Source: a virus. Taken from it: a DNA stretch of 43,321 bases. The position numbers and the translations under genes were made by a program. The notes under the pieces are model-generated. The model saw only the letters and a list, made by a program, of their open reading frames with translations, did no database searches and was not told the origin of the DNA. Every line of letters begins with the position of its first letter. Position 1 is the stretch's first letter. Of the stretch, positions 1 to 43,321 are shown in pieces. The stretch is from the IMG/VR virus record IMGVR_UViG_3300007735_000736, positions 1 through 43,321 of that record, one strand, 5' to 3'.

Positions 1-147
1 ACGCCGTCAGGTGGTGGTGGCGATACGTCTGTTGTCGTTAATGCCGGTGGCGAGTCCGGTGGCGGGTTTGGAGGATCTAGAGACCCTGCTTATGAATTTA
101 GAATATCATCGTGGAATCGTATTCGAGGCGGTTCAATCATGCCATAA
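1..147 (+). CDS. C-terminal end of a glycine-rich protein (partial)
   Basis: The reading frame is open from the first base and stops with TAA at 145-147, so only the last 48 residues are visible. They start with a glycine-rich stretch and end in a more ordinary segment (AYEFRISSWNRIRGGSIMP). The gene lies 5 bases before the gp48-like baseplate gene on the same strand, so it is probably another baseplate or tail structural gene. No family can be recognised from this fragment. Confidence 0.7.
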   Translation, partial: TPSGGGGDTSVVVNAGGESGGGFGGSRDPAYEFRISSWNRIRGGSIMP

Positions 148-152
148 TATAA

Positions 153-1247
153 ATGAAAAACAAATCACTACACAATAGAATTCTAAGCCAACTAAGAACA
201 CCGTCTGATCCTCTTTATCAATACATCGGAGAATTGGGGGAAATTGATGTGGTTAAAGACTTTCATTGGGCTGTATTTGATGGTTCGAAAGAAATACCAC
301 GCAATAGAGTACCTAGCATACGACTAACCGAATATCAGCCAACTGGAAGTCAAACTATAGCAGGTATTGAAAAACTAATTGAAAATGCAATTGGCTCATT
401 TAGGTCTGTTGGTGAGTCGCTTGATTACTACAAATCTTTATACAACGCAAAGCCAACAGGTAATACATATATCTTGCCCTATTTTACATCTTCACTAAGG
501 AGTAAATCCAATGAATGGGAGACAAACTCTATAGTTAAAAATAAATTTTCGGCGGCCATTTCACAAGAAAAATCAGCAGCCGAAGGCAGTTCGACTGATA
601 ATAAAAAAGGACTACAGAATAGGCTGAACCAGGTTGCTACCATTGCAAAGGGCGCCGCTGTTGCTGGTAGTATTTTCACTGGTAGTGAATTAGGAGTCGA
701 ATTTCCAAAGCAATGGAAGGGTTCACAGGGTGTTGCAGAATACAATTTTAGTATTATACTTCATAATACGATGAGCTTGCAAAGCACACAGCAAAATTGG
801 GCTCTTGTTACTTTATTGACTTATAATAATTCTTATAATCGACGCAATCTTATTCTTCAAGATGCTCCAGCACTTTATAAGGTAGAAATACCGGGTGTTA
901 GATACTCACCGGCATCTATCATGAAAAATATCAGCGTTACCATGCTTGGGCAAATGCGCAAGTATTCTCCGCAAGAACTTTTGGGTTCGTCCGGTGGGGA
1001 AATAATAATGCCTGAGGCGTATCAAATAGAAATCACAATGGAGGATCTTTTTGCTGAATCAAGACAATTATTATCTTGGATTACAGAGGCAGATAAAAGA
1101 GTTGAAGTTACGTCGCAGAGCACTCGTGAAATTGTCGTGAACGGGGTTGAAAGGAGTGCTGAGACATTTGCTGAAGCAAATAGAGGCCCCGCTGGTGCTG
1201 CTGGTGTCCGTAATCCATCTAGTGCTATAAACTATGGTGGATTTTAA
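153..1247 (+). CDS. 48: gp48-like baseplate tail-tube cap protein
   Basis: A 364-residue protein. It is most likely the T4 gp48-type protein that caps the baseplate hub and starts tail-tube assembly. Evidence is length, position directly before gp53-, gp27- and gp5-like genes, and a C-terminal half rich in tube-fold strands, with segments such as YNFSIILHNTMS, IPGVRYSPASIMKNISVTML and MPEAYQIEITMEDLF. The middle (about residues 130-175) is low-complexity and Ala/Ser-rich, probably a linker. The ATG at 153 is the first in frame and has no Shine-Dalgarno site. A gp54-like role in the same junction is the main alternative. Family assignment is by eye and moderately sure; that it is a structural baseplate protein is surer. 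Confidence 0.6.
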   Translation: MKNKSLHNRILSQLRTPSDPLYQYIGELGEIDVVKDFHWAVFDGSKEIPRNRVPSIRLTEYQPTGSQTIAGIEKLIENAIGSFRSVGESLDYYKSLYNAKPTGNTYILPYFTSSLRSKSNEWETNSIVKNKFSAAISQEKSAAEGSSTDNKKGLQNRLNQVATIAKGAAVAGSIFTGSELGVEFPKQWKGSQGVAEYNFSIILHNTMSLQSTQQNWALVTLLTYNNSYNRRNLILQDAPALYKVEIPGVRYSPASIMKNISVTMLGQMRKYSPQELLGSSGGEIIMPEAYQIEITMEDLFAESRQLLSWITEADKRVEVTSQSTREIVVNGVERSAETFAEANRGPAGAAGVRNPSSAINYGGF

Positions 1248-1258
1248 AAATACCCGAG

Positions 1259-1609
1259 ATGAAAAAACTACCCAAAACAAATATCGATATATACAAAATG
1301 TCTTCCTTGTTTAACAAGTATGAAGATGATGATGGGTTTGTGTTTTTTAATATCCTCAAGAGAATCAATCTCAATGCAGATAATCTAGATGACTATGAAA
1401 TATTTGAGCCATATGTAATAAAGCCGGGTGATTCGTATACGAATATTGCTTATAAATATTACGGTAATATTAATGTATGGTGGGTTATTTGTACTTTAAA
1501 TAAAATTGATAATCCCTTTGTTAAACCTACAATAGGTTCTCGAATATATTTGCTTCGACTCAATTATATGTCTCAGCTATTAGATCAACTATCATTTGCC
1601 AATGGATAA
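1259..1609 (+). CDS. 53: LysM-domain baseplate wedge protein, gp53-like
   Basis: A 116-residue protein whose C-terminal half is a LysM module: the stretch from YVIKPGDSYTNIAYKYYG through WWVICTLNKIDNPF to IGSRIYLL has the usual GDS..NIA..YYG and N-x-I-x-NP pattern. In T4, gp53 is a baseplate wedge component with a LysM-like domain, and small LysM proteins sit in the same place in many contractile tails. T4 gp53 is longer (about 196 residues), so this is a compact version. It starts 11 bases after the gp48-like gene and overlaps the start of the hub gene by 8 bases, so the three are probably co-translated. Confidence 0.7.
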   Translation: MKKLPKTNIDIYKMSSLFNKYEDDDGFVFFNILKRINLNADNLDDYEIFEPYVIKPGDSYTNIAYKYYGNINVWWVICTLNKIDNPFVKPTIGSRIYLLRLNYMSQLLDQLSFANG

Positions 1610-3143
1610 CCAATACTATAATAAAGGAGGTAAAGAATATACATTCAGAGTCATTTTAGTGAATAAAAATGATGCTGAAACTATTATCCATGAATTTAAT
1701 CCAAATTTAATCGAAGAGTTGGTTATTGAAGATGATTTCTTTCAATGGTATTCCAATGGATACCTTGTGTATGCAAATCACGATGAAATCTTTGAAAGAG
1801 GATCTGCGCCGGCAGACGGAAGTGGCAACCCTGTTGATCCTGTATTCTTTTACAAATATCGATTTGATTGCTACGATCAGCTCATCGTTTCAATTAAACC
1901 TAAAGACCTGTCTGATGATTTTTTAATTGAGCACAAATTTGTTGTGTATGATGTTGAAGATATTGTCTCTAATAATAATCAGCTCAAAATTAAAAAATTG
2001 TATTTCTGGGATCTTGAGTATCAAATGATGCTTGATAAAAATTTGGCGTGGTCAAGCGGTATGCATTCTAAATTCAATGGAATGTCTAAAGAACAAAAAT
2101 TCAAATTAACTAATTATGAAAGATCTTTAAGAGCAGATGAGAATCTTGAATTATTTTTAGAGGATCCAAATATATGCAATTTTGCTGGTCGTATTGATCG
2201 CGACCTATGGAGACAGACTAGTAAAGAACATCTATTCTTTTATACTTCGCCTAGCCAAAACTTTCTAGCAGACGATTTGGAGTATTTGATTAGTAATTCT
2301 GTTGGTGACGAAGATACAGATTTTTCGCCAATGATTTTTCGCAAAGAAGGTGTCTTAGGCTCTAAACAAAATGACAAATTTAGTTTCCTGCCTTTGTCTG
2401 AATATTACGAAAAAGCACAAACCGATTTCTTCATGGAGAACTTTTTCCTGCAATACAAAGGCCACCATGATAAACAAATGCTCACACTGAAGTCGCCTGA
2501 TTATTTTAATACCAAGTCATATACTGAGAGTGTGATCTTTAACTATCAATATTCACAATCTAGTGGTATTGATAACTCCCGTGCATATCTAATCAAGCCA
2601 CAGCTGTATTACAGTCATGGATCTGGTCAATTCAATTGGGATATTACGTGGAATACTCCATCTGTTGCTAAAAAATATGTTGCCGGCAAAATGACCAAGC
2701 ATTTGAAGCAATTAGGCGACACGGAAACCAACACATTGGTGTTGCTTAATAAATACAAGAAGTCGAAATCATATACAGTAGAGCCTGAGTATAATATGAA
2801 TCCTACTCGGAATGGGCGGCTTATTTCTGGCAGGAATAAGCTAGTAGAGTCGATGATTCAATTGAACGATAGTATTACGTTTACTGCAAGAGGTCTGACT
2901 TCGAGAGGATCTGGACGATTTATTGGTATTGATTTAATGGCTGGATTTCCTAATATAGACTTTGATAATCGTTTGCTTGGGCAATGGTTTGTAGTTAAAA
3001 TTAGCCATATCTTTTACAAGACTGGTTATATGAATGAGATGACATGTGTCAAGACACACTCATATCAGAATTTAAAACCACTTGCACAAGATTTTGATCC
3101 TGATGAATTAAATACAGAGGGTTGGCCAGAGCCTACGCCATAA
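1602..3143 (+). CDS. gp27-like baseplate hub protein
   Basis: A 513-residue protein, longer than T4 gp27 (about 391). The C-terminal 120 residues look like the second tube-type domain of hub proteins (gp27 / phage late-control D type): NDSITFTARGLTSRGSGRF, then a DLMAGFPNIDFDNRLLGQWFVVKISHIF segment, then a conserved MTCVKTHSYQNL-like end. The ATG at 1602 is preferred over a TTG six bases earlier; it overlaps the LysM gene stop. Position between gp53-like and gp5-like genes fits the hub that carries the spike. The acidic, aromatic N-terminal half is not assigned. Confidence 0.6.
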   Translation: MDNQYYNKGGKEYTFRVILVNKNDAETIIHEFNPNLIEELVIEDDFFQWYSNGYLVYANHDEIFERGSAPADGSGNPVDPVFFYKYRFDCYDQLIVSIKPKDLSDDFLIEHKFVVYDVEDIVSNNNQLKIKKLYFWDLEYQMMLDKNLAWSSGMHSKFNGMSKEQKFKLTNYERSLRADENLELFLEDPNICNFAGRIDRDLWRQTSKEHLFFYTSPSQNFLADDLEYLISNSVGDEDTDFSPMIFRKEGVLGSKQNDKFSFLPLSEYYEKAQTDFFMENFFLQYKGHHDKQMLTLKSPDYFNTKSYTESVIFNYQYSQSSGIDNSRAYLIKPQLYYSHGSGQFNWDITWNTPSVAKKYVAGKMTKHLKQLGDTETNTLVLLNKYKKSKSYTVEPEYNMNPTRNGRLISGRNKLVESMIQLNDSITFTARGLTSRGSGRFIGIDLMAGFPNIDFDNRLLGQWFVVKISHIFYKTGYMNEMTCVKTHSYQNLKPLAQDFDPDELNTEGWPEPTP

Positions 3144-3151
3144 TTAAATGT

Positions 3152-4123
3152 ATGGCATTTACGGTTGCATCCACATATGATGGCGAATATCTACAAGACG
3201 AAGAATTTTACGTCTATGTAAGCCCTGATCCTAATATCACACGTCAAGAAGCTCGAGTCATTGATGAGATACGATGGTTCCTGCAGACACAAAATAGTAT
3301 TGATCTAATTGCATGCTATGACAAAAAGCTGCATACGGAAGAGGGCAATCCAGATGCAAACGAAAGATACTGCGAAAATGTGAGGGTCAATACAAGACCT
3401 TGCAAACTTATCTACCCAAAAATGTCGGCAGCACAGCTGCGTTACTTTGTACGCAAAATTGAGAACATTCATCCGGAGATAGCAAGCTTGGTGTCTGGCA
3501 ATGAAATGCACCAACCTATTTCTCCTTCTGTGGCAACAATTGCAATGTTCTCGTCAGATGCGTCTTCTACTGAGTTGCAAAATCAATCCAAGACTCATAC
3601 TTTTACTACTCGAGAGCAATTCAATGGATTAGTATATGGCACAGATCCAGCTATACCGGCAGTTATGCCCTTGAATGTAATCCAGCAACAATTACCACAG
3701 GTTAATGAATGGGTTGATAAATTAAATGCTTCTGTTAATGCTTTGTTCATCGAGACTCTACCAGAAAAGACATACGGCAAAGTTAAATCTTCTTATAACC
3801 CTGGCGACGCACATGGGTTGGTGTTGAACAACGATGCATTAAAAGCAACCCGAGTGTCCGCGGCTATAAGCAGTATTCTTAGTAATACCAAAAAACGATA
3901 TAAAAATCGATTTAAGATGATGGATCATTTGACTCCATTGGTATCTCGTATGGATCAAAGTAAAGTGACTCTTCTTTATAAATTTGATATTGAAGGAATT
4001 TTAACTGAAGTCGATCCTAATGGATCCAAAAAAGGAAGTAATTTGGTTAGCAATAAAATATTATACGCATATTTGGAGCGATTTAATGATGACAACGTAA
4101 GTGGTAAATATATTCAATCATAA
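3152..4123 (+). CDS. Baseplate-region protein of unknown function
   Basis: A 323-residue protein starting at the ATG at 3152, 8 bases after the hub gene stop. A TTG at 3122 would lengthen it by ten residues into the hub gene and is less likely. I do not recognise the family. The N-terminal half is a compact mixed fold (YVSPDPNITRQEARVIDEIRW; YPKMSAAQLRYFVRKIENIHP); the middle is Ser/Thr/Gln-rich and probably a linker; the C-terminus is basic. It sits between hub and spike genes, and its TAATG junction with the spike gene suggests coupled translation and a baseplate or tail role. Confidence 0.75.
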   Translation: MAFTVASTYDGEYLQDEEFYVYVSPDPNITRQEARVIDEIRWFLQTQNSIDLIACYDKKLHTEEGNPDANERYCENVRVNTRPCKLIYPKMSAAQLRYFVRKIENIHPEIASLVSGNEMHQPISPSVATIAMFSSDASSTELQNQSKTHTFTTREQFNGLVYGTDPAIPAVMPLNVIQQQLPQVNEWVDKLNASVNALFIETLPEKTYGKVKSSYNPGDAHGLVLNNDALKATRVSAAISSILSNTKKRYKNRFKMMDHLTPLVSRMDQSKVTLLYKFDIEGILTEVDPNGSKKGSNLVSNKILYAYLERFNDDNVSGKYIQS

Positions 4124-6732
4124 TGAAAAAACAGTATATTAGAAACTATCTTGGAATTGTCATACAAAACAATGACCCACTTAAAAGAGGTCGTGTTAAG
4201 GTATGGGTTCCACATGTTGATATGACTGTATATGATGGTTGGAATAATAGCCAGAAGAATAAGCAGTTTAATTTTGTTGGTAAAAATACTTTTACGGATC
4301 TCAATGCAAATATTATAGAACAATTAAGATTATTTTTGCCGTGGGCTGAAATGGCTATGCCAGTAGTTGGCTCTGGTAATACATCTGGTGTCTACAATTC
4401 TGTACTTGATCGTGGATCTATATCTGATAAATCTGAATATTTGTCAGAAGGATTAGATTTTGTTAGTGACAGAAGCACTGAGGAACAAAATGATGCTCGC
4501 AAAGAGGTTGGCGAATGGAAAGACATCTTGCCAACAACGCTTGACAATTTATCAAGAACCGACGGATTGCCTAAAACTAAAGGCAAATCATATCCGACGC
4601 TGGTGGATGACAAATATGTTCTTGGGAATAAGCCTGCCAAGTTATATCAAGACAAACCTATTTTCGATGCCTTTGCTACTAGTGGTCCTACTCAATTAAA
4701 TCGATATACAAATCCTTATAGCAATTCGTATAGACCAATGCCATATTCAAATACTGCTGCGGGGTCGTTTGCTATTCCTAATGTAGGTGCTCACGTGTGG
4801 GTTTTCTTTGAAAATGGTGATCCTATGAAGCCAGTGATCTTTGCTGTATCATATGGTCAAGAAGACTGGAAGGGCATATATGATAGCCATAACGATGCTA
4901 CATCTGTCGGAGCGTCACCTGATTATCCTGGTAAATTTGAAAATGGAATAGGCAGAGAGGATAAAGAATACGCAGCAAGCAAAGATGATATGATTTATCG
5001 AAGCAAGTACTCTTTGGTGCAAAGAGGAGGCGCTCTGACATTCGTCAATACAGTTGAACGCGAGATCCTCAATTTAACTCATTTTAGCGGTTCATATAAA
5101 GAATTCAATAACTACACTACTGTTGAGTTTGCTGCGAATAACGATCAACGTCTTGTGTTAAATGACGCGTTCTATACAGTCAATGGCCATCGCTCTGAGT
5201 ATGTCGGTGGTGATTACGATTTAATTATCAAAGGAGCTTATAGAGTTACGTTTGGTGATCCCAAAAATCACAAAGCACCTGCTGCGTCTATCAAGAGATT
5301 GATGGAAGAATTCCATAAAAAGTATAATCTCCCTTTTGAAATACAGCGCTCAATTATTGATAGTGCCGGCGGGCAATCCGGTACATTTGCTGCATGTCCT
5401 ACTTGTAATCTAGCAGCATACGCAGCTCTTGAAAATGTTGCAGATGAAGTGACCCAATCGATGTTCGATATCAAGTGCCCAACGGAGACCAGCCTAAAAT
5501 CATTTCCAAAAGGATATGGCGTTGCTACCATCCCAACAGAGATCTGTTTAACTTGTGGTGGTACGGGCAAGAGCCCTTCGACGCAAGATGGTTCATGGGC
5601 GAGAAATTCTGATAAAGCTGATATGACGAGTGCGTTGGTTTCACTCCAGACACAAATGTATCCATATGAAGAGCAATTAGGAAATACTGCAGACGCCGTT
5701 ATTAACTATGGAAAGAATCATGTTGTTGTCGTTGGTTCTGAGATGCATGATTTCCAATCATATCGAGTAGACCCTGTTGGTAAATTATCGCCCGCTGGTG
5801 TCAAAATTTCACCCGGCACTGCTTACCAAAGATTAGCAGCTACTCCATTGGTAGAAAAGGTTCACGTTGATGCGCCACCTACTGGATCATTCAATTTAAC
5901 CTGTGGCTATAAATGTTCCATGCTTGTGGGATCTGGTGGTGTTTCCATCAAGACTACAGGTGCAGTTGATATCGGTGGTTCCGTCACAACTATAACAGGC
6001 AAGCAATTGGTTGTGTCTTCTGATAATGAAGTATACGTTGATGGTGGGCGTCGTGCGCATATTACTGCGGACAACATTAGCCTGGTTCCTAAAGGCAAAG
6101 ATGGAGTTGCTGCTGTTTATGTAGGTGGGAACTTAGAGGTAGATAAAAATATCATCACCAAAGGTGGTGCCTATGTAGAAGGTGAATTATATGTCCAACA
6201 TATTAGTGCTCCTATCGAATATCAATCAACGGAAACAGAGGTGACTGCTGCTCATATTGTTCCTGAAATTGAAATTGGTTACATTCGCAAGGGTACAAAA
6301 TTTGGTTATGATCTATTTGGTGTAGAGATTGTTACTGAAGAAGATATTCCTATCTATGGTAGAACCTCAGAAGAACCTCAAGTCTACACAAGACCTCACT
6401 TCCACTTATTCAAAAACGTACCATTGCAGCTTTATGGTACTAGTGCAGAGATGAGAACAGATGCCGTTGGAATGAATGCTTCCCAAGCAAAACTAGCCAA
6501 ACCCGCTGCGTATGTTCCTGACATTACTAAAAAGTTCAAAGGAGTAGATTTTAGTTCTTTGACTGTGGGAGATCCGGTTCTATCCACAGCAAACTCTGAT
6601 GTGTCTCTTGATGCAGTACTATCGCTTGGTGATATCGTTGCACCAGATATCGTTATGGAGTCTGTAGAAAAATTACCACTATGCCCTGCAGAACATGATC
6701 TCAAGACTGGATTGACTCCAGTAATGGATTAA
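4123..6732 (+). CDS. 5: gp5-like baseplate hub / tail spike protein with zinc-ribbon insertion
   Basis: An 869-residue protein. The N-terminal OB-fold of the gp5/VgrG type is seen in RNYLGIVIQNNDPLKRGRVK and, after a long loop, GSFAIPNVGAHVWVFFENGD followed by KPVIFAVSYG. Residues about 295-395 and 560-720 are strand- and glycine-rich, as in the needle-forming beta-helix of gp5. Between them a segment carries two CxxC pairs (C425/C428 and C475/C478, the second in CLTCGGTG), a likely zinc ribbon. The lysozyme domain that T4 gp5 carries between OB-fold and beta-helix is not visible. The end contains RPHFHLF, possibly metal binding. The role would be membrane-piercing spike at the tail tip. Its stop overlaps the stop of a convergent minus-strand gene. 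Confidence 0.8.
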   Translation: MKKQYIRNYLGIVIQNNDPLKRGRVKVWVPHVDMTVYDGWNNSQKNKQFNFVGKNTFTDLNANIIEQLRLFLPWAEMAMPVVGSGNTSGVYNSVLDRGSISDKSEYLSEGLDFVSDRSTEEQNDARKEVGEWKDILPTTLDNLSRTDGLPKTKGKSYPTLVDDKYVLGNKPAKLYQDKPIFDAFATSGPTQLNRYTNPYSNSYRPMPYSNTAAGSFAIPNVGAHVWVFFENGDPMKPVIFAVSYGQEDWKGIYDSHNDATSVGASPDYPGKFENGIGREDKEYAASKDDMIYRSKYSLVQRGGALTFVNTVEREILNLTHFSGSYKEFNNYTTVEFAANNDQRLVLNDAFYTVNGHRSEYVGGDYDLIIKGAYRVTFGDPKNHKAPAASIKRLMEEFHKKYNLPFEIQRSIIDSAGGQSGTFAACPTCNLAAYAALENVADEVTQSMFDIKCPTETSLKSFPKGYGVATIPTEICLTCGGTGKSPSTQDGSWARNSDKADMTSALVSLQTQMYPYEEQLGNTADAVINYGKNHVVVVGSEMHDFQSYRVDPVGKLSPAGVKISPGTAYQRLAATPLVEKVHVDAPPTGSFNLTCGYKCSMLVGSGGVSIKTTGAVDIGGSVTTITGKQLVVSSDNEVYVDGGRRAHITADNISLVPKGKDGVAAVYVGGNLEVDKNIITKGGAYVEGELYVQHISAPIEYQSTETEVTAAHIVPEIEIGYIRKGTKFGYDLFGVEIVTEEDIPIYGRTSEEPQVYTRPHFHLFKNVPLQLYGTSAEMRTDAVGMNASQAKLAKPAAYVPDITKKFKGVDFSSLTVGDPVLSTANSDVSLDAVLSLGDIVAPDIVMESVEKLPLCPAEHDLKTGLTPVMD

Positions 6733-7043
6733 TCGAGGTAACTATTCAGAATACCCTCAATGGTTCTATAATTGAAATCACTAAAAGGTTCTTCTGCCAA
6801 ACGAGATAATGTAGCCTTGTCTGGTTCTGATACATGTGTAGGGTCAAATAAAAGACCCATTGCAGCTACTTGCAAAGCATTATATATTCCTCTTTTTTCT
6901 TGGTCTGCTGTATCTGGAGGTAATTCAACTCCTTGTGTTGTTTCTGGAGGCATTCCAGGTAAAGCAGTGTCTTCCTGTTCTGTGTAAATCTTGTTTACAT
7001 TTTCAATGCAAAGCTGTCTTAGGGTTTTGTAGAAAGTAGACAT
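6729..7043 (-). CDS. Small protein of unknown function
   Basis: A 104-residue minus-strand protein with ordinary composition and a proline/glycine-rich middle (LPGMPPETTQGVELPPD). The segment QEKRGIYNALQVAAMGLLFDP looks helical. Its stop codon shares bases 6730-6731 with the stop of the convergent gp5-like gene, so there is no room for a terminator between the two units. It follows the 74-residue coiled-coil gene by 4 bases and is probably in the same operon. No family recognised. Confidence 0.75.
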   Translation of the reverse strand: MSTFYKTLRQLCIENVNKIYTEQEDTALPGMPPETTQGVELPPDTADQEKRGIYNALQVAAMGLLFDPTHVSEPDKATLSRLAEEPFSDFNYRTIEGILNSYLD

Positions 7044-7047
7044 GATG

Positions 7048-7272
7048 TTATATTGGTGTGCTGCTTAGCTTCTGTTTAACAATTTCTGCTTTCTTTTTAG
7101 CATCTGCTGCTTCTAGTTCCTTTTGTTTTACCTTTGCATCGGCTGCTGCTGCTTCGAGCTCTGAAGCTTTTTTCTTCGCAGACGTCACTTCTGGGGATTC
7201 AAGTGCGGAACCTAGTTCTTCATTGAGGGTATTTAAAATTTCCTCTATAAGAGAATTGAATTTGAAACTCAT
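7048..7272 (-). CDS. Short Ala/Lys/Glu-rich coiled-coil protein
   Basis: A 74-residue minus-strand protein. After a helical start (MSFKFNSLIEEILNTLNEEL) about 40 residues are nearly all A, K, E, D and Q with heptad-like spacing, so a single long helix or coiled coil is expected. The start codon at 7272 lies five bases downstream of GATAAATA on the same strand, a T4-late-promoter-like motif, so it may be a late virion or assembly protein. Function unknown. Confidence 0.75.
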   Translation of the reverse strand: MSFKFNSLIEEILNTLNEELGSALESPEVTSAKKKASELEAAAADAKVKQKELEAADAKKKAEIVKQKLSSTPI

Positions 7273-7277
7273 AAAAA

Positions 7278-7285
7278 TATTTATC
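7278..7285 (-). promoter_or_regulatory. Late-promoter-like motif GATAAATA
   Basis: Read on the minus strand the sequence is GATAAATA followed by five T and the ATG of the 74-residue gene. T4 late promoters are TATAAATA at about -13 to -6, so transcription would begin on the A of the start codon. The same motif with the same 5-base gap occurs at 32396 and 37697. Confidence 0.35.
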
Positions 7286-7352
7286 CAAATTGAGCAGAGT
7301 ATGCCTTAAATGCTTTGAAATCTTTTTTGGCTCTCTTTTCTTTGTCTCTTTT
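7281..7352 (-). pseudogene. Possible remnant of a gene 3' end
   Basis: In the 248-base gap between two minus-strand genes, one frame is open for 23 codons and ends in TAA at 7281-7283. It reads as a charged, helical tail (KKDFKAFKAYSAQFG at the end), like a normal protein C-terminus, but has no start codon and meets a stop at 7353-7355 beside an A/T homopolymer. The rest of the gap (7356-7520) is very AT-rich, holds no plausible gene, and ends in a weak inverted repeat (TAATGAA/TTCATTA) just after the next stop. Confidence 0.2.
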
Positions 7353-7520
7353 TTAAATCCTATTTTTCAATTTAATCCAGATAAGCACTTATCCATTAGC
7401 TATTTCTAACTACGCAAGAGCGTTTTTAAATGCAAGGTAATTTTAAAAAATAAATTTAAAAAAATAAAAATAATTGCAAAGAGAGCATAATTTCACAAAC
7501 TTTTAATGAATACTTCATTA

Positions 7521-8051
7521 TTATTTACTAAATGATGTGGATAGGGAACATCTCACACTCAAATTGTCGTTCACCTTTCGCTTTAGGCCAGAAAGGGAAA
7601 GACTATCAAAAAATTCAATTAATATTTTGAAATTAAATTTTTTATTGATTTGGAGTCGCTCAATAATTTCTCCTGGGATATCATTTAAAGATATTTCTCC
7701 CTCATATGCAATATACTTGGTCTTAAAAATTTTCTGTAATGCTTTCTTTAATTGGCCAAGACATTTATCAGTCTTAGACACCCCTATGACATTAACAATA
7801 CTTTCATTATCAAAATGCCCATTGTCTACAATCAATGTAGTGGTGCTGGTTTTTAATAAATCTATGATAGTTTCAAAGCAGCAATGAAGGACGATCTTTT
7901 TAATGTCACCTTGAAGGCTTTTTTCATTAATTCCATAGTCGTCTAAAAAATTAAGTATTTTGTTCTGGCTTTTGCAGACTAGATCCTTGACTGTTATTAT
8001 CTGAAGTCCTCGATATAAGTCGTAGGAGGGTTTCGAATTCAATGCATGCAT
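7521..8051 (-). CDS. Protein of unknown function overlapping a nuclease-like gene
   Basis: A 176-residue minus-strand reading frame with natural composition and helix/strand alternation (LQGDIKKIVLHCCFETIIDLLK; FNFKILIEFFDSLSLSGLKRK). No family recognised. Its only ATG, at 8051, lies 100 bases inside the upstream nuclease-like gene, an unusually long overlap. No other usual start codon exists downstream of that gene's stop. It may be a real overlapping gene, or the two frames may be one protein joined by a +1 shift. Confidence 0.6.
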   Translation of the reverse strand: MHALNSKPSYDLYRGLQIITVKDLVCKSQNKILNFLDDYGINEKSLQGDIKKIVLHCCFETIIDLLKTSTTTLIVDNGHFDNESIVNVIGVSKTDKCLGQLKKALQKIFKTKYIAYEGEISLNDIPGEIIERLQINKKFNFKILIEFFDSLSLSGLKRKVNDNLSVRCSLSTSFSK

Positions 8052-8355
8052 ATGTCTTTGTATGGTTTCGCTTGAATACTAATAGCGGAATGCGGTCTTT
8101 ATTGCAATTGGTTTCGCATTGTTTAATGGAAGCCCATACATTCATCTTCTCCTGATTTTTGCATTCAATGTCAAACGGAATCAATTTCCTTGCTGCTGGA
8201 GACATTTTGATGTCTGTTCCACTCTCACCCATGATCGCACATTTAATGTCATCATCTTCAAGCTCTTTATGTATCGCACGGAATGAATCACGAACATAGT
8301 CTTGTAAGCGCCGCCCTTTTGCTTTCGCAGCACTAGTTGAAATCTTCTTTGGCAT
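7951..8355 (-). CDS. PD-(D/E)xK nuclease / resolvase-like protein
   Basis: A 134-residue minus-strand protein starting at the ATG at 8355 (a TTG two codons earlier is less likely). The N-terminus KAKGRRLQDYVRDSFRAIH resembles the first helix of Holliday-junction-resolvase-type nucleases. It is followed by GESGTDIKMSP and PFDIECKNQE, which fit the D...(D/E)xK catalytic motif, and by a strand RIPLLVFKRN. Such enzymes cut branched or foreign DNA using metal ions. A role in recombination, packaging or attack on host DNA is possible. It belongs to the minus-strand cluster beside uvsY/uvsW. Family call is by motif only. Confidence 0.6.
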   Translation of the reverse strand: MPKKISTSAAKAKGRRLQDYVRDSFRAIHKELEDDDIKCAIMGESGTDIKMSPAARKLIPFDIECKNQEKMNVWASIKQCETNCNKDRIPLLVFKRNHTKTYACIEFETLLRLISRTSDNNSQGSSLQKPEQNT

Positions 8356-8365
8356 ACCCAAAGAC

Positions 8366-8572
8366 TTACATCTTTTTAGGTTCTAATACACCCTTAATTT
8401 TCTGGCGGCGGAACATTTTACCCTTAAAGAGTGCTTTTGGCATTCTCGCATCGCCTGGTGCATAATCACCTTTAACACCAACACCTGCTGTTGAAGTTGT
8501 ATTACCATCTTCGCTAATAATATTTGCATTTGCGATGATGGTGTTGTATACTAAATAGAATTTCGATCCCAC
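8366..8572 (-). CDS. Small basic protein, GTG start proposed
   Basis: A minus-strand frame ends at 8366. The track upstream of 8572 runs antisense through uvsY and looks artificial, whereas the last 68 residues look real: a Gly/Thr/Asp middle and a basic end (GKMFRRQKIKGVLEPKKM). The best start is GTG at 8572, which gives 68 residues and leaves 10 bases to the divergent uvsY start. No family recognised; it could be a small virion protein. The start is uncertain. Confidence 0.45.
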   Translation of the reverse strand: MGSKFYLVYNTIIANANIISEDGNTTSTAGVGVKGDYAPGDARMPKALFKGKMFRRQKIKGVLEPKKM

Positions 8573-8582
8573 GTTTATACTT

Positions 8583-8978
8583 ATGGATATTATTGCAAAA
8601 TATGATGAAGAAATAGCAAGAGATGCACATGTCGACGAACTCAACGTCAAAGATGTAGCAATGAGATTACCTGCAATTAAACACAAATGGGTATCAAGAC
8701 TCATTGCTCACAAGAGAAGCTTATATCAATTAGAGCAGCAAAAAGAACAATTAGTAGAGGCCGCGTTAAAGCGTATGAAAGAAAAGACTGACATACAGCT
8801 AAGCAATAATGCAATGAAAACCAAGATAGATTCGTCACCTCAAATGAAACAGATTAATGACGATATCGCAGACCAAAAAAGCATAATTGACTATCTCGAG
8901 CATGTTGAATCTATTTTCCGCTATATGACTAACGACATCAAAAATGTTACAGAGATAATGAAACTTGAACTCACCTAA
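8583..8978 (+). CDS. uvsY: UvsY-like recombination mediator
   Basis: A 131-residue protein, close to T4 UvsY (137). In T4 UvsY loads the UvsX recombinase onto gp32-covered single-stranded DNA. The N-terminus DEEIARDAHVDELNVKDVA, the central KHKWVSRLIAHKRSLYQLE helix and a C-terminal helix (YLEHVESIFRYMTNDIKNV) follow the UvsY pattern of acidic start, basic long helix and hydrophobic helix used for ring formation. Decisive support is context: it abuts uvsW, as in T4, sharing the ATG/TAA region (TAATG) at 8978. Confidence 0.7.
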   Translation: MDIIAKYDEEIARDAHVDELNVKDVAMRLPAIKHKWVSRLIAHKRSLYQLEQQKEQLVEAALKRMKEKTDIQLSNNAMKTKIDSSPQMKQINDDIADQKSIIDYLEHVESIFRYMTNDIKNVTEIMKLELT

Positions 8979-10447
8979 TGGCTTATTTGAATTTTAAATT
9001 CCAAAAGAATAATAAAGCGGTATTGCACTCGGATGCCTTTGATATTATAAGAGAACAGCTATCTGTTGAGACTGAATTGTTTCTTCGACGTGGTGGCAAA
9101 TTTCAAAGAAAAAAAACAAGAACGTATGCAATAACCTCGGCTGGGGTCGTTGATATCGGATTAGTTCCGGAGCTGGTTAAATTGGCTTCTCAGTTGGGAT
9201 TCCCCGTTAGTGTATCCCTGGATGATAAAGTAAAGAGCATTCTTAAGCCTTCATTTAAATTTGAAGAAAATAAACAAGCCTTAGCATTTGATCAATTCGA
9301 ACTGAGACCATATCAAAAAGAATCTGTTGAATTAGCTGTACCAAGAGGACGAGGAATTATTGTCTTACCGACTGCTACAGGCAAGACTTTAACAATGGCA
9401 TCGTTAATCAAGACGATACTAAATGAAAATCCTCTAGATGGTAAGCATATTCTAATATTAGTACCCGATATTGGGTTAGTCAATCAAACACATGCAGACT
9501 TTCTTAAATACGGTTTGGAGTATTCGTGTAGCAAATGGTCTGGTAGTTTTGAATTTGATTCAACGAGCAAGGTCATCGTTTGCAACCAAGCAATTCTCCG
9601 TTCGGAAAGCCAACAAGAGATAGTACAATACCTGAAAAAGAATACTGGCTTGATCATCGTGGATGAAGTGCATACGTTAAAAAAAGACAATGCATCCACA
9701 AAGATCATCGATGAATTTGAGACCATACACAGATATGGCTTTACTGGGACACTACCGGATGCGCTGCTAGACTATTGGACATTACTTGGTAAAATAGGTC
9801 CTGTGCTATCTAAAGTCGAAGCACACGAAATGAGAAGCGATGAATGGATCGCCGATGTGATTGCTAAGATCATTTTCATTAAGCACCAAAATCCACCCCA
9901 TATCGTCGTAGATATTAAAGAACCAAACAAAGCATATCTTGAGGAAACTGAATGGCTAATTCAAAACCATTTCAGAAATACATTGATGTGTAACTTTGCA
10001 AACAAGCTAAAGAAAAATAGCTTGTTGCTTGTCAATCGCAAAGAGCATGGCAGGCAAATGTTAGAGATAGCAAAGTCTTTAGATGTTAATAACGAGAAAG
10101 AAATTTACTTCATTGAAGGAGAAGTCGATGTCGAGGAAAGAGAAAAGGTACAAAAGATGATGGAAGAGAAAGACAACATAATATGTATAGCAATGTCGTC
10201 TATTTTCAGTACAGGGATCAGCATCAATAACTTACATTATGTATTTTTCTGTTCCGGGGGCAAATCAAGAATTCGGATTATTCAATCAATTGGTAGAGGT
10301 AGTCGTTTGCATCATAGCAAAGAAAAAATGATTTTATTTGATTTTGCAGACAATACCCGCTATAGTTTTAAACATCTGCAACAGAGAATATCCCTCTATA
10401 AGCAGGAAAAAATTAGCCATGAAAAAATTGAAATCAAAGAAGTCTGA
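8978..10447 (+). CDS. uvsW: UvsW-type recombination DNA/RNA helicase
   Basis: A 489-residue superfamily 2 helicase (T4 UvsW is about 503). UvsW unwinds R-loops, remodels forks and migrates Holliday junctions, switching origin-dependent to recombination-dependent replication. Seen: Walker A PTATGKT at about residue 133, DEVH at about 227, motif III GFTGT at about 254, and motif VI QSIGRGSRLHH at about 437. The N-terminal 100 residues match the small UvsW substrate-binding domain in position. It overlaps gene 55 by 29 bases. T4 is late-expressed here; no clear promoter is visible upstream. Confidence 0.9.
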   Translation: MAYLNFKFQKNNKAVLHSDAFDIIREQLSVETELFLRRGGKFQRKKTRTYAITSAGVVDIGLVPELVKLASQLGFPVSVSLDDKVKSILKPSFKFEENKQALAFDQFELRPYQKESVELAVPRGRGIIVLPTATGKTLTMASLIKTILNENPLDGKHILILVPDIGLVNQTHADFLKYGLEYSCSKWSGSFEFDSTSKVIVCNQAILRSESQQEIVQYLKKNTGLIIVDEVHTLKKDNASTKIIDEFETIHRYGFTGTLPDALLDYWTLLGKIGPVLSKVEAHEMRSDEWIADVIAKIIFIKHQNPPHIVVDIKEPNKAYLEETEWLIQNHFRNTLMCNFANKLKKNSLLLVNRKEHGRQMLEIAKSLDVNNEKEIYFIEGEVDVEEREKVQKMMEEKDNIICIAMSSIFSTGISINNLHYVFFCSGGKSRIRIIQSIGRGSRLHHSKEKMILFDFADNTRYSFKHLQQRISLYKQEKISHEKIEIKEV

Positions 10448-10973
10448 GGATGAAACACCAGAGAAGAAACCAGCAAAAAAGAACAAAGAGTTCTACGTAA
10501 AGCCGGAAGAGTTTCATGATGCGATCTTGGCATACTATCAAGACGAAACAAATGAGATTCCACATATTCTCGGTGATATGGTTCAAAAGATTGCTACTAA
10601 AATTGGGTTTCTTCCTAACTTCAAAGACTATTCATATAAAGAAGAAATGATTGGCGATGCTGTTGTTCGAATGATATCAGCCCTCTCAAAAAAGAAATAT
10701 GATATCAAAATTGGCAACCCATTTTCATACTTCACCAAGATTGCAATCAATACATTTATTGGTAGAATTAAAAAAGAAAAACAAAATCAAAATACCCTCA
10801 AGGCATATAGGGAAGAACAATTTGCCAATTTAGCAAATAACGAAGCTTGGTATCAAACTCGGAGGCAGCGGATCGCAGAGTCGGATAGTAATGAATTCTA
10901 TTACGAGAATGATACTGCCAATTTTTATGACGACAGCAAGGATACAAGACTAGAGAATGATGATGAAATTTAA
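10419..10973 (+). CDS. 55: gp55-like late sigma factor
   Basis: The ATG at 10419 gives 184 residues, almost the T4 gp55 length (185). Gp55 is the highly diverged sigma factor that recognises TATAAATA late promoters with host RNA polymerase, the sliding clamp and gp33. The signature region-2 stretch is clear: YSYKEEMIGDAVVRMISAL, then NPFSYFTKIAINTFIGRIKKE, matching the T4 QEMIADGIEASI and [21 protein letters not shown] segments. A basic N-terminal extension precedes it and an acidic tail follows. It starts inside uvsW and overlaps gene 47 by 17 bases. Late-promoter-like motifs occur elsewhere in this window. Confidence 0.88.
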   Translation: MKKLKSKKSEDETPEKKPAKKNKEFYVKPEEFHDAILAYYQDETNEIPHILGDMVQKIATKIGFLPNFKDYSYKEEMIGDAVVRMISALSKKKYDIKIGNPFSYFTKIAINTFIGRIKKEKQNQNTLKAYREEQFANLANNEAWYQTRRQRIAESDSNEFYYENDTANFYDDSKDTRLENDDEI

Positions 10974-12000
10974 TTCAGATCGTATTGGAGTCATTGCCGA
11001 TTTACATTTGGGTGTTTATCGAGACAGCACTTTATGGCATACATTGGCATTAGAATTTGCCAGATGGATGTCCAAGACGTATAAGCTTCTAGATATCAAA
11101 GACATTGTTATTAGTGGCGATATCTTTCACAATAGAAAAGAAGTGTGTGTCAATACAATGCACACTGCATCTGAATTTTTCAAGATTCTTGAAGATTTTA
11201 ATATCATCCTAGTCACAGGAAATCATGATGCATTTTATCGGGATCGAGCAGATGTCAATTCATTAAACATTCTAACTGGCTGGGAAAATATACATGTCGT
11301 ATCAGAAGCCACGACCATCACACACAACGACAAAAAAATAACATTTGTTCCATGGGCTACCAATATGGATACGGTAGACAAGTGTGATATCATGTTTGGT
11401 CATTTTGAAATTACTAGCTTTACAATATCAGAAGGGCAGGTATGCGAACATGGTGAATCTGCTTCCAAATTATTGTCGTTGTGCCCGCTTGTATTAACAG
11501 GTCATTTCCACATGGCTGATATGAGAAAGTATGACAACGGACGTATCATATACGTAGGATCTCCAATGGAATTGAGCTGGGGAGAGGCATACACACCAAA
11601 GTATATTTGGGTACTTGATATTAATGATGGCAAAGCAAGAGCGATAGAAAATAAGATATCACCAAAGCATCTGAAATTTAAAAGTTCGGCTATACGCGAG
11701 AATGTTGCTGAATATCGATCAGCGATAGCAAATAACTTCATTCGTATACAGATAGATGAAGAACTTTCTGTTTCAGATATTGAGTTGATGCAATCGCAAA
11801 TATCAGCACTGAAACCCATTGAATTGAATTTTGAGTATCAATCATCTGGAACTATTACGCTCGATGATATCGATGAAGATTTTGATCCTATTGATATCGA
11901 AAAGACCTTCAAAGAAATAGTTGATAAGCTATCAGAGGAGGCACCCAAGAAACAAAGAATACTTCAAACACTAGTTGAAATATATAGACAAGTTAGTTAA
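10957..12000 (+). CDS. 47: gp47-like recombination nuclease (Mre11/SbcD type)
   Basis: A 347-residue calcineurin-type phosphoesterase (T4 gp47 is 339), the nuclease half of the gp46/gp47 complex that resects DNA ends for recombination-dependent replication. Metal-binding motifs are in order: ADLHLG near residue 15, GDIFHNR near 54, TGNHDAF near 88, GHFE near 147, GHFHM near 182. Three consecutive ATG codons (10957, 10960, 10963) make the exact start uncertain. Its partner gene 46 is not next to it: about 8.7 kb separates them here. Confidence 0.92.
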   Translation: MMMKFNSDRIGVIADLHLGVYRDSTLWHTLALEFARWMSKTYKLLDIKDIVISGDIFHNRKEVCVNTMHTASEFFKILEDFNIILVTGNHDAFYRDRADVNSLNILTGWENIHVVSEATTITHNDKKITFVPWATNMDTVDKCDIMFGHFEITSFTISEGQVCEHGESASKLLSLCPLVLTGHFHMADMRKYDNGRIIYVGSPMELSWGEAYTPKYIWVLDINDGKARAIENKISPKHLKFKSSAIRENVAEYRSAIANNFIRIQIDEELSVSDIELMQSQISALKPIELNFEYQSSGTITLDDIDEDFDPIDIEKTFKEIVDKLSEEAPKKQRILQTLVEIYRQVS

Positions 12001-12011
12001 TTTTACAAAAC

Positions 12012-12350
12012 ATGAATACAAATTTATTACAAGCAGACACTGATGCTGTTAAAACACATTTAGAAATACCACAGTCATTAGTAGACATCATTGTTGATAG
12101 TGATAATACATGCATTACGAAAGAGACATCTGATGCGTTGTTGAAATCGTTTGAAAATGATCCAGACAATATAAACATATCAAATCTCTATACACCACAA
12201 GAGGCAATCGACTTGTCGGATCTTTTTAATGCTTTATCTCCTTATAAAACACAGACCAACGGTGTAACAACATTGGACTTTGATGACATTATGAAAAGTA
12301 TTGATGATGATATAAAAAGCAGAATGAATGATGAATATAGTACGATGTAA
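12012..12350 (+). CDS. Small acidic protein of unknown function
   Basis: A 112-residue acidic protein, rich in Asp, Asn, Ser and Thr, with helices expected around TPQEAIDLSDLFNAL and FDDIMKSIDDDIKSRM. It follows gene 47 by 11 bases and precedes the glycan island. T4 also has a small unknown gene next to 47, but I see no sequence basis to equate them. Confidence 0.75.
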   Translation: MNTNLLQADTDAVKTHLEIPQSLVDIIVDSDNTCITKETSDALLKSFENDPDNINISNLYTPQEAIDLSDLFNALSPYKTQTNGVTTLDFDDIMKSIDDDIKSRMNDEYSTM

Positions 12351-12388
12351 GCGTAAATGACAGCCAAACAATAAAATGAAAAATAATT

Positions 12389-13171
12389 ATGAAAGATAAA
12401 ATAGGAGTTGGCATTACAACATATAATTCAGAATCTTATTATAAAGCACTATATGAGTCTTTGCCACTTGATAAAATTGATTGCCTAGTTACTGTAAACG
12501 GGGGCGATAAATACCAAAATAATTACGCAGGTGAGTGGATTCAACATACACAAAATAAATATCCATCCGCGTGTCGAAATGAATGTGTAAACCATCTACT
12601 CGAGCAAGGATGTGAGCATATCTTTATTATCGAAGATGATATGATCATTTTAAATCCTAATATATTTGATGAATATATTAATGCTTCAAAAAAAACAGGA
12701 CTAAAATATTTGTGCTTCACAAGCATAAGTTTTGGATCAGGTGCAGCACATAATCGAACGCCAAAAGTAATAATTGACTACCCAACCGGCGCAAGTATCG
12801 CGTTTTACCAAAATATGTGTAACGAGTTCACATATCATCATCGTTCTGCATTTTTAAACACAGGATTGTATGACGCAAATATGAGGGATGCTTTTGATGT
12901 TGACATGGCTTATAGAGAATCAAAAGAAAATTATAGTTCATTGTTTTGGTGGTTCGCAGATATAGTCAATGCAGATAATTTTATAATGAACAATCCAAAT
13001 GCAATAAGCCGAATGGCTGCAGATAGGCCAGACGGCAGCAGATCGGATATTAGTCATAAAATATGGGAATATTTTTACAACAAACACCAAATCAAAGTCA
13101 ATAATATCCCGATACCAAGTCTAGGTGAATTGAAAATTAAACTCAAACAAATATATGACTCAAAAGATTGA
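12389..13171 (+). CDS. GT-A-type glycosyltransferase-like protein
   Basis: A 260-residue protein. The start (KIGVGITTYNSESYYKALYESLP) is the first strand-helix of family-2-like GT-A glycosyltransferases. It is followed by a CRNECVNHLLEQG segment and the acidic metal/nucleotide motif in HIFIIEDDMIILNP. A later part (YRESKENYSSLFWWFADI) would form the acceptor side. It probably moves a sugar from a nucleotide-sugar to an unknown acceptor. First gene of the island; it overlaps the next gene by 17 bases. Confidence 0.65.
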   Translation: MKDKIGVGITTYNSESYYKALYESLPLDKIDCLVTVNGGDKYQNNYAGEWIQHTQNKYPSACRNECVNHLLEQGCEHIFIIEDDMIILNPNIFDEYINASKKTGLKYLCFTSISFGSGAAHNRTPKVIIDYPTGASIAFYQNMCNEFTYHHRSAFLNTGLYDANMRDAFDVDMAYRESKENYSSLFWWFADIVNADNFIMNNPNAISRMAADRPDGSRSDISHKIWEYFYNKHQIKVNNIPIPSLGELKIKLKQIYDSKD

Positions 13172-13937
13172 CGTATTTTTACCAATAGCACCAAAAGATC
13201 TTTTCAGGTCTAGACTAGTCATTAAATATCTTTTACGAAATGTGTCGGATATTGCAACAATTCATATTTGTACACCCACACCAATTTTACCAATATTTGA
13301 AACAGGCGAGTATGATATCCGTTATCATTTGGATCGTGAAATTCTGCCATATGTCACACCACAAAAATGGAAATTTAGACCGAATTGGATTCTGCAACAA
13401 TTTTTGAAACTCTTCCAAAACGTTACAAAAACAGAATATTACATGACAATTGATTGCGACGCTATTATTACAAATCGTCTGGAATTATTTGAAGAAAATA
13501 GGCCGATATGGTATTACGGATATGATCAATGTGAGCCTCAATATTTTGAATTCAATAAAAAAATGTTCAATTTGGATAGAAAAGCAACACATACATATAT
13601 TGGCGATATCGGTTTCTTTAACAAAAATATTATTCAACACCTAGTAAATTATGTAAATTTAACACCACAACAAATAATTGAAAAGAGCTACGATATAATT
13701 TCACATAATTGCCACCTGTCTGAATTTGAATTATATGGTAATTTTGTTGAAATGTTTTACCCTGGGTTATATAAACCAAAAAGGTTAAAATATTTAAGTA
13801 CGGGCAAACTCCAATCAGATCCGTACGATACTAACTGGTCTCTTGATGAAATCCTACAATTAATTCAAAGAGGGTCATCAGAAAAATATGATATTGTTAA
13901 TATGCATTCTTGGTGCATACCTTCTCACACGTGGTAA
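13155..13937 (+). CDS. DUF6492-like glycosyltransferase
   Basis: A 260-residue protein. The opening (KIDVFLPIAPKDL..SRLVIKYLLRNV), the central YYMTIDCDAIITNRLELF with its D-x-D motif, and the GDIGFFNKNIIQHL segment resemble DUF6492 proteins, a GT-A-like group found in surface-polysaccharide loci. Substrate unknown. Its start lies within the previous gene, suggesting coupled translation. Confidence 0.6.
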   Translation: MTQKIDVFLPIAPKDLFRSRLVIKYLLRNVSDIATIHICTPTPILPIFETGEYDIRYHLDREILPYVTPQKWKFRPNWILQQFLKLFQNVTKTEYYMTIDCDAIITNRLELFEENRPIWYYGYDQCEPQYFEFNKKMFNLDRKATHTYIGDIGFFNKNIIQHLVNYVNLTPQQIIEKSYDIISHNCHLSEFELYGNFVEMFYPGLYKPKRLKYLSTGKLQSDPYDTNWSLDEILQLIQRGSSEKYDIVNMHSWCIPSHTW

Positions 13938-13950
13938 TAATTAAAAGCAA

Positions 13951-14826
13951 ATGAAAGTAATTTTAATACATTTATCGCCTCATAAATTACCTATTAACGA
14001 TAGAATGTTATACGACTATACGTATGACGAATTGCCCACCTACGCAAATATATGCATCGACCAATGCAAAAAATACCTATGTGATCCGATTATCGTTGAT
14101 GATCAATACGTCACGAAATACATGCAGCATGACATACAAAAACTATATACAATCTGCAAAGAAAAATATCCATCACAATCAACAAATGCGTTTTGGTTCA
14201 CAACATTGATACGTTTATTTGTACTGTATCATTTTTGTAAGAGAAATAACATTAACGAATTTATCCACATGGAGTATGACAATTTAATATACTCTGACAT
14301 GATGATGCTCAAAAAATTACAGCCATCAGTGTACTTCACCAGAGTAGGCCCGCATATTAGTTCGGCGGGATTTGTTTATTGTAATTCGTTGATACACTTA
14401 GACCATTTTATTTCAAAATTAATAAAACTATTACATACGGATGAGCAGTTAATATATGCAAATAATATTGTCCCATATTTCATGCCAATATCTGAAATGG
14501 TGATGATCGATTTAATATACAGAGGAACCCAAAATATAGTAGATTACCTGCCAACATCTCCTTTTCAGATAGGTGATGACCATTTTAATGACCTAGAAAT
14601 ATTATTCGATGGTGCCTCATATGGGCAGTACATAGGAGGCACAAACAACGGGCACCCCAAAGGATTCTGTGACTCAAACCATTATGTTGGCAAAAACATT
14701 ATAGACAACAATATAAAAATCATATTCGAAAATCAAAAACCTTACGCATTATACGACAATAAATTGATACCAATCGCAAACCTCCATATTCACAGCAAAC
14801 AACTAGAACTATACAGTGATGAATAA
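13951..14826 (+). CDS. Glycosyltransferase-like protein, family uncertain
   Basis: A 291-residue protein. It shows an N-terminal nucleotide-sugar-type region, an acidic motif in FIHMEYDNLIYSD, a helix-breaking GPHISSAGFVYCNS segment, and an ending IANLHIHSKQLELY that occurs in capsule-type glycosyltransferases. This points to a GT-A-fold sugar transferase, but the substrate and exact family are not clear. It overlaps the following gene by 8 bases. Confidence 0.5.
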   Translation: MKVILIHLSPHKLPINDRMLYDYTYDELPTYANICIDQCKKYLCDPIIVDDQYVTKYMQHDIQKLYTICKEKYPSQSTNAFWFTTLIRLFVLYHFCKRNNINEFIHMEYDNLIYSDMMMLKKLQPSVYFTRVGPHISSAGFVYCNSLIHLDHFISKLIKLLHTDEQLIYANNIVPYFMPISEMVMIDLIYRGTQNIVDYLPTSPFQIGDDHFNDLEILFDGASYGQYIGGTNNGHPKGFCDSNHYVGKNIIDNNIKIIFENQKPYALYDNKLIPIANLHIHSKQLELYSDE

Positions 14827-15589
14827 TGTGTTTATAACGGGAGACAAATTTAAATTAATGTGTGACGATTATATCGATCTAGATAAGCACTATATCGACA
14901 TATCACAAAAACCGAAAAATATTTTTGTAAAAACTGATTATATTTGGGCATTCTATAAAAACATAATGCCGATGATAGATTATAATTTTATTTTGTATAC
15001 ACATAATTCTGATATACCAATTAATGAGAGTCATTCAGTTATATATGAAGATCCAAGAATTGTCAATTGGTACGCGATGAATTGTAATGTGATTCATTCA
15101 AAACTCAAACCAATACCAATAGGAATTGCCAATGAAATATGGCCGCATGGAAATACGACTATTCTTAATGAAGTCATAGAAACAGAAGTCCTTCAAAATA
15201 ATCTTTGCTACTGCAATTTTGAAATATCTACCAACCCATGTAAACGCCAACAGGTAAGCAGCATAATACAAAGTAAAAAATTTATTGATTATGATTTTTG
15301 CAAACTTCCTTTTAGGGAGTATTTAACAAAACTAAAAAGCTACAAATATGCAATTTCACCACCCGGCAATGGTGTTGACTGCCATCGAATATGGGAATCA
15401 ATTTATCTCGGTGTTATTCCTATTGTAGAAAAACATTTGGCCCTAAAGGATTTTAAAGATTTGCCAATATTATTTGTGAATTCGTTCACCGATTTAACTG
15501 AAAGTATGTTGAATGAATCTTATTCCAAATATAAATTAAAAAACAAAGACAAGGCATATATACAGTATTATACAAATACATGGCATTAA
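14819..15589 (+). CDS. Exostosin (GT47)-like glycosyltransferase
   Basis: A 256-residue protein from the ATG at 14819 (a GTG lies one codon earlier). Its C-terminal domain has YAISPPGNGVDCHRIWESIY followed by LGVIPIVEKH, the hallmark of exostosin-like and related GT-B transferases, where the acidic and aromatic residues hold the nucleotide-sugar. The N-terminal half is short. It would add one sugar in the glycan made by the island. Confidence 0.7.
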   Translation: MNNVFITGDKFKLMCDDYIDLDKHYIDISQKPKNIFVKTDYIWAFYKNIMPMIDYNFILYTHNSDIPINESHSVIYEDPRIVNWYAMNCNVIHSKLKPIPIGIANEIWPHGNTTILNEVIETEVLQNNLCYCNFEISTNPCKRQQVSSIIQSKKFIDYDFCKLPFREYLTKLKSYKYAISPPGNGVDCHRIWESIYLGVIPIVEKHLALKDFKDLPILFVNSFTDLTESMLNESYSKYKLKNKDKAYIQYYTNTWH

Positions 15590-15624
15590 ATTTAAAATAA
15601 TTGACACACCAGAGATAAAAAATA

Positions 15625-16221
15625 ATGAAATATTTTTGTTTACACCATCCATTACTCGAGAATAGAAAAACTAAATTGGAACTAACATTTAATCAATTAA
15701 ATATTGATGCTGAGTGGGTTGTTCTCTTTAGTCCGGATGATATTGAATTTCCTTTAGATCATTCATTTAAAAATATACAGGAATATTCACTTTATTTAAA
15801 ACACCAATATTGCTTCGAACAACAAATTAAAAACAATTATAACTATATTGTAATTTTTGAAGATGATGTAATTTTGCCAGATAATTTTTTATCACATCTT
15901 AACCAATGTATATTTGAATTTGAAAATTTAAATGGAGATATATTATTCCTAGGCACCTGCTGCGACATAAAACCAACAAACATTTTACCAGGAAAATGTG
16001 TATACCATGAAGATAATTTTCTATCGAGATGTGCTCATTGTTATTTACTCACATTAGATGCGTGCAAAATAATATATCCCTATTTATTAAACAATCAAAA
16101 AGCGTTTGACTTTAAACTTAATGATATAATTATACACGAAAAGCTTAAGTCATGTTATGCCGAACCGGGAATTTTGCAAGGCACAAATTCAAAGATTGTC
16201 GTTTCATCATTGGGCAATTAA
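15625..16221 (+). CDS. GT25-type (LPS biosynthesis) glycosyltransferase
   Basis: A 198-residue protein matching the compact GT25 pattern: an N-terminal strand with NRKTKLELTFNQL, the metal-binding IVIFEDDVILPDNFLSHL, and a C-terminal HCYLLTLDACKIIYP followed by an acceptor-side segment. GT25 enzymes add galactose or glucose to lipooligosaccharide in bacteria. Here the acceptor is unknown. It starts 35 bases after the preceding gene, in a very AT-rich gap. Confidence 0.7.
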   Translation: MKYFCLHHPLLENRKTKLELTFNQLNIDAEWVVLFSPDDIEFPLDHSFKNIQEYSLYLKHQYCFEQQIKNNYNYIVIFEDDVILPDNFLSHLNQCIFEFENLNGDILFLGTCCDIKPTNILPGKCVYHEDNFLSRCAHCYLLTLDACKIIYPYLLNNQKAFDFKLNDIIIHEKLKSCYAEPGILQGTNSKIVVSSLGN

Positions 16222-16227
16222 ACTATA

Positions 16228-17133
16228 ATGAAACCAACACTCAAAATACTTTTTACGGATATGTGGGGATACGATCAATATACATTTAATTCACATGATA
16301 ATTATTTTTTCGATTTACTAAGCACAAAATTCAATGTTGTTGTTGATAACAATCCTGACCTATTGATATTTTCATGCTTTGGTGACAGTAATAAAAATTA
16401 CAACTGTAAAAAAATTTATTTCTGTGGAGAAAATATCGGGCCAAATTTTAAACATCCAAGCCAAGTTCAGGCCGATATAACTTTAACACATTTTGAAAAT
16501 AGTAATACAAATTATTATTTTCCTTTATGGGTATTATTTGTTGACTGGTTCGATAAAGATCAGCCACGGCCACTCCCGTCAAACCCAACATATAGTATTC
16601 CAATTGATAAATTATGTGAGCAGAGCCAAGAAAAAATAAATATTGACTTAAATTTCTGTTGCTTTATAAATAATAACCCAGTTCCAGACAGAATAGAGTT
16701 GTTCAATAAGTTAAACGACTATAAAAGAGTTGACAGCTATGGTAATTTATATAACAATATGGGATCAAACCTTAGAGGATCGGAGTATGACAAAATCAAC
16801 ACGTTAAAAAATTATAAATTTACAATAGCATACGAGAATTCATACCATCATGGATATAATACAGAAAAAATAATCCAGCCGCTATCAGTTAAATGCATAC
16901 CAATTTATTCAGGTGGTGCACAATTTAAAGAATATATCAACAAAGACTCAATCATATATGCAAATGAATATAATAATGTCAATGATTTAGTTGAGTACAT
17001 AATAAAAGTAGATCAAAATGAAACGCTTTACAGCAATATCATATCTCAATATAATTTTATAGATAATAAACCACCGGAATGTTTTAAACCAGAAATAATA
17101 TTAAATTGGATATGCAATAAATTACACATATGA
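16228..17133 (+). CDS. GT10 fucosyltransferase-like protein
   Basis: A 301-residue protein similar to alpha-1,3/4-fucosyltransferases: an early DLLIFSCFGD, the KIYFCGENIGPNFKHPS acceptor-side motif, the KNYKFTIAYENSY donor-site motif and YNTEKIIQPLSVKCIPIYSGG. GT10 enzymes use GDP-L-fucose. Because this island also encodes a likely GDP-mannose 3,5-epimerase, whose product GDP-L-galactose differs only by a 6-hydroxyl, the donor may be GDP-L-galactose. The sequence family is seen; the donor is inference. Confidence 0.78.
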   Translation: MKPTLKILFTDMWGYDQYTFNSHDNYFFDLLSTKFNVVVDNNPDLLIFSCFGDSNKNYNCKKIYFCGENIGPNFKHPSQVQADITLTHFENSNTNYYFPLWVLFVDWFDKDQPRPLPSNPTYSIPIDKLCEQSQEKINIDLNFCCFINNNPVPDRIELFNKLNDYKRVDSYGNLYNNMGSNLRGSEYDKINTLKNYKFTIAYENSYHHGYNTEKIIQPLSVKCIPIYSGGAQFKEYINKDSIIYANEYNNVNDLVEYIIKVDQNETLYSNIISQYNFIDNKPPECFKPEIILNWICNKLHI

Positions 17134-17885
17134 AACCAGTTTTAATCAAACAACCCATTGGCTTAGGCGACGTATTTTTTTGTCAAAAAATAGCACATCA
17201 CTATGCATCAGAAGGGCATGACGTCATATGGCCTTTGCATCCATACGCATTTAATAATATTAAGGGATATATTGAACATGATAAAATACAATTCGTCAAT
17301 ATCGACGACGACTTTGCAAATAAAAACGAATATTTTGATACCCCTAAATGCTCGATACAAGAATATAAAAACTGCATAGTAGTTACAACCGATGGGTGTA
17401 AATATGACGGGTTAGGAGTAATGAGATCGAAATATAAATTAGCTAATTTAAATTTTGATGTTTGGGATGATTATTTTAAATTTACAAGAAATAAAAACAA
17501 AGAAGATTCACTATATTACAATATACTGGGATTAAATGATGGCGATGAATATATTTTAGTAAACGAAAATATTGGATCGCCTGGTTACGAATCCATACAC
17601 AAAATAATTTACCCCAAAGACGATAACAAAATAGTTAGTTTAAAACAGTACGACGGATATTCAATTTTTGATTGGTCAAAAGTAATAGAAAACGCCAAAG
17701 GAATTTATGTGATGGAAACGTCAATCACGTATTTAATTGATTGTTTAACAGATACAAAAGCAAATACATATCACATGTTTGCCCGCAATGTAAATACTTC
17801 AGAGGATTTTATTGACTATGTAAAGATATACAAAAACAAACCGTGGATATTTTATGACTCTGAACATAAAATATATAATAAATAA
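17130..17885 (+). CDS. GT-B / heptosyltransferase-like protein, uncertain
   Basis: A 251-residue protein. The start PVLIKQPIGLGDVFFCQKIA is the glycine-rich first loop seen in GT9-like glycosyltransferases and glycan-processing GT-B proteins. Near the end VMETSITYLIDCL resembles the site where GT9 enzymes bind the donor. The middle is diverged and the protein is shorter than a usual GT9 (about 320-350), so activity is not assured. ATGA overlap with the upstream gene. Confidence 0.5.
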   Translation: MKPVLIKQPIGLGDVFFCQKIAHHYASEGHDVIWPLHPYAFNNIKGYIEHDKIQFVNIDDDFANKNEYFDTPKCSIQEYKNCIVVTTDGCKYDGLGVMRSKYKLANLNFDVWDDYFKFTRNKNKEDSLYYNILGLNDGDEYILVNENIGSPGYESIHKIIYPKDDNKIVSLKQYDGYSIFDWSKVIENAKGIYVMETSITYLIDCLTDTKANTYHMFARNVNTSEDFIDYVKIYKNKPWIFYDSEHKIYNK

Positions 17886-17889
17886 ATTT

Positions 17890-18510
17890 ATGGGGTCAAT
17901 AACACGATTTGATATACAATCATATAAAGACAGATATAATTTAACATATTTCATTGAGACAGGAACTTTATATGGAGATAGCGTTGCACATGCCGCCCAA
18001 TTTGACTTCGAAAAAATATTTTCTTTTGAAGTGTACAAACCGCTATATGAAAAATCAAAGGAGAGATTTATAAACGACCAGAGAATTGTTATATTAAACG
18101 AGGATTCCGGCAAAGGAATAGAAAATTTGAACACTCAAGTAAAAGGCAATGCATTATTTTTTCTAGATGCACACTTTCCGGGGGCGGATGCGGGATATAC
18201 CCAATACAATGAGGAAAAAAATAATGATACTAAAATGCCACTCTTAAACGAACTCAAAGGTATTTTGAACAGAGCAAGCGAATATAAAGACGTTATAATA
18301 ATAGATGACTATAGAATATTCGAGGTCGACCATAGAATACAATACGCAGATGTAGACGGACATTTGAAATCAATAGGAAAAGGCGATATCAAACGCACCG
18401 ATTTAGTGCACTTTAACTTAATGGAGTTTTTACAAAGCACATTTAGTGAATATTTTAATATTGATTTAGATTTTAGGGACGAAGGATATGTCGTGCTGAC
18501 ACATAGATAA
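17890..18510 (+). CDS. SAM-dependent methyltransferase-like protein
   Basis: The ATG at 17890 gives 206 residues. An upstream in-frame ATG would overlap the previous gene by 32 bases and is less likely. YFIETGTLYGDSVAHAA is a class I Rossmann SAM-binding loop; IFSFEVYKPLYEKSK ends strand 2 with an acidic residue; NALFFLDAHFPG gives the acidic active-site edge, and VIIIDDYRIF the following strand. It is related to the next gene. A sugar O-methyltransferase is the natural guess in a glycan island. Confidence 0.6.
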   Translation: MGSITRFDIQSYKDRYNLTYFIETGTLYGDSVAHAAQFDFEKIFSFEVYKPLYEKSKERFINDQRIVILNEDSGKGIENLNTQVKGNALFFLDAHFPGADAGYTQYNEEKNNDTKMPLLNELKGILNRASEYKDVIIIDDYRIFEVDHRIQYADVDGHLKSIGKGDIKRTDLVHFNLMEFLQSTFSEYFNIDLDFRDEGYVVLTHR

Positions 18511-18519
18511 AGACAAAAT

Positions 18520-19134
18520 ATGGAGTTTGTAAATTACAACAAAGATGATCATAGATGGGAAAGGGTAAAAGACCATTCATGGTGCCAAGAAGTACCAAAT
18601 CCATTCATGCAAATTTTGTATATTTATTCAGACAAAATACCTTCTTTGAAAAATATTGATCTTGCAATCGAAACAGGCACCTACGAAGGATTCACTGCAG
18701 AAATTTTCTCAAACCACTTCAAAAAGGTATACACAACAGAAAAATACACAGATAACAATAGTTATAACAGTAATACAAAATTACAAGATATTTATGAAAA
18801 ATTGACCATTCTGCATCCGAATATTGCATTTCACACGGGGGATTCGGTTCCATTTCTCAATGACATTTTAGCGAAAAATAATTCCGACCAATTTGTAATT
18901 TTATTGGACGCACATACATACGACCACTCTCCAGTTATACAAGAATTAGAATCTATTAGATCTAATTCAAAAAGAAATGATCATATTATTTTAATTGATG
19001 ATTGTATTGATTTAGGATCTAAAGGATGGCCGACTCGCGACGAGTTCGAAGAATCTATTAAAAAAATAAACACCGAGTATGTTATAGATTACACACAATA
19101 TGGCCGTGGTGTGGTAATTATATACCCAAAATAA
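18520..19134 (+). CDS. SAM-dependent methyltransferase-like protein, paralogue of previous
   Basis: A 204-residue protein of the same kind as its neighbour: DLAIETGTYEGFTAEIF, then KKVYTTEKYTD, then VILLDAHTYDHSPV and HIILIDDCIDLG in the same order and spacing. The pair likely arose by duplication and may methylate different hydroxyls of one glycan. No more specific family can be given. Confidence 0.6.
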   Translation: MEFVNYNKDDHRWERVKDHSWCQEVPNPFMQILYIYSDKIPSLKNIDLAIETGTYEGFTAEIFSNHFKKVYTTEKYTDNNSYNSNTKLQDIYEKLTILHPNIAFHTGDSVPFLNDILAKNNSDQFVILLDAHTYDHSPVIQELESIRSNSKRNDHIILIDDCIDLGSKGWPTRDEFEESIKKINTEYVIDYTQYGRGVVIIYPK

Positions 19135-19138
19135 ATTT

Positions 19139-19738
19139 ATGGACAACAGAAAAAATATATTTGATGCAGAACATTATCTATCATTAGATGATGGTTATCC
19201 TGAAAGACCGGTTTCTTGGTTTAAAGAAGCAATGTTACCTAGAATAAATGAGGTACTTGTTAACAAAAAACATTTACTTGATGTTGGCTGTGCTAGTGGA
19301 TATTATACAAAAGAATTTCAAAGAGAAGGATTAACTATAACTGGAATTGATTTTGCCAGTAATAGAATCGAACATGCTATTGCAAAATTCAGCAATCAGA
19401 CGCTGCAATTTATTAACGCAGAGTTAGAAAATTTTAAAACAAATGATATGTATGACTGCATGTTTACGTCGATGGTTATTCAACACATGCCACATCATAT
19501 TAAAATTCAAGCGTTCGAAAATTTAGCAAAGCATGCAACAGACGATTGTTTATTTTTGATGTATGATTTTAATAGCAATAAGGAAGATATTGGTAATGAT
19601 TGGGTTGAACCAGTAAGCCCCCAATGGCTTCGGAAGCATGTGCCGTGGTGGCAAGTCAAATCATGCGAACCATTCTGCAATGAATATGAAACTCCAAATA
19701 GCACCATTTGGGAATACCAACTTATCAAAACAAAATGA
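19139..19738 (+). CDS. Class I SAM methyltransferase (Methyltransf_11-like)
   Basis: A 199-residue methyltransferase with a textbook motif I (HLLDVGCASGYYTKEF), motif II ending in GIDFASNRIEHA, and YDCMFTSMVIQHMPHH as motif IV. Such enzymes methylate small molecules or sugars. The context suggests a sugar or nucleotide-sugar substrate. Its TGA stop overlaps the ATG of the epimerase gene. Confidence 0.8.
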   Translation: MDNRKNIFDAEHYLSLDDGYPERPVSWFKEAMLPRINEVLVNKKHLLDVGCASGYYTKEFQREGLTITGIDFASNRIEHAIAKFSNQTLQFINAELENFKTNDMYDCMFTSMVIQHMPHHIKIQAFENLAKHATDDCLFLMYDFNSNKEDIGNDWVEPVSPQWLRKHVPWWQVKSCEPFCNEYETPNSTIWEYQLIKTK

Positions 19739-20724
19739 ATAAAACAGCATTAGTTCTTGGCGCTGGTGGTTTTATTGGGAATCATTTGGTATCGAGATTA
19801 AAATCTGAAGGATATTGGGTAAGGGGTGTTGATCTAAAATACCCAGAATATTCCCAGACAGATGCAGACGAATTTGTAATCGCAGATTTAAGAGATTATA
19901 ATAAATGCTCATCGATAATAACCCCACCACACCAAACAGCGCACGATAATACACAGATATCATTTGATGAGGTATATCAATTGGCGGCTGATATGGGAGG
20001 AGCTGGATACATCTTTACTGGTGAAAATGACGCAAATATTATGCATAATTCGGCGATGATTAATTTAAATATTTGTGATCTCGCAGTGAAGTTTAATGTC
20101 AAAAAAGTATTTTATTCGAGCAGTGCATGCATATACCCCGCATATAATCAATTAGATCCTAATAATCCGAATTGCAGGGAAGATAGTGCGTACCCAGCAG
20201 CACCAGACTCTGAGTATGGCTGGGAAAAATTATTCAGTGAAAGACTGTATTTAACATATCATCGAAACTATAATTTAGATGTCAGAATTGCAAGATTCCA
20301 CAATATATATGGCCCTTTGGGTGCATGGAATAATGGAAAAGAAAAAGCACCCGCGGCCATTTGTAGAAAGGTGGCAATGGCTACAACTGAAATCGAAATA
20401 TGGGGCGATGGTGATCAAACAAGATCGTTCCTATATATCGATGAATGCATCGAAGGAATCCGACGTCTCATGGAGTCGGATTTTATTGGTCCAGTCAATT
20501 TGGGATCTGAAGAAATGGTTACAATCAATCAACTAGTTGATATTGCATGTTCTATTGAAAATAAACAATTAGCGAAGAAACACATTCCAGGACCAACTGG
20601 TGTCAGGGGACGCAATTCGGATAATACATTGATCGGCGAAATGCTTAACTGGAAACCAAACTATAGCCTATCAAAAGGCATTGAAAATACATACAATTGG
20701 ATTAAAACACAACTCAAATGTTGA
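19735..20724 (+). CDS. GDP-mannose 3,5-epimerase-like protein
   Basis: The ATG at 19735 gives 329 residues, an extended short-chain dehydrogenase. LGAGGFIGNHL binds NAD. The rest tracks plant GDP-D-mannose 3',5'-epimerase closely: ADMGGAGYI, SSACIYP with the catalytic Cys near residue 132, YGWEKLFSE with the Y-x3-K pair, RFHNIYGPLG, EKAPAAICRK, GDGDQTRSFLYIDE and GPTGVRGRNSDN. The reaction turns GDP-D-mannose into GDP-L-galactose (with GDP-L-gulose as by-product). It would feed the GT10-like enzyme of the island. Closely related UDP-sugar epimerases are unlikely given these motifs. Confidence 0.87.
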   Translation: MNKTALVLGAGGFIGNHLVSRLKSEGYWVRGVDLKYPEYSQTDADEFVIADLRDYNKCSSIITPPHQTAHDNTQISFDEVYQLAADMGGAGYIFTGENDANIMHNSAMINLNICDLAVKFNVKKVFYSSSACIYPAYNQLDPNNPNCREDSAYPAAPDSEYGWEKLFSERLYLTYHRNYNLDVRIARFHNIYGPLGAWNNGKEKAPAAICRKVAMATTEIEIWGDGDQTRSFLYIDECIEGIRRLMESDFIGPVNLGSEEMVTINQLVDIACSIENKQLAKKHIPGPTGVRGRNSDNTLIGEMLNWKPNYSLSKGIENTYNWIKTQLKC

Positions 20725-20749
20725 AAATGTATACGTCGTGATTTATATT
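20721..20749 (+). promoter_or_regulatory. Sigma70-like promoter before gene 46
   Basis: TTGAAA (20721-20726), a 17-base spacer and TATATT (20744-20749). The start codon of gene 46 is 7 bases after the -10 box, so the predicted transcript would have almost no leader. Confidence 0.45.
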
Positions 20750-20756
20750 AATCACA

Positions 20757-22568
20757 ATGAAGCGCGTCGTCTTAAAAAAATTAAAGATCAAAAATTTTCT
20801 AAGTATTGGGGATGAATGGGTTGAGCTTGATATTAAACCAGGCCTAACTTTCATTACGGGTTACAATCACGATAAGAATAGTTCAAATGGAGTCGGTAAA
20901 TCTGCATTGTTTACCGACTCCTTTTTCTTTTCGCTTTATGGCAATACCCTCCGAAAGCTAAACAAAAAAGAGATAGCAAATAATCTCACAGGAAAGCCTT
21001 GTAAGTCGGTCATTACATTTGACGTATATGACAATCACAATAAGGATGAATACGTCCTTATGCGGCAATTAGCACCGTCGAAAATGCAGCTGTATAAAAA
21101 TGGCATTGACATAACGCAGAATATTCGCGAGACTGATAATGTGATTGAGAGCACCATAAATGCTACTGCAGATGTATTCAAATACGCGGTTATTATGACG
21201 CTCAATGATTCTATCGGATTCATGAATCAGAATAAAAATGACCGCAGAAAATTCATTGAGAGCATATTGCATCTAGGTGTCTTCACTGACATGGCAAAGG
21301 TTCATTCGAAGATTATTTCCGAAACCAAGAAAGATTTTGAAGTGGCTTCGAGTAGATTAGATGACTCGAAAAAAACCCTTGCTCAATACGAAGAGCAGGC
21401 ACAAAAGAGTATTGAAAGAAGACAAAGCAAAGTCACAGAGTTACAAGAACGCATTCAATCAAATGCAGCAGAAATTGGTAGATTAACAGAAAAATTAAAT
21501 TCAATCGTAATACCTGATGCAGAAAAGTTGGCAATCAATAAACAACTCATTGAGCAAAAACAAGGAGAACTTCGAAAAACTAAAGATGTTGTTTTGACTA
21601 ATAAAACACGCATTGGCTTTGAAATAAAGATACACAAACAAAGGATAGCACATATCAGCAATCATGGCCCTTCATGTGATAAATGCCTGCGTGTTTTTAC
21701 TGAATCTGACATTAAAAACCAAGATGATGAAATTGAAAAATTAAAACAATCAATAGAAGAACATACACTCCAAATAACAAAATGGACTAATGTGCATAAT
21801 GAAATTGAATCAAGATTAATAAAATGTAGCGATGCATTGAATGAAATTAATCAAAAGCTGGTTTACGTCGAAACAAAGAAAAGCGAAAAATCAAGCATAG
21901 AGTCGCGCATTAATCAACTAAGAAATTGGACAGCCACTATTGAAAGTGATTTGGCTAATTTAAATCTAGAAGATGATGATTTTACGAAAATAATCAATAC
22001 CGCTGTCAGTCATCTTAACACAATCGAAAATAAAGTCAAAGAAGAGGCAGAGAAAATTGAAATTCTTGAAATAGTCAAGTTCTTGTTATCCGAAGAAGGT
22101 ATTAAGAAATTTATTGTCAAAAAAATTCTCAAGCTGCTTAATTCAAGACTTGCTCATTATCTAAAGGCATTAAACGCACCATGCACATGCACATTCGATG
22201 ACGTATTCGAAGAGAAAATTATCAATGATAAAGGAATTGAGTGTTCTTATGAATCCTTTTCTGGCGGTGAAAGAAAAAGAATTGATCTTGCAATGTTGTT
22301 CACATTCCAAGACATTCGCCGGTTGCAGTCTAATACAACGATTAACATTAGTGTGTATGATGAACTAATTGATTCTGCTTTATCCAGCGAAGGCGTTACT
22401 AGTGTTCTAGATATGCTTAGAGAAAGATCCATAAAATATAGTGAAGCGATGTATATCATTACGCACCGAAAAGAAAATGCAACACTCATGAACGACGCTA
22501 ATGTAATCTTTTTAGAGAAAAAAAATGGCATAACTGAATTGACATTGAGGGAAATGGCCACTATTTAA
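20757..22568 (+). CDS. 46: gp46-like recombination ATPase (Rad50/SbcC type)
   Basis: A 603-residue SMC-like ATPase (T4 gp46 is 560), the partner of the gp47 nuclease. Seen: NGVGKS Walker A near residue 45, long charged coiled-coil arms on each side of a zinc hook C-x2-C (SCDKCLRVF, near residue 307), the FSGGERKR signature near 501, and a Walker B/D-loop in SVYDELIDSALSSEG near 533 followed by ITHRKE. It lies downstream of the glycan island, separate from gene 47. Confidence 0.92.
   Translation: MKRVVLKKLKIKNFLSIGDEWVELDIKPGLTFITGYNHDKNSSNGVGKSALFTDSFFFSLYGNTLRKLNKKEIANNLTGKPCKSVITFDVYDNHNKDEYVLMRQLAPSKMQLYKNGIDITQNIRETDNVIESTINATADVFKYAVIMTLNDSIGFMNQNKNDRRKFIESILHLGVFTDMAKVHSKIISETKKDFEVASSRLDDSKKTLAQYEEQAQKSIERRQSKVTELQERIQSNAAEIGRLTEKLNSIVIPDAEKLAINKQLIEQKQGELRKTKDVVLTNKTRIGFEIKIHKQRIAHISNHGPSCDKCLRVFTESDIKNQDDEIEKLKQSIEEHTLQITKWTNVHNEIESRLIKCSDALNEINQKLVYVETKKSEKSSIESRINQLRNWTATIESDLANLNLEDDDFTKIINTAVSHLNTIENKVKEEAEKIEILEIVKFLLSEEGIKKFIVKKILKLLNSRLAHYLKALNAPCTCTFDDVFEEKIINDKGIECSYESFSGGERKRIDLAMLFTFQDIRRLQSNTTINISVYDELIDSALSSEGVTSVLDMLRERSIKYSEAMYIITHRKENATLMNDANVIFLEKKNGITELTLREMATI
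22539..22567 (+). promoter_or_regulatory. Sigma70-like promoter before GT-B gene
   Basis: TTGACA (22539-22544), a 17-base spacer and TATTTA (22562-22567), lying over the end of gene 46. A start 6-8 bases downstream would leave a leader of only a few bases before the ATG at 22581. Confidence 0.45.
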
Positions 22569-22580
22569 TTTCTAAATTAT

Positions 22581-23837
22581 ATGCATTTTAATACTCAGCC
22601 ACATATTCATGGTAGCGTTTTTGGCAAACCCGCATTTGGAAATTACAATCCAGAATTCTTCCGCAACAGGATGAATCAACAAATGGAGCAATTGAGAAAC
22701 TCTCAGCCGGTTGTCAATACTACTGAACCACCAGGCACGGGTCTTAAAAGAGCTATTCATTTCTATGCTGATTATGGTGGTTGCGGTTTATGGAGAATGT
22801 CGTGGCCTGAATTACTGATGAATGGATATAATAAATCTGTTGTCAATGGTTTGACTCAGATGAATACTGATCCAAACTTTTATAGACCAGTAAATGCCAT
22901 CAAATTACAAAGACAAGCAACTAATGAACAGCTCATGTTTGTCAAATTCTTAAAAGACTTGCAAAAGGAATTTGGTTTTAAATTAATCTATGAAGTGGAT
23001 GATGTCGTATTCTCTGAAGACATCCCATTGTACAATACCAGCAGACCAGCATTTACAGATCCAAAGATCAGAAGCAACATTATAGAAATTATTAATCTCT
23101 GTGATGAGATGTGTGTAGTCTCTCCATACATGAGAGATTACTATAAGAAAAAATCAGGCAAACAAGAAATCAATGTTATTCCAAATTATGCACCCAAATT
23201 CTGGCTTCATGATTTTTATGATCCAATCAAGATTGACAAGGGTTACGTCAAAAACAAAAAGAAACCGATAATTGGATACATGGGATCAGGCACTCATTTC
23301 GATCCAGCAAATACTGCAGACCAACAAGATGACTTTGCTCACGTCATTGAGGCGATCATCAAAACACGCAACAAATTCCAGTGGGTGTTTATGGGTGGTA
23401 TTCCTATGAAGTTGTTGCCTTTTGTAAATCGCAAAGAAATTATTCATGTGCCGTGGGTGAACATTTACGAAATGCCAAGAACATTTGGTTCGCTTGGTAT
23501 CAACGCTGTAATCGCACCACTGGCTCGCAATGAATTTAATCGCGCCAAATCTGATATCAAAATGCTTGAAGCCGGCGCTCTGGGTATTCCTGGTGTATAT
23601 CAAGACTTGGAGCCATATCAGCACGCCCCATTTAAATTCAAGACAGGCGATGAAATGATTTCTAAATTAGAAACACTACTTAAAGACAGAAATGAATACC
23701 TTAAGCAATCAGTGAAGGCACGCAAATTTGCAGAGAAGAGATGGCTAGATGACCATCTTGATGAACATGTTGAGATGCTGTTCAAGATGCCAAACGAAAA
23801 TAGACCTGCGATTACCAATAACGGATTCAATACATAA
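22581..23837 (+). CDS. GT-B (GT4-like) glycosyltransferase
   Basis: A 418-residue protein. A disordered N-terminus (about 55 residues) precedes a GT-B fold: DYGGCGLWRMSWPELLM, KLIYEVDDVVFSEDIP, VVSPYMRDYYKKKSG with VIPNYAP, then a second domain with IIGYMGSGTHFD, FQWVFMGG, and the donor-site part NRAKSDIKMLEAGALGIPGV. Similar proteins are common in T4-like phages. Acceptor could be glycan, virion protein or modified DNA; nothing here decides. It sits between 46 and 43, outside the island proper, with its own promoter-like sequence. Confidence 0.75.
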   Translation: MHFNTQPHIHGSVFGKPAFGNYNPEFFRNRMNQQMEQLRNSQPVVNTTEPPGTGLKRAIHFYADYGGCGLWRMSWPELLMNGYNKSVVNGLTQMNTDPNFYRPVNAIKLQRQATNEQLMFVKFLKDLQKEFGFKLIYEVDDVVFSEDIPLYNTSRPAFTDPKIRSNIIEIINLCDEMCVVSPYMRDYYKKKSGKQEINVIPNYAPKFWLHDFYDPIKIDKGYVKNKKKPIIGYMGSGTHFDPANTADQQDDFAHVIEAIIKTRNKFQWVFMGGIPMKLLPFVNRKEIIHVPWVNIYEMPRTFGSLGINAVIAPLARNEFNRAKSDIKMLEAGALGIPGVYQDLEPYQHAPFKFKTGDEMISKLETLLKDRNEYLKQSVKARKFAEKRWLDDHLDEHVEMLFKMPNENRPAITNNGFNT

Positions 23838-23842
23838 TTTGC

Positions 23843-23871
23843 TTGATTCATGAGCCACCACATGATATGAT
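23843..23871 (+). promoter_or_regulatory. Sigma70-like promoter before DNA polymerase gene
   Basis: TTGATT (23843-23848), a 17-base spacer and TATGAT (23866-23871). The start codon is 5 bases further on, so a transcript from here would begin at or within the ATG. It overlaps a hairpin at the same place, so one of the two readings may be chance. Confidence 0.35.
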
Positions 23872-23882
23872 ATCTCATGTGG
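23858..23882 (+). promoter_or_regulatory. Hairpin over the DNA polymerase start codon (possible translational operator)
   Basis: CCACATGA (23858-23865) and TCATGTGG (23875-23882) form a perfect 8-bp stem with a 9-base loop. The start ATG of gene 43 (23877-23879) lies inside the 3' arm. T4 gp43 represses its own translation by binding a hairpin at its initiation site. The loop sequence differs, so homology is not claimed. Confidence 0.5.
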
Positions 23883-26800
23883 AGAAATGTTTACTATGAC
23901 AATAGCCGCAAGAAGATTTTCTTGTGGAGTTGGGATAAAAATGGCAAACGCAAAATGTATGATTTTGAGTATGAGCCATTCTTGTATGTAGAGACGAACA
24001 GTGCTCAGTATGATGCAAAAAGTCTCTTCAATACCAACCTTAAAAAGATTGTATTCAAAAACGAATCGGCAAGAAATCAATATGTAAAAGATGCAGGCAT
24101 CAAGCGTGTATTCTACAACCTAAGAGCGGAGCAGCAATTTTTACTTGATCTTTATCGCGATAAAGAATTTGATTGGTCTCATTTGCCATTCAAAACATTT
24201 TATTTGGATATTGAAGTTTATACTGCAAAGTATAAAAATGATAAAAAAGTCAAAATGCGTAAGGCCAAGAATTCAAATGAAGTAATTGAAACAACACTGG
24301 GTGAAATCCGTGGAAATCAGCAAATACTTGAGCAATATGAAATCTGGGACGAAGAGACAAAGGAATGGACTTCATATCATAATTCATGCTATACTCATCA
24401 GTCAGAATTTCCAGAAGCAGACGAAGCAAAACATCCAATCAACGTAATCACAATTTATGATAACATATCTGAAAGCTTTTATAGTTGGGGTTTACATCCG
24501 TACGAAAAATCTGGCATCAACGCCGCGTTCTCATCACAAGGAATTAAAGAGTTGGATGTTCAGAGAATCCATTATACCTATTGTAGAACCGAAACCGAGT
24601 TGCTCCAAAAATTCCTAGAGTTTTGGTCTAAAGATTATCCAGATGCGGTCACGGGATGGAATATTGAAGGGTTTGATATTCCATATATCATTAATCGGAT
24701 TTCTTATGTTTTGGGAGAGGATGATGCAAAGATGCTCTCTCCTGTGCGCAAGCTTTATGTTCGACAAGGAATTGCTACAAAGTTTGGCAGAGAAATTAAT
24801 AAGTGGTATATTCGAGGAATGACTTGTCTTGATTATATGGACTTGTACAAGACCTTTAGTAGAGGCGAACAAGATTCATATTCTCTTAACAACATTGCAG
24901 CAGCAGAGCTTGAAATTGGTAAATTGGCTCACAATGCGTCGGATTTGGCAGCGCTTGCCGAAAGCGATTGGAATTCATTTGTTCATTACAATATTCATGA
25001 CGTAAATCTTGTCAGATTGTTGGATGAAAAATTGAATTATGTTACTATTGCGAGATTCTTAGCTTATAAAGGATTTACCAAAATCGAAGACTCATTGGGT
25101 AAAATTATGATAGTGACGGGCGCGATGTGCAAGGAAGCTAATCGCATGAATAAAATCATTCCGACATTCAATGCAGTTGCAACACAAGAGGATTATGTTG
25201 GTGGATATGTCAGAGAACCGCAGCGTGGATTGAATGAAGCAGTTGTATCATTTGACGCCAACTCCCTATATCCAAATACGATCATCACTCTGAATCTTTC
25301 ACCGGAAACAAAAATCGGTAAAATCATTTACAGGGATGATACCGAATGCAAAGTAAGATTTATCAACAAAAAAGAACAAGTATTTACCATAGACCAGCTT
25401 GAGGAATTTTGTACAAAAGGAAGGCTTGCATTATCACAAGCAGGTGTTTTGTATCGTCAAGATGTCAAAGGCATTTGTCCGGCTTTTATTGATTCTCTTT
25501 ATCAAGAACGGGTTGTTATCCAAAACCAAATTGAACAGCTTGAATCACAACAAGTAACACCAGAAATTAAACATAAGATTAAGCATTTGGATCAGATGCA
25601 GTACACAATCAAGATTTTCTTGAATTCTGCGTATGGTACTTATGCGAACAAATACAGTCCGTTCTATGATATTGATATGGCTGCAAGTATTACGGAAACA
25701 GGGCAGGCGGTTATTAAACAAGCAGCATCGATTGTTAATAAATTCTTTGTCGAGGAAAATGGCTTGCCGGATAAGGATTACATTATCTATGGGGATACTG
25801 ATAGTTGCGTTTCATCTACGATCATTAACACAAATAAAGGTGACATAACGATTGGCGAACTTTTTGACCAATACCAAAATGAAGATACTTTGATTATTGA
25901 TAGCGGACATGAAATACAGCCGATAGACAAGAACTGCAATTTACAATCATTGACATTTGACTCTAAAAACAAGGAAGTCAAATACGGCAATATTAAAAAT
26001 ATCATCAGACACAAAGTATCCAAGAAGAAATACCGAATAAAAGCAGGCGGAAAAGAAGTCATTATGACCGAAGACCATGGTTGTATGGTTTATCGTGATG
26101 GGCAATTACTAAGAGTTTCACCTTCAGATATTCGTAAAACAGATAAAATGGTTGTTTGTGGAATGTCAAATGCATTTAAAATAGTCGACATTGAAGAAGT
26201 CGAAGAAATAGGATCATTCGATGATGAGTATGTATATGACATTGAAATGGACGATGACACCGAACATACATTCTTTGCCAATAGCATATTAGTCCATAAC
26301 TCCATTTACTTGGCGATGAAGGATTATCTTGTAAAACATAATATTCCAATCTTAAAAGAAAACGGCGATGTTACAGAAGAATGTGTAGCAGCAACAGATA
26401 CACTGCAAACATTCATTAATGACAAAATCAATCATTGGGCACGCAATACATTACATTCAGTTGACCCGAGATATTTCTTCAAGAGAGAATCAATTTGTGA
26501 TGTTGGTCTTTTCTTGGAAAAGAAACGGTATATTCTCAGTGTTCGATATGATGGTAAAAGAAATAAGCACAAATACAAATATGTAGGAGTTGAAGTGCAG
26601 CGTAGTACGTATTCAAATGCAGTTAAGAAGTTGATGAAGGATATCATCACGACCGCGTTTAAATCAAAAGATCGTGTGATTACAGATGCAAAGTACAGAG
26701 AATGTTACGAGACTTTCAAGACATTGCCGATTGATGATATTGCATTGCGATCATCGATTAAGGATTATGAGAAATATGCTTCTCAATCAAATGGATTCAA

Positions 26801-27128
26801 TATTGCATTGCATACTCCTATTCATGTCAAATCAGCAATTTATTTCAATACATTAATCAATACATTGAATTTGAAATCAAAATACATGCCGATCATTTCA
26901 GGCACCAAGATTCGGTATGTGTACACAGCTCAAAACAAATATGGACTCAAGTGCATTGGATTTAATGACACAATCCCACCAGAGTTTGATATTAAAATTG
27001 ACACAGAAAAAATGTTTGAGAAGCTCGTTGCACCTTGCATTGAAAGAGTGTATAGTTGTATCGGCTGGCAAATCCCAGACATGAGCAGACAATATCAATG
27101 TGATTTTTTAGATCTTTTTGCCTTATGA
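23877..27128 (+). CDS. 43: Family B DNA polymerase with intein
   Basis: A 1083-residue precursor of the replicative polymerase, about 917 residues after intein removal (T4 gp43 is 898). The proofreading exonuclease has YLDIEVY near residue 110, WNIEGFDIPYI and YNIHDVNLVRLL. The polymerase has motif A SFDANSLYPN near 458, motif B KIFLNSAYGTYANKY near 579, motif C YGDTD (638-642) split by the intein, and LEKKRYI near 882. Start at 23877 is the first ATG in frame and lies in a hairpin. The end overlaps the next gene by ATGA. Splicing is needed to form the catalytic site, so activity depends on it. Confidence 0.95.
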   Translation: MWRNVYYDNSRKKIFLWSWDKNGKRKMYDFEYEPFLYVETNSAQYDAKSLFNTNLKKIVFKNESARNQYVKDAGIKRVFYNLRAEQQFLLDLYRDKEFDWSHLPFKTFYLDIEVYTAKYKNDKKVKMRKAKNSNEVIETTLGEIRGNQQILEQYEIWDEETKEWTSYHNSCYTHQSEFPEADEAKHPINVITIYDNISESFYSWGLHPYEKSGINAAFSSQGIKELDVQRIHYTYCRTETELLQKFLEFWSKDYPDAVTGWNIEGFDIPYIINRISYVLGEDDAKMLSPVRKLYVRQGIATKFGREINKWYIRGMTCLDYMDLYKTFSRGEQDSYSLNNIAAAELEIGKLAHNASDLAALAESDWNSFVHYNIHDVNLVRLLDEKLNYVTIARFLAYKGFTKIEDSLGKIMIVTGAMCKEANRMNKIIPTFNAVATQEDYVGGYVREPQRGLNEAVVSFDANSLYPNTIITLNLSPETKIGKIIYRDDTECKVRFINKKEQVFTIDQLEEFCTKGRLALSQAGVLYRQDVKGICPAFIDSLYQERVVIQNQIEQLESQQVTPEIKHKIKHLDQMQYTIKIFLNSAYGTYANKYSPFYDIDMAASITETGQAVIKQAASIVNKFFVEENGLPDKDYIIYGDTDSCVSSTIINTNKGDITIGELFDQYQNEDTLIIDSGHEIQPIDKNCNLQSLTFDSKNKEVKYGNIKNIIRHKVSKKKYRIKAGGKEVIMTEDHGCMVYRDGQLLRVSPSDIRKTDKMVVCGMSNAFKIVDIEEVEEIGSFDDEYVYDIEMDDDTEHTFFANSILVHNSIYLAMKDYLVKHNIPILKENGDVTEECVAATDTLQTFINDKINHWARNTLHSVDPRYFFKRESICDVGLFLEKKRYILSVRYDGKRNKHKYKYVGVEVQRSTYSNAVKKLMKDIITTAFKSKDRVITDAKYRECYETFKTLPIDDIALRSSIKDYEKYASQSNGFNIALHTPIHVKSAIYFNTLINTLNLKSKYMPIISGTKIRYVYTAQNKYGLKCIGFNDTIPPEFDIKIDTEKMFEKLVAPCIERVYSCIGWQIPDMSRQYQCDFLDLFAL
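25803..26300 (+). other. Mini-intein inside polymerase motif C
   Basis: The 166-residue segment starting at Ser643 and ending at Asn808 interrupts YGDTD|S. N-terminal splicing block: STIINTNKGDITIGELF. TxxH block B: MTEDHGCMVYRDG. C-terminal blocks: YVYDIEMDDDTEHTFFANS and the final VHN followed by Ser+1. No LAGLIDADG or HNH endonuclease is present, so it is a mini-intein. If the intein starts at Ser643, ligation restores the canonical YGDTDSIY; if it starts at Cys644 the product would read YGDTDSSIY. I prefer the first reading. Confidence 0.88.
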
Positions 27129-27916
27129 AAATAGCACACGAAGCACCAATAGCAATATTAAAACAAGTACAGAAAGTAACGCACTATGAATATGTTCTAG
27201 TTCATCTTTTAGATGAATCACAAGAATATAAAGACCATTTCTACAACACAAGAAACCCAACAAATCAGCTAATACTTGATAACAGTATATTTGAACTAGG
27301 GCATGCTTTTGATTGGGATAAATATGCAGTACATGTGCAGGGATTGAATCCTACTAGGTACATCTTGCCAGATGTTCTTGGAGATAAAGTAGACAGCATT
27401 CATAATGCGAGGGTTTGGATGTCGACGTATCATGATAAATTCAACAGATCTCCTCGTAATTTGTTGCCAATGGCAGTTGTGCAAGGTCAATCAATGGATG
27501 AGCTGACTGAGTGCTATGTAGCATATTACAAAAACGGCATTAGAAATATCGCCATTGGATTCAACCATGATTTCTTTGTTAAAGATCCAGAGACTAGAGA
27601 TTGGGATCAAGCAAATGGCCGAATTCAATTTGTGAAACATCTTAAAGAAACTGGAGTGTGGAAATCCGATTGCTATCATCATTTGCTCGGATGTTCTTTA
27701 CCAATTGAATTGGGGTATCGAGGATATAATGATATTAATTCCGTAGACACATCAAGCCCAATTCTACACGGATTGCTTGGTATTAAATATGACGCATTAG
27801 GAATTTATCAGAAGAAGAAAATCAAAATGAATGATTTGATTCATAGCGAGGTTTCTGATGAACAACTTCAAATTATACTTGATAACATAAAAACCTTTAG
27901 ATATATTACTGAATGA
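27125..27916 (+). CDS. tRNA-guanine-transglycosylase-like TIM-barrel protein
   Basis: A 263-residue protein whose order of motifs recalls base-exchange enzymes of the TGT superfamily: LILDNSIFELG near residue 51 (compare the catalytic DSGGFQ loop), ILPDVLGD near 81, AVVQGQSMDEL near 118, NIAIGF near 142 and INSVDTSSP near 205 as a possible nucleophile site. Phage DpdA proteins of this superfamily insert 7-deazaguanines into DNA. The zinc site of tRNA enzymes (CxCxxC...H) is not seen and the protein is short. Function as a DNA- or tRNA-base exchange enzyme is plausible, not shown. ATGA overlaps link it to 43 and the next gene. Confidence 0.55.
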   Translation: MKIAHEAPIAILKQVQKVTHYEYVLVHLLDESQEYKDHFYNTRNPTNQLILDNSIFELGHAFDWDKYAVHVQGLNPTRYILPDVLGDKVDSIHNARVWMSTYHDKFNRSPRNLLPMAVVQGQSMDELTECYVAYYKNGIRNIAIGFNHDFFVKDPETRDWDQANGRIQFVKHLKETGVWKSDCYHHLLGCSLPIELGYRGYNDINSVDTSSPILHGLLGIKYDALGIYQKKKIKMNDLIHSEVSDEQLQIILDNIKTFRYITE

Positions 27917-28461
27917 AAATTTGTATTAGTGGACCTCAATGTGCAGGTAAAAGCACTCTAATGCGCAAACTTAAAGAGTGCGGTAATTTTGACCAGTATC
28001 ATTTTATTGATGAGCCTGTAAGAAGGCTGGTGAAAGAAAAGAATATTAAAATCAATCAAGATTCGAATTATGAATCTCAGATGACTATTCTTGAGGAGCA
28101 TCATCGCAATATCTATAGACATCCGAAGTTTATTACAGATAGAGGTGCATTAGACGCGTTTACGTACGCTACGCATGATTATCTTGTTGGCAAATATTCA
28201 TTCAAGCAATGGAAATCGTTCTATGAAATTTATGTGGAGACCATGCATCAATATGATCATATTTTTTTATTACCACCTCTTGAAATGAAAGATGACGGAT
28301 TTCGGTCATTAGATGTTCAATGGCAGGAACAGATTTACAACCTAATGACAGATGTTGGCGATCGGTGGCTAGATATTACAAGCACTCTTTCTACGCCTAT
28401 TTGGCAAGTACCACAAGGTAGCCCAGATAGTTATGTCAAATATATTTTGGTTAAATTGTAA
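27913..28461 (+). CDS. P-loop kinase (NadR/AAA_28-like)
   Basis: A 182-residue protein with Walker A GPQCAGKST at residues 7-15, the kinase-like YHFIDEPVRRLVKEK, and a FITDRGALDAFTYA segment that resembles the DR(G/S)-type motif of deoxynucleoside/NadR-like kinases. A phosphotransfer to a nucleoside or related small molecule is likely. It overlaps the TGT-like gene by ATGA and resembles the kinase at 36978. Confidence 0.7.
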   Translation: MKICISGPQCAGKSTLMRKLKECGNFDQYHFIDEPVRRLVKEKNIKINQDSNYESQMTILEEHHRNIYRHPKFITDRGALDAFTYATHDYLVGKYSFKQWKSFYEIYVETMHQYDHIFLLPPLEMKDDGFRSLDVQWQEQIYNLMTDVGDRWLDITSTLSTPIWQVPQGSPDSYVKYILVKL

Positions 28462-28478
28462 CAGGAGCACTGGTAACA

Positions 28479-28949
28479 ATGAAGACTTATCTATCTTGGG
28501 ACTACGTAGAGAAAAGCACTGAATCATTGGCACAAACGCTTGTTGCAGATTACTCTGATAAGCTAAATGATTTTGTAATTTTAGCACCATACTATGGGGG
28601 TTGGCCTGTCGCTACCATGACAGTCAATGCCATTCGTAACTTGACATCCACTGAATTCAAACCACCAGCAATTAATGAAACAGATCTAATTCGTCTTAAT
28701 CTTCTTTCATTGTTTAATTCTCAAAGGTACTTGGTTATATTTGATGATGTCCTGGATACCGGAAAAGTCATTAATAATATTATCTGGAGAATTGACCATG
28801 AGTGTAGATCGTTTATCAATACAGACAAATTCCACGAACGAATCATTGTCGCCACGATTGGTCGTAAAAGAAAGTGCGACTGGCCGTGTCGGCACATTTT
28901 TAATGCAGAATGGAAGTTAGATGAATGGATTGTATTTCCGTGGGAATAA
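28479..28949 (+). CDS. Phosphoribosyltransferase-like protein
   Basis: A 156-residue type I phosphoribosyltransferase. VIFDDVLDTGKVINN near residue 88 is the PRPP-binding loop, and FVILAPYYGGWPVATM the earlier pyrophosphate loop. The start SWDYVEKSTESLAQ resembles xanthine/hypoxanthine-type enzymes. It joins a free base to PRPP to give a nucleotide. One of the few genes here with a Shine-Dalgarno site (AGGAG, 28463-28467). Following a TGT-like and a kinase gene, it could handle an unusual base; this is inference. Confidence 0.75.
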   Translation: MKTYLSWDYVEKSTESLAQTLVADYSDKLNDFVILAPYYGGWPVATMTVNAIRNLTSTEFKPPAINETDLIRLNLLSLFNSQRYLVIFDDVLDTGKVINNIIWRIDHECRSFINTDKFHERIIVATIGRKRKCDWPCRHIFNAEWKLDEWIVFPWE

Positions 28950-28957
28950 ATTAGTAT

Positions 28958-29431
28958 ATGAGCACATTTTTAGAATACATCAACATTGCAGAACAAGAAG
29001 CAACCTTAAGAGAATCTAAGCAAACCAATAAATTTGATATCAAATGGCAGATTGTCCGCACAGACGCTAGAGATATTAAAGATCCAGCTAAAAAGCTATC
29101 CTTTGTTTTGAATTTTCTTGAGAAGAATCCATCGAAACAAAATTACGATCGAGTAGCCAATTGGGTTAAAATGACTGGAGTATCCTATAAGGGCGACGAT
29201 CGTGAAAAATTCGAAAAAGCACATGACAAGTTAAAACAAAGCAAAGAAGAATATAAAGAATCAAACACCGAAGATAATGACCTTAGCAAGATCAGTACTT
29301 CAAAATTGGAAAAAGTATATAAGGATCTTAGCAAGAGAAAATATGGATTTCAATTTAAATCAGTACCAAAAGCACACACTGAATTTATCAATGCAGTTGA
29401 AAAGGAATTAAAATCAAGAAATAATAGTTGA
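28958..29431 (+). CDS. Lysine-rich protein of unknown function
   Basis: A 157-residue, Lys/Glu/Asp-rich, mostly helical protein. AKKLSFVLNFLEKNPSKQNYDRVANWVKMT could be a helical repeat, and the C-terminus (SKLEKVYKDLSKRKYGF) another helix pair. It starts 8 bases after the phosphoribosyltransferase gene. No recognised family. Confidence 0.7.
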   Translation: MSTFLEYINIAEQEATLRESKQTNKFDIKWQIVRTDARDIKDPAKKLSFVLNFLEKNPSKQNYDRVANWVKMTGVSYKGDDREKFEKAHDKLKQSKEEYKESNTEDNDLSKISTSKLEKVYKDLSKRKYGFQFKSVPKAHTEFINAVEKELKSRNNS

Positions 29432-29456
29432 ATATACAACAACCACAATATAACAT
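29428..29456 (+). promoter_or_regulatory. Possible sigma70-like promoter
   Basis: TTGAAT (29428-29433), a 17-base spacer and TAACAT (29451-29456), 14 bases before the ATG at 29471. The -35 is good and the -10 weak. A near repeat (ATAACAT) follows, so the exact -10 is unclear. Confidence 0.3.
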
Positions 29457-29470
29457 ATAACATACAAATT

Positions 29471-29854
29471 ATGAGTACAGAAACACCAAACACCCGCACA
29501 TTTGTCAAAGAAAATCTAGTCGCATTTATCGACCCTGCAGGCCGAACCGGTTTCGGTGAATTGGTTCCGCATTTGGACACCGATACCACAGTGGCAATCA
29601 AGAATCCAGTGGTTGTGCATGTTGTCCCACAAGGACAGAATATGGCATTGCAACTCTTGCCCGCCTTTTTCCGTGAGTTCGGTGCAAGTCTTGAAGAACC
29701 GATTATCTTCAATTATCCGAAGACTTCGATTGCACTCAGTAACAATGCTGTCTTTGACTTCAAGCTGTACGGTCAGTATGAAGCAATGTTTGCACCTCCT
29801 CCATTGGTGCAGCCGGTTTCAGATCCAAAGGTTGTCAAGCTTTTTGACGAATAA
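29471..29854 (+). CDS. Conserved-looking single-gene unit of unknown function
   Basis: A 127-residue protein with more balanced codon use than its neighbours and many Pro, Val and Phe (FIDPAGRTGFGELVPH; PVVVHVVPQGQNMALQLLP; SIALSNNAVFDFKLYG). It appears to be a compact beta-rich fold. It has a promoter-like sequence in front and a strong terminator 12 bases behind, so it probably makes an abundant, single-gene transcript. No family recognised. Confidence 0.8.
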   Translation: MSTETPNTRTFVKENLVAFIDPAGRTGFGELVPHLDTDTTVAIKNPVVVHVVPQGQNMALQLLPAFFREFGASLEEPIIFNYPKTSIALSNNAVFDFKLYGQYEAMFAPPPLVQPVSDPKVVKLFDE

Positions 29855-29866
29855 CCAACCAAAACG

Positions 29867-29894
29867 AAAAGCCCCTCTTCGGAGGGGCTTTTTT
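29867..29894 (+). terminator. Rho-independent terminator with TTCG loop
   Basis: GCCCCTC (29871-29877), loop TTCG, GAGGGGC (29882-29888), then six T. Four A before the stem pair with four of the T. It stands out as the most GC-rich run nearby. Confidence 0.93.
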
Positions 29895-29908
29895 ATTGCA
29901 CATTACAT

Positions 29909-29937
29909 GTGATTTAACACACACCTCCGCTTATATT
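29909..29937 (+). promoter_or_regulatory. Possible promoter before uvsX
   Basis: TATATT (29932-29937) lies 7 bases before the uvsX ATG, the same arrangement as before gene 46. The hexamer 17 bases upstream (GTGATT) is only a partial -35 match. A promoter is needed here because a strong terminator lies just upstream. Confidence 0.3.
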
Positions 29938-29944
29938 GATATAC

Positions 29945-31045
29945 ATGAAAAAGAATCCGATTTTAGAAAAGGCTTTCAAGAGTTTAAAGAAGATTAATCC
30001 AGACGCTGAGTTCCTTAATAACAGCACCCTATCAACTATTACAGGCTTCATTGATACGGGAAGCTATGCACTGAATGCTATCATCAGCGGCAAGATCAAA
30101 GAAGGAGGTGTGCCGAAGGGTCGTATTACAGGATTCTCTGGTCCATCAGGATGTGGCAAAACTCTTATTATCAATAAGATTTTTGGTAACGCACAAAAAC
30201 AAGGAATGATTCCGGTCATCTGGGATACAGAAGGTGCTGTTGATCGCAGAGCCGCAGAGGGAGTTGGATGTGATGTTAACAATTACATTTGGAATTCTGC
30301 TGATACGATTGAGCAATGTCGAAATGATATGGTTAAGTTTCTGGATGAAATTATCGCAGATCCAGAAATGAAAGGTAAATTTATTTTTGCAATTGATTCT
30401 CTTGGCAATCTTATCAATGCAAAAGAGTTGCAAGATATTTCCAAAGACAAAGAATCTGCAGATATGGGTCTTCGAGCAAGAGCGATGAAAAGCCTTATGC
30501 GAACACTGAGCAATAAAGCATCGAAAGCACAGGTTCCAATTCTATTCACAAACCATATCTATGATGATCCATCTGCGATGTTTCCATCATTGATTAAGAA
30601 TCAAGGTGGTGGTAAGGGACCAATTTATCTTTCAACTGTTTTAGTTCAGATGTCAATGACTCAAAATAAAGATGAGGACGATGATGATAAAAAAATCGCC
30701 ATTGCAAATAAAGTCAGTGGTATTACTATGTCTGCAATGACCGTTAAAAATCGTGTAGTTCCTCCATTCTTAAAGACTGAATTGGAGCTTAATTTCAAAA
30801 CAGGCCTCGATAAATATTCGGGTCTTGAAGTGATGGCAATTGCTTATGATGTTGTAAAGCAAACAGGCGCAACATATCAGTTGCCAGAAGGCACTAAGCT
30901 CGGATATTTTAAACAGTGGCGTAAGAATGAAGAGCTTTGGGAGAACACTATTATCCCAAATCTTCAAAAGAAACTTGACACTGAACTCACATACTCAACC
31001 ACCGACCTAGACACCAATGACGAAGAAGACGACGAAGAAGCTTGA
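29945..31045 (+). CDS. uvsX: UvsX RecA-like recombinase
   Basis: A 366-residue RecA-family strand-exchange protein (T4 UvsX is 391). The ATG at 29945 is preferred over a TTG three codons earlier. Seen: Walker A GPSGCGKT near residue 66, the IWDTEGAVD segment with the catalytic Glu, Walker B FIFAIDSLGNL, FTNHIYDDP, and an acidic C-terminal tail (NDEEDDEEA), as in RecA/UvsX. UvsY would load it on gp32-coated DNA. The last 29 bases overlap the helicase gene. Confidence 0.92.
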   Translation: MKKNPILEKAFKSLKKINPDAEFLNNSTLSTITGFIDTGSYALNAIISGKIKEGGVPKGRITGFSGPSGCGKTLIINKIFGNAQKQGMIPVIWDTEGAVDRRAAEGVGCDVNNYIWNSADTIEQCRNDMVKFLDEIIADPEMKGKFIFAIDSLGNLINAKELQDISKDKESADMGLRARAMKSLMRTLSNKASKAQVPILFTNHIYDDPSAMFPSLIKNQGGGKGPIYLSTVLVQMSMTQNKDEDDDDKKIAIANKVSGITMSAMTVKNRVVPPFLKTELELNFKTGLDKYSGLEVMAIAYDVVKQTGATYQLPEGTKLGYFKQWRKNEELWENTIIPNLQKKLDTELTYSTTDLDTNDEEDDEEA

Positions 31046-32384
31046 TTTAAATCTTTTTGAATCTGTAATTGCATACCATTCTCTGTTTAATTCAGAGTAT
31101 CTGGCAAGCATTATCGATCACCTTAAACCTGAGTTGTTTCATCGACCCGAGACAAAGGCTGCAATCTTTCCAATCGTTGACTTCTTCAATGAGCACAATG
31201 AAATTCCGTCTATTACGGAAATTAAAGTCAGGCTTAAAGAGTCGACGGAAAGAGAGTTATTTGCAAAGCTTTTAAAAGAGTTCACAGCGATCGACAAGAC
31301 ATTTAACTTAAAAGAATTGCTCACGAATACAGAGCAGTTTTTGAAAGAAAGATCGCTTGTTGCATTCTTGAGCAAGACCGCAACACAACTAGCAAAAGAA
31401 GGCAGTGTAGATTATACTGCAGCATATGCGGAGCTTGAGACAGCGGTGACAATGTCTTTGATTGATGACGTTGGTCTTGAGTATTTCAAAGACTTTGAAA
31501 AGCATTTGGATTATCTTGATCGTAAAGAATCTCGCCTCAAGACAGGATGGAATTGGCTTGATGAAAAGCTTGGTGGCGGTCTTTTGGAAGAAGGAAGAGC
31601 GTTGTATATTTTCTGTGGTACTACGAATGTGGGCAAATCAATCTTCTTGGGCAATATAGCTAATAACATCGTGGCGCAAGGTAAGTGTGCGGTGATTATT
31701 AGTTTGGAAATGCCTGAGCAGATTTATGCTAAGCGTATTTCTGCGCAGCTATCTCGGATTCCAATTAATACTCTTGCAGAGAAGAAAGAAGAACTCCGAG
31801 ATTGGATGAATGAGTACACCTCAAATCATATGGATTCAAAGCTCTTTATTAAAGAGTTTCCACCATCAACGATTAGTGCTAATCACATCAGAGCATATTT
31901 GACAAAATTGGTACGTAAAGGAATTAAGATTGATGCGATCATTTTGGATTATTTGAATCTGATGGTTCCATGTCGTGGGTCTGGTGATGGCAATTCATAT
32001 GAAAAGATTAAGAAAATCGCCGAAGAAGTTCGAGCATTATCGTATGTATTCAACGCACCAGTAATTTCGGCTACACAATTAAATAGATCAGCATATGATC
32101 AAGCAAATCCTGGACTTGAGACAACGGGAGAATCAATGGGATTGCCTATGACAGCTGACGCTCAATTTGGTATTTGGTGTACAGATGAAGATCGGGAAGC
32201 TGGTATTTTACATCTTAATTTGATGAAGAATCGTTTTGGTCCTAATCATGGTAATACCGCATTCCAAATTGATTATGATACCTTGCATCTTTCAGAATAT
32301 GATGCAGAGACATTATCATCAGGAGAAACCAATTTTGACGATGACGATTTCAACAACGCGATGAAAGACCTGAAGTTGACATAA
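31017..32384 (+). CDS. 41: gp41-like replicative DNA helicase (DnaB family)
   Basis: A 455-residue DnaB-type helicase (T4 gp41 is 475). N-terminal helical domain to about residue 150, a linker, then the RecA-like motor: GTTNVGKSIFLG Walker A near 201, IISLEMPEQ, Walker B AIILDYLNLM, and ISATQLNRSA near the sensor. In T4 it opens the fork ahead of the polymerase and is loaded by gp59. It is 3' of uvsX as in T4, though T4 has gene 40 between them. Confidence 0.93.
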   Translation: MTKKTTKKLDLNLFESVIAYHSLFNSEYLASIIDHLKPELFHRPETKAAIFPIVDFFNEHNEIPSITEIKVRLKESTERELFAKLLKEFTAIDKTFNLKELLTNTEQFLKERSLVAFLSKTATQLAKEGSVDYTAAYAELETAVTMSLIDDVGLEYFKDFEKHLDYLDRKESRLKTGWNWLDEKLGGGLLEEGRALYIFCGTTNVGKSIFLGNIANNIVAQGKCAVIISLEMPEQIYAKRISAQLSRIPINTLAEKKEELRDWMNEYTSNHMDSKLFIKEFPPSTISANHIRAYLTKLVRKGIKIDAIILDYLNLMVPCRGSGDGNSYEKIKKIAEEVRALSYVFNAPVISATQLNRSAYDQANPGLETTGESMGLPMTADAQFGIWCTDEDREAGILHLNLMKNRFGPNHGNTAFQIDYDTLHLSEYDAETLSSGETNFDDDDFNNAMKDLKLT

Positions 32385-32390
32385 TTCTTT

Positions 32391-32408
32391 GCCTGTCTAA
32401 ATACAGGC
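32391..32408 (+). promoter_or_regulatory. Hairpin with late-promoter-like loop next to a start codon
   Basis: GCCTGT (32391-32396) and ACAGGC (32403-32408) form a 6-bp stem around CTAAAT, directly before the ATG at 32409. TCTAAATA (32396-32403) also fits a late-promoter core placed five bases before the ATG. The 3' arm would hide the only possible AGG ribosome contact. Confidence 0.35.
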
Positions 32409-32720
32409 ATGGAATTTGAAACAAAAAAGGATTATGAATCAACAGAATTTTTAGGAGAAAATGAAATCGACGAACATTATATCAAATCATGTTCTTTGAT
32501 TTGTCTTTTATCAAATAAGAATTTAAGCCCTACATCGATTATTATTTCTTTCATACAAAATCAAGAATTGCGTAAAATAATGTGTGATATCATGGATATT
32601 ACGTATTATGATTTTGTAAGAAAGATGTCGTACAATTATGATATTGTCAATAGATCAAAGAAAATATTATATGCATTAAATCAAAGTAATGACAGAAAAC
32701 GAAAAACAGATTTACAATAA
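32409..32720 (+). CDS. Small protein before gp59, possible gp33 position
   Basis: A 103-residue protein: an acidic start, a hydrophobic helix region (SIIISFIQNQELRKIMCDIM) and a basic end (NDRKRKTDLQ). In T4 the order is 33, 59, 32, so by position this could be the late-transcription coactivator gp33, but I see no convincing sequence similarity. It overlaps the gp59-like gene by 32 bases. Confidence 0.65.
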   Translation: MEFETKKDYESTEFLGENEIDEHYIKSCSLICLLSNKNLSPTSIIISFIQNQELRKIMCDIMDITYYDFVRKMSYNYDIVNRSKKILYALNQSNDRKRKTDLQ

Positions 32721-33345
32721 ATGGCTTGCTACTACTTCTGGGCAAATTAATAAGCCATTTAGACTGAGAGAAAATTGGCTGAATTTTGATTGTAGAGAGG
32801 ATTATCCATACCTACAAAGACTGAGCCATTTCTTTGGTAAGCACCCGCATATTAAATGGGAAGATTATTTTGCGGCTCCATATAAAATCCACAAATCACA
32901 AAAACACAACGGCAGGATAGCACTTGAGTATTACATATCACCAAAAGCAATTAAAGACTATACGTCATATATGAAGTATTTGGCATTGCTGGAACCAGAT
33001 GATCCACAACAAGCAGCACTCACTATACAATCATTTAAGTTCATCCGTGATTTTTGTGTTGAGAATAAAATTAGAGCATCACAATACTGCCAGTTTAAGC
33101 AAGGATATACATCTACCTTTCTTAAGCACATCAAACAACACCAAGTATCACTGTATGCCATCTTTGCATTCCCAGATGCATTTTCTATTATGAATGGGCT
33201 GCATCCAGAAGAATTTGGTTTGTTTCTCGGAGATGTGAATTTGTACTCACACAAGACTAAATACGATAGATCTGATATCAAACCAAAAACACAACAACTA
33301 TACCAAGCACTACAAAACTACACTAAAAAAATTCTTGAATCCTAA
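32689..33345 (+). CDS. 59: gp59-like helicase loader
   Basis: A 218-residue, almost all-helical basic protein, the length of T4 gp59 (217), which places gp41 helicase on gp32-covered forks. The C-terminal part (FLKHIKQHQVSLYAIFAF..AFSIMNGL) follows the T4 gp59 pattern of a YIFKLL..NIISFETFILLDSF helix pair. Position directly before gene 32 is as in T4. Assignment rests on length, helical pattern and context. Confidence 0.65.
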   Translation: MTENEKQIYNKWLATTSGQINKPFRLRENWLNFDCREDYPYLQRLSHFFGKHPHIKWEDYFAAPYKIHKSQKHNGRIALEYYISPKAIKDYTSYMKYLALLEPDDPQQAALTIQSFKFIRDFCVENKIRASQYCQFKQGYTSTFLKHIKQHQVSLYAIFAFPDAFSIMNGLHPEEFGLFLGDVNLYSHKTKYDRSDIKPKTQQLYQALQNYTKKILES

Positions 33346-33363
33346 ACAACCAACAACTATAAT
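33335..33363 (+). promoter_or_regulatory. Sigma70 promoter before gene 32
   Basis: TTGAAT (33335-33340), exactly 17 bases, TATAAT (33358-33363), a perfect -10. It gives a leader of about 20 bases before the ATG at 33390. The best promoter match in the window, fitting the need for a lot of single-strand-binding protein. Confidence 0.7.
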
Positions 33364-33389
33364 AAAACACACATCCAAATAATAACATT

Positions 33390-34340
33390 ATGTCTATTCT
33401 CGACGAAATCTTCAGCAAAATCCAAACATCACAAACCCCTCAAAGTTCAACACCTAAAAACGACAATCTGTTCAAACCAGAAATTGACAAGACGTACATT
33501 GTGCGGTTCATTCCGTACCTTCCAAACCCAGCCAACTCAATGATGTCTTTTATGAATCATGGATGGGAGTCGAGACAGAATGGTCGTTATATTTCGGTTC
33601 CATGTCTCAAATCATGGGGTAAATCCGAAATCTGTCCGTGCTGCGAAACCCGTTTTGCAGAGCTTAAAATCGGCACTGACGCAGCAAAGAATAAAGCACG
33701 GCTTCTTCGTCAGAAGACGATGAATTACGCGAATATTTATATCATTGAGTCGCCGAATGAAAAAGATATCGGACAAGTCAAGCCGTGGAGATACGGTGCA
33801 GAGATTAGCAAGATTTTGTCGGCTGCTATTGTTGGTGAAGATAGCGAAGAATATGGTAAACGTATTTTTGATCTATCCCCTAATGGAGTAGATTTTCGCA
33901 TTCGTTGTGAAATGAAGGGGTCGGGCAAAGAAGCTACTCCAACATATGTTGCGAGCAAATTTATCAGCAAGCAACGCAATTTGAATTTTACCGCAAGTGA
34001 AATCGAAAACATCTATGGTCTTGCACAAGACTTGACTACGTTGCTTCCACCGAAGAAGACAGCAGATGAAATTCAAAAAGTGCTCAATGAGCATTATTTT
34101 ACGAATCAAAATAGATCACCAGCAATTCCGGTGATCTCATATGCAAATGACGACGATGATTCGGCTTCGGATGCAATTGGTCAATATGCGGGACCGCCTG
34201 CAAGTGTTGTTAATACCAACAACGCAGTACGCGAGGCTGTTGCAGAGGTTCAATCAAAGAAAGAAATCCAAACAAAATCAGTCGACATCGATGAAACCGT
34301 GGAATCCCTTCTTAAAGAATTCGAAATCCCTACTTTCTAA
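33390..34340 (+). CDS. 32: gp32-like single-stranded DNA-binding protein
   Basis: A 316-residue protein (T4 gp32 is 301). The zinc site is clear: His57, Cys72, Cys82 and Cys85, spaced H-x14-C-x9-C-x2-C against T4 H-x12-C-x9-C-x2-C. The OB-fold core follows (YIVRFIPYLP; ANIYIIESP; VDFRIRCEM). The C-terminus has an acidic patch (YANDDDD) and an acidic helix end, used in T4 to bind partner proteins. The first 20 residues would give cooperative binding. It has its own promoter. Confidence 0.9.
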   Translation: MSILDEIFSKIQTSQTPQSSTPKNDNLFKPEIDKTYIVRFIPYLPNPANSMMSFMNHGWESRQNGRYISVPCLKSWGKSEICPCCETRFAELKIGTDAAKNKARLLRQKTMNYANIYIIESPNEKDIGQVKPWRYGAEISKILSAAIVGEDSEEYGKRIFDLSPNGVDFRIRCEMKGSGKEATPTYVASKFISKQRNLNFTASEIENIYGLAQDLTTLLPPKKTADEIQKVLNEHYFTNQNRSPAIPVISYANDDDDSASDAIGQYAGPPASVVNTNNAVREAVAEVQSKKEIQTKSVDIDETVESLLKEFEIPTF

Positions 34341-34345
34341 TATAC

Positions 34346-34954
34346 ATGAAACAACAAAAATATAATTTCGATGATGCCAAAAAGGCATATGGTGGCTTCT
34401 TGACGGCACTTGGATTTGATTGGCAGAATAATCCGCATATGAAAGATACACCCTCTCGTGTTACAAAAGCATGGGTTGAAGATCTTGCTCGCGGATGTTT
34501 TGAACCGGCACCAAAAATTACAGCATTTGATAATGATGGTAGTTACGACGGGATTGTTTGTCAGACGAATATTCCTGTAGTATCCATGTGCGCGCACCAC
34601 AACCTGCCATTTTTTGGATATTGCCATGTTGCATATATTCCGCAAAAGGATGGTAAAGTCATTGGGCTTTCCAAGCTTAATCGTGTAGTTGATTATTTTG
34701 GTCGGCGACCGCAGGTGCAAGAAAATCTTACGATGGAGATTCATAATTTCTTGAATGATCTTTGTGAGAATAATCTTGGTGTTTCGGTTCTTGTTGAAGC
34801 AAATCACACTTGCTGTTCAATGAGAGGAATCAAACAGAATTCAACAATGCGCACGGCAAAAATGTCAGGTGCTTTTATTGAAGCGTCAAACAACAGCAGA
34901 AATGAATTTTATAAATTCGTTGAATTTGCCCAAACAAGTAGAAGCCTAGTATGA
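34346..34954 (+). CDS. folE: GTP cyclohydrolase I
   Basis: A 202-residue FolE (E. coli 222). It opens the imidazole ring of GTP and forms 7,8-dihydroneopterin triphosphate. Zinc ligands Cys82 and His85 in MCAHHNLPFFG, and Cys156 in NHTCCSMRG with catalytic His84 and His154, are all present, as are DTPSRV near residue 35 and IGLSKLNRVVDYF. FolE feeds folate, or the 7-deazaguanine pathway (queuosine, preQ0, archaeosine and phage DNA modifications). No folate genes are here, so the second is attractive. QueD, QueE and QueC are not in the window. Confidence 0.95.
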   Translation: MKQQKYNFDDAKKAYGGFLTALGFDWQNNPHMKDTPSRVTKAWVEDLARGCFEPAPKITAFDNDGSYDGIVCQTNIPVVSMCAHHNLPFFGYCHVAYIPQKDGKVIGLSKLNRVVDYFGRRPQVQENLTMEIHNFLNDLCENNLGVSVLVEANHTCCSMRGIKQNSTMRTAKMSGAFIEASNNSRNEFYKFVEFAQTSRSLV

Positions 34955-35532
34955 TTGAATTAAGCAGAGATGAAGCGATCGCGACAGCAAAATTGGCATC
35001 ATTTATTTCTGGTGCTCTGAATAGTATTGGTGAAATGTCGACAGGATCTTCGCGCAATATCACAGATGGGAGAGATATTGATGTGAATAGTATTCTATCG
35101 CAATTTACAATTACTGCACCACCAAAACCACCAGGACCAGTGATCGAAGGATTGGCAGTTGATCGAGAAGATAAAGAGGTCGTTTTGCATCCTGTAGAAC
35201 AACCAAATATTATCGATGAACCTGTTAGAATCGAAAATCCTTTTGCTAAACAAGCGACTATGATAACAAGCAACAAGCCAGTGATTCCACTCAATCCAAA
35301 CGGCAAATCACCGATAGCATCTTTTCTCAAAAAAGAAGCAACAAGTAATGTGGAGGCAACACTAATACCAACACAAACATTGCCAGATACACCAGAGCTG
35401 AATGAGGCGGATATTAGCAAAAATAATGTTGCATCATTAATCTACGAGAAATTAGTATCAATTGAACTTAAGTTAAAAACAATACAAACGTCAATTAAGA
35501 AACTAAATGAAAATAAAAGTTCAAAAGGATAA
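34951..35532 (+). CDS. Proline-rich protein of unknown function
   Basis: A 193-residue protein with a short helical N-terminus (SRDEAIATAKLASFISGALN), a long proline-rich and probably unstructured middle, and a C-terminal helix likely to be a coiled coil (YEKLVSIELKLKTIQTSIKK). It overlaps folE by ATGA and the clamp gene by 26 bases. The arrangement suggests an adaptor. No family recognised. Confidence 0.65.
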   Translation: MIELSRDEAIATAKLASFISGALNSIGEMSTGSSRNITDGRDIDVNSILSQFTITAPPKPPGPVIEGLAVDREDKEVVLHPVEQPNIIDEPVRIENPFAKQATMITSNKPVIPLNPNGKSPIASFLKKEATSNVEATLIPTQTLPDTPELNEADISKNNVASLIYEKLVSIELKLKTIQTSIKKLNENKSSKG

Positions 35533-36256
35533 TTTCAGTAGCTTTTTATTACCAGTTTCACGTATTAGTGACGCCAATATTTCTTGTGCAATTCATGTAG
35601 AATCGGATTATTTGTATGTCGTAGCTCATGACGCCAGTGCTGTTTGCATTTATTATGCAAAGCATACACCAGTAAAAATGGAAGACATTAAAGAGCCATT
35701 CGTCATATATGTATCAGACATTCGCAAAGTGATTAATGCAATCGATGTTATTGACGAAGATGAAATTGTATTAGATATTACATCAAAATTCATTAGTTAT
35801 GAATCTCCAACAATCAAGTTCAAGTGCTATCTTTTGGATCCAGCAGTAGCTGCAGCAGAGAAAATTAGTGCAAAGATGATTGATGCGTTTAAGTTTGATA
35901 CGGAGTTTGTTATGAACACAAATACGTTTTCAAAAATTAACAAAGGATGTACTTTTACTGATAATAAAGGGAAAATTTATTTCTATACCAACGCAGAGAA
36001 TAAAAAGGTATATGTTGACTTGGATGATAAATCCGCAAATCATAGTGTCAATAATATTACATTTATTGCAGCAGATGGATATATTGGATCCGACTTGACC
36101 CCAACATCACCACTATCGATTGATACATTTAAAATCATCAGCGCATTAAAACATGACGTGCAAACAAAGGTAAATATTGCTAAGGGAGCATATATGTTTT
36201 ATTACAGAGATGGCAATACAGAAATCAAATACTTGCTTAGAGCGCTTAAATCTTAA
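35507..36256 (+). CDS. 45: gp45-like sliding clamp
   Basis: A 249-residue protein, slightly longer than T4 gp45 (228), the trimeric clamp that holds gp43 on DNA and also activates late transcription with gp55 and gp33. The clamp fold shows as alternating strands (YLYVVAHDASAVCIYYAK; FVIYVSDIRKVINAID; EIVLDITSKFISYES) repeated in the second half (NNITFIAADGYIGSD; IDTFKIISAL). The clamp loader genes 44 and 62 are not next to it, nor in the window. Confidence 0.8.
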   Translation: MKIKVQKDNFSSFLLPVSRISDANISCAIHVESDYLYVVAHDASAVCIYYAKHTPVKMEDIKEPFVIYVSDIRKVINAIDVIDEDEIVLDITSKFISYESPTIKFKCYLLDPAVAAAEKISAKMIDAFKFDTEFVMNTNTFSKINKGCTFTDNKGKIYFYTNAENKKVYVDLDDKSANHSVNNITFIAADGYIGSDLTPTSPLSIDTFKIISALKHDVQTKVNIAKGAYMFYYRDGNTEIKYLLRALKS

Positions 36257-36271
36257 CCAAACACCACATAT

Positions 36272-36619
36272 ATGGCAAATAAAAACAAACCAACTAACGA
36301 AAGTTACTTCATCAAAAGACTCCGCGATAGCGGATACCTTGTTGACCGACTTCCGATTCGATACGCTCAACATGATCCACGTTCGTGGTCAGTAGTTATC
36401 GATCCTGGTAATTCCTCAGTAATTGCGACTATGTATCGCAATTTGGATGGAGTAGATGAAAACTATCTTGAATTCTACGATGGAGATCAGTTTGTTCCAC
36501 AACGCTTCCGTTTGTCGACTGATTCGATGGAAGTGATTATGGAATGGTTGTATAAATTCGGCATTAACAACAAAACTAATCTTTACAATGCAAAAGGGAC
36601 GAATACGTCGACAGAATAA
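36272..36619 (+). CDS. Small protein of unknown function
   Basis: A 115-residue protein with a basic start (YFIKRLRDSGYLVDRLP) and a strand-rich middle (SWSVVIDPGNSSVIATMYRN; ENYLEFYDGDQFVP) ending in a helix. It may be a compact alpha/beta nucleic-acid-binding protein, but that is only composition. It lies 15 bases after the clamp gene. Confidence 0.8.
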   Translation: MANKNKPTNESYFIKRLRDSGYLVDRLPIRYAQHDPRSWSVVIDPGNSSVIATMYRNLDGVDENYLEFYDGDQFVPQRFRLSTDSMEVIMEWLYKFGINNKTNLYNAKGTNTSTE

Positions 36620-36622
36620 ATT

Positions 36623-36973
36623 ATGAAGAAAAAAGCTAAACCCTCTGATTATGGCCTATACAAGTCATTGAAAGAGTTGTCGAGTCAATTACAAACAGAG
36701 GGATTTAGTTTATCTCCTGAGCAACTGCACGATCTCAAAGTACAGATTGCTCAGGAGATGTCAATTCATAAAAGCGTTAAAGAAATAAAAAATAATACTC
36801 AGAAAATAGTTAACTATCTTGCTGAGTATTTCGACTCATTTATCTTGTTAGGATATGATTCAAAGGGCGAAAGAATTGAATTGAAATTCTGTGACACAGC
36901 CCTTAAACAAGATGCACTAATGAAACTCCTAGAACAAATTTTTATCAAATATCACAGACCATCAACAGACTAA
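36623..36973 (+). CDS. Small helical protein of unknown function
   Basis: A 116-residue protein, basic at the start (MKKKAKPSDYGLYKSLKEL) with several helices, then a strand pair (SFILLGYDSKGERIELKF) and a final helix. It follows its neighbour by 3 bases and precedes a kinase gene by 4, so it belongs to the same unit. Not recognisable as clamp-loader gp62. Confidence 0.75.
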   Translation: MKKKAKPSDYGLYKSLKELSSQLQTEGFSLSPEQLHDLKVQIAQEMSIHKSVKEIKNNTQKIVNYLAEYFDSFILLGYDSKGERIELKFCDTALKQDALMKLLEQIFIKYHRPSTD

Positions 36974-36977
36974 TAAT

Positions 36978-37688
36978 ATGAGAATCGCAGTAACAGGATC
37001 ACAATGCACAGGTAAAAGTACATTTATTAATGACTTTTTGAATCGCTGGCCAATGTATAAAAGACCAGAAAAAACATATAGAGATATTATTAAAGAAAAA
37101 AATCTTAATCTCAATCGCACTGGTGATAGAGATAGCCAACAGATTATTTTAGAAGCATTGTGTGAACAAGCAGAGAGTAACAAAGACGAAGAATTTTGCA
37201 TCCATGATAGATGCGTTATTGATAATCTAGCGTATACTTGTTGGCTTGCTGCTAAAGGACAAGGGGGCGTGACTGGAAATGATGTGACGGCTACAATCAT
37301 CCAAGCAAGACAAGCACTCAAACATTATGATGTTATTTTCTTCCTTCCAATCTCTAATACATCCCCAATTCCAGTTGAGCCAAAAGATAACAGAGATATT
37401 GACATTGAATATCGGTTAGAAATTGATCAATTCCTTAAAGCGTTTAATCTGGATTATGTGAAGAAAAAAGGCAAATTATTTCCAACAGAGGACTGCCCAG
37501 CTGTAATTGAAATTTTTGGAGATAGATCGGAAAGAATGGAATTGGCTGCTCTTTATATTAAACCAAATGGCAATGCGTTTGGAGATGAGGATGGTTCTTT
37601 GATTAGTTTCAGTGAAGATACTGAATCAGGAGAAGCTCTTTCTGAGTTTCAAAAAGATGAATTGTTGCGCAGCGTTTCCAAAGTATGA
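36978..37688 (+). CDS. P-loop kinase (NadR/AAA_28-like), second copy
   Basis: A 236-residue protein with Walker A GSQCTGKST at residues 7-15, RDIIKEKNLNLNRTGDRDSQ, and CIHDRCVIDNLAYTCW, the counterpart of TDRGALDAFTYA in the kinase at 27913. The C-terminal 60 residues are extra and acidic. It probably phosphorylates a nucleoside, nucleotide or nicotinamide compound. The two copies likely arose from one ancestor. Confidence 0.7.
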   Translation: MRIAVTGSQCTGKSTFINDFLNRWPMYKRPEKTYRDIIKEKNLNLNRTGDRDSQQIILEALCEQAESNKDEEFCIHDRCVIDNLAYTCWLAAKGQGGVTGNDVTATIIQARQALKHYDVIFFLPISNTSPIPVEPKDNRDIDIEYRLEIDQFLKAFNLDYVKKKGKLFPTEDCPAVIEIFGDRSERMELAALYIKPNGNAFGDEDGSLISFSEDTESGEALSEFQKDELLRSVSKV

Positions 37689-37696
37689 AGTATATT

Positions 37697-37704
37697 TGTA
37701 AATA
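37697..37704 (+). promoter_or_regulatory. Late-promoter-like motif TGTAAATA
   Basis: TGTAAATA ends five bases before the ATG at 37710, the same gap as at 7278 and 32396. If it acts as a T4-type late promoter, transcription would begin on the A of the start codon. Confidence 0.35.
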
Positions 37705-37709
37705 ATTCT

Positions 37710-38945
37710 ATGGACTTGCAAAAACTTTATAAAATTTTAAAAGAATCAACATCATCTTATGATGGCACAATGGACGAAATGGCACAGATTGCGGGCGGAC
37801 TTGACACCGCGATTAGAGATGTCATCGCACAAAATTCCACATTATCAGATTCCGATCTTAGACGAGCTATCAGAAGAGACGCCACAGTGCGTACTGAATT
37901 AGAAGCTACAGGAGAAAAGCTTCATGATAACCAATTGAATCGGTTTATCGCAAAGGTCAAAGAAGGCAAACCAACAAAAGCACCAAAGCCACAAGAAAGA
38001 GAATGGAGTGATGTCGAACCAGATAAGGCAGAAATTGCACAAATGGTTCGCAAGACTATGGCAACAAAAAGAGCAGTTTCGCCTAGCCACGATCTTTCGC
38101 CTGCGCAAGTAGAAGACTTGGTAGCAACACTCGATGCCGTCTCCGACGATCCAAGATCATTCCAAGAGCTATCCGTAGAATTGGCAAGCGACTACGAAAC
38201 GACACCAGATGCCATTATTTCTATTTATAAATTTGAAAAGGGTGATGTTGAAGATACCGAGGATGAAGAAGGAGGTCCAGATCTACCAGAACCAGCAGAT
38301 AAAGAAGACGAATTTGCTACTAAGGTTAAATTAGATATCCCAGAAGTACCAGCGGCGAAGGTCGAGCAAAAAGTCAAAGACAAAGCGGAAACATTATTTG
38401 CTATTGGTATCAAAAATGAGGCAGATGTTCTTCGCCGCGTTCGCAGCTGGATCGACTCAAGAGATGAAGAAAGAGAAGTTGATGATCCAAGAGGCCCTCA
38501 CCCATTAGCTGGCGTTTCTGATGAAGTTGCTGATGACGCATACAATGCAGTTGCGGCAGGACTAAAAGGTTTGCAAAAGTCGGGACTATCAAGAGCACGT
38601 AAAGCAAAGCCGGGCGGAGCTGATTATGGCGGCGATAGCAGTGGTCGTACAGACAAGGCACCAAGTGCAGAAGAAATGGGTGTCGCGTTTGATTCGTTCC
38701 AAAATTTTGCAAATTCGATTGGCGAGAATCTCAAGACATACAAAGCAACTGTAGTTACCAGATATCCACAACAAATCAGATTCAGCGAAAAGTTCATCAA
38801 TCAATTAGCTGAAGAATTCTTTAATCATAATATGATCTCCGAGGATCAAGGATTCATTCGGAATTTAGAAGAGAAAATGGTTAAAGCACTTCGAATGCAT
38901 GTTTACGAATTTGCACGGCAATATAAAGAAGCACAACAAAGCTAA
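37710..38945 (+). CDS. Acidic protein of unknown function
   Basis: A 411-residue protein, strongly acidic with a Gly/Ser linker near residues 298-316 and a DTEDEEGGPDLPEPADKED stretch near 187. The N-terminus (MDLQKLYKILKES) and C-terminus (long charged helices) look folded; the middle looks flexible. It may be a late-made virion, scaffold or injected protein, given the late-type motif in front and the terminator and late genes behind. No family recognised. Confidence 0.75.
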   Translation: MDLQKLYKILKESTSSYDGTMDEMAQIAGGLDTAIRDVIAQNSTLSDSDLRRAIRRDATVRTELEATGEKLHDNQLNRFIAKVKEGKPTKAPKPQEREWSDVEPDKAEIAQMVRKTMATKRAVSPSHDLSPAQVEDLVATLDAVSDDPRSFQELSVELASDYETTPDAIISIYKFEKGDVEDTEDEEGGPDLPEPADKEDEFATKVKLDIPEVPAAKVEQKVKDKAETLFAIGIKNEADVLRRVRSWIDSRDEEREVDDPRGPHPLAGVSDEVADDAYNAVAAGLKGLQKSGLSRARKAKPGGADYGGDSSGRTDKAPSAEEMGVAFDSFQNFANSIGENLKTYKATVVTRYPQQIRFSEKFINQLAEEFFNHNMISEDQGFIRNLEEKMVKALRMHVYEFARQYKEAQQS

Positions 38946-38947
38946 TC

Positions 38948-38976
38948 AAAAGGGGAGCTCAAAGCTCCCCTTTTTT
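38948..38976. terminator. Bidirectional rho-independent terminator
   Basis: GGGGAGCT (38952-38959) and AGCTCCCC (38963-38970) with a 3-base loop, four A before and six T after, so it works on both strands. It lies 3 bases after the plus-strand gene and 6 bases after the stop of the convergent minus-strand gp14 gene. Confidence 0.92.
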
Positions 38977-38981
38977 ATTGC

Positions 38982-39725
38982 CTAGTAATTACCAAATACG
39001 GAATCTCTATTGTCTGTATATGGTTTAATGGTCTCCGAAATCGCCTCGACGCTACCATCATATACCTTCGCTGGCACTGGTGACGCAGGATTAGTGCCAC
39101 CTGACAATCTACCAAATATTTCTTCGTCAGAAACATCTGGGTTTTCGGCTTCAGGTGGTGCTCCTGGTTCATATGCATATTCAAATCTATTCGCCTCAAG
39201 AAACCATCCATAATGTCTGCCGAGGAAATCACCAGCAGCATTCTTACGATCGTAACGCTGTGTTACTTCAAATACTTCAGCAGTTCTTTGGCCCTTACGA
39301 CCACATCCTGTATTAACTACTACAAACACATCTCCTGTTTTGGGTTCATCATTAGGGAAATATGTATCCCAAACATCAAATGGAATAGCGACACTCACTT
39401 CCGCTGATGTCTTTATACCGAATTTGCTCAATACATTACTGTTCTTGGTTATTTCGACATACGCTCTGAAGGTAGTATCGTCACCAAATCCAGCCATCAG
39501 ATCTTCGCCGAATAACGTATTCATTTGCTCAAGCTCAAGCTTATAAGGATAATACCGTATCATTACGCCATATAAGTTTACGATATCTCTCAACCAACTG
39601 CCATATGTTAATTGATCATTGATTGGCTGCGAAGCACATGATGGAACATACGAATAAGGATTTGTGTCTGAATCATTCGGATTAAATGAAAAGGGCTCGT
39701 CTTGAGGATTGAAAGTAAAGGCCAT
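38982..39725 (-). CDS. 14: gp14-like neck protein
   Basis: A 247-residue minus-strand protein (T4 gp14 is 256), part of the neck that closes the filled head and joins it to the tail. The pattern YYPYKLELEQMNTLFGEDL, AYVEITKNSNVLSKFGI, AEVSVAIPFDVW, EPKTGDVFVV and a long acidic end parallels T4 gp14 (PDLIFGEDL; SFFSNFGM; DEVTLSINP; EPKEGDLIYF). It points away from the gp15 fusion gene, with 22 bases between start codons. Confidence 0.78.
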   Translation of the reverse strand: MAFTFNPQDEPFSFNPNDSDTNPYSYVPSCASQPINDQLTYGSWLRDIVNLYGVMIRYYPYKLELEQMNTLFGEDLMAGFGDDTTFRAYVEITKNSNVLSKFGIKTSAEVSVAIPFDVWDTYFPNDEPKTGDVFVVVNTGCGRKGQRTAEVFEVTQRYDRKNAAGDFLGRHYGWFLEANRFEYAYEPGAPPEAENPDVSDEEIFGRLSGGTNPASPVPAKVYDGSVEAISETIKPYTDNRDSVFGNY

Positions 39726-39728
39726 CGG

Positions 39729-39740
39729 TAAATATATTTA
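39729..39740. promoter_or_regulatory. Palindromic late-promoter-like element between gp14 and gp15 genes
   Basis: TAAATATATTTA reads the same on both strands. It gives TAAATA for the plus-strand gene (13 bases before its ATG) and for the minus-strand gene (9 bases before its ATG). It could drive both neck genes from overlapping late promoters. Confidence 0.4.
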
Positions 39741-39747
39741 TTACAGA

Positions 39748-41769
39748 ATGCGCGACTATACCTACAATTTTGAAATAGAGGATTTGATTGTTCAATTTAT
39801 TGACGCATTTAATGATGTTATTATTAAGCGCTATAATAAAGACAGGGTCGCACAAGATCATATACATGCCAATTTTGTATATTCTCCTAAAAAGAGAATG
39901 ATCTATGACATTTTAAATAAAAATCCAAATCCAGTGAATATGCCGACAATTGCGGTGTATATTAAAAGCATTTCGAGGGATTCATCAAGGGTTGAAAATA
40001 AAATAGATAAAAGTTTTTACGTTAACGATTCAGGCACATACAAGCAAAGAAGACAACCAGTACCTGTGAATGTTCAGATGGGGATGTCTGTAATAACAAA
40101 GAGCACCCAAGACATGCTTCAGTTGATGAGCAACTGGGTTCCGTATACAGATCCATATATCTACATCGATGTCGTTGACCCAAGTACAAAACAAACATTA
40201 AGAACAAAGGTTACATGGACTGGAGAAATTTCGATTAATCAAGAACTAGACGTCCCTGACAATTCAACATTTCGAACAGGATTCGACACTTCATTTACAA
40301 TCGAGGGCTATTTATTTAAAGCACCTATAGGAGATGAAGGGCATATTTGTAAGGTGGTTACAAATATGATATCTGTTACATCGATGAACAACTGCTTCCT
40401 CGATATCCAATCATTTGAAAAATCAATCAACGCGACAGAAGACAACAAGATTACATTCTCTATTAAGGGTGTACCTAAACTTAGATGCTTGTCGCCGTTT
40501 GCGATGAATCTTGGATTAACCAAGTATAATTTCCAAATCACAGGGCAAAACCTAGACTTTACATCAAATCTATACATAAGTGCAACGCCAGGGATGTTCC
40601 CTACATCTGCATACAATTATTACAATCTATTTCCAGATACTAGTGCAACTTCTGCAATTAACGTATGCTCTGAGAATCCGTCAGTAACAACGTCAATTAC
40701 ATCAAGCGAATGCCCGCCATTCTACGCAATTCCTATATCAGCATATACGATCAATTCAGTGGGTAATACAATTGATTTTACATTACCATATACACCAGCC
40801 ACAGAAGGCATATTCGATATAATCGCAACATCAAAGTGTGGCTGCTCTAGGCTATCAATTGATAGCATTCTCGAAACGTATAATCCTTATCCATCTGGCA
40901 CAAATGATTATGAAAATTATATTCCATATCAACCACCATATGCACAAACTGAATATGGAGGTGCAGTAATCTTTAATGTTAATTGCGACGATTTGGCAGG
41001 AAGAGTAATTGCATTGGAGGCGCTAACTGCAGGATACACATCCACTCAAAATACAGTAACAGCAAACAGTGCGAATTGGAATGCAGCATATAGTATAATA
41101 TCCGCAAATAGTGCTAGTTGGAATAATGCATATGCACTGTCATTAGCAAATTCGGCTACATTGATACAAATATCCGCATATACCTTAACAAGCACAAATA
41201 CACCAAACGCAGCGTTAGCCCAGCTCAGTGCTGATGTAATTTCTCTATCCGCGTCTCTCGGTGCCCTAGAATATCATCATTATAATTCCACGTACAGTGT
41301 TCTTGGTGATTTTATAACATACGAATATAGCACAGCCAATGTCAGCAGAGGCGATACAGTTAAGCTCGCAAACGGTCGTATATTTTTATTAACAACCAGT
41401 AGCGGTACATTGTCTGCAGATTATCTTGAGATAAATCCATATCCAATACAACCAATATACATTACGAATATATCAAATTATGGTACTGTAAATACTTTTA
41501 ATCTGTCATCATTCAATACAGCCAAATATACAATGCAAGTAGATGACCTCGCACTGAGCGCATCACAATACTCAGAACTCGTAGTTATAGCATCAAACAC
41601 AGATTCATCAATATTAGAGTATGCATTGACTTACACATCAGGATCTCCATTAGTTGAATATGGTGTTTACTCCAATGGAGTGACAGTAACATTATCAGCA
41701 TATTCAGTTGTGGGGTCGATGACGAATAAAACATTCAAAGGAACGCGCACTAATTTCTTTAAGAGATGA
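39748..41769 (+). CDS. 15: gp15-like tail terminator fused to fibre-like domains
   Basis: A 673-residue protein from the ATG at 39748 (a TTG 13 codons earlier is less likely). Residues 1-200 match T4 gp15, which ends the tail tube and sheath (T4 length 272): DLIVQFIDAFNDVIIKRYN, VPVNVQMGMSVITKSTQDML, QLMSNWVPYTDPY and the closing FTIEGYLFKAP. Then come about 60 residues of further strand, an Ig/IPT-like domain (about 240-380), a repeat segment (440-490) with NSANW units, and a globular end domain (510-673). Such an addition is not part of T4 gp15. It may display fibres around the neck like a whisker or collar. No stop or frameshift separates the parts. Confidence 0.75.
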   Translation: MRDYTYNFEIEDLIVQFIDAFNDVIIKRYNKDRVAQDHIHANFVYSPKKRMIYDILNKNPNPVNMPTIAVYIKSISRDSSRVENKIDKSFYVNDSGTYKQRRQPVPVNVQMGMSVITKSTQDMLQLMSNWVPYTDPYIYIDVVDPSTKQTLRTKVTWTGEISINQELDVPDNSTFRTGFDTSFTIEGYLFKAPIGDEGHICKVVTNMISVTSMNNCFLDIQSFEKSINATEDNKITFSIKGVPKLRCLSPFAMNLGLTKYNFQITGQNLDFTSNLYISATPGMFPTSAYNYYNLFPDTSATSAINVCSENPSVTTSITSSECPPFYAIPISAYTINSVGNTIDFTLPYTPATEGIFDIIATSKCGCSRLSIDSILETYNPYPSGTNDYENYIPYQPPYAQTEYGGAVIFNVNCDDLAGRVIALEALTAGYTSTQNTVTANSANWNAAYSIISANSASWNNAYALSLANSATLIQISAYTLTSTNTPNAALAQLSADVISLSASLGALEYHHYNSTYSVLGDFITYEYSTANVSRGDTVKLANGRIFLLTTSSGTLSADYLEINPYPIQPIYITNISNYGTVNTFNLSSFNTAKYTMQVDDLALSASQYSELVVIASNTDSSILEYALTYTSGSPLVEYGVYSNGVTVTLSAYSVVGSMTNKTFKGTRTNFFKR

Positions 41770-42524
41770 CACTATTTTTAACACGAAGAGTTTCTGCGCT
41801 GGAGGCGCTGACTGCGGCATATACTAGCACACAGACTGTAGTATATACCAATAGCGCATCGTGGCAAAATTCGTTCACAATATTAACAAGCAATAGTGCA
41901 ACATGGTTGCTCACGGATCAAATAAACGCTTCTATTGGATCCTTTGTAACTTCGATCACTGCGGTATCTGCAAGTATCCTTAATCTATCTTTGTTAGTGT
42001 CAGGCATAAGTGCTGATATTACCGATACACCTTTTGATAATTTTAACTCAAATTATAATACTCTTACTGGCTTCATAACATATGAATTAGGTTCTGTGAA
42101 TATTCATAAAGGCGATACAGTGTATCTCAAAAATGGCAAAATATTCATGTTCGCCACAGGCAATGGCTCATCTGCAAACGACTATATCAATATAAACGAT
42201 AATGTAGCTGATGTCATTTATGCCAAAAATTTAAGTGCAGGTGACGTATTAGACGCGTTTGCATTGTCGTCTATCGGTGCTATAAAATATGAAATTGAAG
42301 TTAAAGACACGTCTACCAACGATTTATATTTTTCATCTCTTATAGTGAATCCATCAAATACTGCTGTAGACTTAATTGAATATTCGATCGTATATACATC
42401 AACACCATTTATTTCATATGATGCGATTGTTTCATCGTCAGCTGTCATACTGAAAGCATCGACAACCCAGAATACTCTGTCGACGAAAGAATTTAAGGGC
42501 ATTAGACTAAAACATTATGTATAA
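41766..42524 (+). CDS. Fibre-like protein, duplicate of the gp15-fusion C-terminus
   Basis: A 252-residue protein that parallels residues 422-673 of the preceding gene along its whole length: RRVSALEALTAAYTSTQT against GRVIALEALTAGYTSTQN, GFITYELGSVNIHKGDTVYL against DFITYEYSTANVSRGDTVKL, and STKEFKGIRL against TNKTFKGTRT. It has the same NSASW unit and coiled N-terminus. It starts in an ATGA overlap. Probably a virion fibre or decoration protein that assembles with its parent. Confidence 0.75.
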   Translation: MTLFLTRRVSALEALTAAYTSTQTVVYTNSASWQNSFTILTSNSATWLLTDQINASIGSFVTSITAVSASILNLSLLVSGISADITDTPFDNFNSNYNTLTGFITYELGSVNIHKGDTVYLKNGKIFMFATGNGSSANDYININDNVADVIYAKNLSAGDVLDAFALSSIGAIKYEIEVKDTSTNDLYFSSLIVNPSNTAVDLIEYSIVYTSTPFISYDAIVSSSAVILKASTTQNTLSTKEFKGIRLKHYV

Positions 42525-42536
42525 TGATCTGGTATG

Positions 42537-42544
42537 TATAAGTA
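42537..42544 (+). promoter_or_regulatory. Late-promoter-like motif TATAAGTA
   Basis: One base off the T4 late consensus TATAAATA, 14 bases before the ATG at 42559. Transcription would start near 42550. Confidence 0.4.
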
Positions 42545-42558
42545 GCTTTTAATAAAAA

Positions 42559-43321
42559 ATGGCCGGATATGACAAAGCATTTATCGTAAGAAACTACTTT
42601 AACGCACTAAGTGGTGCGTTATTCGGAAATACAATATCAGGGGTTTCAATCAATACATCTGGTAAAATATTATCAGCAGGGGTTGATTTATCACAACTAT
42701 TTGCATCACAATATAGTGCAGCAAGCTGGACTGCTGCATATACAACACTAACATCAAATAGTGCTAGCTGGAATAATACGACAATTATAGTAATAGCAAA
42801 TAGCGCCAATTGGAATTCGGCATATACAACATTAACAGCCAATAGTGCAATATGGAATAATACAACGTCAACAGTAAACACCAACAGCGCCAATTGGAAT
42901 GCATCTTATACAATAGTAAATACCAACAGTGCTAATTGGGGATCTGCGTATACAACACTGACGGCGAATAGTGCAGGATGGAATAATACTACAAGCACAG
43001 TAAACACTAATAGTGCAAATTGGAATGCTGCATATGTTGCAGTAAATTCAAATAGCGCAAATTGGAATGCATCTTATACAACACTGACGACGAATAGCGC
43101 CAATTGGAATTCTACATATGCTACAGTAACAGCAAATAGTGCTTCCTGGGGATCAGGCAGTGGTAATGCTGCAGTCAATGCAGCAGTGACAGCGAACAGC
43201 GCTAACTGGAATACATCGTATACAACATTAACAGCTAATAGTGCCAATTGGAATTCTACATATGCTACAGTAACAGCTAATAGCGCCTCATGGGGCTCAG
43301 GTGGCGGCAATACTGCGGTTA
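42559..43321 (+). CDS. Repetitive tail fibre protein (partial, 3' end outside)
   Basis: An ATG at 42559 opens a frame that stays open to the window end (254 codons seen). About 65 residues of unique N-terminus (RNYFNALSGALFGNTIS; an ATG-proximal attachment part) are followed by at least twelve 14-residue repeats of the type NSANWNSAYTTLTA. Trp and Asn stand at fixed places. Two units are replaced by SWGSGSGN-type hinges. A long thin fibre shaft is expected; the receptor-binding tip lies beyond the window. Confidence 0.85.
   Translation, partial: MAGYDKAFIVRNYFNALSGALFGNTISGVSINTSGKILSAGVDLSQLFASQYSAASWTAAYTTLTSNSASWNNTTIIVIANSANWNSAYTTLTANSAIWNNTTSTVNTNSANWNASYTIVNTNSANWGSAYTTLTANSAGWNNTTSTVNTNSANWNAAYVAVNSNSANWNASYTTLTTNSANWNSTYATVTANSASWGSGSGNAAVNAAVTANSANWNTSYTTLTANSANWNSTYATVTANSASWGSGGGNTAV
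42757..43321 (+). repeat. 42-bp tandem repeats coding for a fibre shaft
   Basis: Units of 42 bases encode NSAxWN... 14-mers: about thirteen units, with two or more longer units carrying GSGSGN or GSGGGN hinges. Single units also occur in the two upstream genes (41065 on and about 41850 on). The array runs past the window end. Confidence 0.9.

Follow-up and report, generated by a model that had tools for sequence, protein, structure and literature searches.

The open reading frame (ORF) at positions 39748 to 41769 of the window, by which we mean the whole stretch of 43,321 nucleotides of viral DNA analysed here, encodes a predicted gp15-type tail sheath terminator that probably carries a permanent C-terminal appendage, its ring anchoring neck appendages that would be displayed as fibres. 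The frame lies on the plus strand and runs uninterrupted from the ATG at 39748 to the TGA at 41769, specifying 673 amino acids (aa). A TTG 39 nt upstream could lengthen it; the relatives align from the Met at 39748.

This ORF is real and intact. The record is a metagenome fragment, which would leave room for a sequencing or assembly artefact or for a chance resemblance to gp15. The probability of this is negligible: the complete fused frame is shared by L008 and by six near-identical contigs from different datasets (L001-L005 and L007; a further one, L006, ends at residue 498 of the frame), and E-values down to 1e-19, together with fold matches, already contradict it. The first-pass annotation had proposed looking for the same fusion in related phages, and it was found in these contigs as well as in L008-L010, a diverged lineage of 64-68% identity, where it is complete in L008 alone, as a chain of 1028 aa. 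The gp15 domains of the two lineages are 76% identical. Because the fusion is present in independent near-identical contigs and in the diverged lineage, it is not an assembly error, and that candidate explanation was ruled out. In a comparison of the window with L004, dN/dS was 0.01 for the gp15 part, 0.03 for the Ig part and 0.05 for the fibre part, and the entire fused frame is under purifying selection. A search for a cultured close relative of the window region found none, the C-terminal 456 aa matched no record in the phage collection, and the plasmids and genome_contigs searched held no relatives.

By sequence family and predicted fold, residues 4-212 are assigned to the gp15-type sheath terminators. 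They match the Pfam family PF16724 (T4-gp15_tss) with an E-value of 2e-19 when residues 1-395 are the query and 6e-19 for the whole chain, scoring 68.6-70.2 bits against a curated cut-off of 25 and covering positions 1-211 of the 245 in the profile; the tail sheath stabilizer family phrog_227 is also matched (E 1.5e-17). Searched against the phage collection, residues 1-217 match 403 records, and among the 60 matches listed almost every annotated one is a gp15, a tail sheath stabilizer or a tail-completion protein. The AlphaFold2 model of the full chain, built with 19 relatives, is weak (mean pLDDT 46.6, below 50 in the fibre half) and served only to assess the terminator fold and, roughly, the secondary structure; its top PDB match is T4 gp15 (4huh, E 6.6e-9). 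When residues 1-395 were modelled separately with 31 relatives, confidence was moderate (mean pLDDT 64.7). Foldseek matched this second model to T4 gp15 (4huh and 9mkb, E 3.5e-9 to 1.5e-7, target TM at most 0.63) and, next in the PDB, to the terminators of P1, Sf14, T5 and others, from both contractile and non-contractile tails; several of its named matches in a viral structure library are tail sheath stabilizers. PF16724, phrog_227 and the Foldseek matches thus bear out the first-pass assignment of residues 1-200 to gp15. Structure prediction, suggested there as a check on whether these residues might not be gp15-like, returned a gp15-like fold, and the division of residues ~200-673 into an Ig-like domain, NSANW repeats and an end domain agrees with the domain split in Table 1. 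Sister contigs of 196 kb and 193 kb (called linear) contain one gp15 match apiece, and no second plain gp15 gene was found in these two contigs, which were the scope searched. Because the fused gp15 is the sole one detected there, it is presumably the working terminator of the phage.

Table 1. Domains of the 673-aa chain and neighbouring genes in the window
Feature	Positions	Strand	Evidence
gp15-like tail sheath terminator domain, residues 1-212	39748..40383	+	PF16724, phrog_227, Foldseek T4 gp15
Ig-like beta-sandwich, ~residues 232-375	40441..40872	+	predicted strands, weak Foldseek, TIG, clade conservation
Pro/Tyr-rich linker, ~residues 376-412	40873..40983	+	low confidence in both models; conserved in L008
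Coiled-coil shaft, NSANW-type 14-residue repeats, ~residues 413-505	40984..41262	+	period 14, predicted helices
Beta-rich end module, ~residues 506-673, and stop codon	41263..41769	+	predicted strands (low confidence), homologous modules
252-aa paralogue of coiled coil and end module, without gp15/Ig anchor	41766..42524	+	37% identity
Start of long NSANW-repeat fibre gene, running off the window	42559..43321	+	ORF reading, repeats
gp14-like neck protein (head closure Hc2)	38982..39725	-	PF11649 3.4e-6, phrog_679 1.1e-7

Beyond the terminator, residues 235-372 of the second model are predicted beta strands, with pLDDT of 70-85 in part, and residues ~232-375 are compatible with an Ig-like sandwich. 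Foldseek matches of this part to Ig folds are weak, and a TIG match (E 0.0034), obtained in just one of 31 relatives, gives weak sequence support for the Ig type. A Cys-bearing insert near residues 300-325 is found in the group of the window, L008 and L030. The Ig-like part is conserved clade-wide; it is not peculiar to the window phage but common in the clade, at times as an ORF of its own, and the fibre is a later addition. In the fibre half, the NSANW repeat has a period of 14 and a core spacing of 3-4-3-4, that is, two coiled-coil heptads. The heptad pattern is strong in the nearby long fibres, with only two to three repeats in the gp15 chain, where the low-confidence full-chain model places helices at 413-432, 442-458 and 486-505. 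Searches with the end module gave no usable family (best phrog_28414, E 0.089); its homologues are the ORF at 41766-42524 and a separate 291-aa protein of other phages (L065). The fibre gene that starts at 42559 encodes 1373 aa in the sister contig L004. The order of the genes does not in itself prove that the products of the fibre genes nearby are located at the neck.

The six-fold symmetry of the ring is not directly compatible with a shaft that is probably a trimer. With trimeric coiled coils, a hexamer would carry two fibres instead of six unless further chains were provided in trans, and the candidate supplier of such chains is the anchorless paralogue at 41766-42524. This ORF is 37% identical to residues 416-670 of the fused chain, begins right at the start of the coiled coil (ALEALTA-YTSTQ), has the same end module and is kept by purifying selection (dN/dS 0.08 against L004); its start codon overlaps the stop codon of gp15 (ATGA), which suggests coupled translation. 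Each gp15-Ig chain may combine with two copies of the paralogue into six trimeric fibres on the ring, and the symmetry problem would then vanish. We hold such mixed trimers to be unlikely: in L008, which has the fused fibre, the ORF that follows is of another kind and 120 aa long, and 37% identity is perhaps too low.

The relatives form an evolutionary series, which was built from the window lineage and 85 complete relatives from metagenomes. The selection of relatives kept the 80 best out of at least 564, so the proportions of the states do not stand for the clade as a whole. In cultured phages, gp15 is 261-385 aa long in the six genes measured, and the gene order is gp13-gp14-gp15, usually with gp16 next. 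Among the relatives, the first state is a plain gp15 with the portal behind it; in the second, a separate Ig-like ORF adjoins or overlaps the end of gp15, often with ATGA. The third is a gp15-Ig fusion of about 338-480 aa with the portal usually 4-90 bp behind, and the fourth comprises the long fusions, which fall into two groups on the gp15-domain tree. One consists of the window, L004 and L008 (673-1028 aa); in its sister group, L030/L031, the chain goes no further than the Ig domain, with the portal 65 bp on. Between gp15 and portal, L004 carries 6.0 kb of fibre genes, compared with these 65 bp in L031. The other is the L102 group, with chains of 1092-1170 aa that contain eight PF16403 Ig repeats (1.6e-110), a string without a match among phage records; its near neighbours L138 and L148 have a single Ig domain each. 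The tree requires at least two gains of the long extension, and the long fusions arose in two independent lineages. ORFs that were named fibre- or spike-like by eye occupy the same gp15-portal slot in L044, L048, L056, L101 and L154.

In L101, L109, L153, L161, L124, L099, L112, L098, L115, L139 and L141, the Ig part is separate and lies in another frame right after the gp15 stop, with an ATGA overlap at the split in L101, L109, L153, L161 and L115; the split points vary by lineage. An Ig ORF that overlaps or adjoins the gp15 stop suggests that the two parts work together. A quick motif scan for programmed frameshifting found no classical in-frame slippery heptamer before the stop at these junctions, and reinitiation at ATGA or across a short gap looks likelier. 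L147 (7001 onward) and L160 (4627 onward) contain tandem gp15-like genes, a plain gp15 of 240 aa and then a second paralogue, one of which could by analogy be another terminator, compare T4 gp3 and gp15.

That some relatives encode the Ig part in an ORF of its own, that the fibre cassette lies between gp15 and the portal, and that its module is also an independent ORF just downstream would be in keeping with the view that the fibre half, cleaved off or internally initiated, belongs to a tail fibre away from the neck, the fusion being a by-product of a cassette that landed in frame. This we regard as very unlikely, given that the fusion is in frame in two diverged lineages, with a conserved linker and low dN/dS, and that an analogous long fusion arose in a second lineage.

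For a terminator with a permanent appendage, we infer ring assembly, outward display, a fibre oligomer and a function along the following lines. The gp15 domain would make the usual ring, capping the sheath and docked to gp14, and the C-termini of the subunits would lead outwards through the Ig-like domain and the coiled-coil shaft to the beta-rich end module. In T4, the gp14 arms bind gp15 residues 203-245 (PMC12270204); because the extension begins past the region bound by these arms, it can plausibly, by analogy, leave the ring with the gp14 contact unblocked. The neck would thus bear short fibres as a built-in collar, without a separate whisker protein, and the appendage would probably contact the host surface or the medium, or hold tail fibres as T4 fibritin does. 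As to its origin, the appendage was probably acquired in steps: an Ig-like domain joined gp15, a fibre cassette was then inserted between gp15 and the portal, and the first module of the cassette was finally joined onto gp15-Ig.

Rather than sensing surfaces or acting as an adhesin, the C-terminal part might instead aid assembly, for instance by folding back or attaching tail fibres or by reinforcing the neck. In T4, neck fibres and long tail fibres interact (PMC12270204), and the neck decoration proteins of phage 812 are thought to reinforce the neck (PMC12886913). Among close relatives, however, the extension changes fast, from none to eight Ig repeats, which fits an outward-facing part better, and an assembly role seems to us improbable.

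The window protein shares its sequence family and, over residues 4-212, its predicted fold with T4 gp15 (PDB 4hud, 4huh and 9mkb; PF16724), and both have a gp14 or gp14-like gene as neighbour. T4 gp15, however, has 272 aa and no fibre, whereas more than half of the window chain is appendage; in the window gp14 is read in the opposite direction, and the genes that follow are those for fibres and then the portal, whereas in T4 they are gp16/gp17. As the first-pass annotation had stated, the whiskers of T4 consist of a separate protein; they are bound to gp13, not to gp15 (PMC12270204). T4 fibritin (gpWac) resembles the window appendage in its coiled-coil shaft and in the neck position presumed for the latter, and some fibritins, of the RB43 type, have Ig-like domains (PMC3797505); it is, however, a separate trimer on domain III of gp13, present twelve times per virion (PMC12270204), while the anchor in the window would be the terminator itself. 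The 673-aa protein has no fibritin match in Pfam or PHROG, and a search of the sister contigs found neither PF07921 nor a match to a Vibrio phage fibritin, a weak negative in which a positive control from a close relative was lacking.

The Anabaena phage A-1(L), which has a contractile tail, bears fibres at its neck (gp82-gp81-gp80), as the window phage would. Unlike the window fusion, those of A-1(L) are separate trimers seated on a neck ring of 15-fold symmetry, with five in each virion, and fibres on the hexameric terminator gp8 are not reported (PMC10966104). C-terminal Ig-like extensions, in frame or out of frame depending on the phage, occur on phage virion proteins; the carriers named in the part of PMC5009743 drawn on here are coat and major tail proteins, whereas in the window the carrier is a terminator and a fibre follows. 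The split Ig forms of the window clade, for their part, look like overlapping ORFs, and their junctions show no clear slippery site. The cultured, T4-like Vibrio phage EniLVp02 also has a C-terminally extended gp15 (385 aa, L162 2435-3592), an extension that has gone unremarked; it consists of about 160 aa of short repeats (S..F.Y...), not of Ig domain and coiled coil, and this phage also carries a fibritin gene.

Several other features of the window were recorded. The divergent gp14 and gp15 genes are separated by 22 nt (39726-39747) that hold the palindrome TAAATATATTTA; their promoters must sit inside neighbouring genes; the T4 late promoter motif TATAAATA showed no enrichment. No RNA families or tRNAs were found in the window. 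A family B DNA polymerase ORF (23877-27125, plus strand; 1083 aa) contains a probable intein, residues 653-808 matching Intein_splicing at E 2.8e-8 with 34.1 bits, just below the cut-off of 35.8. Glycosyltransferase-like and nucleotide-sugar epimerase genes (12389-13168 and 19708-20721; phrog_2456 and phrog_540) suggest sugar modification by the phage.

On a broader reading, which we put forward as doubtful, the gp15 C-terminus would be a general, evolvable neck mounting point across a large uncultured T4-like clade, used according to lineage for Ig strings, for coiled-coil fibres or for separate overlapping Ig proteins, and the window phage would in addition form six 1:2 mixed trimers. If the appendage is displayed, the terminator ring itself would make the neck fibres, with no need for a whisker protein and a binding site for it, and because gp15 is presumed to be essential and present only once in the genome, assembly would dictate how many such fibres there are and where they sit. 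Among the relatives there is a natural series in which the appendage is absent, separate, fused, or fused and extended, the last twice over, and with it the origin of neck fibres becomes testable.
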